This document shows, in pieces, positions 1 through 64,000 of a DNA stretch of 64,000 nt. The notes under the pieces were generated by a model that saw only the letters and a program-made list of their open reading frames with translations, ran no database searches and was not told where the DNA came from. Source of the DNA: Plantibacter sp. ME-Dv--P-122b (GTDB taxonomy: Bacteria; Actinomycetota; Actinomycetes; Actinomycetales; Microbacteriaceae); the NCBI RefSeq assembly GCF_030209375.1, contig NZ_JARVSC010000002.1:124001-188000 (forward strand). Reading direction: 5' to 3'. The first letter of the stretch is position 1. Each line of letters opens with the position of its first letter. A program made the translations under genes and the position numbers.

Positions 1-696
1 GCACCGATCACCCTCGTCCAGCCGTTGGGTGCGGTCGCACTCGTCATCACGGCGGTGGTGAACAGCAGAATCAGCGGCGTCCGGTTGAACCGTCGGTCGG
101 TCGTCGCGATCGTCGCCTGCGTCGGCGGCGTCGGCCTGTTCGTCACGATAGCGGCGGTCTTCACGGGCGAGCACCGGATCACCGAGGCCGAGCTCATCAC
201 GATCCTGGTGATGCTCGGTGTCGTCCTCGTCGTGTTCGGACTCGGCTTCATGGTGTTCCGCTCCCGCTTCACCGCCATCTTCTACATCGTCGGCACCGGG
301 GTGCTGTACGGCTTCGTCGCGACGCTCGCCAAGGTCATCATCGGACGGCTGCAGCAGGGCGAGTTCGACTGGCTCACGGTGCTTTGCGGGCTCGGCCTGG
401 TCGCCGCGAGCGCGCTCGGCGGCTACTTCGTGCAGACCGCCTACTCGTCGGGGCCTCCCGACCTGGTCATCGCGGGCCTCACCGTCATCGATCCGATGAT
501 CGCGGTCGGCATCGGCATCATCGTGCTGGGGGAGGCCAGCAACGCACCGTTCTGGGCGGGCTTCGGCTTCGTCGTGGCCGGCACGATCGCCGTGTGGGGT
601 GTCTTCCAGCTCGCCCGCCATCACCCGCAGGTGAGTCAGACGCCGGCGGCCGCAGCAGCCGCGAAGGCTCTCGCGACCGGCGACGCGCCAGCCTGA
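1..696 (+). CDS. DMT-superfamily (EamA/NIPA-like) membrane transporter, 5' truncated
   Basis: The reading frame is open from the first base, so the start lies left of the window; the TTG at 25 is only an internal codon. About 230 C-terminal residues are present. They form a run of hydrophobic segments separated by short charged loops, with small-residue-rich helices and an acidic residue after the penultimate helix (VLGE), as in drug/metabolite transporters. The tail after the last helix is alanine-rich and polar. Substrate cannot be read from sequence. A perfect 14-bp palindrome (704-717) follows the stop and may help end transcription. The next gene is on the same strand about 120 bp away. 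Family call is fairly sure; function is open. Confidence 0.75.
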   Translation, partial: APITLVQPLGAVALVITAVVNSRISGVRLNRRSVVAIVACVGGVGLFVTIAAVFTGEHRITEAELITILVMLGVVLVVFGLGFMVFRSRFTAIFYIVGTGVLYGFVATLAKVIIGRLQQGEFDWLTVLCGLGLVAASALGGYFVQTAYSSGPPDLVIAGLTVIDPMIAVGIGIIVLGEASNAPFWAGFGFVVAGTIAVWGVFQLARHHPQVSQTPAAAAAAKALATGDAPA

Positions 697-817
697 GCCC
701 TGGAGCCCGATCGGGCTGCAGGTATGCTTGAGTATGGCGTTCCGCGCCGCATCAGGGTCGTGAGCGACCGCCCGCACCCTCACATCACTGGCCAAGCACA
801 GAGGAATCACCGAAACC

Positions 818-2098
818 TTGACTTCTCCCGACGACCAGCACCTCGCGAAGGCGTCCAGCACGACGCCGACCCCCGACACCCACAAGCCGCTGCGGGTGGT
901 CATCGGCGCCGACACCTTCTCGCCCGATGTGAACGGCGCAGCACGCTTCGCCGAACGCCTCGCGGCCGGACTCGTCCGCCGAGGCCACGACGTCCACATC
1001 GTGGCGCCCGCCGGCTCGCGCAAGTTCGGCACGTGGAAGGAGACCCACGAGGGTCAGACGATGACGGCGCACCGCCTCTTCAGCCTCCGGTGGTACCCGC
1101 ACGACTGGCTGCGCTTCGCGATGCCGTGGTCGATGCGACGGAACGCCCGGAAGATCCTCGACCGCGTGAAGCCCGACGTCGTGCACCTGCAGTCGCACAT
1201 CGTGGTGGGCCGTGGTCTCTCGATCGAGGCCGAGCAACGCGGCATCCGCATGGTGGCGACGAACCACATCATGCCCGACAACATCCTCGACTTCACCGTC
1301 ATCCCCAAGCGCACGCAGGAGTGGCTCGTCCGGACGCAGTGGGCTGCCGCCCGTCGCGTCTTCGATCGTGCCTTCGCCGTGACGACCCCGACGCGCAAGG
1401 CCGCCGACTTCCTGGAGCAGTTCACCGGCCTGACCGGCGTGCACGCGATCTCCTGCGGGATCGAGGCCGGACAGTACACGCCGTCGTTCGAACCGCGGAA
1501 GCGCAACACCATCCTCTTCGTGGGTCGCATCACGAGCGAGAAGCAGATCGACGTGCTCCTGCGCGCACTCACGAAACTCCCGAAGGAACTCGACGCCCAC
1601 GTCGACGTCATCGGTGGCGGCGACCAGGCGAAGAACCTCGAGCAGCTGACCCAACAGCTCGGCATCGGTGACCGCGTCCGATTCCTCGGCAAGGTGTCCG
1701 ACGACGAGGTGAAGCAGGCCTACACGAACGCCAGCGTCTTCGCGATGCCGTCCATCGCGGAGTTGCAGAGCATCGCGACGATGGAGGCCATGGCCTCCGG
1801 ACTCCCGGTGGTGGCTGCCGACGCCATGGCGCTGCCGCACCTCGTGCACGATCAGGTCAACGGGTACCTGTTCGAGCCTGGCAACGTCGACGCGCTGGCC
1901 GAACGCCTCGCGACGGTGCTCAGCGCCTCGCCCGAGGAGTACCGCCGGATGCAGGACGCCTCCTTGGAGCTCGTCTCCGCGCACGACATCGAGCGCACGC
2001 TCGACACCTTCGAAGCGCTCTACCGCGGTGAGCAGGTCGTCGACCCGACGACCGAGCGTCACACGGCGACCGCTGACCGCGAGGAATCCCGCGACTGA
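818..2098 (+). CDS. GT4-family glycosyltransferase (mannosyltransferase-like)
   Basis: A 426-residue cytoplasmic glycosyltransferase with the two-Rossmann (GT-B) layout. The N-terminal acceptor half begins near residue 27 with a VVIGADTFSPDVNGAA segment typical of GT4 enzymes that glycosylate lipid carriers. The C-terminal donor half holds ILFVGRI (around residue 230) and the EX7E-type region around PSIAELQSIATMEAMASGLPV. It resembles actinobacterial PimB/MgtA-type mannosyltransferases, so a role in phospholipid or lipoglycan mannosylation is plausible but inferred. Start: TTG at 818, preceded by GAGGAA at 801-806; no better start lies nearby. It stands alone, followed 40 bp later by tRNA-Met. 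Confidence 0.85.
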   Translation: MTSPDDQHLAKASSTTPTPDTHKPLRVVIGADTFSPDVNGAARFAERLAAGLVRRGHDVHIVAPAGSRKFGTWKETHEGQTMTAHRLFSLRWYPHDWLRFAMPWSMRRNARKILDRVKPDVVHLQSHIVVGRGLSIEAEQRGIRMVATNHIMPDNILDFTVIPKRTQEWLVRTQWAAARRVFDRAFAVTTPTRKAADFLEQFTGLTGVHAISCGIEAGQYTPSFEPRKRNTILFVGRITSEKQIDVLLRALTKLPKELDAHVDVIGGGDQAKNLEQLTQQLGIGDRVRFLGKVSDDEVKQAYTNASVFAMPSIAELQSIATMEAMASGLPVVAADAMALPHLVHDQVNGYLFEPGNVDALAERLATVLSASPEEYRRMQDASLELVSAHDIERTLDTFEALYRGEQVVDPTTERHTATADREESRD

Positions 2099-2138
2099 CG
2101 CCCGCCCGACGGGCCACTCGGTACACTGGGTTTCGCAC

Positions 2139-2213
2139 GGGGCGGTAGCCAAGCTGGTGAAGGCATTCGGCTCATAACCGAACGATGCGTGGGTTCAAGT
2201 CCCACCCGCCCTA
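2139..2213 (+). tRNA. tRNA-Met (anticodon CAT), elongator type
   Basis: Full cloverleaf of 75 nt. The acceptor stem GGGGCGG pairs with CCGCCCT (one G-U pair at the end), discriminator A at 2213. Anticodon stem TTCGG/CCGAA with loop CTCATAA puts CAT at 2173-2175. T arm is GTGGG-TTCAAGT-CCCAC. The anticodon stem lacks the three consecutive G-C pairs of initiator tRNA, so this is elongator Met, or possibly the Ile tRNA whose CAT is modified; sequence alone does not separate these. CCA is not encoded. Confidence 0.93.
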
Positions 2214-2222
2214 CCGATATCC

Positions 2223-2374
2223 GGTCCCTGACCATGGGTTCTTGTCCCTGAGCATCGGTTCTGGTCCCTGAGTTTGTCGAAGGGCGCCCTTCGACAAGCT
2301 CAGGGACCGGGGCAGGGTTGCTCAGGGACCGGTGTGGGGTTGCTCAGGGACCGGTGTGGGGCCGCTCAGGGACC
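2223..2374. repeat. REP-like hairpin with phased half-site arrays
   Basis: A 46-bp imperfect palindrome (2263-2285 paired with 2286-2308, one wobble) lies at the centre. On its left GTCCCTGA occurs three times at an exact 20-bp step (2224, 2244, 2264). On its right CAGGGACC occurs four times at an exact 22-bp step (2301, 2323, 2345, 2367). The whole array fills the gap between tRNA-Met and the convergent ROK kinase gene, and the central hairpin could act as a bidirectional terminator. The GTCCCTGAG...CTCAGGGAC palindrome is known from memory as a common dispersed repeat of Microbacteriaceae and relatives; the phased arrays are seen directly. Confidence 0.8.
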
Positions 2375-2409
2375 GGTGCGACGTTGCTCGGCGATCGAGA
2401 CTGGCCGGT

Positions 2410-3312
2410 TCAGACCGCGAGGACGAGGGCGGCGGCGCCGATGAGCGGGCCGTCGGCGTCGAGGCCCGCCGGGACCACGCGGAGCTCACGGGCGTAGGCG
2501 TGCAATGCGGCGGCGGTCGCAGCCTCCTGGACGAGCTCAAGGTAATCGGAGGAGACTCGAGAGAACCCGCCGCCGATCGCGACGCGTTCCAGGTCGAGCA
2601 GAGTCGTGATGCTGCAGAGGGCTTCGCCGACGGCCTCGGCGGAACGTCGGATGGCGCGGATCGCGATCTCCGTTCCGGCTGCGTAGTCGGCGCCGAGCTG
2701 CTCGCCCGTCGTGCCGGTCCATCCCTGCGCGCGCGCCCAGGCGACCGTCGCGGTCCCCGACGCGATGCCTTCCAACGTCCAGGGTCTGCCGACAGCATCC
2801 GGTTCGCGTCTGCGGAGCTGCATCTGTCCGAGGTGGCCGGCGTTGCCCGAGGTGCCGGGGACGAGTCGGGATCCGAGGATGATCCCGCCACCGATCCCGG
2901 TCGAGACGACGATGCCCATGCTGTTCTCGGTTCCGCGGAGCGCGCCCTGCCAGTGTTCTGCCAGGGCGATGCAGGTGCCGTCGAGTCGGAGTTCCACCGG
3001 ACCGGACGTGAAGCGCCGGAGCTCCGCCACGACGGGGAAGTCGGCGAGTCGGGGGAGGTTGATCGGCGACACGGTCCCAGTGGTGCTGCCGATGGGGCCC
3101 GCCGAACCGATCCCGACACCGGACACCGGAGCGCCATGGGCCGCGACGCTCCGTTCGGCGGCCTGGAGGATGGACGCCACGAGTTCCTCGCGGGTGGCCG
3201 CGGCGCCCGTCGGACCGCGGAACCGGGTGCCGGGCTGGATCCGTCCCTCGGCGTCGACGACGGCCGCTTCGACCTTCGTGCCGCCGATGTCGATCGCCAG
3301 GGCCTCGTACAT
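2410..3312 (-). CDS. ROK-family sugar kinase-like protein lacking the zinc motif
   Basis: About 300 residues. The N-terminus has the ATP-phosphate loop LAIDIGGTKVEAAVVD, and the second glycine-rich loop VVSTGIGGGIILGSRLV lies in mid-protein, both diagnostic of ROK kinases. The catalytic Asp is probably in RLDGTCIALAEHW. The usual GHM...CxCGxxGCxE zinc site is missing: the region reads GNAGHLGQM, then a short linker without cysteine before LEGIASG. It may be a sugar kinase of divergent specificity or a non-catalytic ROK protein. Start chosen at ATG 3312, with GGAG upstream and the family's usual short N-terminus; an in-frame upstream start would add 25 unlikely residues. It is monocistronic and divergent from the DUF3145 gene. 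Confidence 0.82.
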   Translation of the reverse strand: MYEALAIDIGGTKVEAAVVDAEGRIQPGTRFRGPTGAAATREELVASILQAAERSVAAHGAPVSGVGIGSAGPIGSTTGTVSPINLPRLADFPVVAELRRFTSGPVELRLDGTCIALAEHWQGALRGTENSMGIVVSTGIGGGIILGSRLVPGTSGNAGHLGQMQLRRREPDAVGRPWTLEGIASGTATVAWARAQGWTGTTGEQLGADYAAGTEIAIRAIRRSAEAVGEALCSITTLLDLERVAIGGGFSRVSSDYLELVQEAATAAALHAYARELRVVPAGLDADGPLIGAAALVLAV

Positions 3313-3380
3313 CACCGCTCCATCCTGGATGGCCGTCAGTCCCGGCCGGCTCCCGATCCAGCGTACTGGGAACGACACGG

Positions 3381-3410
3381 TTGTCATTCCTCCAGGTCAT
3401 GGGGCATAAT
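3381..3410 (+). promoter_or_regulatory. sigma-70-type promoter for the DUF3145 gene
   Basis: TTGTCA (3381-3386) and CATAAT (3405-3410) are spaced by 18 bp, close to the housekeeping consensus. Transcription would begin near 3417 and give a leader of about 110 nt that contains a small hairpin, GTCCGG-TCAG-CCGGAC (3450-3465). Confidence 0.55.
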
Positions 3411-3528
3411 GCTCGTATCGGCGCGAGTCGAACAACTGCATACACGGAGGTCCGGTCAGCCGGACACCGACATGGATCACACTGCATGGGTCGTTGGGGA
3501 AGACGCACCCGGACGCAGTGGAGGAATC

Positions 3529-4032
3529 ATGTCGACACCGATGACGAAGGGTGTGCTGTTCGTGCACTCGTCGCCTCGCGCGCTCTGCCCGCACCTCGAA
3601 TGGGCGGCAGGTCGCGCTCTTGGTCGTGCCATCAGTTTCGACTGGGAAGACCAGCCGATCCTCCGCGGTGCGCAGCGAGCCGAGGTCTTCTGGGAAGGCC
3701 CACACGGCACCGGTGCCGCCCTCGCCTCAGCCCTGCGCGGCTGGGAGCACCTCCGCTACGAGGTGAGTGAAGACCCGGCCCAGGGCGTCGACGGTGCCCG
3801 GTGGATGCACACGCCCGACCTCGGGATCTTCTACGCACAGACCGACAGCATCGGAAACGTCGTCGTCCCGGAGGATCGCATCCGGTACGCCATGGAGGTC
3901 GGTGCCGGGAACGCCGCTGAGCTCCAACGCGAGCTCCGCGTCGCGCTGGGACAACCGTGGGACGACGAACTCGAGCCGTTCCGTCACGCCGGCGACGGGT
4001 CCTCCGTCATCTGGCTGCACAACGTGGGCTGA
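3529..4032 (+). CDS. DUF3145 family protein
   Basis: A 167-residue soluble protein matching the actinobacterial DUF3145 family along its whole length: GVLFVHSSPRALCPHLEW near the start, then ASALRGWEHLRYEV, HTPDLGIFYA, VPEDRIR and the C-terminal ELEPFRHAG...WLH. The molecular function of the family is not known. ATG 3529 is preceded by GGAGG with ideal spacing. The frame stays open far upstream, but only this start has a ribosome-binding site and fits the family length. It has its own promoter and faces the fatty-acid synthesis operon tail to tail; in related genomes DUF3145 commonly lies beside fabF, which suggests but does not prove a lipid link. Confidence 0.9.
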   Translation: MSTPMTKGVLFVHSSPRALCPHLEWAAGRALGRAISFDWEDQPILRGAQRAEVFWEGPHGTGAALASALRGWEHLRYEVSEDPAQGVDGARWMHTPDLGIFYAQTDSIGNVVVPEDRIRYAMEVGAGNAAELQRELRVALGQPWDDELEPFRHAGDGSSVIWLHNVG

Positions 4033-4169
4033 TCCGGCCCCGCCGGCGCGGCGGCACCGCGCATGCGAGACAACTGCACAGACGACAGGGTGCCCACGTG
4101 GCGTGGACCGTGCGAGGTCGGTGACACTCCCGGCAGACACGAGGTGACGAAACGACGGCACCCTGGTCA

Positions 4170-4219
4170 GGAGACGACGACGGGTCGTGGTGCATGCACC
4201 ACGACCCGTCGTCGTCTCC
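4170..4219. terminator. perfect 50-bp palindrome, bidirectional terminator
   Basis: Arms 4170-4194 and 4195-4219 are perfect reverse complements (25 bp each, no unpaired loop). It lies between the convergent stops of the DUF3145 gene and fabF, so it is well placed to end transcription from both sides. There is no T-tract, as is common in high-GC actinobacteria. Confidence 0.8.
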
Positions 4220-4231
4220 GTCGCGGACGGC

Positions 4232-5470
4232 TCAGTAGCTCCGGAACGCGACGACCGCGTTGTGGCCGCCGAAACCGAACGAGTTGCTGATGGCGAGCAG
4301 GTCGCCGGACCCGAGCTCACGCGGCGTCGTGACGACGTCGAGCGGGATCTCCGGGTCCTGGTTGTCGAGGTTGATGGTCGGTGGGATGACCCGGTGGTGC
4401 AGGGCGAGCGCCGTGTAGGCCGCTTCGATGGCACCCGCGCCGCCGAGGAGGTGGCCGGTCGAGGCCTTGGTGGCCGTCACGGCGATGTCGTCGAGATGGG
4501 CACCGAAGACCCGACGCAGTGCGTTGTACTCCGCGATGTCGCCGACGGGCGTACTCGTGGCGTGTGCGTTGACGTGCACGACGTCGTCGAGCGACGCGCC
4601 GCCGTTCTCGACGGCCGCACGCATGGCGCGGGCCGCAGCCGAACCCTCGGGGTCGGGAGCGGTGATGTGGTACGCGTCGCTCGTCACCGCGCCGCCGAGG
4701 AGCTCGGCGTAGATGCGGGCGCCGCGGGCCTTGGCGTGCTCCTCGGTCTCGACGATGAGCGCTGCGGCGCCCTCGCCGAGGACGAATCCGTCGCGGTCGA
4801 CGTCGTAGGGACGCGAGGCGATGGCGGGGTCGTCGTTGCGCTTGGACAATGCCTGCATCGCCGCGAAGGACGCGAGCGGGAGCGGGTGGATGGCGGCTTC
4901 GGAGCCACCGGCCACGACGATGTCGGCGAGGCCTGCCTGGAGGTGGTCGTAGGCGTTGGCGAGCGACTCGGTGCTGGAAGCGCAGGCGGAGACGACGGTG
5001 CGCTCTCCACCGCGGGCGCCGAGGTCCATGCCGATCGCCGCTGCCGGGCCGTTCGGCATGAGCATCGGGACGGTCATGGGGAGGACGCGGCGGGGGCCCT
5101 TCTCGCGCAGGGTGTCCCAGGCGTCGAGGAGCGTCCACACGCCGCCGATGCCCGTGGCCCAGTCGACGAGGAGTCGCTCCGGATCGACCTCGGGGGCGCC
5201 GGCGTCCTGCCAGGCCTCGCGCGCGGCGATCAGCGCGAACTGGCTCGACGGGTCGAGGCGCTTGACCTCACGACGGTCGAGGATGTCCGCGGTGGGGACG
5301 GCGGCCTGCGCGGCGAAGCGTACGGGCAGCTCGAGCTCTTCGGCCCATGGCTGCTCGAGACGGCTCGCACCGCTCTTGCCGGCGAGGAGGTTGTCCCAGG
5401 AGTCGGTGGCGTTGCCGCCGAGGGGAGTGGTGGCACCGATGCCGGTGATGACGATGCGTTTGGTGGTCAT
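4232..5470 (-). CDS. fabF: 3-oxoacyl-ACP synthase II (KAS II)
   Basis: A 412-residue condensing enzyme that elongates acyl-ACP with malonyl-ACP in type II fatty-acid synthesis. The thiolase-fold landmarks are complete: active-site Cys163 in VSACASSTES, His302 in NAHATSTPVGD, Lys334 and His339 in KASTGHLLGGAGA, and the C-terminal GFGGHN loop. Start ATG 5470 gives the family-standard MTTKRIVITGIGATTPLGG. It is the last gene of fabD-fabH-acpP-fabF and is separated from acpP by 139 bp containing a hairpin, so it may be expressed at a lower level than acpP. Cytosolic. No anomalies. Confidence 0.97.
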   Translation of the reverse strand: MTTKRIVITGIGATTPLGGNATDSWDNLLAGKSGASRLEQPWAEELELPVRFAAQAAVPTADILDRREVKRLDPSSQFALIAAREAWQDAGAPEVDPERLLVDWATGIGGVWTLLDAWDTLREKGPRRVLPMTVPMLMPNGPAAAIGMDLGARGGERTVVSACASSTESLANAYDHLQAGLADIVVAGGSEAAIHPLPLASFAAMQALSKRNDDPAIASRPYDVDRDGFVLGEGAAALIVETEEHAKARGARIYAELLGGAVTSDAYHITAPDPEGSAAARAMRAAVENGGASLDDVVHVNAHATSTPVGDIAEYNALRRVFGAHLDDIAVTATKASTGHLLGGAGAIEAAYTALALHHRVIPPTINLDNQDPEIPLDVVTTPRELGSGDLLAISNSFGFGGHNAVVAFRSY

Positions 5471-5556
5471 TCAGTCAAACCTTCTGTGGAGACGACGAGG
5501 GGGTCCGAGCCCTGCGGCGGTCGAGCCCGTGTCCGGACGGACGAGCCGCCTCGAAC

Positions 5557-5597
5557 GCTGAAGGGCCGGTCGGCCAACTGCCGGCCGACCCTTCAGC
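5557..5597 (-). terminator. intra-operon hairpin after acpP (attenuator or partial terminator)
   Basis: Arms 5557-5574 and 5580-5597 pair over 18 positions with one mismatch and one wobble and a 5-nt loop. It begins 12 nt after the acpP stop and precedes fabF, with no T-tract. This place suggests partial termination or RNA stabilisation that keeps acyl carrier protein in excess over fabF; that role is inferred. Confidence 0.55.
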
Positions 5598-5609
5598 ACT
5601 GCGCTGGGA

Positions 5610-5858
5610 CTAGCCCTGAGCCTTGACGATGAAGTCGACGGCGTCGCCGACGGTCTTCAGGTTCTTGACTTCTTCGTCCGGGATCTTCACGTCGAACTTC
5701 TCCTCCGCGTTGACGACGATGGTCATCATGGAGATCGAGTCGATGTCGAGGTCGTCGGTGAACGACTTGTCCAGCTCGACGGTGTCGGTCGCGATGCCGG
5801 TCTCGTCGTTGATCAGCTCGGCCAGGCCGGCGAGGACTTCTTCGGTGGACAGTGCCAT
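5610..5858 (-). CDS. acpP: acyl carrier protein
   Basis: An 82-residue acidic helical protein. Ser41 in DDLDIDSISMM is the phosphopantetheine attachment site (the usual DSL appears as DSI). It carries the growing acyl chain between FabD, FabH and FabF in the cytosol. Start ATG 5858 has AAGGAG nine bases upstream; the frame is open further upstream but that stretch is antisense-like to fabH. It lies 59 bp downstream of fabH and is followed by a strong hairpin. Confidence 0.97.
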   Translation of the reverse strand: MALSTEEVLAGLAELINDETGIATDTVELDKSFTDDLDIDSISMMTIVVNAEEKFDVKIPDEEVKNLKTVGDAVDFIVKAQG

Positions 5859-5917
5859 TGTTCTACTCCTTGGGTGAGGTTTGACCGTAGTCGAGTGTAG
5901 TCGCGTCGGGCGTCCTG

Positions 5918-6922
5918 CTACGGCAGGACGACGACCTGAGCGCCGAAGACCAGTCCGGCACCGAACCCGATCTGTAGGGCGAGGCCGCCGCTGAGCTCGG
6001 GGTGGCCTTGGAGGAGCCGGTGGGTGGCGAGCGGGATGGACGCCGCCGAGGTGTTGCCGGTGGTCTCGATGTCGCGCGCGATGACGACGGTCTCCGGCAG
6101 CTTGAGCTGCTTCGCGAACTCGTCGACGATGCGCATGTTGGCCTGGTGGGGGATGAAGGCCGCGAGGTCGGAGGCTTCGACGCCCGCTTCCTCCAGGGCC
6201 TGCTTGGCGACCTTGGCCATCTCCCAGACCGCCCACCGGAAGACCGTCTGGCCCTCCTGACGCAGGGTCGGCCAGGCGGCCGTGCCGTCGCGGAACTCGG
6301 TGAGCGTGCCGCTCATGCCGACGGCGTCGGCCTTGGATCCGTCGGAACCCCACACGGTGGGGGAGATGCCGGGGAAGTCGCTCGGACCGACGACGGCCGC
6401 GCCTGCACCGTCGCCGAGGAGGAACGAGATCGACCGGTCGGTCGGGTCGACGATGTCGGACAGCTTCTCGGCGCCGATGACGAGCGCGTAGTGAGCCGCG
6501 CCCGATCGGATGAGGGCATCGGCTTGGGCGATCGCGTAGGCGTATCCGGCGCAGGCGGCGTTGAGGTCGTAAGCGGCAGCGGGGTTCGCTCCGACGCGGT
6601 CGGCCACGACGGCCGCCATCGACGGGGACTGCTGGACGTTGCTGATCGTCGCGATGAGGACGAGGTCGACCTGCTCGGGCGAGATGCCCGCGGCCGCGAT
6701 GGCCTCGGCGCCGGCTTCGGCTGCGAGGTCGACCGCACTGACGTCGGCCGACGCGCGCGTGCGGGTGACGATGCCGGTGCGCTGCTGGATCCACTCGTCG
6801 GACGAGTTGATCGGGCCGACGAGGTCGTCGTTGGGGACGCTGAGGTCTCCGCGAGCTGCGCCGAGGCCGAGGATGCGGGTGAACTCGGGACCGCGCGACT
6901 GCTTGAGGGTGGGGGTGGTCAT
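5918..6922 (-). CDS. fabH: 3-oxoacyl-ACP synthase III (KAS III)
   Basis: A 334-residue initiating condensing enzyme joining an acyl-CoA primer to malonyl-ACP. The catalytic triad is visible as Cys124 (LNAACAGYAY), His259 (IPHQANMRI) and Asn290 (ETTGNTSAASIP), followed by the GFGAGL glycine loop. In actinobacteria FabH often prefers branched primers; that preference cannot be read here. Start ATG 6922 with GGAGA upstream; it begins 20 bp after fabD ends, so the two are co-transcribed and probably coupled. Confidence 0.96.
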   Translation of the reverse strand: MTTPTLKQSRGPEFTRILGLGAARGDLSVPNDDLVGPINSSDEWIQQRTGIVTRTRASADVSAVDLAAEAGAEAIAAAGISPEQVDLVLIATISNVQQSPSMAAVVADRVGANPAAAYDLNAACAGYAYAIAQADALIRSGAAHYALVIGAEKLSDIVDPTDRSISFLLGDGAGAAVVGPSDFPGISPTVWGSDGSKADAVGMSGTLTEFRDGTAAWPTLRQEGQTVFRWAVWEMAKVAKQALEEAGVEASDLAAFIPHQANMRIVDEFAKQLKLPETVVIARDIETTGNTSAASIPLATHRLLQGHPELSGGLALQIGFGAGLVFGAQVVVLP

Positions 6923-6942
6923 TGACTGGTTCTCCGTCTGCG

Positions 6943-7866
6943 CTACTGCTGGGCGATGAGGTCGAGGGCTGCCGGCAGGTCGTCGGGGGTCTTGATGGCG
7001 ACCGTCGGCACGCCCTTCAGGCCGCGACGTGCGAGTCCGGTGAGCGCCCCGGCGGGGGCGAGCTCGATGAGTCCGGTGATCCCTGCGGCGCTGAACGCGT
7101 CCATGCACAGGTCCCAGCGTACCGGGGAGGCGACCTGACCGATGAGGAGGTCGAAGAACGCCGTGCCCGAGGTGACCTCGGTGCCGTCGTGGTTCGTCCA
7201 GATGCGGAGCGTCGGGTCCTGGGGCTCGACCGTGCGGTTCGCCCCGGCCAGCCAGTCGCGGGCCGACTGCATGTAGCTCGTGTGGAAGGCGCCCGCGACC
7301 TGCAGCGGGATCCCCCGCGTGCCCTTGAGCGGCTCGTCGGCGAGGCGGGCGAGGGCGTCGTGCGCGCCGGCGACGACGATCTGGCCGCCGCCGTTGTAGT
7401 TGGCGGGCTCCAGTCCGAAGGAACGCACGTGCGCGACGACGGCGTCCTGGTCGCCGCCGAGGACGGCACTCATGCCCGTCGGGGTGGTGGCTGCGGCTTC
7501 GGCCATGGCCACGGCGCGTTCGCTCACGAAGCTCATGGCGTCGCTGTCCGAGAGGATACCGGCGCCGTAGGCCGCGGTGATCTCGCCGACGGAGTGTCCG
7601 GCGATGCCGCCGAACGGCGCGGCGTCGGCGGGGAGGGCCTTCCGCAGGGCGTCCAAGGTTACGATGCCGGCCGCGACGATGAGCGGTTGGGCCACCGCGG
7701 TGTCGCGGATGGTGTCGGCGTCGGAGACGGTGCCGTGCTTGACGAGGTCGAGTCCGGCTTCGTCGGAGAAGCGCGCGAGCGCGTCCTTCGCGGAGGCGTC
7801 CTGCAACCAGGGGTCGAGGAAGCCGGGGGTTTGGGAGCCCTGTCCAGGGCAGGCGATGACGATCAC
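6943..7866 (-). CDS. fabD: malonyl-CoA:ACP transacylase
   Basis: About 307 residues. FabD loads malonate onto acyl carrier protein. The N-terminal GQGSQ loop, Ser92 in the GHSVGE nucleophile elbow and His195 in GAFHTSYM form the catalytic site. I chose GTG 7866 because it gives the family-standard N-terminus (IVIACPGQGSQTPG); the upstream ATG at 7947 would add 27 residues translated across the putative operator. First gene of the fab operon, 112 bp downstream of fasR. Confidence 0.94.
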   Translation of the reverse strand: MIVIACPGQGSQTPGFLDPWLQDASAKDALARFSDEAGLDLVKHGTVSDADTIRDTAVAQPLIVAAGIVTLDALRKALPADAAPFGGIAGHSVGEITAAYGAGILSDSDAMSFVSERAVAMAEAAATTPTGMSAVLGGDQDAVVAHVRSFGLEPANYNGGGQIVVAGAHDALARLADEPLKGTRGIPLQVAGAFHTSYMQSARDWLAGANRTVEPQDPTLRIWTNHDGTEVTSGTAFFDLLIGQVASPVRWDLCMDAFSAAGITGLIELAPAGALTGLARRGLKGVPTVAIKTPDDLPAALDLIAQQ

Positions 7867-7929
7867 CGCTCTAGTCTGCCAACCGGAGGACGCCCAGCAG
7901 TGGAGCAACACCACGAACCTTTGGAAAAT

Positions 7930-7952
7930 GTGTTGTGTGGACTCCACAACAC
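7930..7952. promoter_or_regulatory. inverted repeat upstream of fabD, candidate FasR operator
   Basis: GTGTTGTG (7930-7937) and CACAACAC (7945-7952) form a perfect 8-bp inverted repeat with a 7-bp spacer, in the only gap between fasR and fabD. FasR of other actinobacteria binds upstream of fatty-acid synthase genes, so this is the obvious candidate operator. I did not match it to a published FasR site. Confidence 0.45.
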
Positions 7953-7978
7953 GGACCGGTCGAACGGCCTAGCGAGCG

Positions 7979-9253
7979 TCAGGAGGTCAGCCGACGTCGG
8001 GACGGCTCAGGCTCAGCGATGGCACCGAGGATGAGGGCCGCCTGCAGGATGAGCGACTCGCGGGCACCCGTCGCGTCCCACCCGATGACCTCGGAGACCC
8101 GCTTGAGGCGGTACCGCACCGTGTTGGGGTGCACGAACAGCTCGCGCGCCGTCGCTTCGAGCGAGCGGCCGTTGTCGAGGTAGCACCAGAGCGTCGTCAC
8201 GAGCTCGCCGGAGTAGTCCTTGAGTGGGCGGTAGACCCGTTCGATGAGCGTGGTCTTCGCCAGGTTGTCGCCGGCGAGGGCGCGCTCCGGGAGGAGGTCG
8301 TCCGCGGCGACCGGGCGGGGTGCGTGGCGCCAGGACTTCGCCACGGCGAAGCCGGCCAGTGCGGCCTTCGCGCTGCGCGACGCCTCGATGAGGGAGGGCA
8401 CGGCGTGACCGAGCACGAGGTGCCCCGGCCCGAACCCGTGCTCGAGCTTGGCGGCGATGTCGAGGAAGGTGAGTTGTGAGCTCGCCCGGGCGTCTGCGGC
8501 GGCCTGTTCCGCTTCGTCGACGGGCTCGCCGTCTCCGGCCTCGGTGCTGGGCAGCTCGGCGCGGCCCAGGACGAGCACGAGTCGGTTGCCCTGGACGCCG
8601 ATGAGGACGTCGGCGTCGAGGTGTCGGGCGGTCCTGCGGAGCATGTCGACATCGAGCACTCGAGGGGTGGTCCCGACCAGGACGCAGGCCTCGCCGTGAC
8701 CGTGCCAGCCGAGGGCGGCGATCCGGCTCGGTAGCTCGTCGTCGGCCTCGCCGCTGAGGATCGAGTCGACGACGAGGGCCTCGAGGCGGGCGTCCCAGAG
8801 TCCGCGCGCTTCAGCCGCGCGGGCGTACACGTCGGCCGAGGCGAACGCGATGTCGCGTGAGTAGAGCAGGATCGCCTCGCGGAGGTCGACACTGCCGGAC
8901 GCGACGCGTTCCTCGACGACCTCGACGGTGACCTTGATGAGTTGCAGCGTCTGCTGCAGGCTGACGGAACGGAGCAGCTCGCGAGGAGCCGCCCCGAACA
9001 CGTCGGCGGCGATCCACGGCGTCGACCGGGGATCGTCGAACCACGAGATGAACGAACTGATGCCCGCCTGCGCCACCAGGCCGACCGCTGAGCGGCGGCC
9101 TGGTGGCATCTCGGCGTACCAGGGAAGGGTGTCCTCGAGGCGTTTGAGCGTCGCGGTCGCGAGCTCACCCGAGATCCGGCGGAGCCAGTCGAGTGTCTCG
9201 GCCTTCGTCTTCGTCTTCGTCACCGTGGTAGCGATGGAATCAGCTCTCGCCAC
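7979..9253 (-). CDS. fasR: PucR/CdaR-type regulator of fatty-acid synthesis (FasR)
   Basis: A 424-residue regulator with a C-terminal helix-turn-helix of the PucR type ([20 protein letters not shown]), a central GGDEF-like fold region of the CdaR family and an N-terminal alpha-helical sensor part. Its place between aceE and fabD is the conserved actinobacterial position of FasR (Rv2242 in Mycobacterium tuberculosis), an activator of fatty-acid synthase genes that senses long-chain acyl-CoA. Start taken at GTG 9253, overlapping the aceE 3' end by 14 bp; an internal GTG at 9223 is an alternative. Family assignment is firm, orthology rests on synteny. Confidence 0.88.
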
Positions 9254-11966
9254 CCGCGTTACCGGTGTTGCCGGCGTTCACGTCGTGGAGGCGGTAGCGC
9301 TCGATCGCCTGCTGCGGGAGGCTCGCATCGACCTCACCCCGAGCAGCGAGCTGCTGGAGGGTGCGGACGACGAGCGACGGGCCGTCGATCTTGAAGAAGC
9401 GACGGGCAGCGGCGCGCGTGTCGGAGAAGCCGAAGTCGTCGGCCCCGAGCGTCGCGAAGTCGCCCGGCACGAACTGACGGATCTGGTCCGGCACGGCGTG
9501 CATGTGGTCGGTCACGGCGACGAACGGGCCTGCGGCACCGCTCAGCTTCTCCGTGACGTAGGGCACACGACGCTCCTCCTGCGGGTGCAGGAAGTTGTGC
9601 TGATCTGCGGCGAGACCGTCGCGACGGAGCTCGGTCCAGCTCGTGACGCTCCAGACGTCTGCGGACACGCCCCAGTCGTCGGCGAGGAGCTGCTGCGCCT
9701 CGATCGCCCACGGGACCGCGACACCGGAGGCCATGAGCTGGGCCTTCGGACCCTGCTTGTCGCTCGTGCTGATGCGGTGGATACCACGCACGATGCCGTC
9801 GACGTCGACACCCTCGGGTTCGACGGGCATGACCATCGGTTCGTTGTACACCGTGAGGTAGTACATGACGTTCGGGTCCTCGTGCTCGCCGCCGTACATG
9901 CGCTCGATACCGCTACGCACGATGTGCGCGATCTCGTAGCCGTAGGCCGGATCGTAACTGACGACCGCGGGGTTCGACGACGAGAGCAGCAGCGAGTGGC
10001 CGTCGGCGTGCTGGAGGCCCTCACCCGTGAGCGTCGTGCGACCGGCGGTCGCGCCGATCATGAAGCCACGGGTCATCTGGTCGCCGGCCGCCCAGATGGC
10101 GTCGGCGGTGCGCTGGAAGCCGAACATGGAGTAGAAGACGTAGACCGGGATGAGCGGCTCGCCCTGCACCGAGTACGAGGTTCCGATCGCGGAGAAGGCC
10201 GCGACGGCGCCCGCCTCGTTGATGCCCACGTGCACGATCTGACCCTGCGGGCTCTCCTTGTAGGCGAGCAGCAGTTCGCGGTCGACCGAGGTGTAGTGCT
10301 GACCGTTCGGGTTGTAGATCTTCGCGCTCGGGAAGAACGCGTCCATGCCGAAGGTGCGTGCCTCGTCGGGGATGATCGGGACGATGCGGTTGCCGAAGTC
10401 CTTGGCGCGGAGGAGGTCCTTCAGCAGTCGGACGAACGCCATCGTGGTGGCGATCTCCTGCGTGCCGGAGCCCTTCTTCGCCGCCGCGTACGCGGAGTCG
10501 TCGGGCAGGTTCAGCTGCGTGTACTTGCTGCGACGCTCGGGGACGTAGCCGCCGAGCGCGCGGCGACGCTCGTGCAGGTACTGGATCGCCTCGTCGTCCT
10601 CGCCCGGGTGGTAGTACGGCGGGAGGTAGGGGTTCTCTTCGAGCTGCGAGTCGGTGATCGGGATGCGCATCGTGTCCCTGAAGGTCTTCAGGTTGTCGAG
10701 CGTCATCTTCTTCATCTGGTGGGTCGCGTTGCGGCCCTCGAAGCTCGGGCCGAGGCCATAGCCCTTGATGGTGTGCGCGAGGATGACCGTCGGCTGGCCC
10801 TTGTGCTCGCTGGCCGCCTTGAACGCCGCGTAGACCTTGCGGTAGTCGTGGCCGCCGCGCTTGAGGTTCCAGACCTCGTCGTCGGTGTACCCCTCGACGA
10901 GCTTCAGGGCGCGCTCGTCGCGGCCGAAGAAGTTCTCGCGGACGTAGGCGCCGTCTTCCGTCTTGTACGTCTGGAAGTCGCCGTCGGGCGTGACGTTCAT
11001 GAGGTTGAGGAGCGCGCCATCGGTGTCGCGGTTGAGGAGGTCGTCCCACTCGCGGCCCCAGATGACCTTGATGACGTTCCAGCCGGCACCGCGGAAGAAG
11101 CTCTCGAGCTCCTGGATGATCTTGCCGTTCCCGCGGACGGGGCCGTCGAGGCGCTGCAGGTTGCAGTTGATCACGAAGTTGAGGTTGTCGAGGCCCTCGT
11201 TCGCGGCGACCTGGAGCTGACCGCGGCTCTCGACCTCGTCCATCTCGCCGTCGCCCAGGAACGCCCAGACCTGCTGGTCGCTCGCGTCCTTGATGCCACG
11301 GTTCGTGACGTACTTGGCGAGGTGCGCCTGGTAGATCGCGTTGATCGGGCCGAGACCCATCGAGACCGTCGGGAACTGCCAGAAGTCCGGCATGAGGCGC
11401 GGGTGCGGGTACGAGGAGAGTCCGTGCGGCGCGTGCGACTTCTCCTGGCGGAAACCGTCGAGCTGGTCGGTGCTCAGGCGGCCCTCGAGGAAGGCGCGGG
11501 CGTAGGTGCCGGGGGAGGCGTGGCCCTGGATGTAGATCTGGTCGCCACCACCCGGGGCGTCCTGGCCGCGGAAGAAGTGGTTGAAGCCGACCTCGTAGAG
11601 CGCGGCCGACGACGCGTAGGTGGAGATGTGGCCTCCGACACCGATGCCGGGGCGCTGCGCGCGGTGCACGGTCATGGCCGCGTTCCAGCGGATCCAGGCG
11701 CGGTAGCGGCGTTCGATGTCCTCGTCGCCCGGGAAGTCGGGCTCGTTCTCCGAGGCGATGGTGTTGATGTAGTCGGTGGTCGGCACCATCGGCACGCCGA
11801 GGTGCAGCTCCTTCGAGCGCTTGAGGAGGCTCAGCATGATGTCGCGTCCGCGACCGCGGCCGCGTTCGTCGACGAGGGCGTCGAGGGACTCATTCCACTC
11901 GGACGTCTCCTCAGGATCGGCGTCTACGTGGTTGGACGAGTATGGATCCTGGTCGTGAACAGTCAC
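9240..11966 (-). CDS. aceE: pyruvate dehydrogenase E1, homodimeric (AceE)
   Basis: About 908 residues. Thiamine-diphosphate enzyme that decarboxylates pyruvate and passes acetyl to the E2 lipoyl domain. The actinobacterial AceE landmarks are all present: [49 protein letters not shown] for ThDP/Mg binding, [14 protein letters not shown] and [17 protein letters not shown]. Start: GTG 11966 has AAAGG six bases before it and gives the usual short N-terminus; an ATG at 12020 is possible but lacks a ribosome-binding site. It is followed without a gap by fasR, linking acetyl-CoA supply with fatty-acid synthesis. It is divergent from the peroxiredoxin gene. Confidence 0.95.
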
Positions 11967-12109
11967 CGTCGACCTTTCTCTCGTGGCAGATCGTGCCTGG
12001 GTTGTGATGGTGAACTCCATGCGCCCGAACGGGTGTGGACGCGTGCGCCACCTTTCACCCTATCCGGTCACCCCAGGGAACGGTGACCGAGCGGCGCACC
12101 CCTCCGGGT

Positions 12110-12137
12110 TTGTGCAGCTGCGGTGCGGGGTTAGGAT
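12110..12137 (+). promoter_or_regulatory. candidate promoter of the peroxiredoxin gene
   Basis: TTGTGC (12110-12115) and TAGGAT (12132-12137) are 16 bp apart in the aceE-peroxiredoxin divergent gap. Transcription would begin near 12144, leaving a leader of about 65 nt with GAAAGGA before the ATG. Confidence 0.5.
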
Positions 12138-12207
12138 GTGTGACCGGATCGGACCCGTCCACCGCTCGGGCGATCCGGAGCAGGCGAACCCGCCTGAAAG
12201 GACCCTC

Positions 12208-12678
12208 ATGGCACTCGAGAACGACACCCTGGCACCCGACTTCGAACTGGCGAACCAGTTCGGTGAACTCGTCAGGTTGAGCCAGTTCCGCGGCAGCTCG
12301 GCTGTCGCGCTCGTCTTCTTCCCGCTGGCGTTCTCCGGCACCTGCACGGGGGAGCTGTGCGAGTTGCGCGACAACCTCAGCCTGTTCACGGACGACCAGG
12401 TCACGCTCGTCGGCATCTCCGTCGACTCGAAGCACACGCTGCGCGCGTGGGCGGAGCAGGAGCAGTACGGCTTCCAGCTGCTCGCCGACTTCTGGCCGCA
12501 CGGCCAGGTCGCCAAGGAGTACGGCGTGTTCCTGCAGGAGAAGGGGTTCGCGAACCGCGCGACCTTCCTCATCGACCAGCAGGGCATCATCCGCGAGAGC
12601 TTCATCACGGCGCCGGGCGAAGCCCGCTCGCTCGCGGCCTACCGCGCCGCGCTCGAAGAGCTGCGTCAGCCGGCCTGA
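12208..12678 (+). CDS. peroxiredoxin, AhpE-type with a BCP-like second cysteine
   Basis: A 156-residue thioredoxin-fold peroxidase that reduces hydroperoxides in the cytosol. LVFFPLAFSGTCTGELC holds the peroxidatic Cys46 and a second Cys51 four residues further on. Overall it resembles mycobacterial AhpE, including the DFWPHG segment, but AhpE has no cysteine at the second place; the C-X4-C spacing is that of bacterioferritin comigratory protein, so an atypical two-cysteine cycle is likely. ATG 12208 is preceded by GAAAGGA. Divergent from aceE, an arrangement also near aceE in mycobacteria. Confidence 0.9.
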   Translation: MALENDTLAPDFELANQFGELVRLSQFRGSSAVALVFFPLAFSGTCTGELCELRDNLSLFTDDQVTLVGISVDSKHTLRAWAEQEQYGFQLLADFWPHGQVAKEYGVFLQEKGFANRATFLIDQQGIIRESFITAPGEARSLAAYRAALEELRQPA

Positions 12679-12717
12679 GCCGCGTCTCGCTCTGGTCCAT
12701 CCGGATCGCCGGGAGTC

Positions 12718-13242
12718 TCAGCCGGTGATCGTGACCTCGGGTGCGCGCTCGTAGCGGATGAACCGGTACGGGACACCCGTGCGTGATTCCGACCAACCGT
12801 GTGCCGGGTCGATCGTGACCGGCACCCACTCCTCGCCGATGGTCGGTGCGAATGTGTCGCCCGCGACGTCGAGGTCGAGTTCGGTGACCTCCAGGCGGTC
12901 GGCCAGGGGAAGTGCTTCCGCGAAGAGGCCGGCACCGCCAGTGACCCAGGCCTGACCGTTGCCGGCGAGCTGCGCCGCTTCGAACGCGTCCTCCAGGGAG
13001 TGCGCGACGATCGCGCCGTCGGCGGACCACTCGTGATCGCGGGTCACGACGATGTTCGGGCGTCCCGGGAGCGGACGGAACCGTGGGGGGAGTGAGTCCC
13101 AGGTGCGGCGTCCCATGATCACCGCGTCCGACCCGGTGAGCGCCTTGAAGTGCGCGAGGTCTTCGGGGACGTGCCAGGGCATGTCACCGTCGGCGCCGAT
13201 GATGCCGTCATGTGCCTGGGCCCAGATGAGCGCCAGGCTCAT
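12718..13242 (-). CDS. folA: dihydrofolate reductase
   Basis: A 174-residue NADPH-dependent enzyme reducing dihydrofolate to tetrahydrofolate. The N-terminal [18 protein letters not shown], the acidic active-site residue in [10 protein letters not shown], the [10 protein letters not shown] cofactor loop and the WVTGGAGLF motif are all present. ATG 13242 overlaps the thyA stop as ATGA, so translation is coupled with thymidylate synthase, whose reaction produces the dihydrofolate this enzyme recycles. Confidence 0.96.
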
Positions 13243-14048
13243 ACGGCGACGGCCGCGCGGATGGCGGGGTGGTGCTGGTAGTCGACGATCTCGAGGTCGT
13301 CGTACTCCACGTCGAAGATGCTGTCGCGCTTCGTGTTGATACGCAGCTTCGGGTAGGGGAACGGTGCGCGCGTGAGCTGCTCCGTCACCTGCTCGACGTG
13401 GTTGTCGTAGATGTGGCAGTCGCCTCCGGTCCACACGAAGTCGCCGACCTCGAGGCCGACCTGCTCCGCGACGAGGTGGGTGAGGAGGGCGTAGCTGGCG
13501 ATGTTGAAGGGGACACCGAGGAAGAGGTCTGCGCTGCGCTGGTAGAGCTGGCATGAGAGCTTGCCGTCGGCGACGTAGAACTGGAAGAAGGCGTGGCACG
13601 GGGCGAGTGCCATGTTGGGGATGTCGGCGACGTTCCAGGCGGACACGATGATGCGGCGCGAGTTCGGATCGGTGCGCAGCTGGTCGATGACCTGCGAGAT
13701 CTGGTCGATGTGCGAGCCGTCGGGGGTCGGCCAGGACCGCCACTGCACGCCGTAGACGGGACCGAGTTCGCCCTGCTCGTCGGCCCATTCGTCCCAGATG
13801 GAGACGCCGTGTTCCTGCAGCCAGCGGACGTTGCCGTCGCCGCGGAGGAACCAGAGGAGTTCGTAGGCGATGGACTTCCAGTGCACCCGCTTGGTGGTGA
13901 TGAGCGGGAAGCCCTGGGAGAGGTCGAAGCGGAGCTGCCGGCCGAACACGCTGCGCGTGCCGGTTCCGGTGCGGTCGCCTTTGGTGGCGCCGTGCTCGAG
14001 TGTGTCGCGCAGGAGGTCTTCGTACGGGGTGGGGATCGTCGTATCCAT
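13239..14048 (-). CDS. thyA: thymidylate synthase
   Basis: About 269 residues, full-length classical ThyA making dTMP from dUMP with methylene-tetrahydrofolate. Active-site Cys151 lies in [36 protein letters not shown] and the C-terminal AV are conserved. Start chosen at ATG 14048 ([13 protein letters not shown]), the usual N-terminus; an upstream in-frame start would add ten residues. Its stop overlaps the folA start, forming a two-gene operon. Confidence 0.96.
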
Positions 14049-14202
14049 CCCCTCGATCGTACGGCCAGCGACCGTCACCGCGCCCGACCGATCGTCCGGT
14101 GTCGCGACGGATGCACGCGGACCCGGGTTGTGGAGCGTTCCGGCTTCGACGAGGACTCCGGCTAGACTCGACGAGTCGCATCGGATGGCTTCATCCGATC
14201 GC

Positions 14203-14275
14203 GGGCCTTTAGCTCAGCTGGTAGAGCGCCACGTTTACACCGTGGATGTCGTCGGTTCGATCCCGGCAGGGCCCA
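14203..14275 (+). tRNA. tRNA-Val (anticodon TAC)
   Basis: 73-nt cloverleaf: acceptor GGGCCTT/AGGGCCC (one T-G pair), anticodon stem CCACG/CGTGG around loop TTTACAC with TAC at 14236-14238, T arm GTCGG-TTCGATC-CCGGC, discriminator A at 14275, CCA not encoded. The segment from the anticodon to just past the 3' end is repeated perfectly at 26381-26423, showing that this tRNA gene served as an integration site. Confidence 0.95.
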
Positions 14276-14278
14276 CCG
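14236..14278 (+). repeat. left attachment repeat inside tRNA-Val
   Basis: These 43 bp (anticodon to 3 bp beyond the discriminator base) are identical to 26381-26423. A repeat of the 3' half of a tRNA gene is the usual att core of tyrosine-recombinase elements. Confidence 0.8.
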
Positions 14279-14598
14279 GAGGAAGAGCCCGGAGATATCA
14301 GGTGTCTTGAGGCGTTTCCGTTGGACCATGTGCCGCTGAGAGCTGGGGCTGACCACTGAGCGCGCGATGGGCATGTCTGACTCGCGGCCGGTGGCGGCGT
14401 CTTCACCCACGAGGTGGAACTGACGGCGACGGAGACAGCGGCGATCAACCCAGCGGACCGCGGTTCGGGGATGTGCTCTGGAACGATCGCTACGCTCCTC
14501 CCGGGGTGAGCATGAAGCCTTCTGGGGCCGGGTGTGTTCGGATCGCAGGTCGGCTCAGTGCCGATGCAAGTGATCGCGTGATCCGTGGGCGAGTGGTC
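14279..14598. other. 320-bp gene-free stretch at the left end of the island
   Basis: I see no convincing gene, tRNA or strong hairpin. Short open frames crossing from tRNA-Val encode the low-information strings usually produced by translating a tRNA. An integrase gene, which would be expected at one end of such an island, is not here. Confidence 0.5.
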
Positions 14599-15168
14599 TC
14601 ATTGGACGCAGTTCCGATCGTCTGCGAGATGGTCGTTGACCTTGAGGAGGGTCGGTCCGGTGGCCCCAGACGTCAGCGTGCCTCGCAGCGTCGGGAGCGC
14701 CGAGCACGGATACCCCGGGTCGATCGTGTATCCGGAGGTGGGCGAGGTCGATGCCGTCGACCAGCTCCAGTCCGGGTTCGGGGTGAGCTGACTGCTGTCG
14801 ACGTCGGGGGAGGCCAGGTCGACCTGGAACGCGACGAGGTCGTCGGTCCCGCGTCCTGAGGATGACGTCGTCAGTTCATATTCGCGCAGGAGGTTTCCCG
14901 GTGTCGTGCCACCCTGTTCGACGAGGCGGACGCTCGAGATGCTGCAGGATGCCCCGTCGACGGGGTCGCCGCCGGCGTCGATGACCACGCAGCTCCCGAG
15001 CGTCGAGGCGGGTGGGAGCCACGAGCCGGTGCCGGCGGTGATGTTGAAGCGTGCCTGATCCGACCAGGCTCCTTCCGTCGTCGCGGTCCCGGTAGCGGTT
15101 CCGACGAAGAGTGCGGCCGCGAGGGTGATCAGCCCTCCGGCCACCCGCAGCGCTGGCCCGAGTGTCAT
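14599..15168 (-). CDS. secreted protein of unknown function, last gene of the SipW cassette
   Basis: About 189 residues. An N-terminal hydrophobic segment (GGLITLAAALFVGTATGTA) followed by TEGAWSDQARF resembles the signal region of SipW-processed proteins. The mature part is rich in Ser, Thr and Gly and has three cysteines in the first half and two near the C-terminus, so disulfides are possible. No enzyme motif. Start: ATG 15168 has AGGAGG seven bases before it; a GTG overlapping the sipW stop (15195) is the alternative but has no such site. Fourth gene of a minus-strand cassette with a TasA-like protein, an LATTG protein and a SipW peptidase, and probably a substrate of that peptidase. Confidence 0.7.
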   Translation of the reverse strand: MTLGPALRVAGGLITLAAALFVGTATGTATTEGAWSDQARFNITAGTGSWLPPASTLGSCVVIDAGGDPVDGASCSISSVRLVEQGGTTPGNLLREYELTTSSSGRGTDDLVAFQVDLASPDVDSSQLTPNPDWSWSTASTSPTSGYTIDPGYPCSALPTLRGTLTSGATGPTLLKVNDHLADDRNCVQ

Positions 15169-15191
15169 CCGCATCCCTCCTGCTGTGCCGG

Positions 15192-15770
15192 TCACGATGG
15201 ACCACCGTGCCGTGCTGACGCCGGTGTGGCTTCCGCGTCGCCTTCCGCCGTGGTGTCGTCGACGTCGTGAGACTCGTCGTCCTTCGGTGAGGGGAGCAGG
15301 GTGAGACCGACGAGCGCGGCGAGGGCGACGAGCAACGGGATGGCGACCGCTGGTCTGCCCACCGCCTCGACGAACCGACCTGCGCCGGGGATGACCACCC
15401 AGGGAACCGGAGGCGCCGCGTCGCTCGCAACGGCGTAGCTGCGTGGGTCGGGCTCGTCGTTCGCATCACCCTTGAGCTGCAGACGGTAGCCGTCTCCGTC
15501 CTGATCGATCGCGATCACGCGGTGGGTCACGAGCCGCTGGGTCAGCGTGCTCCTCAGGGTCACGATGTCGCCCACCTCGATCCCGTCGACCGGTTCCGGA
15601 ATGCTCACGACGAGGTCGCCGGTCTTGATCCCGGGTGCCATCGAGCCTGACACGACGATGAGCGGCTGCACGACTCCAAGGGCGTTGGCGGCCCAGCCCA
15701 CGCCGGAGAGCACGCCGATGGCGGCGAGGAGACACAGCACGCCGAACCCGATACTGCGCAGAATCCTCAC
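15192..15770 (-). CDS. sipW: SipW/ER-type signal peptidase I
   Basis: A 192-residue membrane protease of family S26B. An N-terminal membrane segment (VLCLLAAIGVLSGVGW) is followed by the catalytic Ser43 in VVSGSMAPGIKTGD. The general base is His83 in VTHRVI rather than Lys, as in SipW and eukaryotic-type enzymes. A second membrane span (about 140-160) and a charged cytoplasmic tail end the protein. It should remove the special signal peptides of the flanking secreted proteins on the outer face of the membrane. GTG 15770 overlaps the preceding stop (GTGA) and has GGAAAGG upstream. Confidence 0.88.
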   Translation of the reverse strand: MRILRSIGFGVLCLLAAIGVLSGVGWAANALGVVQPLIVVSGSMAPGIKTGDLVVSIPEPVDGIEVGDIVTLRSTLTQRLVTHRVIAIDQDGDGYRLQLKGDANDEPDPRSYAVASDAAPPVPWVVIPGAGRFVEAVGRPAVAIPLLVALAALVGLTLLPSPKDDESHDVDDTTAEGDAEATPASARHGGPS

Positions 15771-16378
15771 GAGTGCACCTTTCCGTCCCGGTGGACTCGG
15801 CGCGAGATCCCGAGTCCGAGGGCCAGCGCGAGTCCTGCAGCGGTGAGTGACAGGCCCCAGGTGATCAGTCGAGCGGCGTCAGAGCCGGTGGTTGCCAGGT
15901 CGTCATCGTCCGCGATGAAGGAGAGCCGTCCCAGGGCGGAACCGGTGGCGGCGGGCGGGGCGTCCGTCGGCACCGTGACGGTGACGCGGACGTCGATCGG
16001 ACCGGCGGTCAAGCGCGTCGATCGGAAGTCGTCGGCGGACACGCAGGTCGTCGACCGGCAGATGTCGAGGGCGAGGGAGCTGCTCTCGAGTAGTCCGGTC
16101 CGTTCCTCCCAGGTGACCGCGTCGAGCAACGCATCCCGGTCGAGAACGACGACAGCGGCCTCCGTCCTGGTCTCGCCCGGCGCGAGGTCGGGGAACGTCA
16201 GGGTGAAGTCCAACGGAACAGCGGCCGATGACGGTGAAGGAGCGAGCCCGACGGAGAGGAGCACGGCACCGGCGAGCACTGCGAGGCACGCGAACGCGCT
16301 CGCGGCCAGGCCACGGTCCGTCTGCACGGGCCGTGGCCGCTCGTTGGTCGCGGAGCTCCTGCTCCGTCGGCGTGGCAC
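15767..16378 (-). CDS. cell-wall-anchored surface protein with LATTG sorting signal
   Basis: About 203 residues. A basic N-terminus and hydrophobic segment (AFACLAVLAGAVLLSVGLA) ending near SSAAV form a signal peptide. The middle is a beta-rich domain with two cysteines (DICRSTTCVS). The C-terminus carries LATTG (161-165), a hydrophobic span and RRVHRDGK, a sorting signal of the LAxTG type used by class E sortases. No sortase gene is in the window. Start is uncertain: GTG 16378 lies just after the upstream stop, and ATG 16414 overlaps the upstream gene; neither has a clear ribosome-binding site. Second gene of the SipW cassette. Confidence 0.75.
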   Translation of the reverse strand: MPRRRSRSSATNERPRPVQTDRGLAASAFACLAVLAGAVLLSVGLAPSPSSAAVPLDFTLTFPDLAPGETRTEAAVVVLDRDALLDAVTWEERTGLLESSSLALDICRSTTCVSADDFRSTRLTAGPIDVRVTVTVPTDAPPAATGSALGRLSFIADDDDLATTGSDAARLITWGLSLTAAGLALALGLGISRRVHRDGKVHS

Positions 16379-16379
16379 G

Positions 16380-16964
16380 CTACGGCGTGGTGCCGGTGAA
16401 GGGGATCGACACACCCGCGGATGTCACGTTCTGCATCGCGTCATCGGCGGGAGACGTCCACGCGGGCGTCCTGACCACGACGTAGAGGTTGAGCGTCGCG
16501 CCGGCGGCGAGCGTCGTCGCCGTGTACGGCGTCGTCCCCGCAGCATCAGTGAACACGCCGATGCTCGCTGGGGACGACGGAGCCGTCTCCGTCGGGTCGA
16601 ACAACGGGTCCCCGGTGAGGTCGAGCGTGGGCAGCGAGACGGAGAGGTCCGTCGTGGAGTCGTTCCACAGCCAGATCGACACCGTCCGTGTCTCGCTCGG
16701 GGTCAACGACTCGAACGCGGTGGCGGGGATCGCGACCGCGGTCGCTTCGGTGTCGGCGTCTTGCCAGTTCGCGACGTCGAGCGCCGGCTGCGCGTCTGCG
16801 ACCGCACCGTAGAGCTCAACGGTCGCGGTGTCGGCCTCGGCGCTGAACCAGACGTTATCCGTCCAGGCTGCCGTCGTGATGGCGGCGCCGAATCCGAGGA
16901 CAGCGACGGAAGCGAGTGCGATGACGGTGATCCGTCGACGCGTGATGTTGCGGGAGCCTGACAT
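16380..16964 (-). CDS. TasA/camelysin-like protein with SipW-dependent signal peptide
   Basis: About 194 residues. The N-terminus shows the SipW-type signal: basic residues, a hydrophobic core (VIALASVAVLGFGAAITTA) and then AAWTDNVWFSAEADT, resembling the AxFTD segment of TasA-like and alternate-signal proteins. The mature domain is beta-rich, without cysteine, and full of Thr/Ala/Pro, as in fibre- or matrix-forming surface proteins. Start at ATG 16964 because AGAGG sits seven bases before it; ATG 16970 is only 1 bp from that site. First gene of the cassette, with a candidate operator 130 bp upstream (17093-17109). Fibre formation is inferred only from the association with sipW. Confidence 0.78.
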   Translation of the reverse strand: MSGSRNITRRRITVIALASVAVLGFGAAITTAAWTDNVWFSAEADTATVELYGAVADAQPALDVANWQDADTEATAVAIPATAFESLTPSETRTVSIWLWNDSTTDLSVSLPTLDLTGDPLFDPTETAPSSPASIGVFTDAAGTTPYTATTLAAGATLNLYVVVRTPAWTSPADDAMQNVTSAGVSIPFTGTTP

Positions 16965-17092
16965 GGTCATACCTCTGTTCTTCGCGCGGTCAAGGAGTCG
17001 TTCCGGGGAGACAGCGGATTACGTTGGCTGCGTTCCCCCGGGCATAGTCTCGACCCGGGACGTGCCTCGTTCAAGGGGTAACGGGAAAAAAC

Positions 17093-17109
17093 TTCGGAAC
17101 TGTCCCGAA
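17093..17109. promoter_or_regulatory. island operator core, copy C
   Basis: TTCGGAACTGTCCCGAA, an inverted repeat (TTCGG-N7-CCGAA) and the most symmetric copy of the core found in four island promoters (17981-18009, 23002-23030, 23132-23160, 23643-23671). Here no -10 hexamer follows at the conserved distance, so it looks like an operator alone. It lies between the SipW cassette start and the end of the CmpB-like gene. Confidence 0.5.
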
Positions 17110-17170
17110 TCGTGTGACCGGACGGGCAGGCGGGCCGGATGCACGCCGCGTCTGACTGGTCGGGCTCGCG

Positions 17171-17887
17171 TCAGGTCGAGTGGTGCGGCGCGCTGTGCGG
17201 ACCGCGGGTGCTCGACTTCGCGTGCGGGAAGGCCTTCATGAGCCGCCCGAGCGTGGCTAGTCGGGCGAAGTCGGCCGTCGAGCGGCGCTCGTCGAACGTC
17301 TGCTCGAGCTGGATGACGCCCTGTTCGATGCGGTCGTGGGTCTGGGCGAGGGTTCCGGAGACCTCCGCGAGCACGGGGCGCAGCTTGGCGAGGGTGGTGA
17401 TCGAGTGTGCGGCATCGACCAGGAGGATGCCGATGAGGGCCCAGGCGATCGCGATCGCGACGTCGTGGGGGATCGCGACCAGGACGCGAACGAGCGGAGG
17501 GTGGATGACGTAGATGAGGAGGACCCCGAGCAGCCCGAACAGGAGGGAGTTCTCGAGGCAGATGCGGCCCTGGAGGTTGAGGCGTCGCGGACTGTAGTCC
17601 CAGAGCTGGATGTGGAACACCTTGTCGAGGACGAGGTGGGTGAAGAACTCGAGCGTGCTGGTGATGAGCACGCTCGCGATGAACACCAGGAACGGATTGC
17701 TGACGTACGGGTACACGAGCAGGATGAGCGCGATCGCCCCGAATCCGTAGATCGGAACGGTCGGCCCGGTGAGGAATCCGCGGTTCTGCAGGGACCGCTC
17801 CCGTACGAGGACGTACAGGACTTCGGCGATCCAGCCGAAGAAGGCGTAGACGGCGAGGAAGAGGAACAGCATGCTGATCGTGTACAT
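17171..17887 (-). CDS. CmpB-type integral membrane protein (putative ABC transporter permease family)
   Basis: About 238 residues with four to five membrane spans. The N-terminal part reads YAFFGWIAEVLYVLV, then NRGFLTGPTVPIYGFGA, the signature of the ABC_trans_CmpB family, and continues with TSTLEFFTH and WDYSPRRLNLQGRICLENS. The C-terminal third is soluble and helical with heptad-like character (KLRPVLAEVSGTLAQTHDRI), probably a cytoplasmic coiled coil. No substrate is known for the family. Start at ATG 17887; the frame is open to 17965 but without a ribosome-binding site. Driven by promoter A at 17981-18009 and divergent from the ctpE-like gene. Confidence 0.8.
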   Translation of the reverse strand: MYTISMLFLFLAVYAFFGWIAEVLYVLVRERSLQNRGFLTGPTVPIYGFGAIALILLVYPYVSNPFLVFIASVLITSTLEFFTHLVLDKVFHIQLWDYSPRRLNLQGRICLENSLLFGLLGVLLIYVIHPPLVRVLVAIPHDVAIAIAWALIGILLVDAAHSITTLAKLRPVLAEVSGTLAQTHDRIEQGVIQLEQTFDERRSTADFARLATLGRLMKAFPHAKSSTRGPHSAPHHST

Positions 17888-17980
17888 CGAGGGTGCGTCT
17901 TTCCGTTCCTGGCGGCGACAGCCGTCCGGCGACCATGGGCTCGTCGTGGCTGTGGTGGAGATCACGTCCGTGTGACGATC

Positions 17981-18009
17981 ACCCTAGTACGATTCGAGAC
18001 AAGTTCGAA
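17981..18009 (-). promoter_or_regulatory. island promoter/operator, copy A (CmpB-like gene)
   Basis: On the minus strand: TTCGAA at positions 1-6, TGTC at 9-12, CGAATCG at 14-20, and a -10 TAGGGT at 24-29 (plus 17981-17986). The 17-bp -35/-10 spacing and internal TGTC match copies B, D and F exactly. CAAG and CTCGAA half-sites flank it with a 14-bp spacer. It lies in the divergent gap and reaches within 19 bp of the ctpE-like start. Confidence 0.6.
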
Positions 18010-18027
18010 CAGCTTGAGGAGGCGCGC

Positions 18028-20409
18028 GTGCGCACAGGTCTGAGTGCCGGTGAGGTCGCAGAACGCGTCGCGGACGGGCGCACGAACGCGTTCACCCAGG
18101 AGACCAGCCGAAGCGTCTGGAGCATCGTCCGCTCGAACGTGCTCACGCTCTTCAACGGCATCATCCTCGCGTGTTTCCTCGTGCTGCTCGCGATCGGCCG
18201 GTGGCAGGACGCGCTCTTCGGATTCAGCGCGATCGCCAACGCCGTGATCGGCAGCGTCCAGGAGTTCCGGGCGAAGCGGTCGCTCGACCGTCTGGCATTG
18301 CTCAACTCGCCGAGTGCCCGCGTCCTCCGCGACGGCGTCGAAGCGGACATCGAGGTCGGCGATGTCGTAATGGACGATCTCATCGTGCTGCGGGCCGGTG
18401 ACCAGGTGCCCGCCGACGCCCTCATCGTGGAGACGCACGGCCTGCAGGTCGACGAGTCGATGCTGACCGGCGAGTCCGATGCCGTCGAGAAGACGGTCGA
18501 TGACCGCGTCCTGTCGGGCTCGACCGTCGTCGCGGGCGAGGGCTGCGCCGTCGTGGACCGCGTGGGCGCCGATTCGTTCGCGAACTCGCTCTCCACCGAA
18601 GCCAAGCGCTTCTCCCTCATCGCCTCCGAGCTCCGGTCGTCGATCAACCGGGTCCTGAAATGGGTGACATGGATCGTCGGGCCGGTCGCTCTCCTGGTCC
18701 TGAACGCGCAGATGAACGCGGTCGGCGGTTGGTCCGATGCGACGTCGAGCGGCGCATGGCGTGATGCGGCCACCGCCACGATCGCGGCCATCGTGGCGAT
18801 GGTGCCGCTCGGTCTCGTGCTCATGACGAGCATCTCCTTCGCCGCGGGGGCGGTCAAGCTCGCCCGCAAACAGGTGCTCGTGCAGGAACTGCCCGCGGTC
18901 GAGGCGCTCGCCCGGGTGGATCTCATCTGCCTCGACAAGACCGGCACACTCACGCAGGGTGACATCGTCTTCGACGCGGTCCACCCGATCCGCGAGCAGA
19001 TCGGCTGGGAACGGGTGCTCGGCTGGTACGGCGTGCAGAGCGATGCGAACGCCACGGCTCGGAGTCTCACCGCCCGGTTCACCGATCAGCCGGACACCGC
19101 TCCGACGGATCGGATCGGGTTCTCGTCCGCGCGCAAGTGGAGCGCCGTCGTGTTCCCCGACGGCATGTGGATCCTGGGTGGCCCCGAGATGGTCTTCCCG
19201 GCCAGGACGGACGACGACGCCGGCCACCGCGAGCTGGCCGCACAAGCGGAACGGCTCGCTGCGACCGGCCGCCGCACCCTCGTCCTGGCCCATGGAACGC
19301 CCACCACCGACGAGACCGTCCCGCACGACGCCGTGCCCGTCGCGCTCCTGACCTTCCGGGAGGACATCCGTCCGGACGCCGCCGAGACCCTCGCCTACTT
19401 CGCGGCGCAGGAGGTCGGCGTGCGGATCATCTCGGGCGACAACCCGCAGACGGTCGCGGCGATCGCCCGGGACGTCGGCCTCGATGCGCCGAGCGGCTTC
19501 GACGCGCGGAACCTCCCGGACGACGACGACGCGCTCCTCCGGGTGCTCGACGAGCACCTCGTGTTCGGTCGGGTCACGCCGGATCAGAAGCGACGGATCG
19601 TCGTCGCGCTGCGCAGGGCCGGTCATACGGTCGCGATGACGGGGGACGGGGTGAACGACGCCCTCGCGATCAAGGAGGCCGACATCGGCATCGCGATGAA
19701 CTCCGGCGCGGCTGCGACGAAGGCGGTCGCGCGACTCATCCTGCTCGACGGTCGGTTCTCCCACCTGCCGTCGGTCGTCGCGGAAGGACGGCAGGTCATC
19801 GCGAACATCGAGCGCGTCTCGATGCTGTTCCTCACCAAGACCGCGTACGCGACGTTCCTGGCGATCGTGTTCGGGATCCTCATGCTCCCGTTCCCGTTCC
19901 TCCCACGACAGTTGTCCATCTCGGACGGGCTCACCATCGGACTCCCTGCGTTCTTCCTCGCGCTCCTGCCCAATGCCCAGCGGTACATCCCCGGCTTCCT
20001 GCGCCGATCACTGAGCTTCGCCGTGCCCGCCGGCCTCGCGGTGACGCTCGGCATCACGGCTTATGCGCGCCTGGCCGCAGGGCTCGGCATCCCGGAAGCG
20101 GAGGTCCGGACCGGCTCGACGCTCATCCTGACGCTCATCGGCCTGTGGATCCTCGTCGTCCTCTCCCGCCCCGTGACCCGGTTCAAGGGAGCGGTCATCG
20201 GCGTGATGATGGTCGCCCTGGTCGTGGTCTACACCGTCCCGATCGCGCGGGACTTCCTGCAGTTCGTCGACGTGACGCTCCCGACCGCACTCCTCGTCCT
20301 CGGCACCTCGCTCGTCTCCATCGCGCTCATCGAGATCGTCCGGTTCGCCCACCGACGCATCGCGAGACGCGATGAGGAGCGCATGCTGGCTCAGCGGACG
20401 GCGAAGTAG
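18028..20409 (+). CDS. ctpE: CtpE-like P-type ATPase (probable calcium transporter)
   Basis: A 793-residue cation pump. Landmarks: actuator TGES at 147-150, phosphorylated Asp303 in CLDKTGTLTQ, nucleotide-binding region with KWSAV and hinge MTGDGVNDA at 537-545. There is no N-terminal metal-binding domain and no CPx motif. Sequence and length resemble mycobacterial CtpE (the EFRAKRSLDRLA, VQELPAVEALARVD and LTIGLPAFFLALLPN segments), a calcium importer in the plasma membrane; transported ion is inferred. GTG 18028 is preceded by GAGGAGG at 5-bp spacing; the frame upstream lacks a start with such a site. It overlaps the convergent 20391 gene by 19 bp and is divergent from the CmpB-like gene. 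Confidence 0.87.
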   Translation: MRTGLSAGEVAERVADGRTNAFTQETSRSVWSIVRSNVLTLFNGIILACFLVLLAIGRWQDALFGFSAIANAVIGSVQEFRAKRSLDRLALLNSPSARVLRDGVEADIEVGDVVMDDLIVLRAGDQVPADALIVETHGLQVDESMLTGESDAVEKTVDDRVLSGSTVVAGEGCAVVDRVGADSFANSLSTEAKRFSLIASELRSSINRVLKWVTWIVGPVALLVLNAQMNAVGGWSDATSSGAWRDAATATIAAIVAMVPLGLVLMTSISFAAGAVKLARKQVLVQELPAVEALARVDLICLDKTGTLTQGDIVFDAVHPIREQIGWERVLGWYGVQSDANATARSLTARFTDQPDTAPTDRIGFSSARKWSAVVFPDGMWILGGPEMVFPARTDDDAGHRELAAQAERLAATGRRTLVLAHGTPTTDETVPHDAVPVALLTFREDIRPDAAETLAYFAAQEVGVRIISGDNPQTVAAIARDVGLDAPSGFDARNLPDDDDALLRVLDEHLVFGRVTPDQKRRIVVALRRAGHTVAMTGDGVNDALAIKEADIGIAMNSGAAATKAVARLILLDGRFSHLPSVVAEGRQVIANIERVSMLFLTKTAYATFLAIVFGILMLPFPFLPRQLSISDGLTIGLPAFFLALLPNAQRYIPGFLRRSLSFAVPAGLAVTLGITAYARLAAGLGIPEAEVRTGSTLILTLIGLWILVVLSRPVTRFKGAVIGVMMVALVVVYTVPIARDFLQFVDVTLPTALLVLGTSLVSIALIEIVRFAHRRIARRDEERMLAQRTAK

Positions 20410-20801
20410 CGTCGGCCGCCACCGAGCCAGAGGGGGAGCAGCACCGCCGCCGCGACGATCGACTGGACCACCACGCCTGTCCAGTCACCGTCACCGGCGA
20501 CGACCAGGTCAGCCACGGCGAGCCCGAGGGCCAAGACCACGATTGCCGAGGCGCTCGCCCGCGACAGCGCACTCCCGCGGGCGACGCCGGAGGCGATGGC
20601 GATCATGAACAGGCCGAACAGCGCCATCCCGGCACCGGTCAGGGTGACGGCGAGGGTCAGACCGTCGGCCTGCACTTCGGTCGAATACCGCAGGAAGATC
20701 GAGACGACACCAAGGCCGATCTGTGCGATGCCGCCGAGATAGAGCAGGACGACGGCGCCGGTCACGGTGGCAGGTCTGCGTCGAGGGGTCTCGATCGTCA
20801 C
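20391..20801 (-). CDS. small four-span membrane protein, unknown function
   Basis: A 136-residue protein that is almost entirely membrane: four hydrophobic segments (about 14-36, 47-68, 76-96, 104-124) with short loops and a basic C-terminus (GGGRRYFAVR). It has a general resemblance to the small membrane proteins at 22586 and 23246 but no clear motif. GTG 20801 lies 4 bp after the phosphoesterase stop, so it is the last gene of that operon. Its 3' end overlaps the ctpE-like gene on the other strand. No function can be assigned. Confidence 0.65.
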   Translation of the reverse strand: MTIETPRRRPATVTGAVVLLYLGGIAQIGLGVVSIFLRYSTEVQADGLTLAVTLTGAGMALFGLFMIAIASGVARGSALSRASASAIVVLALGLAVADLVVAGDGDWTGVVVQSIVAAAVLLPLWLGGGRRYFAVR

Positions 20802-20805
20802 GGGG

Positions 20806-22572
20806 TCAGCCGGCCTTTCCGAACAGGCCCTTGCCGAACTTCGTGAGGTAGCGGTAAGCGTCCGCGAAGGTGGGGACGTCCTCTGGCATGACCTCACCGA
20901 ACTTCGCCAGGAGGAGCCCGAGCAGCGACTGCGCGGGCGGGCTCAACGGCTTGTCCTTGTGCGGGTGGTCGTCGGTGTACCGCTCGGCTTCGAGATTCGG
21001 CGGGATGTACTGCGGATGCGTGTGCGGCCACTCGCTCGGATGCCGGGGACGATCGAGGTTGATCGCGTTGAACAGGTTGTTCGCGCCGGCATCCCGCTTG
21101 GTCAGGGGCTTCAGACCGTGCAGTCTGGCGAGCGTGGCGATGACCGCCCCGTGGTGCATCTCGTCGTGGATGATCGTCCCGGCCTTCGTGTAGGCGGAGA
21201 TCGCGATCGCCGGCACGCGGACACCCAGGCGGTCGAACGCGAACCCCATCTCACCCGGGCCGCTGTCGTCCGGTGGCACGGCGACCGGAGGCGGGACGTG
21301 GTCGTAGGTTCCGCCGTGTTCGTCGAAGGTGATCAGCAGGAGGGTGTTCAGGGCGTTCGACCCCGTCGTACTCGAGCTGCGCCGGACCGCGTTGTACACA
21401 TCGCTGACGAGTGCCTCGCCGGCTCGGACATCGGAGAGGGCGCTGTCGTACACGGGCTGGCCGTTGATCAGGCTGGTGCGCAGGTTCCCGAACGGCGGAT
21501 GGAAGTCGTTGTGGTTGTAGGTCATGCGCGGCTCGATGAACGAATAGGCCGGAAGCTTCCCCTCCCTGGCGTCCTCGTAGAACTGCTCCATCGTCGCGAA
21601 GTGGTCGGTCTTCCAATGCTGCTCGAGCACCGGCGCATGGATCATGCCGGTGTACGAGATGAGCTGGAGCTTGTCGATGTAGATCTTCCACGGGATACCG
21701 GCGTCGTCGAGCCGGTTGAAGATCGTCGGTGCCGGAGGGGCGTCGAGCCACTTGTCGTAGTCGCCGTTCAGTCGGTTGGTGACGAAGCCGTGGGAGGTCG
21801 ACGCGTGGAAGAACGAGCGGTTGCAGAACGTCTGCGACGGGACGCCGGCGAACCAGTGGTCGTAGACGGCGAACTCCCGGGCGAGGGTCGACAGCACCGG
21901 CAGCATGTCGGGGGTGAAGCTCCCCATGACCTTGCCGAGGTTGGCCGGTACCTCGTCGGGCCGTCGCTTGAGGCGCAGGAAGTTCACGACGTAGTCGTTG
22001 ACGAAGCCCTGCATGTTGGGCGTGGCGCCGGCCGGTGGTGCGTTGAACGGGGCCTCCATCTGGTGCAGGAGGAGGTCGCTGTTGGTCGGAGGGTCGACGA
22101 CGTTGAAGAGCTGACTGTTGACGTGCGGGTACTCCTCGCCCGGGTCCGGGTCGGGTTGCCGCATGATCTCGTCGGTGGATCCTTCGTAGGGGTGCGCCGA
22201 GATGCGTCCGCCGAGCGGCGAGGGGTTGCTGTACTCGCCGAAATTCAGTCCCTCGAAGGTCTCGCCCTCCGGGAGGTCGTCCTTGTCGTACAGGTAGCCG
22301 AGGAGGTTGTCGAAGGAGCGGTTCTCGCCCATCAGGACGATGAGGTGGTCGAAGCCGGGCTCCGTGCGTGGGTCGAAGGCCACGAAGTCCGGGGTCGCTG
22401 CAGCCCGCTCGGCTTCGCTCACCGTCACTCCGATCCCGATGCCGGCGGGGGTGCCGACAGCCGCACCCGCAGCAGCCAGTCCCATGCCTTTGAGGAACGC
22501 TCTGCGCGAGCGGTCGACTGGCTGGTCGGCGTCGTCGTCCAGCGACTCGCGCGACGTCTCGTCAGTACTCAT
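20806..22572 (-). CDS. Tat-exported phosphoesterase (phospholipase C / acid phosphatase family)
   Basis: A 588-residue exported enzyme. The twin-arginine signal is DRSRRAFLKGMGLAAAGAA (about 20-40). The catalytic fold of the PF04185 phosphoesterase family follows: metal- and nucleophile-region ENRSFDN near residue 83, then FHASTSHGF, HNDFHPPFG and LITFDEHGGTYDHVPPP. It should hydrolyse phosphodiester or phosphomonoester bonds outside the cell, of phospholipids or other organic phosphates; substrate is not decidable. It lies 13 bp after the small membrane protein gene (22586) and 4 bp before another, and is probably transcribed from promoter B. No phosphate-response (Pho-box) array is recognised. 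Confidence 0.88.
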   Translation of the reverse strand: MSTDETSRESLDDDADQPVDRSRRAFLKGMGLAAAGAAVGTPAGIGIGVTVSEAERAAATPDFVAFDPRTEPGFDHLIVLMGENRSFDNLLGYLYDKDDLPEGETFEGLNFGEYSNPSPLGGRISAHPYEGSTDEIMRQPDPDPGEEYPHVNSQLFNVVDPPTNSDLLLHQMEAPFNAPPAGATPNMQGFVNDYVVNFLRLKRRPDEVPANLGKVMGSFTPDMLPVLSTLAREFAVYDHWFAGVPSQTFCNRSFFHASTSHGFVTNRLNGDYDKWLDAPPAPTIFNRLDDAGIPWKIYIDKLQLISYTGMIHAPVLEQHWKTDHFATMEQFYEDAREGKLPAYSFIEPRMTYNHNDFHPPFGNLRTSLINGQPVYDSALSDVRAGEALVSDVYNAVRRSSSTTGSNALNTLLLITFDEHGGTYDHVPPPVAVPPDDSGPGEMGFAFDRLGVRVPAIAISAYTKAGTIIHDEMHHGAVIATLARLHGLKPLTKRDAGANNLFNAINLDRPRHPSEWPHTHPQYIPPNLEAERYTDDHPHKDKPLSPPAQSLLGLLLAKFGEVMPEDVPTFADAYRYLTKFGKGLFGKAG

Positions 22573-22585
22573 GGCGCCTCCTCAT

Positions 22586-22960
22586 TCAGGATCGGAAGAA
22601 GTCTCCGGCGCGGCCGGTGTACAGCAGGATGATTCCGATCAGGGCGGTGGCCGCGGAGATGATCGGCCCGGCGATCGCGCCGGCGGGGTCGTCTGCAACC
22701 AGGACGATGGAAGCGACGATGGACGCCGACAGGGAAAGCGTCACCAGGATCCGAGCGATGTTGCTGCCGCTGAACAAGCCGACACTGACGCAGAAGATCA
22801 CGATGCCGACGCCGATGGCGATCCACGCCGAGAGGTCCGAGACGCCATCCGCCGACAGGACGCCTCGCAGGACCAGGATGCCGAGCAGGATGTGGAGGGC
22901 TGCTGAGATCCAGGTCAGCACGGCGATCAGGGTGACGCCGGCTGGTCGCTTCGCCATCAT
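22586..22960 (-). CDS. small membrane protein, paralogue of the 23246 gene
   Basis: About 124 residues: four membrane segments, starting MAKRPAGVTLIAVLTWI. Residues 5-80 align closely with the divergently transcribed neighbour (shared VLTWI/VLAWI, AWIAI and ARILVT), so the pair arose by duplication. No Pfam-type motif is recognised. Two adjacent ATGs (22960, 22957) follow GGAGG; an ATG at 22972 overlaps that site and is unlikely. First gene of a three-gene operon with the phosphoesterase, driven by promoter B. Confidence 0.72.
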   Translation of the reverse strand: MMAKRPAGVTLIAVLTWISAALHILLGILVLRGVLSADGVSDLSAWIAIGVGIVIFCVSVGLFSGSNIARILVTLSLSASIVASIVLVADDPAGAIAGPIISAATALIGIILLYTGRAGDFFRS

Positions 22961-23001
22961 CGTCGCCTCCACATGATCCGGGGGAACCCGGGCGTGGGAA
23001 C

Positions 23002-23030
23002 ACGATAGCGCGATACGAGACAGTTCCGAA
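23002..23030 (-). promoter_or_regulatory. island promoter/operator, copy B (phosphoesterase operon)
   Basis: Minus strand: TTCGGA (1-6), TGTC (9-12), TCGTATCG (13-20) and -10 TATCGT (24-29; plus 23002-23007). GTCAAG lies on its upstream side (plus 23034-23039 region). Leader of about 35 nt to the first ATG. Confidence 0.62.
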
Positions 23031-23118
23031 CAGTCTTGACATCGTCCGGTGACCGGAGATCACCGGATCGCTGGCGACCTCGTTCTGTCGAGGCGCTACA
23101 TGATCCGCCTTCCGCTGT

Positions 23119-23160
23119 GAAAATCAAGTCTTTCGGTTTTGTCTTGATTTTCGCTATCGT
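23119..23160 (+). promoter_or_regulatory. island promoter/operator, copy F, with AT-rich palindrome
   Basis: TTCGG begins at 23132, TGTC at 23140-23143 and the -10 TATCGT at 23155-23160, the same geometry as A, B and D. Superimposed on it is a perfect inverted repeat, GAAAATCAAG (23119-23128) and CTTGATTTTC (23143-23152), with a 14-bp spacer: the clearest form of the CAAG-N14-CTYGA half-sites seen in copy A. The AT-richness is striking against the surrounding sequence. It drives the 23246 gene. Confidence 0.65.
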
Positions 23161-23245
23161 CGAGCCCAGATCGGCCCCGAGTGGGGGTCGACCGATCCGG
23201 GGCGGCGTCTCGTTCGCTCGGAGAAGCAAACGAAGGAGCAAACCG

Positions 23246-23617
23246 ATGGCTGGTCAACGTCCTGGTGGAATCGTCTTCATCGCAGTCCTGGCCTGGATCG
23301 GTGCCGTTCTGCAAGTCCTGTCCGGCGTACTCGTCCTCACGGGCGTCCTCAACCCCGAAGGGGTGTCGACCGAGACGGCGTGGATCGCGATCGTGGTCGG
23401 GGTCATCTCGTTCCTCGTGGCCTTCGCGCTCTTCGGCGGCAGCCGGGTCGCACGGATCCTGGTGACCATCTCGTTCGTATTGTCGCTGCTCACGGCTGTC
23501 TTCTCGATCGTCGCGCACCCGACGAACTTCGTCGCTCCGGGCTTGGCCGCCCTGTTCGCGATCATCGCGCTGGTGCTGCTGTACAGCGAGAAGGCGAACG
23601 CGTACTTCACGCGCTGA
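23246..23617 (+). CDS. small membrane protein, paralogue of the 22586 gene
   Basis: A 123-residue protein with four hydrophobic segments and short loops, basic start (MAGQRPGGIVFIAVLAWIGA) and C-terminal YSEKANAYFTR. It is clearly related to the 22586 protein along its first 80 residues. ATG 23246 is preceded by GAAGGAG. Single gene with its own copy (F) of the island promoter. Function unknown; small paired membrane proteins could form a complex, but this is a guess. Confidence 0.75.
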   Translation: MAGQRPGGIVFIAVLAWIGAVLQVLSGVLVLTGVLNPEGVSTETAWIAIVVGVISFLVAFALFGGSRVARILVTISFVLSLLTAVFSIVAHPTNFVAPGLAALFAIIALVLLYSEKANAYFTR

Positions 23618-23642
23618 CAATCGGGACGGGCACGCCAGTCTC

Positions 23643-23671
23643 TTCGGAAGTGTCCTGAATTACGCTACGGT
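23643..23671 (+). promoter_or_regulatory. island promoter/operator, copy D
   Basis: TTCGGA (23643-23648), TGTC (23651-23654), CTGAAT and -10 TACGGT (23666-23671) repeat the geometry of A, B and F. The left CAAG half-site is not present. Drives the 23728-24248 gene pair. Confidence 0.6.
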
Positions 23672-23727
23672 ATTGCCAACAACTGGGGAAGCCCCTCGAA
23701 TGGGGCCGGACGAGAGGGGTCGATCGC

Positions 23728-24201
23728 ATGTCGAGAGAAGAGCACGCACGGGAAGGTGCCCAAGCGGTCATCCCGGACGACGAGATCCTCGACGTCGCGG
23801 TGGTGATGCCCCGCGGGTCGACCCTGTCCGGTGTCCTGGGTGCTGCCGCCGGTGTCGGGTTGAGCGGGAGCAACCAGACTGCATGGGGCGTTGCGGGCGG
23901 CATGATCGCGCAGCGGGCCAACAGCGCGTCGCACGGGAGTTACCCGTCGATCGTGCTCGCGGTCTCCGCGACCAAGGTCTATGTCCTCGGGCGCACATCG
24001 ACGGGCCTGGTGGGCGGTTGGAAGCATCTGCACCCCGTGGCACACATCGAGCGCTCCGACCTCAAGGTCACCCGTCGTCACCATGGCACCGTGCGCATCA
24101 TCGAGCTCCAGGACACGACCTCGGGCAGCAGCCTGGAGTTCGAAGCGCTCAACATCGGCGGCCTCGGGCTCAACGACCTCCTGAAAGAGCTCGGCGACTG
24201 A
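23728..24201 (+). CDS. conserved hypothetical protein, small beta-rich domain
   Basis: A 157-residue protein. After a charged start comes a Gly/Ala-rich hydrophobic stretch (about 33-65) that could be membrane-associated, and then a beta-rich domain (SIVLAVSATKVYVLG ... HGTVRIIELQDTT) with the strand pattern of a PH-like fold. No catalytic motif. ATG 23728 has GAGAGG some 11 bp upstream. It is followed 46 bp later by the CPBP protease gene and likely shares promoter D. I do not recognise the family. Confidence 0.65.
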   Translation: MSREEHAREGAQAVIPDDEILDVAVVMPRGSTLSGVLGAAAGVGLSGSNQTAWGVAGGMIAQRANSASHGSYPSIVLAVSATKVYVLGRTSTGLVGGWKHLHPVAHIERSDLKVTRRHHGTVRIIELQDTTSGSSLEFEALNIGGLGLNDLLKELGD

Positions 24202-24247
24202 CGCCGGCGATCACCACGTGCACGCACCCTCGTCGAAGGAACGACCC

Positions 24248-25024
24248 ATGTCCTCAGCACTGAAGGTCCGGCCCCGCGTCTGGATCGGCTTGGCCATCTA
24301 CCTCGGGTACATCGCGGTGGTCTTCACCGTCCAGCTGGCCTCCGGCGTCCGGTACGACGAGCTCGGCGAGAGTGGAAGCAACCTGTTCTTCGGGGCCGGC
24401 TTGTCGCTGATCATCGCTGCTGTGCTTCTCGCCATCACGACGACGCTGCTCGGGTGGTGGCGCCCCGCAGTGTTCGATCGCCACCGGAGCGTGCGGTGGC
24501 CGATCATCGCTCCGATCCTCATGGTGGTCGCGCTGGTCTTCAATCTCATCTCGACGGACTGGGCCGCCTTTGACGGGGCGTTCCTCGCTGCGGCCCTCGT
24601 GATCATCCTCGTCGGGTTCACCGAGGAGATCACGACCCGCGGCCTCCTGCTGACGGGCCTGCGGAGTCGCCTCGGTGAGGGCTGGGTGTGGTTCGTCACG
24701 TCGGTCCTGTTCGCGGCGATGCACCTGTTGAATGCGACGGGCCAGGCGTTGGGAGCGACCCTGCAGCAGGTGGTGTTCGCGTTCGTCGCGGGCACGGTGT
24801 TCTACATCCTCCGCCGGGTGACGGGCACGCTCGTCTGGGCGATGGTGCTGCACGGACTTTGGGACTTCTCGACCTTCGCCCTCTCCCACGGGACACCCGG
24901 ACCGCTCGTCGGGATCGGTGCCGCCGTCAACCTGATCGCCGGTGTCTTCGGGCTGATCGCGGTCGCGTTCGTCATCCGCGGAGCAGACGAGCGACTCGCG
25001 GCCGGTGGAGGCGGTCGTCCATAG
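24248..25024 (+). CDS. CPBP-family intramembrane glutamic endopeptidase
   Basis: A 258-residue membrane protein with seven or eight spans. The three CPBP/Abi motifs are in order: FTEEITTRG (glutamates of motif 1), FAAMHLLN (histidine of motif 2) and HGLWDF (motif 3), all placed at the membrane face. Such proteases cleave within membranes; in bacteria they take part in peptide processing and in immunity to the producer's own bacteriocins. ATG 24248 has GAAGGAA upstream. It is probably co-transcribed with the 23728 gene. Substrate unknown. Confidence 0.87.
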   Translation: MSSALKVRPRVWIGLAIYLGYIAVVFTVQLASGVRYDELGESGSNLFFGAGLSLIIAAVLLAITTTLLGWWRPAVFDRHRSVRWPIIAPILMVVALVFNLISTDWAAFDGAFLAAALVIILVGFTEEITTRGLLLTGLRSRLGEGWVWFVTSVLFAAMHLLNATGQALGATLQQVVFAFVAGTVFYILRRVTGTLVWAMVLHGLWDFSTFALSHGTPGPLVGIGAAVNLIAGVFGLIAVAFVIRGADERLAAGGGGRP

Positions 25025-25232
25025 CGGCCCCGCGGTCGCCCGGCCGGACGGCTTTCTCACAGCAACGTACCAATACGCTGATGCTGACACCGTTCGACAG
25101 CGATGGACGCAGTCCGTTCCGGCACCCGATCCGGTTCGATTCTGACCTCCTGCAACGCACTCGGTCGCACCACAGCACACGCGTTGGTGCCGCCAGGCAG
25201 AGCCGTTCGGACTGTGCCGGCAGGAGAGATGG

Positions 25233-26099
25233 ATGCGAGACGATGAGCATGCCCGGGCGATCGAGCTGCTGGGACACTTCAACGACCAACTGACGCGAAC
25301 CGTCGACGGTGTCTTCGGTACGCGCTGGGCCGAGATCGAGGAGATCATCGCGCTCATCGCACTGGCACGCGATTCGGTCATCACGACACGTGCGCTGGCC
25401 GACATCAGCGGGCTCGGCCGCCGCGCGGTCTCCCGTCTCATTGCGCGTCTGAAGGATGACGGCGTGGTGACGACGCGGTCATCGGATCAGGACGGACGGG
25501 TTGTCGAGGTCGTCCTCACTGAACACGGGCAGGAGCAAGCCGAGGAGTTGCGGAGCCGAGGTCTTGCGCTGCTCCACGACAGTAGGGAGCTCGCGCAGGA
25601 ACTCGGCGCGATCCTGCAGACGACGATCATCGATGTGGATCCGTTCGGTGGAGACCCCCTCGTCCTGCTGCTCGACGCGAGCACAGTGGGTGCAAGGCTC
25701 GTGAGCTATATGCCCGCCGCCGCGACGCGGGGTCGGATGGCTGCCCGACAACGAGCCGCGCTCGTGTACATCGCCACCTCGGGTGAGGTGCGTCCGGGGG
25801 AGCTAGCCGGCCCCCTGGAGGTCTCCAACGCGGGATCGGCCTACCTGATCGACCAGCTGTGCGCGAAGGGCTTCATCCGCCGCCATCGCCACGAGGTCGT
25901 CGACGATCGACGTGCCGTCATCCTTCGAGCGACGCCCGACGGGCTGAACGCCGTGGCGGCGGTCGCGCACGGGGTCCGGGAAGAACGGGAGGCTCTTTCC
26001 CGCCTGTTCCTGCAGATCGCTGCGTGGCGCGACTCGGAGGAGCTGCCAGCCGTGCTGGAGGCGAGTGCACTGCCGGACGACCTCCGGGTGTCATCGTGA
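25233..26099 (+). CDS. regulator with two MarR-like winged-helix domains
   Basis: A 288-residue DNA-binding protein. The first winged helix is at about 35-105: TTRALADISGLGRRAVSRLIARLKDDGVVTTRSS, then the wing GRVVEVVLTEHG. The second is at about 170-235: RQRAALVYIATSGEVRPGELAGPL, GSAYLIDQLCAKGFIRR, then VVDDRRAVILRATPDG. Usual MarR proteins have one such domain and dimerise, so this tandem form may bind as a pseudo-dimer. ATG 25233 lies after GGAGAG. Last gene of the island and the only recognisable regulator in it, which makes it the natural candidate to act at the repeated island promoters; this is inference. Confidence 0.8.
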   Translation: MRDDEHARAIELLGHFNDQLTRTVDGVFGTRWAEIEEIIALIALARDSVITTRALADISGLGRRAVSRLIARLKDDGVVTTRSSDQDGRVVEVVLTEHGQEQAEELRSRGLALLHDSRELAQELGAILQTTIIDVDPFGGDPLVLLLDASTVGARLVSYMPAAATRGRMAARQRAALVYIATSGEVRPGELAGPLEVSNAGSAYLIDQLCAKGFIRRHRHEVVDDRRAVILRATPDGLNAVAAVAHGVREEREALSRLFLQIAAWRDSEELPAVLEASALPDDLRVSS

Positions 26100-26380
26100 A
26101 ACATCGCTTTGGAGGCCTGGTGTTCGGACGTGCTCCGAGAGCCACCACCGCTTGCTCTTGAGGTCTCCACACAAGGTGCGGGTGGATAGAACGCACCCGC
26201 CGACTTCGGGTCTCTCGAAGTGCGTCTCCTCGGGTGCAGGCGAGGCGATCTCGGACAGAGGGAGGCGGTTCCAGCTCGGCCCCGAGGCGTCCCCTGATGC
26301 TGCGATGACGGTGCTGACGTGGATCTCCGAGCGATGTCTGAGGCCCGGAATCGCCCGGTGTTGCCCGACCCGGAAGTCTG
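26100..26380. other. gene-free stretch between the MarR-type gene and the right att copy
   Basis: No gene or integrase remnant is recognised in either strand. A small hairpin, GCGGGTG-N9-CACCCGC (26178-26200), about 80 bp after the regulator stop, may be its terminator. Confidence 0.45.
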
Positions 26381-26423
26381 TACACCGTGGATGTCGTCGG
26401 TTCGATCCCGGCAGGGCCCACCG
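26381..26423 (+). repeat. right attachment repeat, 3' fragment of tRNA-Val
   Basis: Perfect 43-bp copy of 14236-14278. It starts at the anticodon and runs through the tRNA 3' end, but the 5' half of a tRNA is not present upstream, so it is not a working tRNA gene. Confidence 0.8.
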
Positions 26424-26429
26424 TAGCTC

Positions 26430-26460
26430 GCGCCCCGAGACCATGTGTGCCTCGGGGCGC
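26430..26460 (+). terminator. hairpin, probable original terminator of tRNA-Val
   Basis: GCGCCCCGAG (26430-26439) pairs perfectly with CTCGGGGCGC (26451-26460) across an 11-nt loop. It follows the right att copy by 6 bp, where the terminator of the tRNA gene would be before the island entered. It can also end the convergent aldo/keto reductase transcript. Confidence 0.55.
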
Positions 26461-26490
26461 GTTCCGGTCGATTCCGATGTCACCCTCCCG

Positions 26491-27477
26491 TCAGAAGCCG
26501 CCGGCGGCGCGGACCGTGTAGTGCTCGGTGAGTGCGGTGACGTCTTCTGGGGTGAGGTCGATGTCGACGGCTGCCGCGGCGTCATCGAGGTGGCGGGGCT
26601 TGGTCGCTCCGATGATGGGGGCTGCGACGACGGGGTTGCTGAGCACCCATGCCATCGCGATCTGCGCCATGGGGACACCGCGGCTCTCCGCGACGCGTTG
26701 CACGGCGTCGATCACGGGGCGGTCCCGTTCGGAGTCAGCGAAGAAGCTGTTACCGACCGGGTCGTCGGAGGAGCGCTGCGTCTGCTCGCCGGCAGGGCGC
26801 GCGACACGGCCCTTGGCGAGGGGGCTGTAGGGGATGCTGCCGGCGCCTTGGTCTGCGAGCAGGCCGAACATCTCGCGCTCTTCCTCGCGGTAGAGGAGCG
26901 AGTACTGGTCCTGCATGGACACGAACCGGGTCCAGCCGTGCAGGTCCGCAGCATGCTGCATCGTCGCGAACTGCCACGCCCACATCGCTGACGCGCCGAG
27001 GTAGCGCGCTTTGCCGGCCTTGACGACGTCATGGAGGGCCTCCATCGTCTCTTCGATCGGGGTCTCGGGGTCGAAGCGATGGATCTGGTACAGGTCCACG
27101 TAGTCGGTGCCGAGGCGGGTCAGGGACGCGTCGATCTGCTGCATGATCGCCTTCCGCGACAGCCCGGCGACCTGCAGGCCGGGGCCGGTGCCGGGGGTGT
27201 CGGAGAAGTGGGCCTTGGTGGCGAGGACGATCTCGTCGCGGTTCGTGAACTTCCGGAGCGCTTCACCGACGATACGTTCGGAATCGCCGTAGGAGTAGAC
27301 GTTCGCGGTGTCCCAGAACGTGATGCCGAGGTCGAGTGCCTGCCGGAAGTACGGCAGGGCATCGTCCTTGGGGAGGGACCACGGCAGGTGGCCGCTGGTG
27401 GGGTCACCGAAGCTCATACAGCCGAGCGCGATGCGGCTGACGTTCAAGCCTGAGTTGCCGAGACGGGTGTGTTTCAC
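26491..27477 (-). CDS. aldo/keto reductase
   Basis: A 328-residue NAD(P)H-dependent oxidoreductase of the TIM-barrel AKR superfamily. The tetrad is visible: Asp56 and Tyr61 in FWDTANVYSYGDSE, Lys88 in LATKAHF and His133 in YQIHRFD. The C-terminal NPVVAAPIIGATKPRHLDD region forms the cofactor phosphate pocket. It reduces aldehydes or ketones; physiological substrate unknown. It lies 78 bp downstream of a second, only distantly related AKR and probably shares its promoter. Confidence 0.92.
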   Translation of the reverse strand: MKHTRLGNSGLNVSRIALGCMSFGDPTSGHLPWSLPKDDALPYFRQALDLGITFWDTANVYSYGDSERIVGEALRKFTNRDEIVLATKAHFSDTPGTGPGLQVAGLSRKAIMQQIDASLTRLGTDYVDLYQIHRFDPETPIEETMEALHDVVKAGKARYLGASAMWAWQFATMQHAADLHGWTRFVSMQDQYSLLYREEEREMFGLLADQGAGSIPYSPLAKGRVARPAGEQTQRSSDDPVGNSFFADSERDRPVIDAVQRVAESRGVPMAQIAMAWVLSNPVVAAPIIGATKPRHLDDAAAAVDIDLTPEDVTALTEHYTVRAAGGF

Positions 27478-27555
27478 GAGGTGTCCTCTCGTCGGAGACG
27501 GTTGTGCGTGGGCGCCCGGGATGGGTGCTTGCGATGTTCAGCGGCCGGACGTGGG

Positions 27556-28431
27556 TCAGGCCTCCGGGATCTCGCGGCCGAACGTTTCGAGGGTGACCGC
27601 TTCGGGCTCGGGGCCGCCGCGGACGCCGGTCTCGAGGGCGTCGATCTGCGCGAGCTCGTCGTCGGTGAGGGCGAAGTCGAACACGTCGAGGTTCTCCGCG
27701 ATGCGCTCGGGCTTGGTGGACTTCGGGATGACCTGGCGGCCCTGCTGGATGTGCCAGCGGAGCATCACCTGCGCGGCCGACTTGCCGTACCGATGACCGA
27801 TGCCGAGGATGACGGGTTCGTCGAAGCTCCGTCGCGCAGCGTCGCGGTAGGACGTGATGCCGCCGATCGGTGACCACGCCTGGGTGAGGATGCCGTGCTC
27901 CGTACCGAACGCCTGGACCTCGCGCTGCTGGAAGTACGGGTGGACCTCGATCTGGTTGACCGTCGGCACGACGCTCGTCGCGTCGAGGAGGTGGGTCAGG
28001 TGATCGACCATGAAGTTGCTCACGCCGATCGCCCGGACCTTGCCGTCGGCGAGGAGCTGTTCGAGGGCCCGGTACGCACCGATGGTCTGCTCGAACTTGC
28101 TCGGGAGAGCCTGGTGGAGGATGAGCAGGTCGAGCTGTTCGACACCCAACTTGCTGGCGCTCTTGGTGAAGGAGTGCAACGTCTCGTCGTAGCCGTAGTC
28201 GCTGATCCAGATCTTCGTCTCGATGAAGACCTCGGAACGGTCGAGGCCGGATGAGGCGATCGCGTCACCGACCCCGCGCTCGTTCGCGTAGGCGGCCGCG
28301 GTGTCGATGTGGCGGTAGCCGGCTTGCAGGGCGGCGGTGACCGCGGCGGTGGTCTCATCCGGCGGGGTCTGGAAGACGCCGAGCCCGAGAGCGGGGATGA
28401 CGACGCCGTTGTTCAGAGTGAAAGTGTCCAT
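27556..28431 (-). CDS. aldo/keto reductase, 2,5-diketogluconate reductase-like (AKR5)
   Basis: A 291-residue AKR with the classical N-terminus (LNNGVVIPALGLGVFQ), tetrad Asp43 and Tyr48 (HIDTAAAYANE), Lys73 (IETKIW) and His106 (ILHQALP), and the cofactor-binding IPKSTKPERIAENLDVFDF near the C-terminus. It most resembles 2,5-diketo-D-gluconate reductase-type enzymes, though these names rarely predict substrate. Start ATG 28431. First gene of a two-AKR operon divergent from an XRE regulator, with an inverted repeat between them that may be that regulator's operator. Confidence 0.92.
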   Translation of the reverse strand: MDTFTLNNGVVIPALGLGVFQTPPDETTAAVTAALQAGYRHIDTAAAYANERGVGDAIASSGLDRSEVFIETKIWISDYGYDETLHSFTKSASKLGVEQLDLLILHQALPSKFEQTIGAYRALEQLLADGKVRAIGVSNFMVDHLTHLLDATSVVPTVNQIEVHPYFQQREVQAFGTEHGILTQAWSPIGGITSYRDAARRSFDEPVILGIGHRYGKSAAQVMLRWHIQQGRQVIPKSTKPERIAENLDVFDFALTDDELAQIDALETGVRGGPEPEAVTLETFGREIPEA

Positions 28432-28461
28432 ACGTCGACGCTACGAGCACGGCCCAGCGGG

Positions 28462-28488
28462 GTGGGAGTTCCTGGCGGTACCTCCCAC
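28462..28488. promoter_or_regulatory. inverted repeat in the AKR/XRE divergent gap
   Basis: GTGGGAG (28462-28468) and CTCCCAC (28482-28488) are perfect arms separated by 13 bp in the 85-bp gap between the divergent AKR and XRE genes. Likely binding site of the XRE regulator. Confidence 0.5.
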
Positions 28489-28517
28489 GAGCGATCGCGG
28501 CGACGTACCGTTGCAGG

Positions 28518-29393
28518 GTGGACATCACAGCGCAAGTGCAGGAGTTCCTGACCAGTCGACGTGCGAAACTCACCCCGCACGACGCTGCGCTGCCAGACCT
28601 GGGCGGGCAGCGCCGCGTCGCGGGGCTTCGCCGCGAGGAGGTCGCGATGCTCTCCGGTGTCAGCGTCGATTACTACGTCCGGCTCGAACGCGGCAACCTC
28701 GCTGGCGTCTCCGAGAGCGTCCTCGAAGCGCTGTCGCGCGCCCTCCAACTCGACGAGGCCGAGCATGCGCACCTGCTCGATCTTGCTCACGTCGCGAACG
28801 CCCACCCGGTCGCACGCCGACGAACGCCCGCGAACCGGGTCCGCCCGACGATCCAACGACTTCTCGACAGCATTGGAGCGCCCGCTGTCATCAGGAACGG
28901 GCGATCCGACATGCTCGCCACGAACACGCTCGGCCGGGCGCTGTACGCGCCGATGTTCATCGACCCGGCCGGGACACCGAACTCCGCACGATTCACGTTC
29001 CTCGACCCCCGCTCGAAGGACTTCTACCCCGACTGGGACCGCCTTGCTTCCGACCTCGTCGCCTCACTTCGCGGTGAAGCCGGCCGACGGCCATATGACA
29101 AACGGCTCACCGATCTGATCGGCGAACTGTCCACCCGGAGCGAAGACTTCCGGGTCCGCTGGGCCGCGCACGACGTCCACGCGCACCGGGCCGGAAAGAA
29201 GCGCATCCACCACCCCGTCATCGGCGACATCGAACTCACCTTCGAAGCCATGGGCCTCACCGCCGACGACGGCCTCTCACTCGTCGCTTACGGTGCGGAA
29301 CCGGATTCATCCTCGGAACAGGCGCTCGCACTGCTCGCCAGCTGGGCGGCCACCCAAGCGACCTCTCGACAGGCTGCCGCAGAGCCGACATGA
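28518..29393 (+). CDS. XRE-family regulator with MmyB-like ligand-binding domain
   Basis: A 291-residue regulator. The helix-turn-helix is at about 34-82: VAGLRREEVAMLSGVSVDYYVRLERG. The C-terminal half matches the MmyB-like domain (LLDSIGAPAVIRNGRSDMLATN ... DPRSKDFYPDW), which in related proteins may bind fatty acids. Regulators of this class usually sit beside, and control, AKR or SDR genes, as here. GTG 28518 start. Promoter of both divergent units must lie in the 85-bp gap with the inverted repeat. Confidence 0.88.
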   Translation: MDITAQVQEFLTSRRAKLTPHDAALPDLGGQRRVAGLRREEVAMLSGVSVDYYVRLERGNLAGVSESVLEALSRALQLDEAEHAHLLDLAHVANAHPVARRRTPANRVRPTIQRLLDSIGAPAVIRNGRSDMLATNTLGRALYAPMFIDPAGTPNSARFTFLDPRSKDFYPDWDRLASDLVASLRGEAGRRPYDKRLTDLIGELSTRSEDFRVRWAAHDVHAHRAGKKRIHHPVIGDIELTFEAMGLTADDGLSLVAYGAEPDSSSEQALALLASWAATQATSRQAAAEPT

Positions 29394-29607
29394 CAACCGC
29401 CGGTGACCGACGTCGTCGACCAATCGTGCTCAGGGCGAACGCCTGAGGTGTCCTCGCGGAGTCCGCACGAAGCGTCACATGACGGCGGCTGCGGCTCTCG
29501 TCATGCCGATCCAGTGCAAGTGGCCTCCGGTGCGAGGGTCGCACTGGACTGGCCGAGCCACGTGAGGACGGCTTGGGGCCACGGGCACGGGTGGAGCCCG
29601 ACCGGGC

Positions 29608-31347
29608 TCAGCGCACGCTGATGAAGATCGGATTCGTGTACAGCCAGGTGTCGGCCCAGGGGTCGGCAGGGGAGACCGGGTACGGCTGGGGTGCGCGCGG
29701 GTCGACCTCGGCGCCGAGCGGACCGACCCCGTGCACCTGGCCGTCGCTGCCGCGGAGGCGGACGTAGCCGTCCTCAGTGGCCGGCTCGAGCGGCACCACG
29801 ACACGGAACGGGGAGTCGCTGCGATCCGTGACGTCGAGCATCTCGACGACCCGGGTGCCGGGTGCGCGCTGTTCGTCGCGGTCGGCGACGGGCCCCGTGA
29901 CGAGCCCGCGGATCAGGTCGAGGTGCGCGAGTCTCGGCGTCGTGCCCCGCGAGGTGGGCGTCGTCGTGGGCGTGACGTCGACCACGAGCTCGAGGGCGGT
30001 GCCGCTTGCGACGGTGAGGGTCCCACCCAAAGCGACGCCGGTCTCCGGCTGGTCGGTGGCGCGGAGTACGACGGAGAGTCCGGCGACGAGGTGCCCGTGA
30101 TCGACCCAGACACGACCGGCACGGATCGCGTCGAGCAGGGAGGCGGACGACCGGTCGACGGCCCCGACGTGCGTCCGACTGAACTCGCCCGGCCAGAAGT
30201 CGGCGCCGTTCTGGGGTGTGTCCGTGGCGATCGGGTCGGGCCGACGGCCGGCGCGGTTGAAGTTCGCGAGCGTCGCCCCGGCCTCCCAGCCCGGCCCGGT
30301 CGGGAAGTCGCCCACGCGTGTCGCGTCGGACTCCTTGAGGTGGAGATCGCTGTTCGTGGTGATCCACCAGCGCCGTCCTTCGCTCAGGAGCGAGTCCCAC
30401 ATGCCGCCGACGACGGCCGTCGTCCAGTCGAAGCCGCCGTGCGTCAGATAGGCCTCCGCGGGGTAGCCGGGGAACGAGAACTCGCTGGGGGTGTTCTCGT
30501 ATTCGCCGCGCCGTGAGCGCTCGGTCGCGTTCGCGGCGATCGCCCCGGCCTGCGCGCCGGGAGCGCCCTCCATGCCGACGAACACCTCGGGGTCGGCGTC
30601 CTGCCAGGCGCGGAGCTCTCCGGGCGAGTCGATGCCGAGCCTGCTCGGGTGGTTCGCCAGGACGATCACGTCGTCGATGACGCCTGCACGCTTCTGGGCA
30701 CCGAGCCAGGCGATCCCGTCGGTCGCGTGCACGAGCCACTCGGCCGCGTCGTCAGTGCCGGGGCGCGGTTTCTCCCAACCGTTGAGCTTGCCGTCGTGGT
30801 CGAGCTCGAAGCGACGCAACACGACGGTCGTCTGGGGCCCGGGCGCGATCAGCACGGTCGCGTGCTCGGCTCCCGGGATGTACCACTCGAGGCCCTGGAG
30901 CACGAGCATGTCGGGGCGAGCCGCCCGCGCGGTGTCGATCTCGCGTGCCGCGTTGAACACCCCGCCGACGTTGGCATGTCCCTTATTGCTGTGCTCGGTG
31001 AAGGCGATCGCGTCGACCGCGAAGCGCTGCGCCTGGTCGAGGATCGTCGTCATCGGGTACTTCGCGTCGTGCGAGTAGACCGAGTGCACGTGGTGGTCGA
31101 ACACCAACCAGGAGAGCGCGTCCGGGTCGACGACTGCCGACGCGGACGACAGCGGCGCGGCCTGGGCAGAAGCCGCGCTCCCGAGCCCCTGGGTGGTCGC
31201 TCCCACGGCGACCGTTGCCGCGACGGAAGCCCCCAGGAAGGACCGGCGTGAGAGGCCGTACCGGGCCGATGCGCCCCGCTCCTCCTCGGGCACGGACGAT
31301 GCGCCACCGGTTGGCGCGGGCTGCTCGGGGTGGGGGTCGAAGGGCAT
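29608..31347 (-). CDS. Tat-exported PHP-domain metal-dependent hydrolase
   Basis: A 579-residue exported protein. Twin-arginine signal LSRRSFLGASVAATVAVGA at about 32-51. The PHP (polymerase and histidinol phosphatase) metal ligands are seen as DHHVHSVYSHD, AFTEHSNKGH, VLANHPSRLG and TNSDLH. The C-terminal portion from about 400 is beta-rich and may bind substrate. The family cleaves phosphoester bonds; the target of this exported form is unknown. No operon partner: the upstream gene is divergent and the downstream gap is about 210 bp. Confidence 0.85.
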   Translation of the reverse strand: MPFDPHPEQPAPTGGASSVPEEERGASARYGLSRRSFLGASVAATVAVGATTQGLGSAASAQAAPLSSASAVVDPDALSWLVFDHHVHSVYSHDAKYPMTTILDQAQRFAVDAIAFTEHSNKGHANVGGVFNAAREIDTARAARPDMLVLQGLEWYIPGAEHATVLIAPGPQTTVVLRRFELDHDGKLNGWEKPRPGTDDAAEWLVHATDGIAWLGAQKRAGVIDDVIVLANHPSRLGIDSPGELRAWQDADPEVFVGMEGAPGAQAGAIAANATERSRRGEYENTPSEFSFPGYPAEAYLTHGGFDWTTAVVGGMWDSLLSEGRRWWITTNSDLHLKESDATRVGDFPTGPGWEAGATLANFNRAGRRPDPIATDTPQNGADFWPGEFSRTHVGAVDRSSASLLDAIRAGRVWVDHGHLVAGLSVVLRATDQPETGVALGGTLTVASGTALELVVDVTPTTTPTSRGTTPRLAHLDLIRGLVTGPVADRDEQRAPGTRVVEMLDVTDRSDSPFRVVVPLEPATEDGYVRLRGSDGQVHGVGPLGAEVDPRAPQPYPVSPADPWADTWLYTNPIFISVR

Positions 31348-31523
31348 GGCATCACTTTCATCGGACGGACGCGCCGATCGTAGGGAGCGGAGGTGAACCT
31401 CGGCCCAACGGCCGGTGCCGTGGTTGACGCCCGGCGTTTACGACCCATTCACCTGCGTGGGCGATAGTCCAGGCGTCGCCGGGGTATCCCTGTCCCGGAG
31501 CCCGCCACCCACCAAAGGTCACG

Positions 31524-32264
31524 ATGTCCTCCACTGTCCCCGACGTCCACCGTTCTCCGTTCCGTGCCGCGGGGCGCGCCCTGCTCGTCACGGCAGCGCT
31601 CAGTGCCAGCGCGGTGCTCTGCCTTGCCGGCGCCGGTGCTGCCGTCGCCGCCTCGGCACCGGCCGAGCCGGCACCCCTCACGCTGCGCGACACCGCCGGC
31701 GCCACGGTCACGTCAGGTGACGCGCGCGCCGTCCCGTCGTTCGGCTCCGCGGTGCTCGCCGCGGGCTGCCCCGCCGATGCGGACGACGCCGCCCGACTCT
31801 CCGTGACGGCGGGAGGCATCACCGTCGTCACGTCTCCGACCGTCGCGGTGGCCGCCGGGCAGCCGGTCGAGGTGCCGATGTCCATCTCGTTCCAGGAGGT
31901 CGTGGACGGCGGCGTCGAACAGGGAGATGCGACCCTCGCGCTCGAGTGTCTCGTCCTCGAGTCGGGCATCCCGTCGTCGGTGGTCACGGCGGCGACCCTG
32001 CCCGTGACGTTCGCCGCGGGAACGTGGTCGGTGCCCGGCGCTCAGGTCGAGCCCGTCCCTCCGACGGTCACGCCGACCGCCACCCCGCCCGCGGGAGGTC
32101 CTGGAGCAGGGGCGATCGCGACACCGAGCCCGTCGGCCACCGCACGACCCTCCGCTGACGGGGACCTGGCGCTGACGGGCTGGCAGCTCGGCGGGGTCGG
32201 GCTCCTGGCCGCCGGCCTGCTCGCGGTCGGCGCAGCCCTGTTGCTGCGGAGGCGTCTCCGGTGA
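31524..32264 (+). CDS. secreted cell-wall protein with LALTG sorting signal
   Basis: A 246-residue secreted protein: a signal peptide (AALSASAVLCLAGAGAAVAA, about 23-43), a beta-rich domain with two cysteines, a Pro/Thr/Ala-rich stalk (about 175-210), and LALTG at 215-219 followed by a hydrophobic span and an RRRLR tail. This is an LAxTG signal for a class E-type sortase, like the LATTG protein of the SipW cassette. No sortase is in the window. ATG 31524 has AAAGG upstream. Single gene; function unknown. Confidence 0.75.
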   Translation: MSSTVPDVHRSPFRAAGRALLVTAALSASAVLCLAGAGAAVAASAPAEPAPLTLRDTAGATVTSGDARAVPSFGSAVLAAGCPADADDAARLSVTAGGITVVTSPTVAVAAGQPVEVPMSISFQEVVDGGVEQGDATLALECLVLESGIPSSVVTAATLPVTFAAGTWSVPGAQVEPVPPTVTPTATPPAGGPGAGAIATPSPSATARPSADGDLALTGWQLGGVGLLAAGLLAVGAALLLRRRLR

Positions 32265-32377
32265 CCCATCGGCACGGAGGCTCCGACGGAGCGACCGTGA
32301 ACCGCTCCAGCCGGCGGTTCCTCCGGACTTGCCGCCCGTCGCGTCGTCACGCGGTGAGAGGGCGCTGAGCTCCGCGG

Positions 32378-34279
32378 TCAGGTCCCGCTCGGTGTCTCCT
32401 CATCCGCTGCCAGGTTCTTCTGGATGGCGAACTGCGTCCGGTGCAGTTCTTCGTACCGCCCGCCGGCAGCGAGCAGCTCGTCGTGCGTACCGCGCTCCAC
32501 GATCGAGCCGTCCTCGACCACGAGGATCAGGTCCGCGCTGCGGATGGTCGAGAGCCGGTGTGCGATGACCATCGCCGTCCGACCCTCGAGCGCCTCACTG
32601 AGCGCGGCCTGCACCGCGGCCTCCGAGGTCGAGTCCAGTGCCGCTGTCGCCTCATCGAGGATGACGACACGCGGCTGGGCGAGCAGGAGTCGTGCGATGG
32701 TCATCCGCTGGCGCTCACCGCCGGAGAGTCGGTAGCCACGCTCGCCCACCATGGTGTCCAGCTGATCCGGCAGGGACCGGATGAGCGGCTCGAGCCGAGC
32801 GCGGCGGACGGCGTCCCACACCTCGTCCTCGGACGCCTCGGGCCGTGCGAGGTGCAGGTTGGAGCGGATGGTCTCGTGGAAGAGGTGTCCGTCCTGCGTC
32901 ACCATGCCCAGGGTGTGCCGCATCGAGGCGAAGGTGATGTCGCGGACGTCCGTCCCGGCGAGGCGCACGGCGCCGCCGTCGACGTCATACAGCCGCGAGA
33001 GGAGTTGCGCGATCGTGGATTTCCCCGCTCCGGACGTGCCGACGAGGGCGACGGTCTGCCCTGGTTCGATCCGGAATGAGACGCCGTGCAGCACCTCCTC
33101 ACCACCGCGGGTGTCCAGCGTCGAGACCTCTTCCAGCGAGGCGAGCGACACCTTGTCCGCCGACGGGTAGGCGAAGCGGACGTCGTCGAACTCGACGGAC
33201 ACCGGACCCTCAGGGACGGTGACGGCGTCAGGCTGCTCCTGGATGAGCGGTTCGAGGTCGAGCACCTCGAAGACGCGCTCGAAGCTGACCACCGCGCTCA
33301 TGATCTCCACCCGGGCGTTCGCGAGCCCGGTCAGCGGTGCGTAGAGGCGGGTGAGCAGCAGTGCCAGGGTGACGACCTCACCGGTGTCCAGCTGTCCGGC
33401 GAGGGCGAGGGCGCCGCCGAGGCCGTACACGAGGGCGAGGGCGAGCGCGGAGACGAGCATCAGCGCGGTGAAGAAGACGAACTGCAGCATCGCCGTCCGG
33501 ACGCCGATGTCGCGGACGCGGGCGGCGCGGATGCGGAACTCCTCGGCTTCCTCGTCCGGCCGGCCGAACAGCTTGACGAGCGTGGCACCGGGAGCCGAGA
33601 AGCGTTCGGTCATCTGCGTGCTCATGGCTGAGTTGTGGTCGGCGGCTTCACGACGCAGTGCCGCGAGCCGGCCACCCATACGGCGCGCGGGTATCAGGAA
33701 GACGGGGAGCATCACCACCGCGAGGACCGTCACGAGCCAGGACGTGCTGAGCATGACGATCAGGGTGAGGATCAGGGCCACGAGGTTCGTGATCACGCCG
33801 GACAGGGTGCCGCTGAAGGCCTGCTGCGCACCGATCACGTCGTTGTTGAGGCGACTCACGAGGGCGCCCGTCCGGGTGCGGGTGAAGAAGGCGATCGGCA
33901 TCTTCTGGACGTGGTTGAACACGGCAGTGCGGAGGTCCAGGATCACACCCTCGCCGATCCGCGCCGAGTACCATCGCGTCAGCAGTGACACGGCGGCGTC
34001 CGCCACGGCCACGAGGGCGATGACGACGGCGAGCCGGACGATCGTGGCCACCTCACCCCGGGCGACGATGACGTCGACCACCTGCCCGGCGAGGACCGGC
34101 GTCGCAACCGCGAGGAACGCTCCGGCGACGGAGAGCGCGATGAAGACCAGCAGCTTGGTGCGGTAGGGCACCGCGAACGTCATGATCCGCCGCACGGACG
34201 CACGGGAGATGCCGTGCTTCCCGTCCTTGGCGCTCGAGATCTTGTACAGCGAGCTCCAAGCCGCGCCCTCCATGCTCAT
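32378..34279 (-). CDS. ABC exporter, fused permease-ATPase
   Basis: A 633-residue type IV ABC exporter half-transporter: six membrane helices in the first 320 residues with the LRTAVFNHVQKMPIAFF coupling region, then the ATPase with Walker A GTSGAGKST (414-422), signature LSGGERQR (518-525), Walker B VVILDEATAALD and the AHRLS switch. It should work as a dimer; substrate (drug, lipid or peptide) is unknown. Start at ATG 34279 because GGAAGGA precedes it; ATG 34294 is the alternative. It lies 57 bp downstream of a TetR gene on the same strand, so it is probably under that regulator. Confidence 0.93.
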   Translation of the reverse strand: MSMEGAAWSSLYKISSAKDGKHGISRASVRRIMTFAVPYRTKLLVFIALSVAGAFLAVATPVLAGQVVDVIVARGEVATIVRLAVVIALVAVADAAVSLLTRWYSARIGEGVILDLRTAVFNHVQKMPIAFFTRTRTGALVSRLNNDVIGAQQAFSGTLSGVITNLVALILTLIVMLSTSWLVTVLAVVMLPVFLIPARRMGGRLAALRREAADHNSAMSTQMTERFSAPGATLVKLFGRPDEEAEEFRIRAARVRDIGVRTAMLQFVFFTALMLVSALALALVYGLGGALALAGQLDTGEVVTLALLLTRLYAPLTGLANARVEIMSAVVSFERVFEVLDLEPLIQEQPDAVTVPEGPVSVEFDDVRFAYPSADKVSLASLEEVSTLDTRGGEEVLHGVSFRIEPGQTVALVGTSGAGKSTIAQLLSRLYDVDGGAVRLAGTDVRDITFASMRHTLGMVTQDGHLFHETIRSNLHLARPEASEDEVWDAVRRARLEPLIRSLPDQLDTMVGERGYRLSGGERQRMTIARLLLAQPRVVILDEATAALDSTSEAAVQAALSEALEGRTAMVIAHRLSTIRSADLILVVEDGSIVERGTHDELLAAGGRYEELHRTQFAIQKNLAADEETPSGT

Positions 34280-34336
34280 GGCGATTCCTTCCATGGGTCC
34301 TCGGCGGCGAGCGTCACGCGCGACTCCGAAGCCCGG

Positions 34337-34933
34337 TCATGATCCAGCAGGAGCGGCGATCCGTCTCGCGGCCTCGACGACGAAGCGGCGACGCGCTTCC
34401 CGAGCCGCCCGGTCGTCGGCCCCGGACCCGGTGATCATCTCGGCGAGTTGCGGCACGGTCTGCCACCAGGCCGCGAGTGCGATCAGCGTGAACAGCAGCA
34501 GCGCCGGGTCGATCTCGGGATCGATGAAGCCGTGTCGTTGAGCGTCCGCGACACGAGCCACCTTCTCGCGGTAGTGCCTCGTGCGGACGTCGACCTGTGT
34601 GGGAGGGCCTGTCTGCAGGCCCTCCCACTGCAACAACCGGCTCAATTCCGGGTGTTCGGCGTGATAGTCGTAGGTGGCACCGGCGAACTCGCCGATGTCG
34701 TCCAAGCCGACGCCCGTGAGTTCGACGCCGGCGGCGAGCCGCTCGAGTTCGGTCGTCAGGACGAGGTCCCAGAGCCCCTGCTTGTCGCCGAAGTAGCTGT
34801 AGAGCCGCTCCTTGTTCACGCCTGACCGCGTGGCGATCGCCGCGACCGTCGTGCCGTCGAACCCGCGGGCTGCGAACTCGGTCAGAGCGGCGTCACGAAG
34901 GCGCCGCCGTGTCCCGTCCGTGTCCCATCCCAT
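34337..34933 (-). CDS. TetR-family repressor
   Basis: A 198-residue regulator. N-terminal helix-turn-helix at about 10-55 (LRDAALTEFAARGFDGTTVAAIATRSGVNKERLYSYF shortened here to its family landmarks), followed by an all-helical ligand domain with FTLIALAAWW. Start ATG 34933. It is divergent from an SDR gene and upstream of the ABC exporter; two near-identical CCAAC-N6-GTTGG palindromes lie in the divergent gap, as expected for an autoregulating TetR repressor controlling both sides. Confidence 0.9.
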   Translation of the reverse strand: MGWDTDGTRRRLRDAALTEFAARGFDGTTVAAIATRSGVNKERLYSYFGDKQGLWDLVLTTELERLAAGVELTGVGLDDIGEFAGATYDYHAEHPELSRLLQWEGLQTGPPTQVDVRTRHYREKVARVADAQRHGFIDPEIDPALLLFTLIALAAWWQTVPQLAEMITGSGADDRAAREARRRFVVEAARRIAAPAGS

Positions 34934-34945
34934 GTGCCAACGGTA

Positions 34946-35003
34946 CCAACACTTCAGTTGGAGATTTGGACCGGTCGGAGTACAGTTCCAACCACATCGT
35001 TGG
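34946..35003. promoter_or_regulatory. twin TetR operators
   Basis: Two copies of CCAAC-N6-GTTGG at 34946-34961 and 34988-35003, 42 bp centre to centre (four helical turns), in the 84-bp gap between the divergent TetR and SDR genes. Confidence 0.75.
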
Positions 35004-35017
35004 AGTTGGAGTTGATC

Positions 35018-35776
35018 ATGACCAGTACAGAGCGTCTTCCCGCGGAGATCCGTCGACCCGAGCCGGGGTCGGTCGCGTTGGTGACCGGGGGGAACAGTGG
35101 CATCGGCTTGGAGACGGCGCGCCAGCTGCTCGCCATCGGCGTCGACGTGTGGATCGGAGCACGTGACCTCGAGAAGGGGCGACGCGCGGCGGCGGAGCTG
35201 GGCTCGGACGCGCGTGTCGTGCAGCTCGACGTCACGGACCCGGCATCGGTCGCGGACGCTGTGCGACGGATCGCCGAGCTGGACATCCTCGTGAACAACG
35301 CCGGCGTGAACCCGGGTGTGGACGACATCACTGGCACCACCCTCGAGCAGATGCGCATCGCGTACGAGACCAATGTCTTCGGTCTCATCTCCGTCACGCA
35401 GGGCTTCCTTCCCCACTTGCAGCGGTCGCGGCACCCGCGCATCGTCAACGTGTCCAGCGGGACGGGATCACTCACCTGGAACAGCAGCGCGAACCCTCAG
35501 TTCGACTGGGAACAGACGAAGGGCGGTGGTCTGGCCTACCGCAGCTCGAAGACCGCAGTGAACGCGGTCACCCTGTTGGCGGCCCAGGCGCTGGGTGAGC
35601 GGATCAAGGTCAACGCCCTGGCGCCGGGACTGCGCCGCACGAACCTCGTCGCGGGGATGTCGGCGGGTGGCGACCCGGCTGAGGCGGCCCGGGGTGTGCT
35701 CCGTCTCGCCCTCCTCGCCGACGACGGTCCCACCGGCGCGCTGTGGTCATGGGATGGCACACGCGCGCCCTGGTGA
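35018..35776 (+). CDS. short-chain dehydrogenase/reductase
   Basis: About 252 residues, classical SDR fold: cofactor loop VTGGNSGIG (about 21-29), LVNNAGVN, catalytic Ser in IVNVSSGTGSLTW and YRSSK with catalytic Tyr and Lys. It is an NAD(P)-dependent alcohol or carbonyl oxidoreductase of unknown substrate. ATG 35018 has GGAG upstream; the frame upstream runs through the operators and is not coding. Divergent from the TetR gene and probably the main target of its repression. Confidence 0.9.
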   Translation: MTSTERLPAEIRRPEPGSVALVTGGNSGIGLETARQLLAIGVDVWIGARDLEKGRRAAAELGSDARVVQLDVTDPASVADAVRRIAELDILVNNAGVNPGVDDITGTTLEQMRIAYETNVFGLISVTQGFLPHLQRSRHPRIVNVSSGTGSLTWNSSANPQFDWEQTKGGGLAYRSSKTAVNAVTLLAAQALGERIKVNALAPGLRRTNLVAGMSAGGDPAEAARGVLRLALLADDGPTGALWSWDGTRAPW

Positions 35777-35864
35777 TGCTGCACCGCGCATCGTCGCCGG
35801 GGTCGTGGCGGCGAGCGCCGCCTGCGTCACCGAGGGATCGCCTCGCTGAGCTCGGGGCCCCGGC

Positions 35865-36146
35865 ACGGGTCGGTTCACGAGTGGCGAGCACCGAGCCGCC
35901 CTCCCGCACCGTGAACTCCGGGACGACCAGCCCCGGCTCCAGGAGCCGTGCGGACACGTCGATCGCCTCGAGCACCTCGAGCGTCCGCGCATCGACCACC
36001 GCGGCCCGAGAGGTGTTCGCCCCGCCGCGACCGCGTCGAGGACGACCACCTCGATGCCCGCTCGACGCAACACGCACGCGGCGGTCAATCCACCGGTCCC
36101 CTCCGATGATCGCGACCTCGGTCTCTTCGTGTTCCAGGGGCTGAGC
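35865..36146 (-). pseudogene. remnant of an FAD-dependent (aromatic ring-type) monooxygenase
   Basis: Pieces in different frames line up as the N-terminus of a PheA/TfdB-type flavin monooxygenase: EHEETEVAIIGG, then after a frame change TAACVLRRAGIEVVVLD, then after another ANTSRAAVVDARTLEVLEAI and GLVVPEFTVREGGSVLA. The rest of the roughly 500-residue enzyme is absent. At least two frameshifts plus a 3' deletion make it non-functional. The remainder of 35777-36187 holds nothing else I recognise. Confidence 0.7.
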
Positions 36147-36187
36147 GCTGAGAACGGGTACGCGTCCCCGCCCCGACCGTACGAGCC

Positions 36188-37165
36188 TCAGTCCCGACCG
36201 TCGTCCTGGGCGGCCGGCAGTGCGCGGAGCGCATCGGCCTCCTGGGTGGTGATGAGCAGGAGCGATCCGTGGCGTGCTCCATCGGGGAGCCGGGCGTGCG
36301 CCAGATGATCCCATCGGCCGGCGGTCAGGTCATCCGTCTCGAACAGCTGGTATCCCCGGTGTCCGAACTCGTCGGCGAGCAGGAACCACCGGCCCCCGGC
36401 CGGATCCGCGGCGACGGCGGGTCCCTCGCCGCGGAGCATGACGTCCTTACCGATGTCGACGGCGAGCGGGCGGAAATCGGCGGCGGTGAGCCCGCTGCCG
36501 ACCTCCTCGAAGATGTGATGACCGGTGTCGGGGATGCCGCCGGGTGCCTGCGCGTTGACCGAGAAGCGATACCAGCTTCCCTCGTGCTCGAGGAAGGTCA
36601 CGTCGATGACGTCGTGTCCGACGTCGACGACCGTCTCGGGCGGACCGAACGCGTCGAAGTCGTCGGTCGGCACGGCGAGGATGCGCTGGTACGAGCCGGT
36701 CGAGCGATCCTCCCGGTCGCCGTAGAGCGCCGAGGCGAAGAACACGAGCCAGGTGTCGCGCTCCGGGTGGCGGAATGCCTTCGGTGCCCACGCGTTGCCC
36801 GCATCGGCCGGTGCGACGGTGCGGTACCTCGGCTCGCTCCAGGTGACGAGGTCCGGAGAGTGCCAGACGACGATGTCGCGGCTGCCGTGTCGGGTCGTCG
36901 ACGGCCAGTCGCCGTCCGTTCCGACCCGGAGGTCGGTGGCGACGACCACGAAGCCCCTCCCGGTCCGCACGATGAACGGGTCGCGGGCGCCGCCGTCACC
37001 GCCGGTCGAGCGAAGGATCGGGGCACCGTCCGAGACCGGGGTGAACCGCTCGGGCGTCGGACCGTCGCTGACGGCGAACCGCACGTCCTCCCCGTCGACT
37101 TCCTCCGAGAGGAAGTACGTCAGGAGGTACGCGTGGCCATCGTCATGGGCCGGTGTGGGGCTCAT
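36188..37165 (-). CDS. GH43-like glycoside hydrolase (five-blade propeller)
   Basis: A 325-residue cytoplasmic protein without signal peptide. Segments such as ARDPFIVRTGRGFVVVATD, DIVVWHSPDLVTWSEPR, AWAPKAFRHPERDTWLVFFAS and YQLFETDDLTAGRW are typical of GH43 beta-propellers. It probably trims arabinosyl or xylosyl residues from imported oligosaccharides. The general acid Glu is not placed with certainty. ATG 37165 overlaps the permease stop (ATGA), so it is the last gene of the GH43-SBP-permease-permease-GH43 operon. Confidence 0.78.
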   Translation of the reverse strand: MSPTPAHDDGHAYLLTYFLSEEVDGEDVRFAVSDGPTPERFTPVSDGAPILRSTGGDGGARDPFIVRTGRGFVVVATDLRVGTDGDWPSTTRHGSRDIVVWHSPDLVTWSEPRYRTVAPADAGNAWAPKAFRHPERDTWLVFFASALYGDREDRSTGSYQRILAVPTDDFDAFGPPETVVDVGHDVIDVTFLEHEGSWYRFSVNAQAPGGIPDTGHHIFEEVGSGLTAADFRPLAVDIGKDVMLRGEGPAVAADPAGGRWFLLADEFGHRGYQLFETDDLTAGRWDHLAHARLPDGARHGSLLLITTQEADALRALPAAQDDGRD

Positions 37166-37989
37166 CCCTTCACGCTGCCGCTGACGAGTCCGTTGACGAT
37201 GTACTTCTGCATGGCCAGGAAGAAGATCAGCATCGGCAGGAGCACGACCACGGTCACAGCCATGAACGCCGGCCAGTTGACGCTGAACTCCGAGACGGCC
37301 CGTGATGCGAGCAACACCAGGGTGTTCTTCTCCGGCGAGCTCAGGAAGATGGTCGGGCTGACGTAGTCGTTCCAGACCCACATCGTCTGGAACACCGAGA
37401 CGGTCACGAGGACGGGGGAGATGAGCGGCAGGATGATGGTGCCGAAGATGCGGAACGGGCTGGCGCCGTCGATGCGGGCCGCCTCGATGATCTCGAGCGG
37501 CACCGTCCTCATGTAGCCGATCGTGAGGAAGTAACAGAACACCGAGCCGGCGAGGTAGGTGGCGATGAGCCCTTCCAGGGTGTCGACGGCGCCGACGCCG
37601 ACGATCATCTTGTACAGCGGGATGATCGTCGTCTGGTAGGGGATGAGGAACGCCGCGAGGAGGATGCCACCGAAGACCAGGGACAGCCGGCTCCGCCGGT
37701 AGATCATCGCGAACGCCGCCATGGCACCGATCAGCACCATGAGGACGACCGAGACGACCGTGACGTACACGGTGTTGAGGAAGGCGGTGAACACCGTCGA
37801 CGTCGACAGGAGGTCGATGTAGTTCTCCCAGGTGAACGTCGCGGGAAGACCGAGCGGGTTCGTCGACATGTCGGCCTGCGTCTTGAACGTGTTGATGACC
37901 ACGTAGTAGAAGGGCAAGGCGACGAGGCAGGCGAGCGCGATCATGAGGACGCTCGTGAGCGCCGAGAGGAGGCGTCGGGTCAGGACCAT
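37162..37989 (-). CDS. CUT1 sugar ABC transporter permease (MalG-like)
   Basis: A 275-residue inner-membrane permease with six spans and the EAA loop for the ATPase, IIEAARIDGASPFRIFGTIILPLISP. The N-terminus YYVVINTFKTQ and C-terminal KYIVNGLVSGSVKG are typical of MalG-type subunits. ATG 37989 lies 2 bp after the stop of the first permease. No ATPase gene is in the locus; a shared MsiK-type ATPase elsewhere is the usual actinobacterial solution. Confidence 0.94.
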   Translation of the reverse strand: MVLTRRLLSALTSVLMIALACLVALPFYYVVINTFKTQADMSTNPLGLPATFTWENYIDLLSTSTVFTAFLNTVYVTVVSVVLMVLIGAMAAFAMIYRRSRLSLVFGGILLAAFLIPYQTTIIPLYKMIVGVGAVDTLEGLIATYLAGSVFCYFLTIGYMRTVPLEIIEAARIDGASPFRIFGTIILPLISPVLVTVSVFQTMWVWNDYVSPTIFLSSPEKNTLVLLASRAVSEFSVNWPAFMAVTVVVLLPMLIFFLAMQKYIVNGLVSGSVKG

Positions 37990-37991
37990 GA

Positions 37992-38933
37992 TCAGCTCCG
38001 GTTCATTCGTCGGGTGAGGTTCAGCTGGACGACGACGACGATGCCCACGGCGATCATGAAGACCACGCCGAGGGCCGAGGCCTGACCGTAGGCGGCCTGA
38101 GCGATCCCACTCGTCACGATGGTCTGGGTGATCGTGTACGTGGAGAAGCCGGGTCCGCCGCCCGTCAACGTCGCGGGCAGTGCGTAGACGTTGAGTCCGC
38201 TGGTCATCAGCAGCAGGGTGCTCACGGTGACGGCGGGGGCGAGGAGCGGCAGCGTGATGTACCGGAACTGCTGTACCGGCGAGGCCCCGTCGATCCGCGC
38301 AACCTCGTAGTAGTCGCCCGGGATCGACTGCAGATAGGCGAGGTAGAGGATGGCATGCCACCCCGTGCTGCTCCACACGCCGACGACGATCACGCACAGT
38401 TTGGCGAGGTCGGGGTCCGACAGCCAGGGGAAGGGGCCGATGCCGGCGAAGCCGTTCAGGGCCGTGTTGAGGGCTCCGGACGCGAGCGGGTTCAGGATGA
38501 AGTTCCAGACGAGCCCGAGGATCGCGATGCTGGGGATCGCGGGGAAGAACAGTGCGGCACGGACGAACCGTCGGCCGACGAAGGCGCGGTTCATGATGAC
38601 CGCGAGCGGCACGGCCAGCGCGGTGATGATGACGGTCGTCCCGAGGGCGTAGAGGAGCGTGAATCCGAGCCCGGCGAGGAGGGAGGCGTCGGTGAAGACC
38701 CGGATGTAGTTGTCGAGCCCGACGAAGCGCATCGTGGGGTCCAGGCCCGACAGGTCGGTGAAGCTGTAGACGAAGGACTGCGCGAACGGGAACGCGATCA
38801 GGACGATGAACACGAGGCCGATGGGGATGAAGAACGCGTACGTCTGCAGCGATTCGGAGAGTCGACTGCTCGAACGGGCTGCGCGTCGGGTTCGGGAACC
38901 GACTCGCGCCGGGCGGAGCGTTGTGGAGGACAC
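37992..38933 (-). CDS. CUT1 sugar ABC transporter permease (MalF-like)
   Basis: A 313-residue permease with six spans and an N-terminal basic cytoplasmic tail. EAA loop: YYEVARIDGASPVQQFRYITLPLLAP; TLTGGGPGFSTYTITQTI follows, a MalF-type hallmark. GTG 38933 has AAAGG nine bases upstream. A strong hairpin (38953-38985) separates it from the upstream binding-protein gene, so permease levels should be lower than binding-protein levels. Confidence 0.94.
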   Translation of the reverse strand: MSSTTLRPARVGSRTRRAARSSSRLSESLQTYAFFIPIGLVFIVLIAFPFAQSFVYSFTDLSGLDPTMRFVGLDNYIRVFTDASLLAGLGFTLLYALGTTVIITALAVPLAVIMNRAFVGRRFVRAALFFPAIPSIAILGLVWNFILNPLASGALNTALNGFAGIGPFPWLSDPDLAKLCVIVVGVWSSTGWHAILYLAYLQSIPGDYYEVARIDGASPVQQFRYITLPLLAPAVTVSTLLLMTSGLNVYALPATLTGGGPGFSTYTITQTIVTSGIAQAAYGQASALGVVFMIAVGIVVVVQLNLTRRMNRS

Positions 38934-38952
38934 AGGCGTCCCTTTCTGTGGA

Positions 38953-38985
38953 GGCGGGTGCCGGCGCGTCGCGCCGGCACCCGCC
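38953..38985 (-). terminator. intra-operon hairpin between binding protein and permease
   Basis: A perfect 15-bp stem (38953-38967 with 38971-38985) and a 3-nt loop, 6 bp after the binding-protein stop, with no T-tract. Such hairpins commonly protect the upstream binding-protein mRNA or cause partial termination, giving excess binding protein. Confidence 0.65.
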
Positions 38986-38991
38986 GCGGGA

Positions 38992-40281
38992 CTACTTGAG
39001 GGAGGCGAACTTCGTGTCGAGCGCCTTGGTGATGTCCTCGGCGTCGCTCTGTCCGAGCATCGTCTCCTGGACCTTGGCGAGGAACTCCGCGTCGAGCGGG
39101 GCGCTGTTCTTGCCCGGCCACACCTGCCAGGTGCAGTAGATCCGTCCGCCGATCACGTCTTCGTACATCCCGGCGAGGGCAGGGTCGAGCTCCGGGGTGT
39201 AGTTGTTCGTGGTGGTGATCGACCCCGTCGTCTCGTGGAAGATCTTCACGCCGGTCTCGCTGGCGAGGAAGTCGACCCACTTCTGAGCGCCGACCGGGTT
39301 CTTCGCCTTCGCGTTGATGGCGTACGGGGGAGACGCCGCCCCTGCCCAGAAGGTGTCGCCGGGGGTGTCGCCGGGAACCGGCCAGAAGTCGATGTTCGCA
39401 TCGTCGCCGAGCGCGTCCCGAGCGGCTCCGATCTGCCAGGAACCGGTGGAGACCATGGCCACCCGGCCGTTGTTGAACTCGTCGTTGATCTGCTGCCCGG
39501 TCAACGCCGCGGCGTCCTTCGTGACGAGACCCTCCTGGTAGAGCTGCGCCCAGCGCTCGAGCGGCTTCGTCCAGGTGTCGGAGAAGGTCGTGTCGCCCTC
39601 GAAGACGGCCGTCTCGAAGTCGGCGTCGCCGTCGTCGGCCTGGGCAAGGCCGATGGAGCCCATGATGGTGGTGGAGATGCCGTCGCCGGCCTCGAGGTAC
39701 GGCGTGATCCCGGCGTCCTTGAGCTTCGCGCAGAGGGCGAGGAACTCGTCCCAGGTCTGCGGTGCCTCGGTCACGCCGACCTTCGCCGTGATGTCCTTGT
39801 TGACGAGCATCCCGCCGCCCCACGAGGCGACGGAGATGCCGTAGACCTTGCCGTCGACGGTCTGCATGTCCCGGTTGAAGTCGGAGACGGCTTCGGCGGC
39901 TGCCGTGCCGGTGAGATCCTTCACGAAACCACCGCCCACCTGTTCGGCGTGGTTGCCGAGGATGAAGACGTCCGCGGCGTTGCCGGCCATGAGCCGCTTC
40001 TGCAGGGTGTCGGAGTACTCCTGCACCGGAGGCGCGTAGGAGAACTTGATTGTGATGTCGGGGTTCTCCTCCTCGAACTCGGTGATCAACGGGCTCATCT
40101 TCTCCTCGTTGTCCCACGAGAAGAAGGTGAGTTCACCGGATCCGTCGGCGGACGCCGCGGGGGCGGCGCCGGAGCAACCGGCGAGGACAGCCATGAGGGC
40201 TGCCGTGGAGGCGACGGCGATACCGCCGCGGACGATGCCGCGCACCGGGGCGGTGTGGGACCTGTTGCTGTTCAGCGACAT
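38992..40281 (-). CDS. sugar-binding lipoprotein of the ABC importer
   Basis: A 429-residue extracellular solute-binding protein (family 1). Signal peptide with lipobox LAGC (Cys near 36), then LTFFSWDNEEKMSPLITEFEEENPDI, the usual start of the mature fold, and GTDTF/ GDTFWAGAASPPYAINAKAKNP and a C-terminal WPGKNSAPLDAEFLAKVQETMLG shortened to landmarks. It captures an oligosaccharide, probably arabinoxylan- or arabinan-derived given its neighbours. ATG 40281 starts 6 bp after the first GH43 gene. Confidence 0.93.
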   Translation of the reverse strand: MSLNSNRSHTAPVRGIVRGGIAVASTAALMAVLAGCSGAAPAASADGSGELTFFSWDNEEKMSPLITEFEEENPDITIKFSYAPPVQEYSDTLQKRLMAGNAADVFILGNHAEQVGGGFVKDLTGTAAAEAVSDFNRDMQTVDGKVYGISVASWGGGMLVNKDITAKVGVTEAPQTWDEFLALCAKLKDAGITPYLEAGDGISTTIMGSIGLAQADDGDADFETAVFEGDTTFSDTWTKPLERWAQLYQEGLVTKDAAALTGQQINDEFNNGRVAMVSTGSWQIGAARDALGDDANIDFWPVPGDTPGDTFWAGAASPPYAINAKAKNPVGAQKWVDFLASETGVKIFHETTGSITTTNNYTPELDPALAGMYEDVIGGRIYCTWQVWPGKNSAPLDAEFLAKVQETMLGQSDAEDITKALDTKFASLK

Positions 40282-40287
40282 TGCTGG

Positions 40288-41202
40288 CTACTTTCTGCGA
40301 GGAGGGGAGGGGATGCGAAGAGGCTCCTGTGACGGGGTGACCGCATCGAGGAGGCCGTCTTCTCGGTGGTGGAGACGATCGAACCGCACTTCTCTGCGGT
40401 AGCCGTCGCCGCCCGGGATCGCGAAGCGGTGGTAGGCGATGACCCAGTCGCTCGTTCCCAGGACGTTCGTGATGGAATGGTGTCCGGTCGCCACGATGCC
40501 GCGATCGGGGTGCTTCTGGAGGACGATGCCGCGATGCTCCCACGGCCCGAACGGGGTCGGTCCCGTCGCGTAGTGCACGCGGTAGTCGGGGCTCCGGGTG
40601 TCGTCGGCCGACCAGGAGGCGTAATAGCGGTCGCCTCGGCGATGCACCATGATGGCCTCGCGGAACTCCTCGGGCTCCCAGGAGACGACCGAGGCGGGGT
40701 CGAAGCCGAGGAGGTCGTCGTCGAGGCGCACGGCGTGTGCGATGCCGTTGCCCCAGTACAGGACGATCGACCCGTCCTCGTCGCGGAACACCGAAGGGTC
40801 GATGGCGATGCCGTCGAAGGCCTCGGCTGCGACGAGCGGCCGGCCGGAATCGATGTACGGGCCGCCCACCTCGTCGGCGACTGCGACGCCGATCTCGCCG
40901 CGGTTCGCGGTGAAGAACAGGTAGTGCCGACCGTTGTGGGCCAGGTAGGCGGGGGCCCAGGCGAAGCCGTGCGCCCAGCCGGTCTCCCGGACGTCGAACA
41001 CGACGCCGAGGTCCTGCCACTCGACCAGGTCCTGCGAGGTGAAGAGGTGGAACTCGTTCGCACCCCACGCCTCGTGGCCGTCGGACGTCACGGCGAGCAC
41101 GTACCCGGTCTCCCCATGCACGAGGTCGGGATCGGCGTAGTATCCGACGAGCGGCGATGACGACTCTGCGGCGAGTGGTACGAAGCCTGTAAGTTCGGTC
41201 AT
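40288..41202 (-). CDS. GH43-family glycoside hydrolase
   Basis: A 304-residue cytoplasmic five-blade propeller enzyme. Three acidic positions fit GH43: Asp in YYADPDL (base), Asp in IAIDPSVFRDEDG (pKa modulator) and Glu in EPEEFREAIMV (acid). Likely beta-xylosidase, alpha-arabinofuranosidase or arabinanase. It is the first gene of the uptake operon. ATG 41202 shares the palindrome CATG with a possible LacI start on the other strand; AGGAG and GAGGA lie upstream of it. Operator O1 (41243-41254) is 41-52 bp upstream, so this operon is a direct LacI target. Confidence 0.88.
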   Translation of the reverse strand: MTELTGFVPLAAESSSPLVGYYADPDLVHGETGYVLAVTSDGHEAWGANEFHLFTSQDLVEWQDLGVVFDVRETGWAHGFAWAPAYLAHNGRHYLFFTANRGEIGVAVADEVGGPYIDSGRPLVAAEAFDGIAIDPSVFRDEDGSIVLYWGNGIAHAVRLDDDLLGFDPASVVSWEPEEFREAIMVHRRGDRYYASWSADDTRSPDYRVHYATGPTPFGPWEHRGIVLQKHPDRGIVATGHHSITNVLGTSDWVIAYHRFAIPGGDGYRREVRFDRLHHREDGLLDAVTPSQEPLRIPSPPRRK

Positions 41203-41239
41203 GTCCTCAACTGCTCCTGAAGGTCGGACGGGAAGAAAA

Positions 41240-42256
41240 GTGGTAACGATACAAGACGTGGCGAAAGCCGCCGGGGTCTCGCCCATGACGGTGTCGCACG
41301 TGATCAACGACCACCCGTACGTCCGCGAGACGACGCGCGACAAGGTGCAGCAGGCGATCGACGAGCTCGGCTATCGCGTGAACATCGCGGCCCGCAACCT
41401 GCGCACCGGACGGACCTCGACCATCGGTCTGGCGATTCCGGAGATCGACAGGCCGTACTACGCGCAGCTCGCCGCTCGCATCGTCGCCGCAGCGGGGCGA
41501 CGCGGCCTGCGGGTCGCCATCGAGCAGACCGGGGCGACGAAGGAGAACGAGCTGAGCACTCTGGCGACGTCCCGCAACCGCCTCTACGACGGACTCATCC
41601 TGGCGACGGTGGGGCTCGGGTTCGCCGATCGGGAGCTGCTCAACGTCGACTTCCCGGTGGTGATCCTCGGGGAGCGCATCTTCGACGGCCCGGTGGACCA
41701 CATCTCGATGCCGAACGTCAGCGGCAGTGCGGCCGCCGTCGAGCATCTGATCGAACGAGGTGCGCGCCGCATCCTCATGTTGCAGGGCAACGAGCTCAGC
41801 GAGCTCGGGATGCCGCCCCTCCGACTGGACGGGTACCGTGCGGCGCACGAGCGGGCGGGGCTTCCGGTCGACGAGGCGCTCCTGATCCCCGTCCCGGCCT
41901 TCACCATGCAGGCGGCGCGCGAGGCGGTCGTCGCCGCGGTTGCGAACGGACTGACGTTCGACGGCGTATTCTGCATCACCGATTCGATGGGGGTGGGGGT
42001 ACTCCGCGGTCTCGCGAGTTGCGGGCTCCGTGTCCCGGAGGACGTGAAAGTCATCGGCTTCGACAACATCGACGAGGCCGAGTTCACGGTCCCCTCCCTC
42101 TCGTCGATCGCCCCCGACCACGACGAGATGGCCGAGACCGCCGTCTCCTTGCTCGTACAACGCATCGAGCAGGCGAAGCGTCCTGCGCCGCGGGAGGTGG
42201 AGGCCGGGTTCCGACTGATCGAACGGGAGTCGTCCGCAGGTCGCGTGGAGCGCTGA
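41240..42256 (+). CDS. LacI-family regulator of the hemicellulose locus
   Basis: A 338-residue repressor. Helix-turn-helix VTIQDVAKAAGVSPMTVSHVIND at the N-terminus (given by its ends VTIQDVA and MTVSHVIND), hinge AARNLRTGRTSTIGLAIP, then the periplasmic-binding-protein-like effector domain ending with IGFDNIDEAEFTVPSLSSI. I prefer GTG 41240, the usual LacI N-terminus; ATG 41201 would overlap the divergent GH43 start codon. Its 5' coding bases contain operator O1. It should repress both the GH43-importer operon and GH31-GH51 until a pentose oligosaccharide appears. Confidence 0.9.
   Translation: MVTIQDVAKAAGVSPMTVSHVINDHPYVRETTRDKVQQAIDELGYRVNIAARNLRTGRTSTIGLAIPEIDRPYYAQLAARIVAAAGRRGLRVAIEQTGATKENELSTLATSRNRLYDGLILATVGLGFADRELLNVDFPVVILGERIFDGPVDHISMPNVSGSAAAVEHLIERGARRILMLQGNELSELGMPPLRLDGYRAAHERAGLPVDEALLIPVPAFTMQAAREAVVAAVANGLTFDGVFCITDSMGVGVLRGLASCGLRVPEDVKVIGFDNIDEAEFTVPSLSSIAPDHDEMAETAVSLLVQRIEQAKRPAPREVEAGFRLIERESSAGRVER
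41243..41254. promoter_or_regulatory. LacI operator O1 inside the lacI-type coding start
   Basis: GTAACGATACAA, identical to the cores of O2 and O3. It is read as V-T-I-Q by the LacI gene using GTA, ATA and CAA, codons that are rare in this high-GC sequence, which suggests the bases are kept for protein binding. It lies upstream of the divergent GH43 operon. Confidence 0.7.
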
Positions 42257-42300
42257 CACGGGTCCTCCGATCGTCGTCGATTCGAATCTGCGGGGTGCAG

Positions 42301-42316
42301 GTTTGTATCGTTACAC
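42301..42316. promoter_or_regulatory. LacI operator O2
   Basis: GTTTGTATCGTTACAC, the exact 16-bp reverse complement of O3 (42399-42414), 98 bp away. The core is shared with O1. It lies between the LacI gene and the GH31 gene. Confidence 0.75.
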
Positions 42317-42379
42317 GAAACGTCGTCGGCGTCTAGATCGGATTTCCTCGAGGTCATGATGGGGCGTGGGCCGGTCCGC

Positions 42380-42414
42380 TTGCTCGCCGTCGGTTGCTGT
42401 GTAACGATACAAAC
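42380..42414 (+). promoter_or_regulatory. GH31-GH51 promoter overlapped by LacI operator O3
   Basis: Operator O3 is GTGTAACGATACAAAC (42399-42414). TTGCTC (42380-42385) and TAACGA (42402-42407), 16 bp apart, make a plausible promoter whose -10 lies inside O3, so LacI binding would block it. The leader to ATG 42485 is about 70 nt. Confidence 0.6.
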
Positions 42415-42484
42415 CGGGCGGCCGGAACGTCCCGCGGCTGCTCACCGAAGCGCAGCCCGTCCGGATCCTCCCAGAGAGAGACCG

Positions 42485-44545
42485 ATGACCCACCGTTCCA
42501 ACGAGACCCCGAGTCCGTTCACCGTCGTCAACGGCGCCGTCGAATGGCGCGGTGACGGCGAGACCCTCCGCGTTGAAGCCTGGGGGTCGCACAGCGTCCG
42601 CGTGCGCTCATCGACGGTGGCGCCGCTGCAGGACGACCGATGGGCGCTACTCGACCCGCTGCCGTCCGCCCCGAGCGTCGAGGTCGACGGCGATCGTGCG
42701 ACCCTTCGCAACGGCCGGATGACCGTGGTGCTGCAGGCGCACACCGAACGCGGCTGGCAGACCGGCTATCCCGCGCACTCCTGCCGGATCGCCTTCCACG
42801 ACGACCGAGGTCTGCTGCTGGAGGAGCTGCACGACGGCGGCGCGCTCCAGCGAATCGCCCGCGATCACCGTCCCCGCCTCGGCGGTCGCGAGGTGCACCT
42901 GACCGCGGCCTTCGAGCCGCCCGCCTCCGAGCGCCTCGCCGGGATGGGTCAATACCAGCAGGACCTCCTCGACCTGAAGGGCAGTACCTTCGAGCTCGCG
43001 CACCGCAATTCCCAGGTGAGCGTGCCGTTCGTCGTGTCGGACCGGGGGTACGGGTTCCTGTGGCACAACCCGGCGGTGGGACGGGCCACCTTCGCCACCA
43101 ACCGGACCGAGTGGGTCGCCGAGTCGACCGGTCAGCTGGACTACTGGATCACCGCGGCTCAGACGCCCGCCGACATCCTGCGCGCCTACGCCGATGCGAC
43201 GGGACACGTCCCGGAGATGCCCGAGTACGGTCTCGGTCTCTGGCAATCGAGGCTGCGTTACTGGAACCAGCAGCAGGTCCTCGAGGTCGCGCGCGAACAC
43301 GTGCGGCGTGGGATCCCGCTCGACGTGATCATCATCGACTTCTTCCACTGGCCGAGGATGGGGGACTACCGCTTCGAAGACGAGCTCTGGCCGGACCCAG
43401 CGGCGATGGTCGCGGAACTCCGCTCCCTCGGGATCGAGGTGATGGTGTCGGTCTGGCCCCAGGTGTCGCTCGAATCGGAGAACTACGACCAGATGCGTCG
43501 CGAGAATCTGCTCGTCACGGCGGACCGAGGCGTCGACATCCAGATGCACTTCGGGGGACCGTCGGCGTTCATCGACCCCACGTCGCCGGAAGCGAGGACG
43601 TTCCTCCGGGACCGCTTGCAGAACGGCTATGGCCGGCACGGCATCAAGCTGTTCTGGCTCGACGAGGCTGAGCCGGAGTTCGCCCTCTACCACTTCGACA
43701 CCTACCGGCTCGCAGCCGGCCCAGTGCTCCAGACCGGGAACCTCTACCCGCAGCAGTTCGTCAAGGCGGTCCACAGGGGTGAAGGCGACGACCCGGACAG
43801 CGGACGGATCAGCCTGGTCAGGGCCGCATGGGCGGGGAGTCAACGGTATGGCGCGCTCATCTGGTCCGGGGACATCCGATCCGACTGGCAGGACCTTCGG
43901 CGCCAGATCACCGCCGGTATCCACATGGGCGTCGCCGGGATCCCCTGGGTCACGACCGATATCGGCGGCTTCGGCGGCGGCCGGGTCGACGACCCCGCCT
44001 TCCACGAACTCCTCGTGCGCTGGTTCCAGTTCGGCGCGTTCAGTCCCGTGCTCCGCATGCACGGTGATCGCAGCCCGTCCGTCCCGGTCACGGCAGCCGA
44101 CGGGACGGAGCGTCTGGCGTCCGGCGGTCCCAACGAACTCTGGGCGTACGGCGACGAGGTCTACGCGGTCCTCCGCCGGTACCTCTCCATCCGCGAACGG
44201 CTCCGTCCCTACCTCCGCGAGATCATGGACGAGGCCCACCGCATCGGGACGCCTGTCGTGCGGGGGCTTTTCCTGGAGTTCCCCGACGACCCGGCCGTCT
44301 GGTCGACACCCGACCAGTATCTGCTGGGGCCCGACCTGCTGGTGGCCCCGGTCACGCAGCCCGGCGCGACGACCCGGACCGTCTACCTGCCGGCCGGTGC
44401 CCGGTGGACCGCCCTCGCGACGGGTGTCCGGCACGAGGGCGGCCGGACGATCACCGTCGAGACACCGCTCGACGTCCTGCCGCTGTTCCTCCGTGACGAT
44501 CGCCGCCCGGAACTCGCCGACCTGCTGATTGGAGCCGACTCATGA
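42485..44545 (+). CDS. GH31-family glycosidase (alpha-xylosidase-like)
   Basis: A 686-residue cytoplasmic enzyme with an N-terminal beta-sandwich, a (beta/alpha)8 barrel and C-terminal beta domains. Nucleophile Asp393 in FWLDEAEPE and acid Asp463 in WSGDIRSDW; GLWQSRLRYWNQQQV and VIIIDFFHWPRMGDYRF are GH31 substrate-site segments. WLDEAEPE is found in alpha-xylosidase and oligosaccharide-acting subgroups rather than in classical maltase-type enzymes. ATG 42485 is chosen because AGAGAGA precedes it and the open frame upstream crosses O3. Its stop overlaps the GH51 start. Confidence 0.9.
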   Translation: MTHRSNETPSPFTVVNGAVEWRGDGETLRVEAWGSHSVRVRSSTVAPLQDDRWALLDPLPSAPSVEVDGDRATLRNGRMTVVLQAHTERGWQTGYPAHSCRIAFHDDRGLLLEELHDGGALQRIARDHRPRLGGREVHLTAAFEPPASERLAGMGQYQQDLLDLKGSTFELAHRNSQVSVPFVVSDRGYGFLWHNPAVGRATFATNRTEWVAESTGQLDYWITAAQTPADILRAYADATGHVPEMPEYGLGLWQSRLRYWNQQQVLEVAREHVRRGIPLDVIIIDFFHWPRMGDYRFEDELWPDPAAMVAELRSLGIEVMVSVWPQVSLESENYDQMRRENLLVTADRGVDIQMHFGGPSAFIDPTSPEARTFLRDRLQNGYGRHGIKLFWLDEAEPEFALYHFDTYRLAAGPVLQTGNLYPQQFVKAVHRGEGDDPDSGRISLVRAAWAGSQRYGALIWSGDIRSDWQDLRRQITAGIHMGVAGIPWVTTDIGGFGGGRVDDPAFHELLVRWFQFGAFSPVLRMHGDRSPSVPVTAADGTERLASGGPNELWAYGDEVYAVLRRYLSIRERLRPYLREIMDEAHRIGTPVVRGLFLEFPDDPAVWSTPDQYLLGPDLLVAPVTQPGATTRTVYLPAGARWTALATGVRHEGGRTITVETPLDVLPLFLRDDRRPELADLLIGADS

Positions 44546-46818
44546 CGACGATCATGGTCAACCGCAATGAAGCCACGCCGATCAGTCCAGAGCTGTGGGG
44601 GGTGTTCTTCGAGGACATCAACCATGCTGCCGACGGCGGCCTGTACGCAGAACTCGTCCAGAACCGGTCCTTCGCCTACTCGGAGGCCGACTCGCCCGGA
44701 TGGCACGCGCTCACCGCCTGGCGGACCGAGGGCGACGTCCGACGGTGCAGTGACGAGCCGCTGTCGCCGAACGCCCCCGTCTTCCTCCGCATGGGGGAGC
44801 ACGGTGTCGCGGCACGGGCGTGCAACGAGGGGTTCGACGGCATCGTCGTCCGTCGCGGACAGACCTACCGCTGCTCCATGTTCGTCAGAGCGGAGGGATC
44901 CACCCGCGTCGACGTCGTCCTCGCAGCGGGTGGCGTCGCGGTCTCCGCCGTCATCCCGGTGACGGGGTCGCGAACGTGGGCGCGCGTCGAAGCGGTGCTG
45001 CAGGCGACGGTCGACGCAGCCGACGGCACGCTCACGGTCGCCACCGACGGCGACTCGCTTGTCGACATCGACCTCGTCTCGCTCTTCCCGGAGCACGTGT
45101 TCGCCGGAGACGACAACGGGTTGCGGCAGGACCTCGCCCAGGCGGTGGCCGCGCTGCGGCCCCGGTTCATGCGCTTCCCCGGCGGCTGTGTCGCGCACGG
45201 GCTCGGTCTCGACAACATGTACCGCTGGCCGGAGACCGTCGGCCCCGTGCAGGATCGTCGGCATGATGCCAACCTGTGGGGGTACCACCAGTCCCGCGGG
45301 CTCGGGTACTACGAGATGTTCCGGTTCTGCGCGCAGATCGGTGCCTCGCCGCTGCCGGTCGTCGCGGCGGGGGTCTGCTGCCAGAACACCATCGGTGGAC
45401 CGGTGCCGCTGCCCGACACGGAGATGGACGCCTACATCCAGGAGGTGCTCGACCTCGTCGAGTTCGCCAACAGCACGACGGACACCCGATGGGGCGCCGT
45501 TCGTGCCTCGCTCGGTCACCCGGCCCCGTTCGGACTGCGGTTCCTCGGGGTGGGCAACGAGGACCAGATCGACGAGGTGTTCCGGGACCGCTTCGCGCGA
45601 CTCCTCCGCGCGCTTCGGGAGCGGCACCCGGAGATCCAGGTCGTCGGGACAGCCGGCCCTGCACCGCACGGCCCCGACTTCGAGGCGGGGTGGGCGCTCG
45701 CACGTGAACTCGAGGTCCCCGTGGTCGACGAGCACAGCTACAAGTCGCCGCGGTGGTTCTTCCAGAACGTCCACCGCTATGACGACTACGACCGCACCGG
45801 GCCCCGGGTCTACCTCGGGGAGTACGGCTCGTGGGGCAACACGATGCTGAACGCCCTGTCCGAGGCGGCCTACATGACCGGACTGGAACGCAACGGCGAC
45901 GTGGTCGCGCTCGCCTCCTACGCGCCGCTCCTCGCCAAGGTGGACCACACGCAGTGGGTGCCCGACCTCATCTACTTCGACGGTGAACGCGTGTACGAGA
46001 CGCTCAACTACCACGTGCAGGGGATGTTCTCCCGGACGGCCGGCGATCGCGCCCTCCACCTCGAGATCGCGGACGCCCCGTCGTGGTTCCGCGCCGCGGG
46101 CGGTGCGACGCGGTTCGCCGTGTCGGCGAAGGGTTTCGAGGTGCGGTGTTCCGACATCACGGTGCAGGACCGGCCGTTGCCCGACGTCACCCTCGGGTCC
46201 GACTCGGGGCGGTTCGACCTGACGACCGATCTCGGTTCGCTGGACGTCGAACTCGCGCTGACGCTGCACGTGGAGGCAGGCGACGCAGAGCGGGGATCCT
46301 TCGCAGTGCACGTCGGTGACCTCGACGGGGGCGAACACTGGGAGTGGAACTTCGGGACCTGGTTGAACCGCACGATGACCCTCCACACGACCACGGACGG
46401 ATTCCGGGACGAGGCGTCGCCCGGCGTGCCCTTCCGGCTCGAGGTGGGGCGCGAGTACCGCCTCCGGCTCGGTGTCGGCGGCGATGGCCGCGTCTTCTCG
46501 GTCTTCGTCGACGGCGTCCTGCTGCACCGGCACGTCGACGAGGACGCACCCGAACACCGCTTCGTGGCCTCCTGCGTCACGGACAGCCGCACCGGACGGA
46601 CCGCGCTGCGCATCGTCAACGCCACGGACGAGGAGACGCCGGTCGAGCTCGTGGACGCGGAGGGCCGACCGCTCGTCGTGCTCGCCGCCGAGACCCTCGC
46701 CTGCGCGCCCGCTGACGGGGTGCCGTTCGCGAGCGCGCCGACGCGGCCGACGGGACTGTGCGTCCAGGGCGGGGTGCGTGTGCCGCCGTGGTCGCTCACC
46801 GTCCTCCAACTCGCCTGA
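44542..46818 (+). CDS. GH51 alpha-L-arabinofuranosidase, multi-domain
   Basis: A 758-residue protein. PISPELWGVFFEDINHAADGG begins the GH51 fold. A CBM4/9-like beta-sandwich (about 60-190) is inserted before the barrel; then Glu340 in VGNEDQ is the acid/base and Glu427 in VYLGEYGSW the nucleophile. From about 560 to 680 an extra jelly-roll-like region (GRVFSVFVDGVLLH) interrupts the usual C-terminal domain. No signal peptide, so it acts on imported arabinosyl oligosaccharides. ATG 44542 overlaps the GH31 stop (ATGA), giving coupled translation. Confidence 0.9.
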   Translation: MTTIMVNRNEATPISPELWGVFFEDINHAADGGLYAELVQNRSFAYSEADSPGWHALTAWRTEGDVRRCSDEPLSPNAPVFLRMGEHGVAARACNEGFDGIVVRRGQTYRCSMFVRAEGSTRVDVVLAAGGVAVSAVIPVTGSRTWARVEAVLQATVDAADGTLTVATDGDSLVDIDLVSLFPEHVFAGDDNGLRQDLAQAVAALRPRFMRFPGGCVAHGLGLDNMYRWPETVGPVQDRRHDANLWGYHQSRGLGYYEMFRFCAQIGASPLPVVAAGVCCQNTIGGPVPLPDTEMDAYIQEVLDLVEFANSTTDTRWGAVRASLGHPAPFGLRFLGVGNEDQIDEVFRDRFARLLRALRERHPEIQVVGTAGPAPHGPDFEAGWALARELEVPVVDEHSYKSPRWFFQNVHRYDDYDRTGPRVYLGEYGSWGNTMLNALSEAAYMTGLERNGDVVALASYAPLLAKVDHTQWVPDLIYFDGERVYETLNYHVQGMFSRTAGDRALHLEIADAPSWFRAAGGATRFAVSAKGFEVRCSDITVQDRPLPDVTLGSDSGRFDLTTDLGSLDVELALTLHVEAGDAERGSFAVHVGDLDGGEHWEWNFGTWLNRTMTLHTTTDGFRDEASPGVPFRLEVGREYRLRLGVGGDGRVFSVFVDGVLLHRHVDEDAPEHRFVASCVTDSRTGRTALRIVNATDEETPVELVDAEGRPLVVLAAETLACAPADGVPFASAPTRPTGLCVQGGVRVPPWSLTVLQLA

Positions 46819-46838
46819 CGGGACCAGCAGGGACCAGG

Positions 46839-46876
46839 GCGTGGCGGCGTCGACGATCGTGTCGACGCCGCCACGC
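46839..46876. terminator. bidirectional terminator hairpin
   Basis: A perfect 16-bp stem (46839-46854 with 46861-46876) and a 6-nt loop in the 63-bp gap between the convergent GH51 and TIM-barrel genes. Confidence 0.8.
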
Positions 46877-46881
46877 GCGGT

Positions 46882-47649
46882 TCAGCGTCCGTTCGCGTCG
46901 AGCCAGGTGCGGGAGGCGCTGAGCCCCTCGGCGAGCCCTGCCTCGCTCTCCTCGTCGACGCAGAGCCACCCGGTGTATCCGGCCCGGTCGAGCGCGTCGA
47001 GGACGCCGAGCAGGTCGAGCTCGCCCTGGCCGGCCAGACGCCATTCGCCGTCGCGTCCGACGGGGAGCGAGTAGTCCTTCAGATGCAGGTTGTCGATGTG
47101 AGGCCCGAACTCGTCGATGAAGCCGGGGAGGTCGGCGATGTCGGACCTCGCCAGGTGCGCGGTGTCGACCGTGAGTCCCAGGAGTCCTGGTTCGACGCCG
47201 TCGAAGAACTCCCGGAAGTCCGTGAGCTCCATGACCGGCTGGTCGGTGTGGTGGTGGAGGGAGAAGGCCACGCCGCGCTCCCCGGCTTCCGCGGCGATGT
47301 CGAGCAAGGTGCGGGCGAACGCGCGTCGCTGGTCGGCGTCGACTCCCAGGTGCGGATGGCCATGGCAGAACACGATGCGTTCGGCACCGACGCCTGCCGC
47401 GAACCCGATGGTCGCCCGGATGCGCTCCCGCCCGTCGTCGTCGATCGAGTCACCCGTGATCACCGCGGAGTAGATCCCCGGATCCGCCCCGAGCTCGTCG
47501 AGCGCACGAGCGGGGTCGGAGACGAAGTCCGCGTACTGGGCACCCTTCAGCTGGAGCCCCTCGTACCCTTCGTCCCGGAACGTCCCGATGAGGACGGGCA
47601 CCTCGGCGGGCTCGAGGAATTTCGAGAAGGCGCGGCGGAGCCCGCTCAT
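46882..47649 (-). CDS. sugar phosphate isomerase/epimerase-family TIM barrel
   Basis: A 255-residue xylose-isomerase-like TIM barrel. Metal- and substrate-site segments in order: FCHGHPHLG, FSLHHHTDQPVMEL, LGLTVDTAHLARSD, NLHLKDY and LCVDEESE. Family members isomerise or dehydrate sugars, inositols and keto-acids; the substrate here is unknown, but the Gfo/Idh gene of the same operon suggests a sugar acid or inositol-type route. ATG 47649 overlaps the cupin stop (ATGA). Last gene of the operon. Confidence 0.87.
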   Translation of the reverse strand: MSGLRRAFSKFLEPAEVPVLIGTFRDEGYEGLQLKGAQYADFVSDPARALDELGADPGIYSAVITGDSIDDDGRERIRATIGFAAGVGAERIVFCHGHPHLGVDADQRRAFARTLLDIAAEAGERGVAFSLHHHTDQPVMELTDFREFFDGVEPGLLGLTVDTAHLARSDIADLPGFIDEFGPHIDNLHLKDYSLPVGRDGEWRLAGQGELDLLGVLDALDRAGYTGWLCVDEESEAGLAEGLSASRTWLDANGR

Positions 47650-48023
47650 TCGCCGATCACCTCGCGCTCGGCGGTGTCGAAGATGATGAGGAGTTCGCAT
47701 TCCTCGTCCCCGATGTTCACCGCGTTGTGCACGGCGCCGAGCGGAATGGAGATCGTGTCACCGGGACCCATCTCCACGTACTCGTCGTCCACACGGTTGC
47801 GGATGCGACCGCGGATGACGGTCAGCACCTCGTCGCAGTTCGGGTGATGGTGCACCGGGTTGTTCCGTCCGGGCTGGATGAAGCACTTCCCGACAGTCAG
47901 GACGTCGGAATTGCCCTCCGATCCGGCGACCATCCACTCGAGCCGCCCCCAATCCTGTGGAAGCACGGTTGCGGTTCCGGCTGGAATGAATCCGCCCCGG
48001 CGGCTCGTCGTGTTCTCGGTCAT
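47646..48023 (-). CDS. small cupin protein
   Basis: A 125-residue single-domain cupin. Motif 1 is PVHHHPNCDEVLTVIRGRI, with three histidines and Glu as metal ligands; motif 2 is PLGAVHNAVNIG. It could be a sugar isomerase, epimerase or metal-dependent helper enzyme. AGGAG lies six bases before ATG 48023. It follows the binding-protein gene across a GC-rich hairpin and is coupled to the TIM-barrel gene. Confidence 0.88.
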   Translation of the reverse strand: MTENTTSRRGGFIPAGTATVLPQDWGRLEWMVAGSEGNSDVLTVGKCFIQPGRNNPVHHHPNCDEVLTVIRGRIRNRVDDEYVEMGPGDTISIPLGAVHNAVNIGDEECELLIIFDTAEREVIGE

Positions 48024-48086
48024 CGTTACTCCTTGATCTGGTGGTGCTCGTGGGGTGTCCGGTCTTGTGGTCGGTCGGAGTCGCGG

Positions 48087-48116
48087 CGGCCGGCCGAGGT
48101 GACGCCCGGCCGGCCG
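48087..48116 (-). terminator. intra-operon hairpin after the second binding-protein gene
   Basis: CGGCCGGCC (48087-48095) pairs with GGCCGGCCG (48108-48116) across a 12-nt loop, just after the binding-protein stop and before the cupin gene, in the same position as the hairpin after the first binding-protein gene. Confidence 0.5.
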
Positions 48117-48123
48117 GCGAGGG

Positions 48124-49386
48124 TCAACCGCCCAACTGCTTGATCTTGGCGTCGAGCGCGGCGCCGACCTCCTCGGGGGTCAGCTGTCCCTGAGCCATGA
48201 GCTGCAGTTGCGCGACGAGCTCGACGTTCAGCGCGTCCTGATACCGGGGCCAGGCAGCCATCGGGAGGTACACGCGCTCCTCTTGGAGGGCGAGGAGGTT
48301 CGGTTCCAGGTGCTCGTCGATGGATGGTTCGTAGTCGGCCGTGGTCGTCATCGAGTTGGTCTGTTCCTGGTAGACCTTCACACCCTCGGGACTGGCGAGG
48401 AACGCGAGGAAGGCCTGGGCCGCCTCGGGCTGCTTGGCCTTCGCGTTGATGGCCCATCCGGGAGAAGCGTTCCCGGAGAACCAGGCCACACCATCCGGCT
48501 GCGGGAAGCCCGCGATCCTCCAGTTCAGCTCCGGGTTCAACTCGGGTACCTTCTTCACGTTCCACGGCCCCATCGGGATCATGGCGGCACGGCCGGTGAC
48601 GAATTCCTCGAGCACCTGGTCGCCGTTGATCCCGACGACATCCTTGGAGATGAGGCCCTCATCGAAGAGGTCGGCCCAGCGTTCAAGCGGTTCTTGCCAG
48701 TTCTCGGCGAACGAACCCGTCCCGTCGAACGCGGCGAGGTCGCTGGTGCCGTTCTTCGCGTTGGCCGCGCCAACACTGGAGGCGATGCTGTCCGGGACCG
48801 CGGCCCACGGCTCGAGGTACGGTGTCACGCCGGTGGCCTCGAGATCGCGCAGGAGTTGGACGAACTCGTCCCACTGCGTCGGGAACTCGTCATATCCCAG
48901 CGAGGCGAGCAGATCGACGTCATAGGCGAGACCGGTTGACCATGACGAGATCGAGAGGCCGTAGACCCGCCCCTCCGATCCGCGGACCGTCTTGTTCAGC
49001 GGAGCGATCGCGTCCATGTAGGGCTCATCCGTCAGGTCCAGGATCAGCTTCCCTTCGATGAGGTTGGTCTTGTTCTCGGACCCCATGACGAAGACGTCGG
49101 CGGCGGTACCCGCGAGGAGGCGGTTCTGCAAGGTCGAGATGTACTCGGCCACCGGAGGCGCGTGGGAGACCTCGACCGTGATGTCCGGGTTCTCCTGCTC
49201 GAAGGCCTCGATGACGGGTGCCATCACCTCCGGGCTGTCCCAGGTCATGAACGTGAGGGTGGTCTTCCCGCCGTCCGCGCCGGAGCAGCCGCCGAGGGCG
49301 AGGGCGAGGGCGGCGGCGCCGGCGAACAGGGGGAGCGGGCGGACGCGGGTGCGCCGAGGGTTCGTGCGGACGGATCTGTGCATCAT
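48124..49386 (-). CDS. sugar-binding lipoprotein of a second ABC importer
   Basis: A 420-residue family-1 solute-binding protein. Signal peptide with lipobox LGGC (Cys near 34); TTLTFMTWDSPEVMAPVIEAF starts the mature fold; ASPGWAINAKAKQPEAAQAF lies in the second lobe. It belongs to the CUT1 class for oligosaccharides or glycosides and resembles the 38992 protein in layout. Ligand unknown. It is followed by a hairpin and the cupin gene and preceded by the MalG-like permease (65-bp gap). Confidence 0.92.
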   Translation of the reverse strand: MMHRSVRTNPRRTRVRPLPLFAGAAALALALGGCSGADGGKTTLTFMTWDSPEVMAPVIEAFEQENPDITVEVSHAPPVAEYISTLQNRLLAGTAADVFVMGSENKTNLIEGKLILDLTDEPYMDAIAPLNKTVRGSEGRVYGLSISSWSTGLAYDVDLLASLGYDEFPTQWDEFVQLLRDLEATGVTPYLEPWAAVPDSIASSVGAANAKNGTSDLAAFDGTGSFAENWQEPLERWADLFDEGLISKDVVGINGDQVLEEFVTGRAAMIPMGPWNVKKVPELNPELNWRIAGFPQPDGVAWFSGNASPGWAINAKAKQPEAAQAFLAFLASPEGVKVYQEQTNSMTTTADYEPSIDEHLEPNLLALQEERVYLPMAAWPRYQDALNVELVAQLQLMAQGQLTPEEVGAALDAKIKQLGG

Positions 49387-49451
49387 TGCGGATCTCGATT
49401 CTCTGCGGGTGGTGATGGTCGTGGAGCGGGTGATATGGATGGGACGAGCGA

Positions 49452-50303
49452 TCAGCCCTTGACGCTGCCGGCGAGGAGGCCGTTCACGATGTGGCGCTGC
49501 ATGGCGACGAAGAAGACCACCATCGGGATGAGCGCGAGTACCGAGAGCGCGAGGAAGGCAGGCCAGTCGACGGTGAACTCACCGACCGCCTTGTAGACCT
49601 GGAGCACCAGGGTCGAGTGCTGTGGCGAGCTGAGGAACACCACGGGGGTGAGGAAGTCGTTCCAGACCCACATGGTCTGGAAGACCCCGACCGTGATGAG
49701 GATCGGGCGGATCAGCGGGAGGGCGATCCGCCAGTAGATCTGGAGTGGGCTCGCACCGTCGAGCTTCGCGGCCTCGATCATCTCGCCGGGGATCGTGCGC
49801 ATGTAGCCGACGATCAGGAAGTAGCAGAACACCGAGCCCGCCGTGTACAGGAGGATGAGCCCGAGGAGCGAGTCCACCAGACCGAGCTGCGCGAAGAACC
49901 GGTACAGCGGGATGAGGGTGACCTGTCCTGGAACGAGGAAGGCGATCACGAAGACCACGGAGATGAGTCTCGAGCGTCGCAGGATGACCGAGAAGGCGGC
50001 GAGAGATCCGATCAGCAGCATGAGCAGGATCGAGACGACCGTCACGAGCAGCGTGTTGCCGAAGGCCTGCACGATCGGTACGTCGTTCAGGACACGTGCG
50101 TAGGTGTCCAGCCGCCATGCGGTCGGCAGTGCGAGTGGTGCGGCAGCCGTCTCCGCCTGGGTCTTGAAGGTGTTGACGACGATGTAGTAGAACGGCAGGC
50201 CGACGATGCAGGCCAGCGGCACCATGATGATGGTCGTCACGATCGCTCTCGGCCGCAGGACCGCTGGCCGTGCGGCGGGTCGGGCGGTGGTGGTGGTGGT
50301 CAC
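49452..50303 (-). CDS. CUT1 sugar ABC transporter permease (MalG-like)
   Basis: A 283-residue membrane permease: six spans, YYIVVNTFKTQ in the first periplasmic loop, EAA loop MIEAAKLDGASPLQIYWRIALPLIRP and C-terminal RHIVNGLLAGSVKG. GTG 50303 overlaps the stop of the MalF-like gene (GTGA) and follows GGAGGAA. It is paralogous to the 37162 permease. The locus has no ATPase gene. Confidence 0.93.
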   Translation of the reverse strand: MTTTTTARPAARPAVLRPRAIVTTIIMVPLACIVGLPFYYIVVNTFKTQAETAAAPLALPTAWRLDTYARVLNDVPIVQAFGNTLLVTVVSILLMLLIGSLAAFSVILRRSRLISVVFVIAFLVPGQVTLIPLYRFFAQLGLVDSLLGLILLYTAGSVFCYFLIVGYMRTIPGEMIEAAKLDGASPLQIYWRIALPLIRPILITVGVFQTMWVWNDFLTPVVFLSSPQHSTLVLQVYKAVGEFTVDWPAFLALSVLALIPMVVFFVAMQRHIVNGLLAGSVKG

Positions 50304-51265
50304 GAGTTCCTCCGTTCGGCCCGGTTCGAGAGCAGGAGTTGGATGGCGACGATGACGCCGACGAGCAGCATGAAGACGACCGCGAGCGCCGATGCCCGTC
50401 CGAACTGCGCTTGCGAGATCCCGTTCAGGATGATCGTCTGCGTGATGGTGTTCGTGGCGAAACCGGGTCCGCCGCCGGTCAGGGTGAAAGGCAGCTCGTA
50501 CACCTTGAGGCCACTGGTCATGAGGAGCAGGCAGCTGATGGTGACCGCCGGTGTGAGCAATGGGACGGTGATGTGCCGGAACTGCTGGAGTGCCGATGCG
50601 CCGTCGACGGTCGCGACCTCGTACAGGTCCGCCGGGATCGACTGCAGGTAGGCGAGGTAGAGGATGGCGTGCCACCCCGCCGTCGACCAGACACCGACGA
50701 CGATGACGGAGAGCTGGGCGAGCGTCGAATCGGACAGCCACGGCACGGGGCCGAAGCCGAAGGTGTTCCTGATGAGGGAGTTGAGGGCGCCGGATCCGAG
50801 TGGGGAGAGGATGAATCCCCAGACGAGGCCGAGGATGGCGACGCTCGGGATCGAGGGGAAGAAGAACACCGATCGCACGAAGTTCCGTCCGATGAAGCTC
50901 CGATTCAGGATGACCGCCGTGGGGATCGCGATCACCGTGACGAGCGCGGTGGTCCCGATCGTGAAGAGGATGGTGAAGGCCAGACCGGCCGTCATCGACG
51001 GATCCGTGAAGATCGCTGCGTAGTTGTCGAGCCCGACGAAGTTCACGTCGGTGCTGTAGCCGCCGAAGTCGGTGAAGCTCCAGTAGACCGATTGCGCGAG
51101 CGGGTAGGCGAACAGGAAGACGAACACGATGAGCAGCGGGATTGCAAAGGCCCGCACCTGGAACCGCTCCGCGAACTGGATCGCCGGGTGACGAGGAGCT
51201 CCGGCGGCGGAGACGGCGGTGGAGGGCGTGTCGGAGCGGTCTGATCGTGCCAGGGTGTCGGTCAT
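50300..51265 (-). CDS. CUT1 sugar ABC transporter permease (MalF-like)
   Basis: A 321-residue permease with a long polar N-terminal tail, six spans and EAA loop LYEVATVDGASALQQFRHIT; TLTGGGPGFATNTITQTI follows. Paralogous to the 37992 permease. ATG 51265 overlaps the Gfo/Idh stop as ATGA, so the order dehydrogenase-permease-permease is translated in a chain. Confidence 0.93.
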   Translation of the reverse strand: MTDTLARSDRSDTPSTAVSAAGAPRHPAIQFAERFQVRAFAIPLLIVFVFLFAYPLAQSVYWSFTDFGGYSTDVNFVGLDNYAAIFTDPSMTAGLAFTILFTIGTTALVTVIAIPTAVILNRSFIGRNFVRSVFFFPSIPSVAILGLVWGFILSPLGSGALNSLIRNTFGFGPVPWLSDSTLAQLSVIVVGVWSTAGWHAILYLAYLQSIPADLYEVATVDGASALQQFRHITVPLLTPAVTISCLLLMTSGLKVYELPFTLTGGGPGFATNTITQTIILNGISQAQFGRASALAVVFMLLVGVIVAIQLLLSNRAERRNS

Positions 51266-52278
51266 GGCAACAGGCCGTCCACGAAGGTCACCGGTTCCCC
51301 GCTCTGTGCCGCGCGGTAGACCCCGTCGATGAGCGAGATCGTCTTGAGGTTGTCGCGGCCGGAGTTCGGCGCTTCCACACCCGTCTCAACCGCGTCGAGC
51401 AGGCCGGCCAGCGCCCCGTAGGCGGTGAGCGGCTTGTTGGTGGCGGTCGCGAGCGGGATGTCGACCGTCTCGGTCCCGGTCGGGCCGGCGATCGTGATCG
51501 TGCTCTTCGAGATGTGCAGGGTGCCCTCGTCGCCGAGGACGACGGTGTCCCACTGGGTGATCCAGCTGCTGAAGCTGTCGGTGTAGGTGACGGTGGCGTC
51601 GCCGAAGCGGATCTGCACGTTCGCGTCGGTCTCGCCGACGGCGGGCACGGACGGCGCGGAGAACGTGCGGGCGACGAGCCAGTCCGCGTCCTGGTCGAGC
51701 AGCCGGCGGAACCCGTCGAGCCAGTGGACCCCCATCACCATGAGCGCGTGGTGCGGTTGGTCGTTCCGCCAGCCCTCGTCCACCCGATGCATCAGCTCCC
51801 GGTGGTTGATCACCCGGACCCGGCCGATGCGGCCCTCTTCGATCAGTGTTCTGGCCTGCTCGAAACCGTAGTGCTCACGGAAGTTCTGGTCGACCGCGAG
51901 CTGCACACCCGCGTCGTCGGCGATCCGGACGAGCTCCCTGGCCTCGTCGAGGCCGTCGGCGAAGGGCTTCTCCACGAGGATGTGCTTGCCGGCCCCGGCG
52001 AGTGCGCGGACGGTCTCGACCCGTACGTGGCTCGGTGTGCACACGACGGCGACGTCGAACTCGACCGCGTCGAGCGCTTCCTGGAGCGACGCGAAACCGG
52101 TGTGGATGCCGTAAGTGGACGCGGCCCAGTCCCGGCGTTCCGCCGACGGGTCGACGACCGCGACGATGTCGAGTCGCTCCGGGCGCATGCGGAACCCGTC
52201 GAAGTGCATGGCGCTCACGCCACCGGCTCCGACGACCACGATCCGATGGCGCTTCGGGTGCGTTGTGTTGTCGTTCAT
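51262..52278 (-). CDS. Gfo/Idh/MocA-family NAD(P)-dependent dehydrogenase
   Basis: A 338-residue oxidoreductase. Rossmann start RIVVVGAGGVSAMHFDGF, then VVDPSAERR, the VEKPFADGLDEA loop with the catalytic Lys of the EKP motif, and a C-terminal alpha/beta substrate domain containing GVHWLDGFR. The family oxidises inositols, glucosides and other sugars. GAGGAGG lies before ATG 52278. First gene of the six-gene uptake operon; the 164-bp gap upstream contains a GGGCCA-N12-TGGCCC inverted repeat. Confidence 0.9.
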   Translation of the reverse strand: MNDNTTHPKRHRIVVVGAGGVSAMHFDGFRMRPERLDIVAVVDPSAERRDWAASTYGIHTGFASLQEALDAVEFDVAVVCTPSHVRVETVRALAGAGKHILVEKPFADGLDEARELVRIADDAGVQLAVDQNFREHYGFEQARTLIEEGRIGRVRVINHRELMHRVDEGWRNDQPHHALMVMGVHWLDGFRRLLDQDADWLVARTFSAPSVPAVGETDANVQIRFGDATVTYTDSFSSWITQWDTVVLGDEGTLHISKSTITIAGPTGTETVDIPLATATNKPLTAYGALAGLLDAVETGVEAPNSGRDNLKTISLIDGVYRAAQSGEPVTFVDGLLP

Positions 52279-52383
52279 CCAGACCTCCTCGTCGGACGAC
52301 GAAGTCTGGGGGATCGACCTCGGCGTCGAGCGGCAGTGCTGCCGCCTCGGACTCAGCCTGGACGTCGCCGCGGACGGAAGAGA

Positions 52384-52407
52384 GGGCCAATATGCGGTCG
52401 ATGGCCC
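52384..52407. promoter_or_regulatory. inverted repeat upstream of the Gfo/Idh operon
   Basis: GGGCCA (52384-52389) and TGGCCC (52402-52407) with a 12-bp spacer, in the gap between the MocR-type gene and the operon. It may be an operator, possibly of the MocR-type regulator; short arms make this weak. Confidence 0.3.
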
Positions 52408-52442
52408 ACAGCCGTGCCCCTGGGATCGTCGGTTCCAGCGGA

Positions 52443-53885
52443 TCAGTCGGTCATGGCGTTCCAGGTCGCTGCCAACAGCTCGATGCCGGTTCGGGTCGTC
52501 TCCGGGTCGTTCGCATAGGAGAGCCGCACGAAGTCGGCGAGGCGATCCTCGACGCTGAAGGTCGGTCCGGGAAGCAGCCGGACGCCGTTCCGCTCGGCGC
52601 GTTGGACGAACGCGGGGGCGTCGGGCTCGGGGAGTTGAATCCACAGCGACCCTCCGCCGACCGGAACGTGAGGCGTCCAATCGGGCAAATGTTCCGCGAT
52701 GGCGGCGAGGGCGAGTGCGCGACGCTCGGTCAGGACGCTCAGCCGCTCGTCCCTGGCCCGTTCGATCTTGCCGAGCAGGCGGGCCGCGACGATCTGAGCA
52801 AGCACCGAGGTGCCGAGATCCTCACCACCCTTCACGGCGGTGAGCTCGGCGATGAGGTCGGGATGCGCACGGAGCCAACCGACTCGCAGACCGCCCCAGA
52901 ACGACTTGCTCACCGAGCCCACGGTGAGGATCTGCTGCCCGCCGGCGGCAAGCGGGATCGGGCGCCGCTCACCGTCGATGACGGTGTCCGCGAGTGTGGC
53001 GTCGTCGATGACCGGCACGTTGTGGCGCGTCGAGATGGATGCCACACGGCTGCGACGGAAGCCGTCGAGAACCGAGCCCGACGGGTTGTGGACGGTGGAC
53101 TGGATGACGATCAGCACCGGAGAATGCGCGACGACCTGTCGGGCGAGGTCGTCGACGTCGATCCCGTCGGGCCCGGAACGGACGCCGACGAGCCGCGCTC
53201 CGAGCGCGGTCAGCGATTCGATGGCTCCGCGGAACGTCGGTTCCTCCACCAGCACGGTGGATCCGTGTGAGATGAAGGCGGCGGCGGCGAGTCGGAGTGC
53301 CTGCTGGGCGCCGGAGGTCACCAGGATGTGTTCAGGCGCGGTCGGGAGACCGAGATCGGTGTAGTAGGCGGCGATCGCGAGCCGCAGTTCGGCGAGGCCG
53401 GCCGGCAGGTAACCGTGTCCGGCGACGAGCTCGCGGGTCCGTGATCCGTCGACGCGGTTGAACTCATCGGCGACCATCGGCAGGCCCGGCAATGCGGCGC
53501 TCCTCAGGTCGATGGCGTCCCGCACCCGCTGCTCGCCGAACGACCGGAGCCGGTCACCCCCGTGACTGGTTGCGCGCCTCCGCGAGACGGTGACGTAGGT
53601 CCCGTCACCCTGCCTGCTCGAGACCACGCCGTCGGCACGCAACTCGTCGAGCGCCTTCGTCACGGTGTTCCGGCTGACGCCCAGGGCCGCGCCGAGGGCA
53701 CGCTCCGAGGGGAGCCGTGACCCAGGGACGAGTGCCCCGGTGCGGATGAGGACCCGCAGCCGTTCGGCCAGCTCGTCGTGGAGGGACTGCTCCCCGAGTT
53801 GCCAGTCGCCGAGGAGGCGGAGGAGCCGGTTGGCTCCGACCGCAACCAATTGGAACGCATTGGCACTCGCTCGCTCGATCGTCAT
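52443..53885 (-). CDS. MocR-type regulator (GntR domain plus aminotransferase-like domain)
   Basis: A 480-residue chimeric regulator. N-terminal GntR winged helix at about 35-105 (LAERLRVLIRTGALVPG, LPSERALGAALGVSRNTV), then a fold type I aminotransferase domain with the PLP-binding Lys in VGSVSKSFWGGLRVGW (near 330). Such proteins sense PLP, amino acids or amines. It lies between the sugar operon (same strand, downstream) and the divergent Tm-1-like gene; either may be its target. Start ATG 53885; the open frame upstream overlaps the Tm-1-like start region. Confidence 0.9.
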   Translation of the reverse strand: MTIERASANAFQLVAVGANRLLRLLGDWQLGEQSLHDELAERLRVLIRTGALVPGSRLPSERALGAALGVSRNTVTKALDELRADGVVSSRQGDGTYVTVSRRRATSHGGDRLRSFGEQRVRDAIDLRSAALPGLPMVADEFNRVDGSRTRELVAGHGYLPAGLAELRLAIAAYYTDLGLPTAPEHILVTSGAQQALRLAAAAFISHGSTVLVEEPTFRGAIESLTALGARLVGVRSGPDGIDVDDLARQVVAHSPVLIVIQSTVHNPSGSVLDGFRRSRVASISTRHNVPVIDDATLADTVIDGERRPIPLAAGGQQILTVGSVSKSFWGGLRVGWLRAHPDLIAELTAVKGGEDLGTSVLAQIVAARLLGKIERARDERLSVLTERRALALAAIAEHLPDWTPHVPVGGGSLWIQLPEPDAPAFVQRAERNGVRLLPGPTFSVEDRLADFVRLSYANDPETTRTGIELLAATWNAMTD

Positions 53886-53953
53886 GGGCACATCATTGAG
53901 GCATTCCGCGGCCCCGTCAAACGAGTGAGCCGCGCGGGACTGGGAGGTAACGC

Positions 53954-55249
53954 ATGTCGCCGCACACCGTCGTGCTGCTCGGAACACTCGACACGAAGGG
54001 CGAGGAATACGCGTTCGTCCGCGAACGGCTGCATGCTGCGGGGGTGGCGACGCTCGTCGTCGATGTCGGGGTACTCGGGGTTCCGGCGTTCTCGCCCGAC
54101 ATCGACCGCGCGGCCGTCGCGGCCGCGGGCGGCTCCTCGGTCGACGAGCTCGTCGCCCGAGGCGACCGTGGGGCGGCGATGGCGGTCATGGCTGCCGGGG
54201 CCGCCTCGATCGTCGCGGGACTCGTCGCCGATGGAACCGTCCTGGGGGCGCTCGCCCTCGGCGGGACCGGAGGGACGTCCCTGGCGGCCACTGCCTTCCG
54301 TCCGCTCCCGCTCGGGTTCCCGAAGATCATCGTCTCGACGGCGGCATCCGGTTCGACCGAACAGTACATCGGAGCGAGTGACCTGATCCTCGCCCCCTCG
54401 GTCGTGGACGTCGCCGGGCTGAACCGGATCTCGGTGCCCGTGCTCGCCAATGCGGCCGCAGCGCTCGCAGGCATGGTCCTCGCCGAGCCGCTTCCGGAGC
54501 GCCCTCATCGACCCATGGTCGCCGCGAGCATGTTCGGGGTGACCACCGCCGGCGTCACGCAGGCGCGGGAGCGGCTCGAAGCGCTCGGATACGAGGTGCT
54601 CGTCTTCCACATGACGGGTTCCGGCGGAACGGCCATGGAGTCACTCATCGCCGGGGGGTTCTTCGCCGGCGTCCTCGACCTGACCACGACGGAGTTGGCC
54701 GACGAGCTCGTCGGCGGTGTCTTCTCCGCGGGACCGGACCGGCTGACCGCCGCCGGTCGGCACGGCGTGCCCCAGGTGATCGCACCCGGAGCGCTCGACA
54801 TGGTCAATTTCGGCCCGGTCGCCTCGGTCCCGAACGTCTTCGCGGAGCGGAACCTGTACGTCCACAACTCCAGCGTGACGCTCATGCGGACGACTCCTGA
54901 GGAGTGCGCAACGCTCGGCGCACAGCTCGCGTCCAAAGCAGCAGCAGCAGTCGGGCCGACGACCGTGCTCCTCCCACGTGGCGGGATCTCCGCGATAGCG
55001 ACCCACGGGGGTCCGTTCGCCGACCCGTCGGCCGACGACGCACTGTTCCACGCCATCCGCGAAGGACTCGCCGGCTCCACGGTGGACCTCGTCGAGATCG
55101 ACGCCGACATCAACGCGGCGGCCTTCGCGACCGCCGCCGTCGACCGGCTGCACGCGATGATCGAGCGGCGTCGCGCCGAGCCGCCCGAGCACACCGACCA
55201 ACGATCGACCCCTCATCAGCACACGAACCACCAGGGAGCACCATCATGA
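53954..55249 (+). CDS. Tm-1-like ATP-binding domain protein (UPF0261)
   Basis: A 431-residue cytosolic protein of the UPF0261 family: [22 protein letters not shown] at the start, [22 protein letters not shown] and [24 protein letters not shown] in the first half, [11 protein letters not shown] and [18 protein letters not shown] in the second. It equals the N-terminal inhibitory domain of the tomato virus-resistance protein Tm-1. Bacterial function is unknown. GGGAGG precedes ATG 53954. It overlaps the PEP-hydrolase-family gene (ATGA), which matches the other half of Tm-1. Confidence 0.92.
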
Positions 55250-56085
55250 CCTTCGTCGCCCGTGACGAACTCCTCGCCCGCCTCAGAGCCAAGGTCGCCG
55301 CCCGCGAACCCATCGTCGGTGCCGGGGCCGGTACCGGTCTCTCCGCGAAGTGCGAGGAGGACGGGGGAGCGGATCTCATCGTCATCTACAACTCAGGACG
55401 CTTCCGCATGGCCGGCCGAGGATCGCTCAGTGGTCTCCTCGCCTACGGCAATGCCAACGACATCGTCGTCGACATGGGACGTGAGATCCTTCCCATCCCG
55501 CAACGGACTCCGGTGCTCGCCGGAGTGAACGGCACCGACCCGTTCATCGACTTGCCTCGCTTCGTCCGCCAGCTCAAAGACCAGGGGTTCTCCGGCGTGC
55601 AGAACTTCCCGACGGTGGGCCTCATCGACGGGAACTTCCGGGCGAACCTCGAGGAGACCGGCATGGGCTACGACAAGGAGGTCGAACTGATCCGGATCGC
55701 CCATGAAGCTGATCTGCTGACGACGCCCTATGTCTTCTCCGCGGAGGATGCCGCCTCGATGACCGAGGCCGGCGCCGATGTCATCGTCGCGCACCTCGGA
55801 CTGACGACCGGCGGATCCATCGGGGCCGAGACGGCGAAGACCCTCGACGACGGTGTCGCCCTCTCCGAGGAATGGGCTGCTGCCGCGAGGAAGGTTCGGA
55901 GCGACGTCATCGTCCTCGTGCACGGCGGACCGGTCGCCGAACCGGTCGACGCTCAGTACGTGCTCGACCGCGCCCCTGGCATCGACGGATTCTACGGAGC
56001 GTCCTCCATGGAGAGGCTTCCCACCGAGCGTGCCCTCACCGCTCAAGTGCGGGAGTTCACCTCCCTCTCATTGCCGCGTGTCTGA
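55246..56085 (+). CDS. phosphoenolpyruvate hydrolase-family TIM barrel
   Basis: A 279-residue TIM-barrel protein. Landmarks: [34 protein letters not shown] given by its ends [11 protein letters not shown] and [41 protein letters not shown] and [14 protein letters not shown]. The family name comes from predicted PEP hydrolase activity; it also forms the C-terminal half of plant Tm-1. ATG 55246 overlaps the Tm-1-like stop, so the two are translationally coupled and probably form a complex or one pathway. Confidence 0.88.
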
Positions 56086-56185
56086 GAGGACGTGGACCGG
56101 CAGCTCGTCGCCGGCAGGGAGTCGACGTCGCCGGAGTCGAAGGCGGGGAGTCCGTGGCCGCTGCTCGGTACTGCGCCTCTGGTCC

Positions 56186-56191
56186 TAGGAT
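56186..56191 (+). promoter_or_regulatory. -10 hexamer of a leaderless gene
   Basis: TAGGAT ends 6 bp before ATG 56198, so transcription should begin at the A of the start codon. No ribosome-binding site is seen. The same spacing is found at 56593-56598 and 58964-58969. Confidence 0.55.
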
Positions 56192-56197
56192 GGCCGG

Positions 56198-56524
56198 ATG
56201 CGCCCAGCGAGAACTCCGCATCCTCACTCCAGGGTGAGCCTCGTCCTCCGCCTACTCGCCGGTGTCGTGGCGGCGGTGGCCGTCGTCGTATTCGTCCTGG
56301 CGACCTCGATGGTGCTGTCGAGTCGCTTCGGCTGGGACGATAGCGATGCGCACGGCTACAGCCTGCTCTTCGGTACCCCATTCGCCATCGTCGCCGGACT
56401 GGTCGCAGCCGTCGCCCTATCGCTGGCCGTGCCACCGGGACGACGGGGCCGTACTCGGACCGTGACGCTGGGGGTGCTCGCGGCGGTGGTCGTCCTGCTC
56501 ATCGTCGCGGTCGCCACCGCGTGA
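56198..56524 (+). CDS. small membrane protein of unknown function
   Basis: A 108-residue protein with three membrane segments (about 13-38, 55-77, 88-107), a basic N-terminus and an acidic loop (GWDDSDAHGY). No family recognised. ATG 56198 lies 6 bp after TAGGAT without a Shine-Dalgarno sequence, which fits a leaderless mRNA. Single gene, 80 bp before the WcbI-like gene. Confidence 0.65.
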   Translation: MRPARTPHPHSRVSLVLRLLAGVVAAVAVVVFVLATSMVLSSRFGWDDSDAHGYSLLFGTPFAIVAGLVAAVALSLAVPPGRRGRTRTVTLGVLAAVVVLLIVAVATA

Positions 56525-56592
56525 GCCCGTGCCTCAGCTGATCGGACCGGTTGGCAGCTGCGCCTGAGCGCACGTGCGTACCTCGGACGGTA

Positions 56593-56598
56593 TACGGT
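56593..56598 (+). promoter_or_regulatory. -10 hexamer of the leaderless WcbI-like gene
   Basis: TACGGT (in TATACGGT) ends 6 bp before ATG 56605; no ribosome-binding site is present. Confidence 0.5.
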
Positions 56599-56604
56599 CG
56601 AAGC

Positions 56605-57534
56605 ATGACCCACCCCCTGGAACCGGGCACGACCACTGCGCCCGCCGGGTCGCCGATCGAGGCACGCCGCAGGCACTACGCGGAGTTCTACGGCCTCGCA
56701 CCCTTGCCGCCGGCGTTCGGTGTGGTGCTCGGCAACTGCCAGGCGGAATCGCTCCGGACGGTGATGGATGCTCCGGATCGCAGGTTCGTGCGCGTGCCGG
56801 CCGTGCACGAGATGACCGCCGAGGACGCGGAGCGACTGCACGAGGTGGTGGGTGCCGCGCACACCGTGGTGTCGCAGCCGGTCCGGGACGACTACCACGG
56901 TCTGCGGCTCGGCACGCGTCAAGTGACGGCGTCCACGCGCGGGCGCGTGCTCACGGTGACTCCGGTGCGCTTCGGCGGTCTGCATCCGTTCCAGGCCGCC
57001 GTCCGGGTCCCCGGCGTCGAGGAGAACCCGCCGATCGTGGCGTACCACGACGTCCGGACCCTCGCTGCTGCCGTAGGCCTCTCATGCGCGTCACGCCTCC
57101 AGCCCGACGCCGTTCGCGCGATCGGCCGTGCATCCGTCGAGGAACTGCGGAGACGCGAGGTCGTGACCGATGTGGCGGTGTCCGACCTGTTCGACTCGGT
57201 CACCGCCGACCACGCACGAACCGTCAACCACCCGGGGAACGCCATCTGGCTGCCGCTCGGTGCCCGCATCCTCGACCTCCTGGGGGCCCACGGCGGCGTC
57301 ACCGACCCCGGACGCCCGCTCCTCAACGCGGTGCGCGCACCCCTGCTACCCGAAGTCGTCGACGCCTGGTCCTTGCCGGACGAGCCACGCGATCACTGGA
57401 TCATCGAGGGTGTCGAGGTCGACGACGCGGAGGTGCGTGCCGCCCACACCGGTTGGTATGCGTCCCACCCCGAGTTCGTCGCTGCGGCCGTCGACCGGCT
57501 CGCGGCCCTGCTCTCCGTGTGGCGCAACGCGTGA
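56605..57534 (+). CDS. WcbI-family polysaccharide biosynthesis protein
   Basis: A 309-residue protein. The glycine-rich FGVVLGNCQAESLR near residue 40-53 is the hallmark of WcbI, a putative acetyltransferase of capsule synthesis that binds coenzyme A. HTVVSQPVRDDYHGLRLGT and HPGNAIWLPLG follow. It is probably involved in modifying an exported polysaccharide; the reaction is unproven even for the family. ATG 56605 appears leaderless. Its stop overlaps the GT2 gene (GTGA). Confidence 0.8.
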   Translation: MTHPLEPGTTTAPAGSPIEARRRHYAEFYGLAPLPPAFGVVLGNCQAESLRTVMDAPDRRFVRVPAVHEMTAEDAERLHEVVGAAHTVVSQPVRDDYHGLRLGTRQVTASTRGRVLTVTPVRFGGLHPFQAAVRVPGVEENPPIVAYHDVRTLAAAVGLSCASRLQPDAVRAIGRASVEELRRREVVTDVAVSDLFDSVTADHARTVNHPGNAIWLPLGARILDLLGAHGGVTDPGRPLLNAVRAPLLPEVVDAWSLPDEPRDHWIIEGVEVDDAEVRAAHTGWYASHPEFVAAAVDRLAALLSVWRNA

Positions 57535-58841
57535 CCGCGAGGGTGCAGCCGTGGGTCGTCGGCAACCGGTGGGACACGCTGGACGACGTCCATCCTGATC
57601 CGCTGCCGCGCGTCTCCGTCATCGTCGCGCACTACGACCAGCCCGGTGAGCTGCTCCGGACCCTGCACGCCCTCGCCGCGCAGGACTACCCGCGTCACCT
57701 CCTGGAGGTGATCGTCGCCGACGACGGATCCCCGGGTGACGTGTCGGTTCCGGACGACGTGATCCTCGTCCGGCAGGAGGACCAGGGATTCCGGCTCGCC
57801 GCCGTCCGCAACCTGGGTGTGCGGGCGAGCAGTGGCGAGGTGGTGTGCTTCCTCGATGCCGACACGGTCCCCGAGCCGGGGTACGTGCGCGCGCTCACGC
57901 GGCTCCCCGCCCTGTTGCCCGAGGCAGTCACGGTGGGGCGGCGTCGGCACGCCGACTTCAGCGGGATCGCCCCGGAGACACCGGTCGCCGAGGCGGCCGC
58001 CGGCCGTGAGCTCGCCGAACCGGCGTGGCTCGCCGAGGCGTTCGCGCGCAGTCGGGATCTGCGCGACGCGGACGACCGTTCCTATCGATTCATGATCGGC
58101 GCGGTCATCGCATGCTCGCGGAGCCTGTTCGACGAGGTCGGCGGATTCGACGAGTCCTTCACCTCGTACGGCGGTGAGGACTGGGAGTGGGCGCACCGCA
58201 TGTGGCAGGCGGGAGCGGTCTTCGCCCATGTCCCGGCCGCGGTGGCTTGGCACGACGGCCCCGAGTGGGCCGAGCGCGACGACTCAGGCATGGACCGCGC
58301 GAACGCCCAGACCATGCGGCTCCTCTCGTCGATCCCCGTGTCGGGGTCGGCGCCACGAGCGCTCTGGTCGGACACGGTGGATCTTGTCGTGCGGTTGCGG
58401 GGCGCCCACGCGGCGGCCGCTCGATTCGTCGCGGCGGACTCGCTGTTCGCCGCCTTCCCGCAGGCTCGGTTCGTCCTCGAGGCCGGCGGAGCAGAGGAGC
58501 TCGGGGGAGACCCGCGCGTCCTCCGTCCATCAGCCGGAGTCGACGCCCGAGTGACGTGGGAGCTCGACCGTCCGATCGTGATCCTCGACCCGACGTGGAT
58601 CGTTGATCTCGTCGACCGCCTCGGCACCGGGGACGTGGGCACCGTCGAGCTGGTCGACACGGACGGCGCGTCGCTCGGCCGCCTGCGATCCCGGCGGGCC
58701 GCGCGGCGTGAGGAACGTTGGGGCACACCCGCCGCCTTCGAGACGCAGCAGCTCGTCGCCGACGGCGTCCGCCTGCTGCGGCCGGACCCCCGGGTGGCGG
58801 CCTGGGTGGGCGGCTGGGGTGGACCCTCGTCGTTGTGCTGA
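57531..58841 (+). CDS. GT2 glycosyltransferase with extra C-terminal region
   Basis: A 436-residue GT-A enzyme. RVSVIVAHYDQPGELLRTL, ADDGSPGD, the metal-binding DADT (FLDADTVPEPG) and GGEDWEWAHRMWQAG form a complete GT2 site of the chondroitin-polymerase/galactosyltransferase-like group. The last 140 residues (from about 290) are an additional domain without recognised motif. No membrane spans, so it is cytosolic. GTG 57531 overlaps the WcbI stop. The pair suggests synthesis of a decorated surface glycan. Confidence 0.88.
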   Translation: MTARVQPWVVGNRWDTLDDVHPDPLPRVSVIVAHYDQPGELLRTLHALAAQDYPRHLLEVIVADDGSPGDVSVPDDVILVRQEDQGFRLAAVRNLGVRASSGEVVCFLDADTVPEPGYVRALTRLPALLPEAVTVGRRRHADFSGIAPETPVAEAAAGRELAEPAWLAEAFARSRDLRDADDRSYRFMIGAVIACSRSLFDEVGGFDESFTSYGGEDWEWAHRMWQAGAVFAHVPAAVAWHDGPEWAERDDSGMDRANAQTMRLLSSIPVSGSAPRALWSDTVDLVVRLRGAHAAAARFVAADSLFAAFPQARFVLEAGGAEELGGDPRVLRPSAGVDARVTWELDRPIVILDPTWIVDLVDRLGTGDVGTVELVDTDGASLGRLRSRRAARREERWGTPAAFETQQLVADGVRLLRPDPRVAAWVGGWGGPSSLC

Positions 58842-58963
58842 CTCGATCTGCGACGACGCGCTTCACGCCCCGGTGACCCGGTCCGAACGACAGCCTTCCG
58901 TCGGACGTCTGCACCACCGGACGCGTTGAGTGCAACCCCACCGGTTCCGGCACGGGTCTCATT

Positions 58964-58969
58964 TAGCGT
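58964..58969 (+). promoter_or_regulatory. -10 hexamer of the leaderless SDR gene
   Basis: TAGCGT (in TTTAGCGT) ends 6 bp before ATG 58976. GGGAG lies between, but too close to the ATG to work as a normal ribosome-binding site. Confidence 0.5.
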
Positions 58970-58975
58970 GGGAGC

Positions 58976-59875
58976 ATGTCTCCGCGCGACCAATATGACG
59001 TGACCAACCCCGTGACCCAGTACGACCGGGTCGAGCCCCCGCTGCAGCACCAGCCGGAACCCGGCGTGCAGGCGAAGATGAACCCCGTTCCCGACCTCGG
59101 TGAGGCGAGCTATCGGGGCAGCGGACGCCTGTCCGGGCGCAAGGCGCTCATCACGGGCGGCGACTCGGGCATCGGCGCGGCCACAGCGATCGCGTTCGCT
59201 CGTGAAGGCGCGGACGTGGTCATCGCGCACCTGCCGGGCGAGGAGGAGGACGCCGAGCACGTGTTGTCGCTCATCGCCGATGCAGGGCGCCGAGGCAAGG
59301 CGATCGTCGCCGACATCTCGCACGCCGACCAGTGCCGTCGGCTCGTCGCGGAGGCCGCGGCCTTCCTCGGAGGCCTGGACGTCCTCGTCAACAACGCGGG
59401 CAAACAGATCGCGGTCGACCGGGTGGAGGACCTCAGCGACGAGCAGTTCGAGGAGACCTTCCGGACGAACGTGTTCGCGAACTTCTGGATCACCAAGGCG
59501 GCGCTCGAGCACCTGGGCGAGGGCGCGAGCATCGTGAACACGGCGTCGCTCGAGGCGTACAAGCCGTCGCCCGACCGGCTCGACTACGCGGCGACCAAGG
59601 CCGCGATCAACAACCTCTCGAAGGGGCTCGCGCTGCAGCTCGCGTCGCGCGGGATCCGCGTGAACGTGGTCGCCCCCGGCCCCGTGTGGACCGCGTTGCA
59701 GGTCTCGGACGGCGTCTCCGACGAGCAGATGGAGCACTTCGACGACGAGAACACGTATCAGCGTGCCGGGCAGCCGGCTGAGCTCGCGCCAGCGTACGTC
59801 TACCTCGCCTCGGCGGAGTCCGGCTACGTCTCCGGCGCCACGCTGAACGTCAACGGCGGCATGGTCACGCCGTGA
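58976..59875 (+). CDS. SDR-family oxidoreductase (general-stress, glucose dehydrogenase-like type)
   Basis: A 299-residue SDR with the extra N-terminal stretch (about 50 residues with PPLQHQPEPG) of the YhdF/YdaD-like group. Cofactor loop ITGGDSGIGAA, LVNNAGKQ, catalytic Ser in VNTASLEAYK, and YAATKAA with Tyr and Lys. C-terminal SGYVSGATLNVNGGM is typical. It probably acts on a small alcohol, sugar or aldehyde. It begins an operon with the hydrolase-G2DH3 fusion and GMC oxidoreductase, joined by GTGA overlaps. Confidence 0.93.
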   Translation: MSPRDQYDVTNPVTQYDRVEPPLQHQPEPGVQAKMNPVPDLGEASYRGSGRLSGRKALITGGDSGIGAATAIAFAREGADVVIAHLPGEEEDAEHVLSLIADAGRRGKAIVADISHADQCRRLVAEAAAFLGGLDVLVNNAGKQIAVDRVEDLSDEQFEETFRTNVFANFWITKAALEHLGEGASIVNTASLEAYKPSPDRLDYAATKAAINNLSKGLALQLASRGIRVNVVAPGPVWTALQVSDGVSDEQMEHFDDENTYQRAGQPAELAPAYVYLASAESGYVSGATLNVNGGMVTP

Positions 59876-61272
59876 CCGCGGCTGTGTGCACGGTCTTCTT
59901 TCTCCCCGGGCTCGGGCTCGACGCCGCCGCAGTCACACCCGTGGCTGGTGAGCTCGACGCTCGGTTCCGGGTGATCACCGTCGAGCTGCCCGGCCAGGGC
60001 GATACGGCCGACACGCCGGACGGTTCGGTCGAGTCGCAGGTCGATGCGGCCCTCGCCGTGATCGCGGAGCAGGCCGACGGCGGACCCTGGCTGCTGTGCG
60101 CCCACAGCATGGGCGGCAAGGTCGCCGCCGGGATCGCCGCCCGGGTTCGCGACGGCGACGTCCCCGTGTTCGGTCTCCTCGGCGTCGTGCTCCTGGCACC
60201 GTCACCGCCCACGCCCGAGCCGATGCCGGACGCCAAGCGCCACCAGATGCTCGCCTGGGTCGAGGACGGGCCTATTGTCGAGGCGGACGCCCGGACCTTC
60301 GTCGACGACAACGTGGGTGCACCCCTGCCGGCCGAGCTGCAGGCCGCCGCCGTGGCGTCCGTGCAGGCCATGTCGCCCGTCGCATGGCGCCGCTGGCTCG
60401 AGCAGGGCAGCGTGGAGGACATCGCGACCTCCGTCGGCGCCCTCGACCTCCCGTGCACCGTGCTCGCCGGTGACCAGGACGATGCGCTCGGAGCAGCGGT
60501 GCAACCGGGGCTGCTCTCGGACGTCTACCCCCGCGCTCGATTCGTGTCGCTCGCCGGAGCCGGACATCTGCTCTCCTTCGAGCGTCCGGTCGAGGTGGCG
60601 CGCGCGATCACCGAGCTGTGGGACGAGATCGTCGCACACAGCGCGATCGTCCCCGCGGAATGGGGGCTCGTCATCGCGTCCGCGCGGACCACGCCGCGGG
60701 TGCGGAGTGCGCTGGCACGCCGCGCCTTGCCGGACGACCCTCGGTATCAGCCCCGCGTGCTGAGCGTGGAACAGCTTGACCTGCTCCGCGCCGTCGCCGA
60801 TCGTCTGGCTCCGCAGCCAGCGGGTGGGCGGATCGACCTCGCCGCGCGGGTCGACGCCGACCTCGCCGCCGGTGGTGGCGACGGATGGCGGCCGGTCGGA
60901 GGACTCACGGACGACGAGGCTTACCGCGCCGGGCTGGATGACCTCCGAACCGCTTGGCCGCACTCGACCGATGACCAGGATGCGTTGATCCGCGCCGTGA
61001 TCGACGGCCAGGGCGTTCCAGGCGGTGCCATCGACGCGGACGATCTGCGTCGCTGGTTCGAGGATTTGCGCGTGGACGTGACGCGAGAGTGGCTCATCCA
61101 CCCCGCGTCATTGGCCCGGGTCGGGTACGACGGGTTCGCGACCGGCGCTGAAGACGTCGACTTCGCCGGTTACCGCGAGCTCGGTGCCGACACCCGGGAT
61201 GACTGGGAGCCCTCCGATCTCGGCGCCGCACCCGCCCCCACACCCGCACAGGAGCAGGAGGACACAGCGTGA
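59872..61272 (+). CDS. fusion of alpha/beta hydrolase and gluconate 2-dehydrogenase subunit 3-like domain
   Basis: A 466-residue two-domain protein. Residues 1-255 are an alpha/beta hydrolase: oxyanion region FFLPGLGLD, nucleophile Ser in CAHSMGGK, Asp in VLAGDQDDALG and His in GAGHLLSFERP. From about 300 a second domain starts with LSVEQLDLLRAVADRL and ends with WLIHPASLARVGYDG and DFAGYRELG...DDWEP, which fits the gluconate dehydrogenase small-subunit (subunit 3) family. The following gene is the matching GMC large subunit. No Tat signal is present, unlike typical subunit 3. GTG 59872 overlaps the SDR stop. Confidence 0.82.
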   Translation: MTAAVCTVFFLPGLGLDAAAVTPVAGELDARFRVITVELPGQGDTADTPDGSVESQVDAALAVIAEQADGGPWLLCAHSMGGKVAAGIAARVRDGDVPVFGLLGVVLLAPSPPTPEPMPDAKRHQMLAWVEDGPIVEADARTFVDDNVGAPLPAELQAAAVASVQAMSPVAWRRWLEQGSVEDIATSVGALDLPCTVLAGDQDDALGAAVQPGLLSDVYPRARFVSLAGAGHLLSFERPVEVARAITELWDEIVAHSAIVPAEWGLVIASARTTPRVRSALARRALPDDPRYQPRVLSVEQLDLLRAVADRLAPQPAGGRIDLAARVDADLAAGGGDGWRPVGGLTDDEAYRAGLDDLRTAWPHSTDDQDALIRAVIDGQGVPGGAIDADDLRRWFEDLRVDVTREWLIHPASLARVGYDGFATGAEDVDFAGYRELGADTRDDWEPSDLGAAPAPTPAQEQEDTA

Positions 61273-62816
61273 ATCTGGACGCGATGAAGACCTATGACCT
61301 CGACGACAGCGTCGACGTCGTGGTGGTCGGTACCGGCGCGGGTGGCGCACCACTGCTCGCGCGACTCGCTGAGGCGGGCCTGCGCGTCGTCGCGCTCGAG
61401 GCCGGGCCGAATCACGACCCCGCGGAGTCCACGCCGGACGAGATCGACGCGACGACGATCAACTGGATGTCCAGCCGCTTCAGCGGTGGAGACGCTCCGA
61501 CGGCGTTCGGCCCGAACAACAGCGGGTTCGGCGTCGGCGGTGGCACCGTCCACTGGGGCGCGTTCACGCCCCGGCCGGACGCCCGTGACCTGCGTCTGCG
61601 CAGCGAGACCGGGCTCGGCCGTGACTGGCTCGTCGACCATGCGGAGTTCACCCGCTACGTCGAAGAGGTCGAGGCGACCATCGGTGTCTCAGGGCCCACC
61701 CCCTACCCGTGGGACCCATCGCGCACTTACCTCTACGCGCCGCCGATGCGCAACGCTCCGGCTGACCTCATGGCGAAGGGTGCCGAGTCGCTCGGTATCC
61801 GCGCGACCGACGCACCCGCCGCGATCATCACCCGCGACCGCGATCAGCCGCACCACGGCCTGCGACGCGCCACGACGAACGTCGGCTCGATCCACCAGGG
61901 CGAGCGACACGGTGCGAAGGCGACGACCGCCATCACCTACCTGCCGGCTGCGGTCGCGGCGGGAGCGGAGATCCGTCCGGACGCCGTCGTGCACACCATC
62001 GAACGGGATGCCCGCGGTCGGGTGACGGGCGTCGTCTATCGCCAGGACGGCGTCGACAAGCGGCAGCGCTGCGAGGTGCTCGTGTTGGCGGGCGGCGGGG
62101 TGGAGACCCCTCGGCTCCTGCTGCACAACGACCTCGCGAACGCCAGCGGTCAGGTCGGACGGAACTTCCTCGCCCATGGTGCGGTGCAGGTGTGGGGACG
62201 TTTCGACGAGCAGATCCGTGGCTACCGCGGCTACCCGTCGGCGCTCATCACCGAGGACTACGTCCGCCCCGAAGGTGCTGACTTCGCCGGAGGATATCTG
62301 CTCCAGAGCCTCGGCGTCATGCCGTTCAACTACGCGACCACCCTCGTGCGCGGCGGCGGTCTCTGGGGCACCGAGCTCGTCGACGAGCTCGACGCGTCAC
62401 GGTACAACGCCGGCATCGGGATGAACGCCGAGTGTCTGCCCGCCGACGGCAACCGGCTCGAGCTCTCGTCGGAGGAGGACGAGTGGGGTCTGCCGCGTGC
62501 GACCATCTCGTTCTCGCCCGGCGACAACGAGCAGGCCATCGACCGCCACGCCATCCGCACGATGACGGACATCCTCACGGCAGCCGGGGCACGGAGCACC
62601 AGGGTGCTCGCGCGCACGGCGCACACGCTCGGCACGTGCCGGATGAGCGACGATCCGAGTGACGGCGTGGTCGACGGGGATGGTCGATCGCACGACATCG
62701 ACAACCTGTGGATCTGCGACAACTCCACGTTCCCGAGCGCGCTCTCCGCGAACCCGGGCCTGGCGCAGATGGCGTTGTCGCTGCGCACGGCCGACCGGAT
62801 GTTGGCGGCGCGCTGA
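61269..62816 (+). CDS. GMC-family FAD oxidoreductase (gluconate/sugar dehydrogenase large-subunit type)
   Basis: A 515-residue flavoenzyme. FAD-binding VVVVGTGAGGAPLLARLAEAG at about 17-37, the GMC signature GGGTVHWGAFTPRP, an ETPRLLL segment, and the C-terminal active-site region HTLGTCRMSDDP followed by NLWICDNSTFPSALSANPG. It oxidises sugars, polyols or similar alcohols. GTG 61269 overlaps the upstream stop. With the subunit 3-like domain in the previous gene it probably forms a two-subunit dehydrogenase; no cytochrome subunit is in the window. Confidence 0.92.
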   Translation: MNLDAMKTYDLDDSVDVVVVGTGAGGAPLLARLAEAGLRVVALEAGPNHDPAESTPDEIDATTINWMSSRFSGGDAPTAFGPNNSGFGVGGGTVHWGAFTPRPDARDLRLRSETGLGRDWLVDHAEFTRYVEEVEATIGVSGPTPYPWDPSRTYLYAPPMRNAPADLMAKGAESLGIRATDAPAAIITRDRDQPHHGLRRATTNVGSIHQGERHGAKATTAITYLPAAVAAGAEIRPDAVVHTIERDARGRVTGVVYRQDGVDKRQRCEVLVLAGGGVETPRLLLHNDLANASGQVGRNFLAHGAVQVWGRFDEQIRGYRGYPSALITEDYVRPEGADFAGGYLLQSLGVMPFNYATTLVRGGGLWGTELVDELDASRYNAGIGMNAECLPADGNRLELSSEEDEWGLPRATISFSPGDNEQAIDRHAIRTMTDILTAAGARSTRVLARTAHTLGTCRMSDDPSDGVVDGDGRSHDIDNLWICDNSTFPSALSANPGLAQMALSLRTADRMLAAR

Positions 62817-62861
62817 AGACGGGCGCTCGTCGCCGGACCGTCGCACGCGGGTCCTACGGAT

Positions 62862-64000
62862 CTACTCCAGTTCGGCCGATCGCTCGGACCGGTCGCTTCG
62901 GGGCGAGTGTCGACGCTTCGCGTCCCAGGTCCAATCGGCGACCGCGGGGATGTCCTCGCCGTGCTCGCGCGTGTACGCCCTGGCTTGCGCACGTGCGTCC
63001 TGCATCCGTTGGCGGAATGCCACCTCGCGCACGGCCAGCCCGGGAACACGATCGAGGACGTCGATGACGAGCTGGTACCGGTCCAGCTGGTTCATCATCA
63101 CCATGTCGAACGGTGTCGTCGTGGTCCCTTCCTCGATGAACCCGCGGACGTGCAGGTTGTCGTGTCCGCGACGCCGATAGGTCAGCCGATGGATGAGCCA
63201 CGGGTACCCGTGGTACGCGAAGATCACTGGTTGATCCGCCGTGAACAGCGCGTCGTACGCCGTGTCACTGAGGCCATGCGGATGCTCGCCCTCGCTCTGC
63301 AGACGCATGAGGTCGACGACGTTCACCACCCTGACCCGGAGCCATGGCAGGTTCTCGTGCAACAGCTGCGCCGCGGCGAGGATCTCGAGTGTCGGTACAT
63401 CGCCCGCGCAGGCGAGCACGACGTCGGGTTCCTCGCCAGGCCGCTCGGTACCGGCCCACTCGAGGACACCGGCGCCGCGGGTACAGTGCGCGATCGCCTC
63501 GTCCATCGTGAGCCAGTCCGGCTGCGGTTGCTTACCCGCGACGACCACGTTCACGTAGTCGACCGATCGCAGGCAATGGTCGTAGGTGGACAGCAGCGTG
63601 TTCGCATCGAACGGCAGGTAGACCCGGACGACGTCGGCCTTCTTGTTGACGACGTGATCGATGAAGCCGGGGTCCTGATGCGAGGCTCCGTTGTGGTCCT
63701 GGCGCCAGACGTGAGAGCTGAGGAGGTAGTTCAGCGATGAGACCGGACGGCGCCACGGAATGGTGCGCGCGGTCTTCAACCACTTCGCGTGCTGGTTGAA
63801 CATCGAGTCGACGATGTGGATGAACGCCTCGTACGAGTTGATCAACCCGTGGCGTCCGGTGAGGAGGTACCCCTCGAGCCACCCCTCGCACTGGTGCTCG
63901 CTGAGCATCTCGACGACGCGCCCCGAACGGGCCAGATGGTTGTCGAGGTCGGCCGACTCGGAGAGGGCGTCCCACTGCTTGTCGGTCACCTCGAAGACGG
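62862..64000 (-). CDS. xfp: phosphoketolase (Xfp), C-terminal part, cut by the window edge
   Basis: About 379 C-terminal residues; the frame is open to the right edge, so the N-terminal ThDP domain is outside. Visible landmarks: [56 protein letters not shown] and [18 protein letters not shown]. The enzyme splits xylulose 5-phosphate and/or fructose 6-phosphate to acetyl phosphate. It could use pentose phosphates from the arabinoxylan locus, but it lies 16 kb away. Convergent with the GMC gene, 45 bp apart. Confidence 0.95.

Follow-up and report, generated by a model that had tools for sequence, protein, structure and literature searches.

The promoters of a gene island in Plantibacter sp. ME-Dv--P-122b share a sequence element that, on balance, is probably an operator lying in the promoter spacer and read, most likely for repression, by a MarR-type regulator whose gene lies in that island; the pairing of regulator and site is predicted. 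The element itself is real, specific and recurring, and it is mostly tied to the gene for a two-lobe MarR protein. As a local regulon the system is of an ordinary kind; what sets it apart is the regulator and the geometry of its sites. The candidate target units are the CmpB-like gene, the operon of small protein 5 (sm5), the phosphoesterase and a further small protein (p3), the gene for small protein 6 (sm6), the P157–CPBP unit and perhaps, by position, the P-type ATPase gene. What emerges from sequence alone is a testable regulatory unit, comprising a site consensus, a likely regulator and the target genes of a module of uncharacterized proteins that is patchy in Microbacteriaceae. Positions are those of the window, the whole stretch of 64,000 nucleotides that was analyzed (Table 1).

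Table 1. Elements and genes of the island, with their positions in the window.
Feature	Position	Strand	Remarks
Core copy lacking a −10	17093..17109	+	R1 E 0.063; minus strand has a hairpin and T-run after the CmpB-like gene
CmpB-like protein	17171..17965	-	PF06541, E 1.2e-47; coordinates of the longest frame, with the real start probably more internal
Element embedded in the CmpB-like gene promoter	17981..18009	-	Pattern match; R1 E 1.8e-5
P-type ATPase	18028..20409	+	Start inferred; TIGR01494 above cut-off; the label CtpE is that of the sequence-only reading
Small protein (p3) behind the phosphoesterase	20391..20897	-	No family found; hydrophobic by eye
Phosphoesterase	20806..22572	-	PF04185; TAT-signal model just above cut-off
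Small protein 5 (sm5)	22586..22972	-	Hydrophobic by eye; no Pfam family; clusters with 23248-23617
Element embedded in the small-protein/phosphoesterase operon promoter	23002..23030	-	Pattern match; R1 E 2.8e-7
Element embedded in the promoter of the second small protein gene	23132..23160	+	Pattern match; R1 E 5.8e-6; gene absent in G002
Small protein 6 (sm6)	23248..23617	+	Hydrophobic by eye; missing in G002
Element embedded in the P157–CPBP promoter	23643..23671	+	Pattern match; R1 E 1.0e-5
P157 (157 aa)	23728..24201	+	Module core protein; no family; low-confidence PH/PTB-like model
CPBP/Rce1-like protease family protein	24248..25024	+	PF02517, E 3.2e-18
Two-lobe MarR-type regulator	25233..26099	+	Proposed cognate regulator

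The sequence-only reading had described four promoters with a common pattern, and TTCG-N4-TGTC-N11-TANNNT is indeed present at all four places and on the strands given. These are the only four matches in the window, and each of 100 dinucleotide shuffles contained none. In the 3.92-Mb genome the matches are exactly the four island sites (reversed control, 0), and among seven Plantibacter genomes the bare pattern occurs only in this one (G000; four sites) and in G002 (three sites). Across the 149 other family genomes it was found at 42 places versus 28 for the reversed control; the bare pattern is thus too loose as a genome marker and not diagnostic across the family, and a profile model was used instead. 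The short core without the −10, TTCNNNNNTGTCYYGAA, is likewise not very specific, with 13 places in 16 genomes (nine in islands and four elsewhere, one of the latter being the C13 site described below and another lying in G003; reversed control, 6). The longer motif is specific.

The profile model, R1, covers 43 positions and was built from the sequences of 15 sites, partly from genomes on which it was then counted. At E ≤ 5 it gives six matches in its own genome, five inside the 6.6 kb of the described promoters and one elsewhere, with E values of 2.8e-7 to 1.8e-5 for the four promoters, 0.063 for 17093 and 0.065 for C13:22737. In 150 family genomes searched at E ≤ 0.05, with stricter filters that also dropped weak matches, R1 matched G000 only (0 of the 149 others). 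At the looser limit, the five Plantibacter genomes without P157 and the MarR gene gave one weak match (G006, E 0.216). A search allowing up to three mismatches to TTCNGNNNTGTCYYGAATCNNNNTANNGT returned six places in the own genome (the four promoters, 17093 and C13:22737) and none in those five Plantibacter genomes; across 16 genomes it gave further matches in G342, G260 and G107, and the reversed control gave two places. Hundreds of housekeeping promoters, which would have spoken against the claim, did not turn up in the profile and mismatch searches of the own and family genomes. The claim that all sites lie inside the island stands with one plausible exception in the genome, on C13, and the element is nearly private.

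A fifth core copy had been placed at 17093. TTCGGAACTGTCYYGAA is matched there without mismatches, but no TANNNT lies at the right distance, where the sequence reads GACCGG, and a normal fifth promoter is ruled out by the missing −10. On the minus strand this place carries a 7-bp hairpin of ordinary folding energy (z 0.24) followed by GTTTTTT, 62 bases past the stop of the CmpB-like gene, and the core is absent at the corresponding place in the sister species G002. Because of the terminator-like hairpin, the missing −10 and the absence from the sister species, the copy is not clearly an operator, and its reading as operator or terminator-like is ambiguous.

Nineteen sites, all found with patterns or matrices that favor TANNNT, were aligned. 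The L047 site, in which the spacing is one base shorter, the degenerate pairs of L040, L042 and L045, two G107 sites, and the −10-less cores at 17093 and L060:7734 were left out of this set. Constant among them are TGTC, the hexamer's TA and final T, and a C at motif position 3. TGTC is followed by YY in 18 of the 19 sites and reads TGTCGC in the remaining one, and the distance from the start of TGTC to TA is 15 bp. At the −35 position, the third base is C instead of G in 19/19 sites and the fifth base is G in 16/19. The consensus of the shared element is about ARNNNGTTCRGANNTGTCYYGAATC-N4-TANNGT, and the sites are supported as one promoter-embedded family. When 19 sources (397,686 bases) were scanned for the operator alone, 22 sites scored at least 22, a cut-off chosen after the gap down to 18.5 had been seen, and 15 of these 22 are training sites that had been found with −10-aware patterns. 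TANNNT accompanies 20 of the 22; counted from where TGTC begins, it follows at exactly 15 bp in 19 and at 14 bp in one, and we infer that it is a working −10.

An ECF sigma promoter has a constant GGAAC-like −35 and a −10 that is not TANNNT. In the aligned sites GGAAC is not constant and TA...T is constant (19/19), which does not fit this class of promoter. The partly symmetric core that had been described is visible by eye, as in a 25-bp dyad at 23002, but the symmetry is not significant in a dyad test on 15 of the 19 sites, where the best dyads are centered at motif positions 4 and 9 and their score was equaled in 758 of 5000 column shuffles; a palindrome is not supported on this result.

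No site in the window belongs to the CPBP gene itself, which lies behind P157, whose promoter carries one. The P-type ATPase is linked by position only: the upstream edge of the 17981 element lies 19 positions from the inferred start of this divergent gene (18028), and a candidate −10, TACGAT (by eye), lies next to it. For P157, no Pfam or NCBIfam match was found at the cut-offs used and no convincing sequence match in the PDB. The structure predicted for it is weak (pLDDT 64.9), residues 30–72 being of low confidence, and the PH/PTB-like matches have E values of 4.4e-3 or worse. In a clustering of 18 loci, with coarse gene calling that missed some copies, the commonest clusters were CPBP (16 loci), MarR (13), P157 (12) and the small proteins (7).

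The element recurs in front of P157 in several genera, namely Plantibacter, Herbiconiux, Microbacterium and others; in 11 of the 17 P157 copies read, the window copy included, it lies 84–92 bp before the P157 start. It also precedes sm5 in Herbiconiux (L061) and G342 (L060), and CPBP in L044. Relatives of the MarR protein were found in nine named loci. Among 398 family genomes, P157 is present in 11 (E ≤ 1e-10) and MarR in nine (E ≤ 1e-12), all nine among the 11. In the 16 genomes covered by both searches, MarR (E ≤ 1e-8) and an R1 match (E ≤ 0.01) occur together in 9/9 and are both absent in 7/7, an agreement that leans on genomes that also gave training sites; the seven are two genomes with P157 (G107 and G260) and five Plantibacter genomes with neither gene. 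Sixteen distinct close MarR loci, a count that leaves the distant loci L143–L145 aside, comprise 12 with the canonical element, three with a degenerate pair and one with none. In seven of the 16 the space separating MarR from a divergent neighbor holds the element, a layout described as common for MarR genes (PMC5487221). For the most part, with exceptions, the element appears to be co-inherited with the 25233 MarR gene.

The informative cases for this pairing are G107 and G260. G107, with no MarR match, has two P157 copies (L064 6883-7383 and 12555-13025), and both keep TANNNT in place upstream while the cores are altered, TGTC reading CGTC or TCTC, as expected if the core matters only with the regulator. 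Whether these sites are “decayed” is a matter of degree, since one is two mismatches from the degenerate pattern and the other has E 0.082 in the locus search. G260, which has P157 and no MarR, shows nothing element-like upstream of P157. Among the exceptions, Microbacterium RU33B (L043) has a MarR protein at 50% identity, no P157 match and no element within about 10 kb on each side, and G357 has a perfect element with a MarR match that covers residues 9–110 only. The distant MarR relatives from other families of the class (26–27% identity, L143–L145) and L146 gave no R1 match up to E 5. In three Microbacterium loci (L040 10818-10868, L042 10849-10899 and L045 10833-10883), two degenerate cores 26 bp apart lie between MarR and P157, with no TANNNT in place.

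The 25233 protein (288 aa) matches PF12802 and PF01047 above cut-off, with Pfam stretches at residues 39–89 and 175–229, and a MarR winged-helix domain is identified both by Pfam and by fold matches. Its structure model (pLDDT 86.8, pTM 0.82) predicts two winged-helix lobes in one chain, and BLASTP between the two halves gave no significant likeness (E 0.38). D-x-R, presumably a MarR-family feature, is invariant in both wings in 13/13 sequences. Among the PDB chains listed, only SarS of Staphylococcus aureus (1p4x) aligns over more than 150 residues. SarS also has two tandem winged-helix domains per chain, but the likeness is one of fold: it is 11–14% identical to the 25233 protein and comes from another phylum. 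With the local regulons of the MarR family (MarR, OhrR, MftR and CrtR) the island shares the winged-helix fold of each lobe, the D-x-R wing, a gene often divergent from its neighbor with the site between them, and a site that overlaps the −35/−10 region, here given by TANNNT 14–15 bp on in 20 of the 22 sites if the inferred −10 role holds. In contrast to these obligate homodimers with one wHTH per monomer, the 25233 protein carries two lobes in one chain, and the island site is mostly at a fixed distance from the −10 and not significantly symmetric, whereas the MarR operator is a 16–20 bp palindrome. Among the open-licence papers listed on tandem, fused or double MarR proteins, on Plantibacter promoters with MarR, and on Microbacteriaceae MarR with CPBP, none concerned this module.

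In the mechanism that we propose, a set of operators would lie in the spacers of housekeeping-type (TANNNT) promoters, and the 25233 protein would probably contact the asymmetric site with both lobes of its single chain. The bound regulator would cover the −35/−10 region of every target promoter and so silence the CmpB-like, small-protein/phosphoesterase and P157–CPBP units, with the P-type ATPase gene perhaps among them, until a signal releases it. Judged by family or by eye, several island products reside in the membrane or are exported, and a membrane-related signal is a guess made from this. Repression is taken as the default sign because most characterized MarR proteins are described as repressors, with activators generally binding further upstream (PMC5487221), and because MarR sites are described as usually overlapping the −10 or −35 (PMC7432914). 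It is further favored by the −10-less degenerate pairs in the three Microbacterium loci and by the −10 retained in MarR-less G107, and we consider repression about twice as likely as activation. Against the operator reading are the fixed spacing to the −10, which a repressor does not need, and the lack of significance of the expected MarR dyad.

Activation stays in play because the −10 is at a strict distance and the −35 departs from consensus. A possible but rather doubtful alternative is that the two-lobe MarR protein activates by a sigma adaptation like that of PafBC, one lobe binding the spacer TGTC and the other helping the housekeeping sigma factor to accept a poor −35. The PafBC/RecA-NDp promoters of mycobacteria are alike in having TGTC in the spacer, a weak −35, TANNNT and a regulator with two HTH domains; PafBC sites are given as TGTCGG-N10-TA-N3-T with AG or AC variants (PMC8151990), one base longer than the island site, and one HTH of PafBC is described as reading the −26 motif and the other as contacting sigma domain 4 (PMC11804915). 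TANNNT at 14–15 bp in 20 of 22 sites (15 of them training sites) and the −35 bases, off consensus at the third position in every aligned site and mostly G at the fifth, would fit such an activator. The degenerate pairs without TANNNT, the −10-less cores at 17093 and L060:7734, and the −10 that the P157 promoters of MarR-less G107 still carry argue against it, as does the preponderance of repressors among characterized MarR proteins, whose activators usually bind further upstream (PMC5487221). A PafBC site proper is ruled out by sequence (TGTCYY in 18/19 sites, as opposed to GG, AG or AC after TGTC) and by spacing (15 bp from the start of TGTC to TA, as opposed to 16); the island regulator is moreover of the MarR type, and no WYL match was found among the 10 region proteins scanned. 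The more particular claim that the protein is a single-chain sigma adaptor, with one winged helix on the spacer TGTC and the other on the housekeeping sigma factor, turning a private regulon on, is unlikely; if it held, sigma adaptation would have arisen in MarR proteins separately from its origin in WYL proteins. The pairing of an uncommon two-lobe MarR protein with a site mostly at a fixed distance from the −10 makes it possible to ask directly whether such a protein represses or helps a sigma factor.

It is quite improbable that another regulator or an alternative sigma factor reads the element and that the 25233 MarR gene is a mere neighbor in the block. Such a reading could draw on the MarR locus without an element (RU33B), on G357 with its partial MarR match (9–110) and on a LacI-type cluster in three of the 18 loci, but none of the cluster's members lies near the window island. 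In the survey of recurrent regulators, which covered genes near the islands of the 18 loci, 15 clusters occur in at least three loci; of the seven nameless ones, each scanned by one representative, the LacI-type cluster was the sole regulator by Pfam and one had no match. The agreement of MarR and element (9/9 versus 0/7) also stands against another regulator, and the constant spacer TGTC and TA...T (19/19), with GGAAC not constant, against an ECF-type sigma factor.

The block that runs from the CmpB-like gene to MarR is also present in the sister species G002, in three aligned pieces at 93, 88 and 83% identity. Around the 17981 element, 40/42 bases are kept versus 49/67 for 17908-17974, and around the 23002 element 41/43 versus 47/71 for 23041-23111. 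The elements are thus better conserved than some neighboring DNA; other short non-coding stretches are also kept, namely the sm5 leader (20/22), 18017-18027 (9/11) and the P157–CPBP gap (43/46). G002 lacks sm6 and has a single promoter (L008 12691-12719), whose upstream side matches the 23132 copy at 29/40 positions versus 11/40 for the 23643 copy, and whose downstream side matches the 23643 copy at 22/40 versus 11/40 for the 23132 copy. It resembles a hybrid of these two copies, and recombination in the repeated promoter may have added or removed sm6. A chance origin, or the recent copying of a single promoter inside the island, would suit this hybrid and the near-chance frequency of the bare pattern elsewhere in the family, but it is very improbable given the empty shuffles, the element upstream of different genes in several genera, the unlike flanks of the 23132 and 23643 copies (12/40 upstream, 9/40 downstream) and the R1 results in the own genome and 150 family genomes.

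A further point against the operator reading is that the region upstream of the window MarR gene has no high-scoring site in the operator-only scan and is poorly conserved between the window and G002 (103/208). The MarR gene of L047 has a seemingly good promoter, TTGACC-N17-GATAAT (by eye), unlike the presumed targets. The C13 stretch, compared with the other six Plantibacter genomes, matched none of G004; in the other five about its first 60 bases were matched, plus 29- and 37-base pieces inside the gene. The sixth copy that it carries (C13:22737-22765; L091 5038-5066) has a correctly spaced TATTCT, and about 175 bp separate its end from a downstream PF06826 (Asp-Al_Ex) transporter gene, which is followed by an aminotransferase-family gene.
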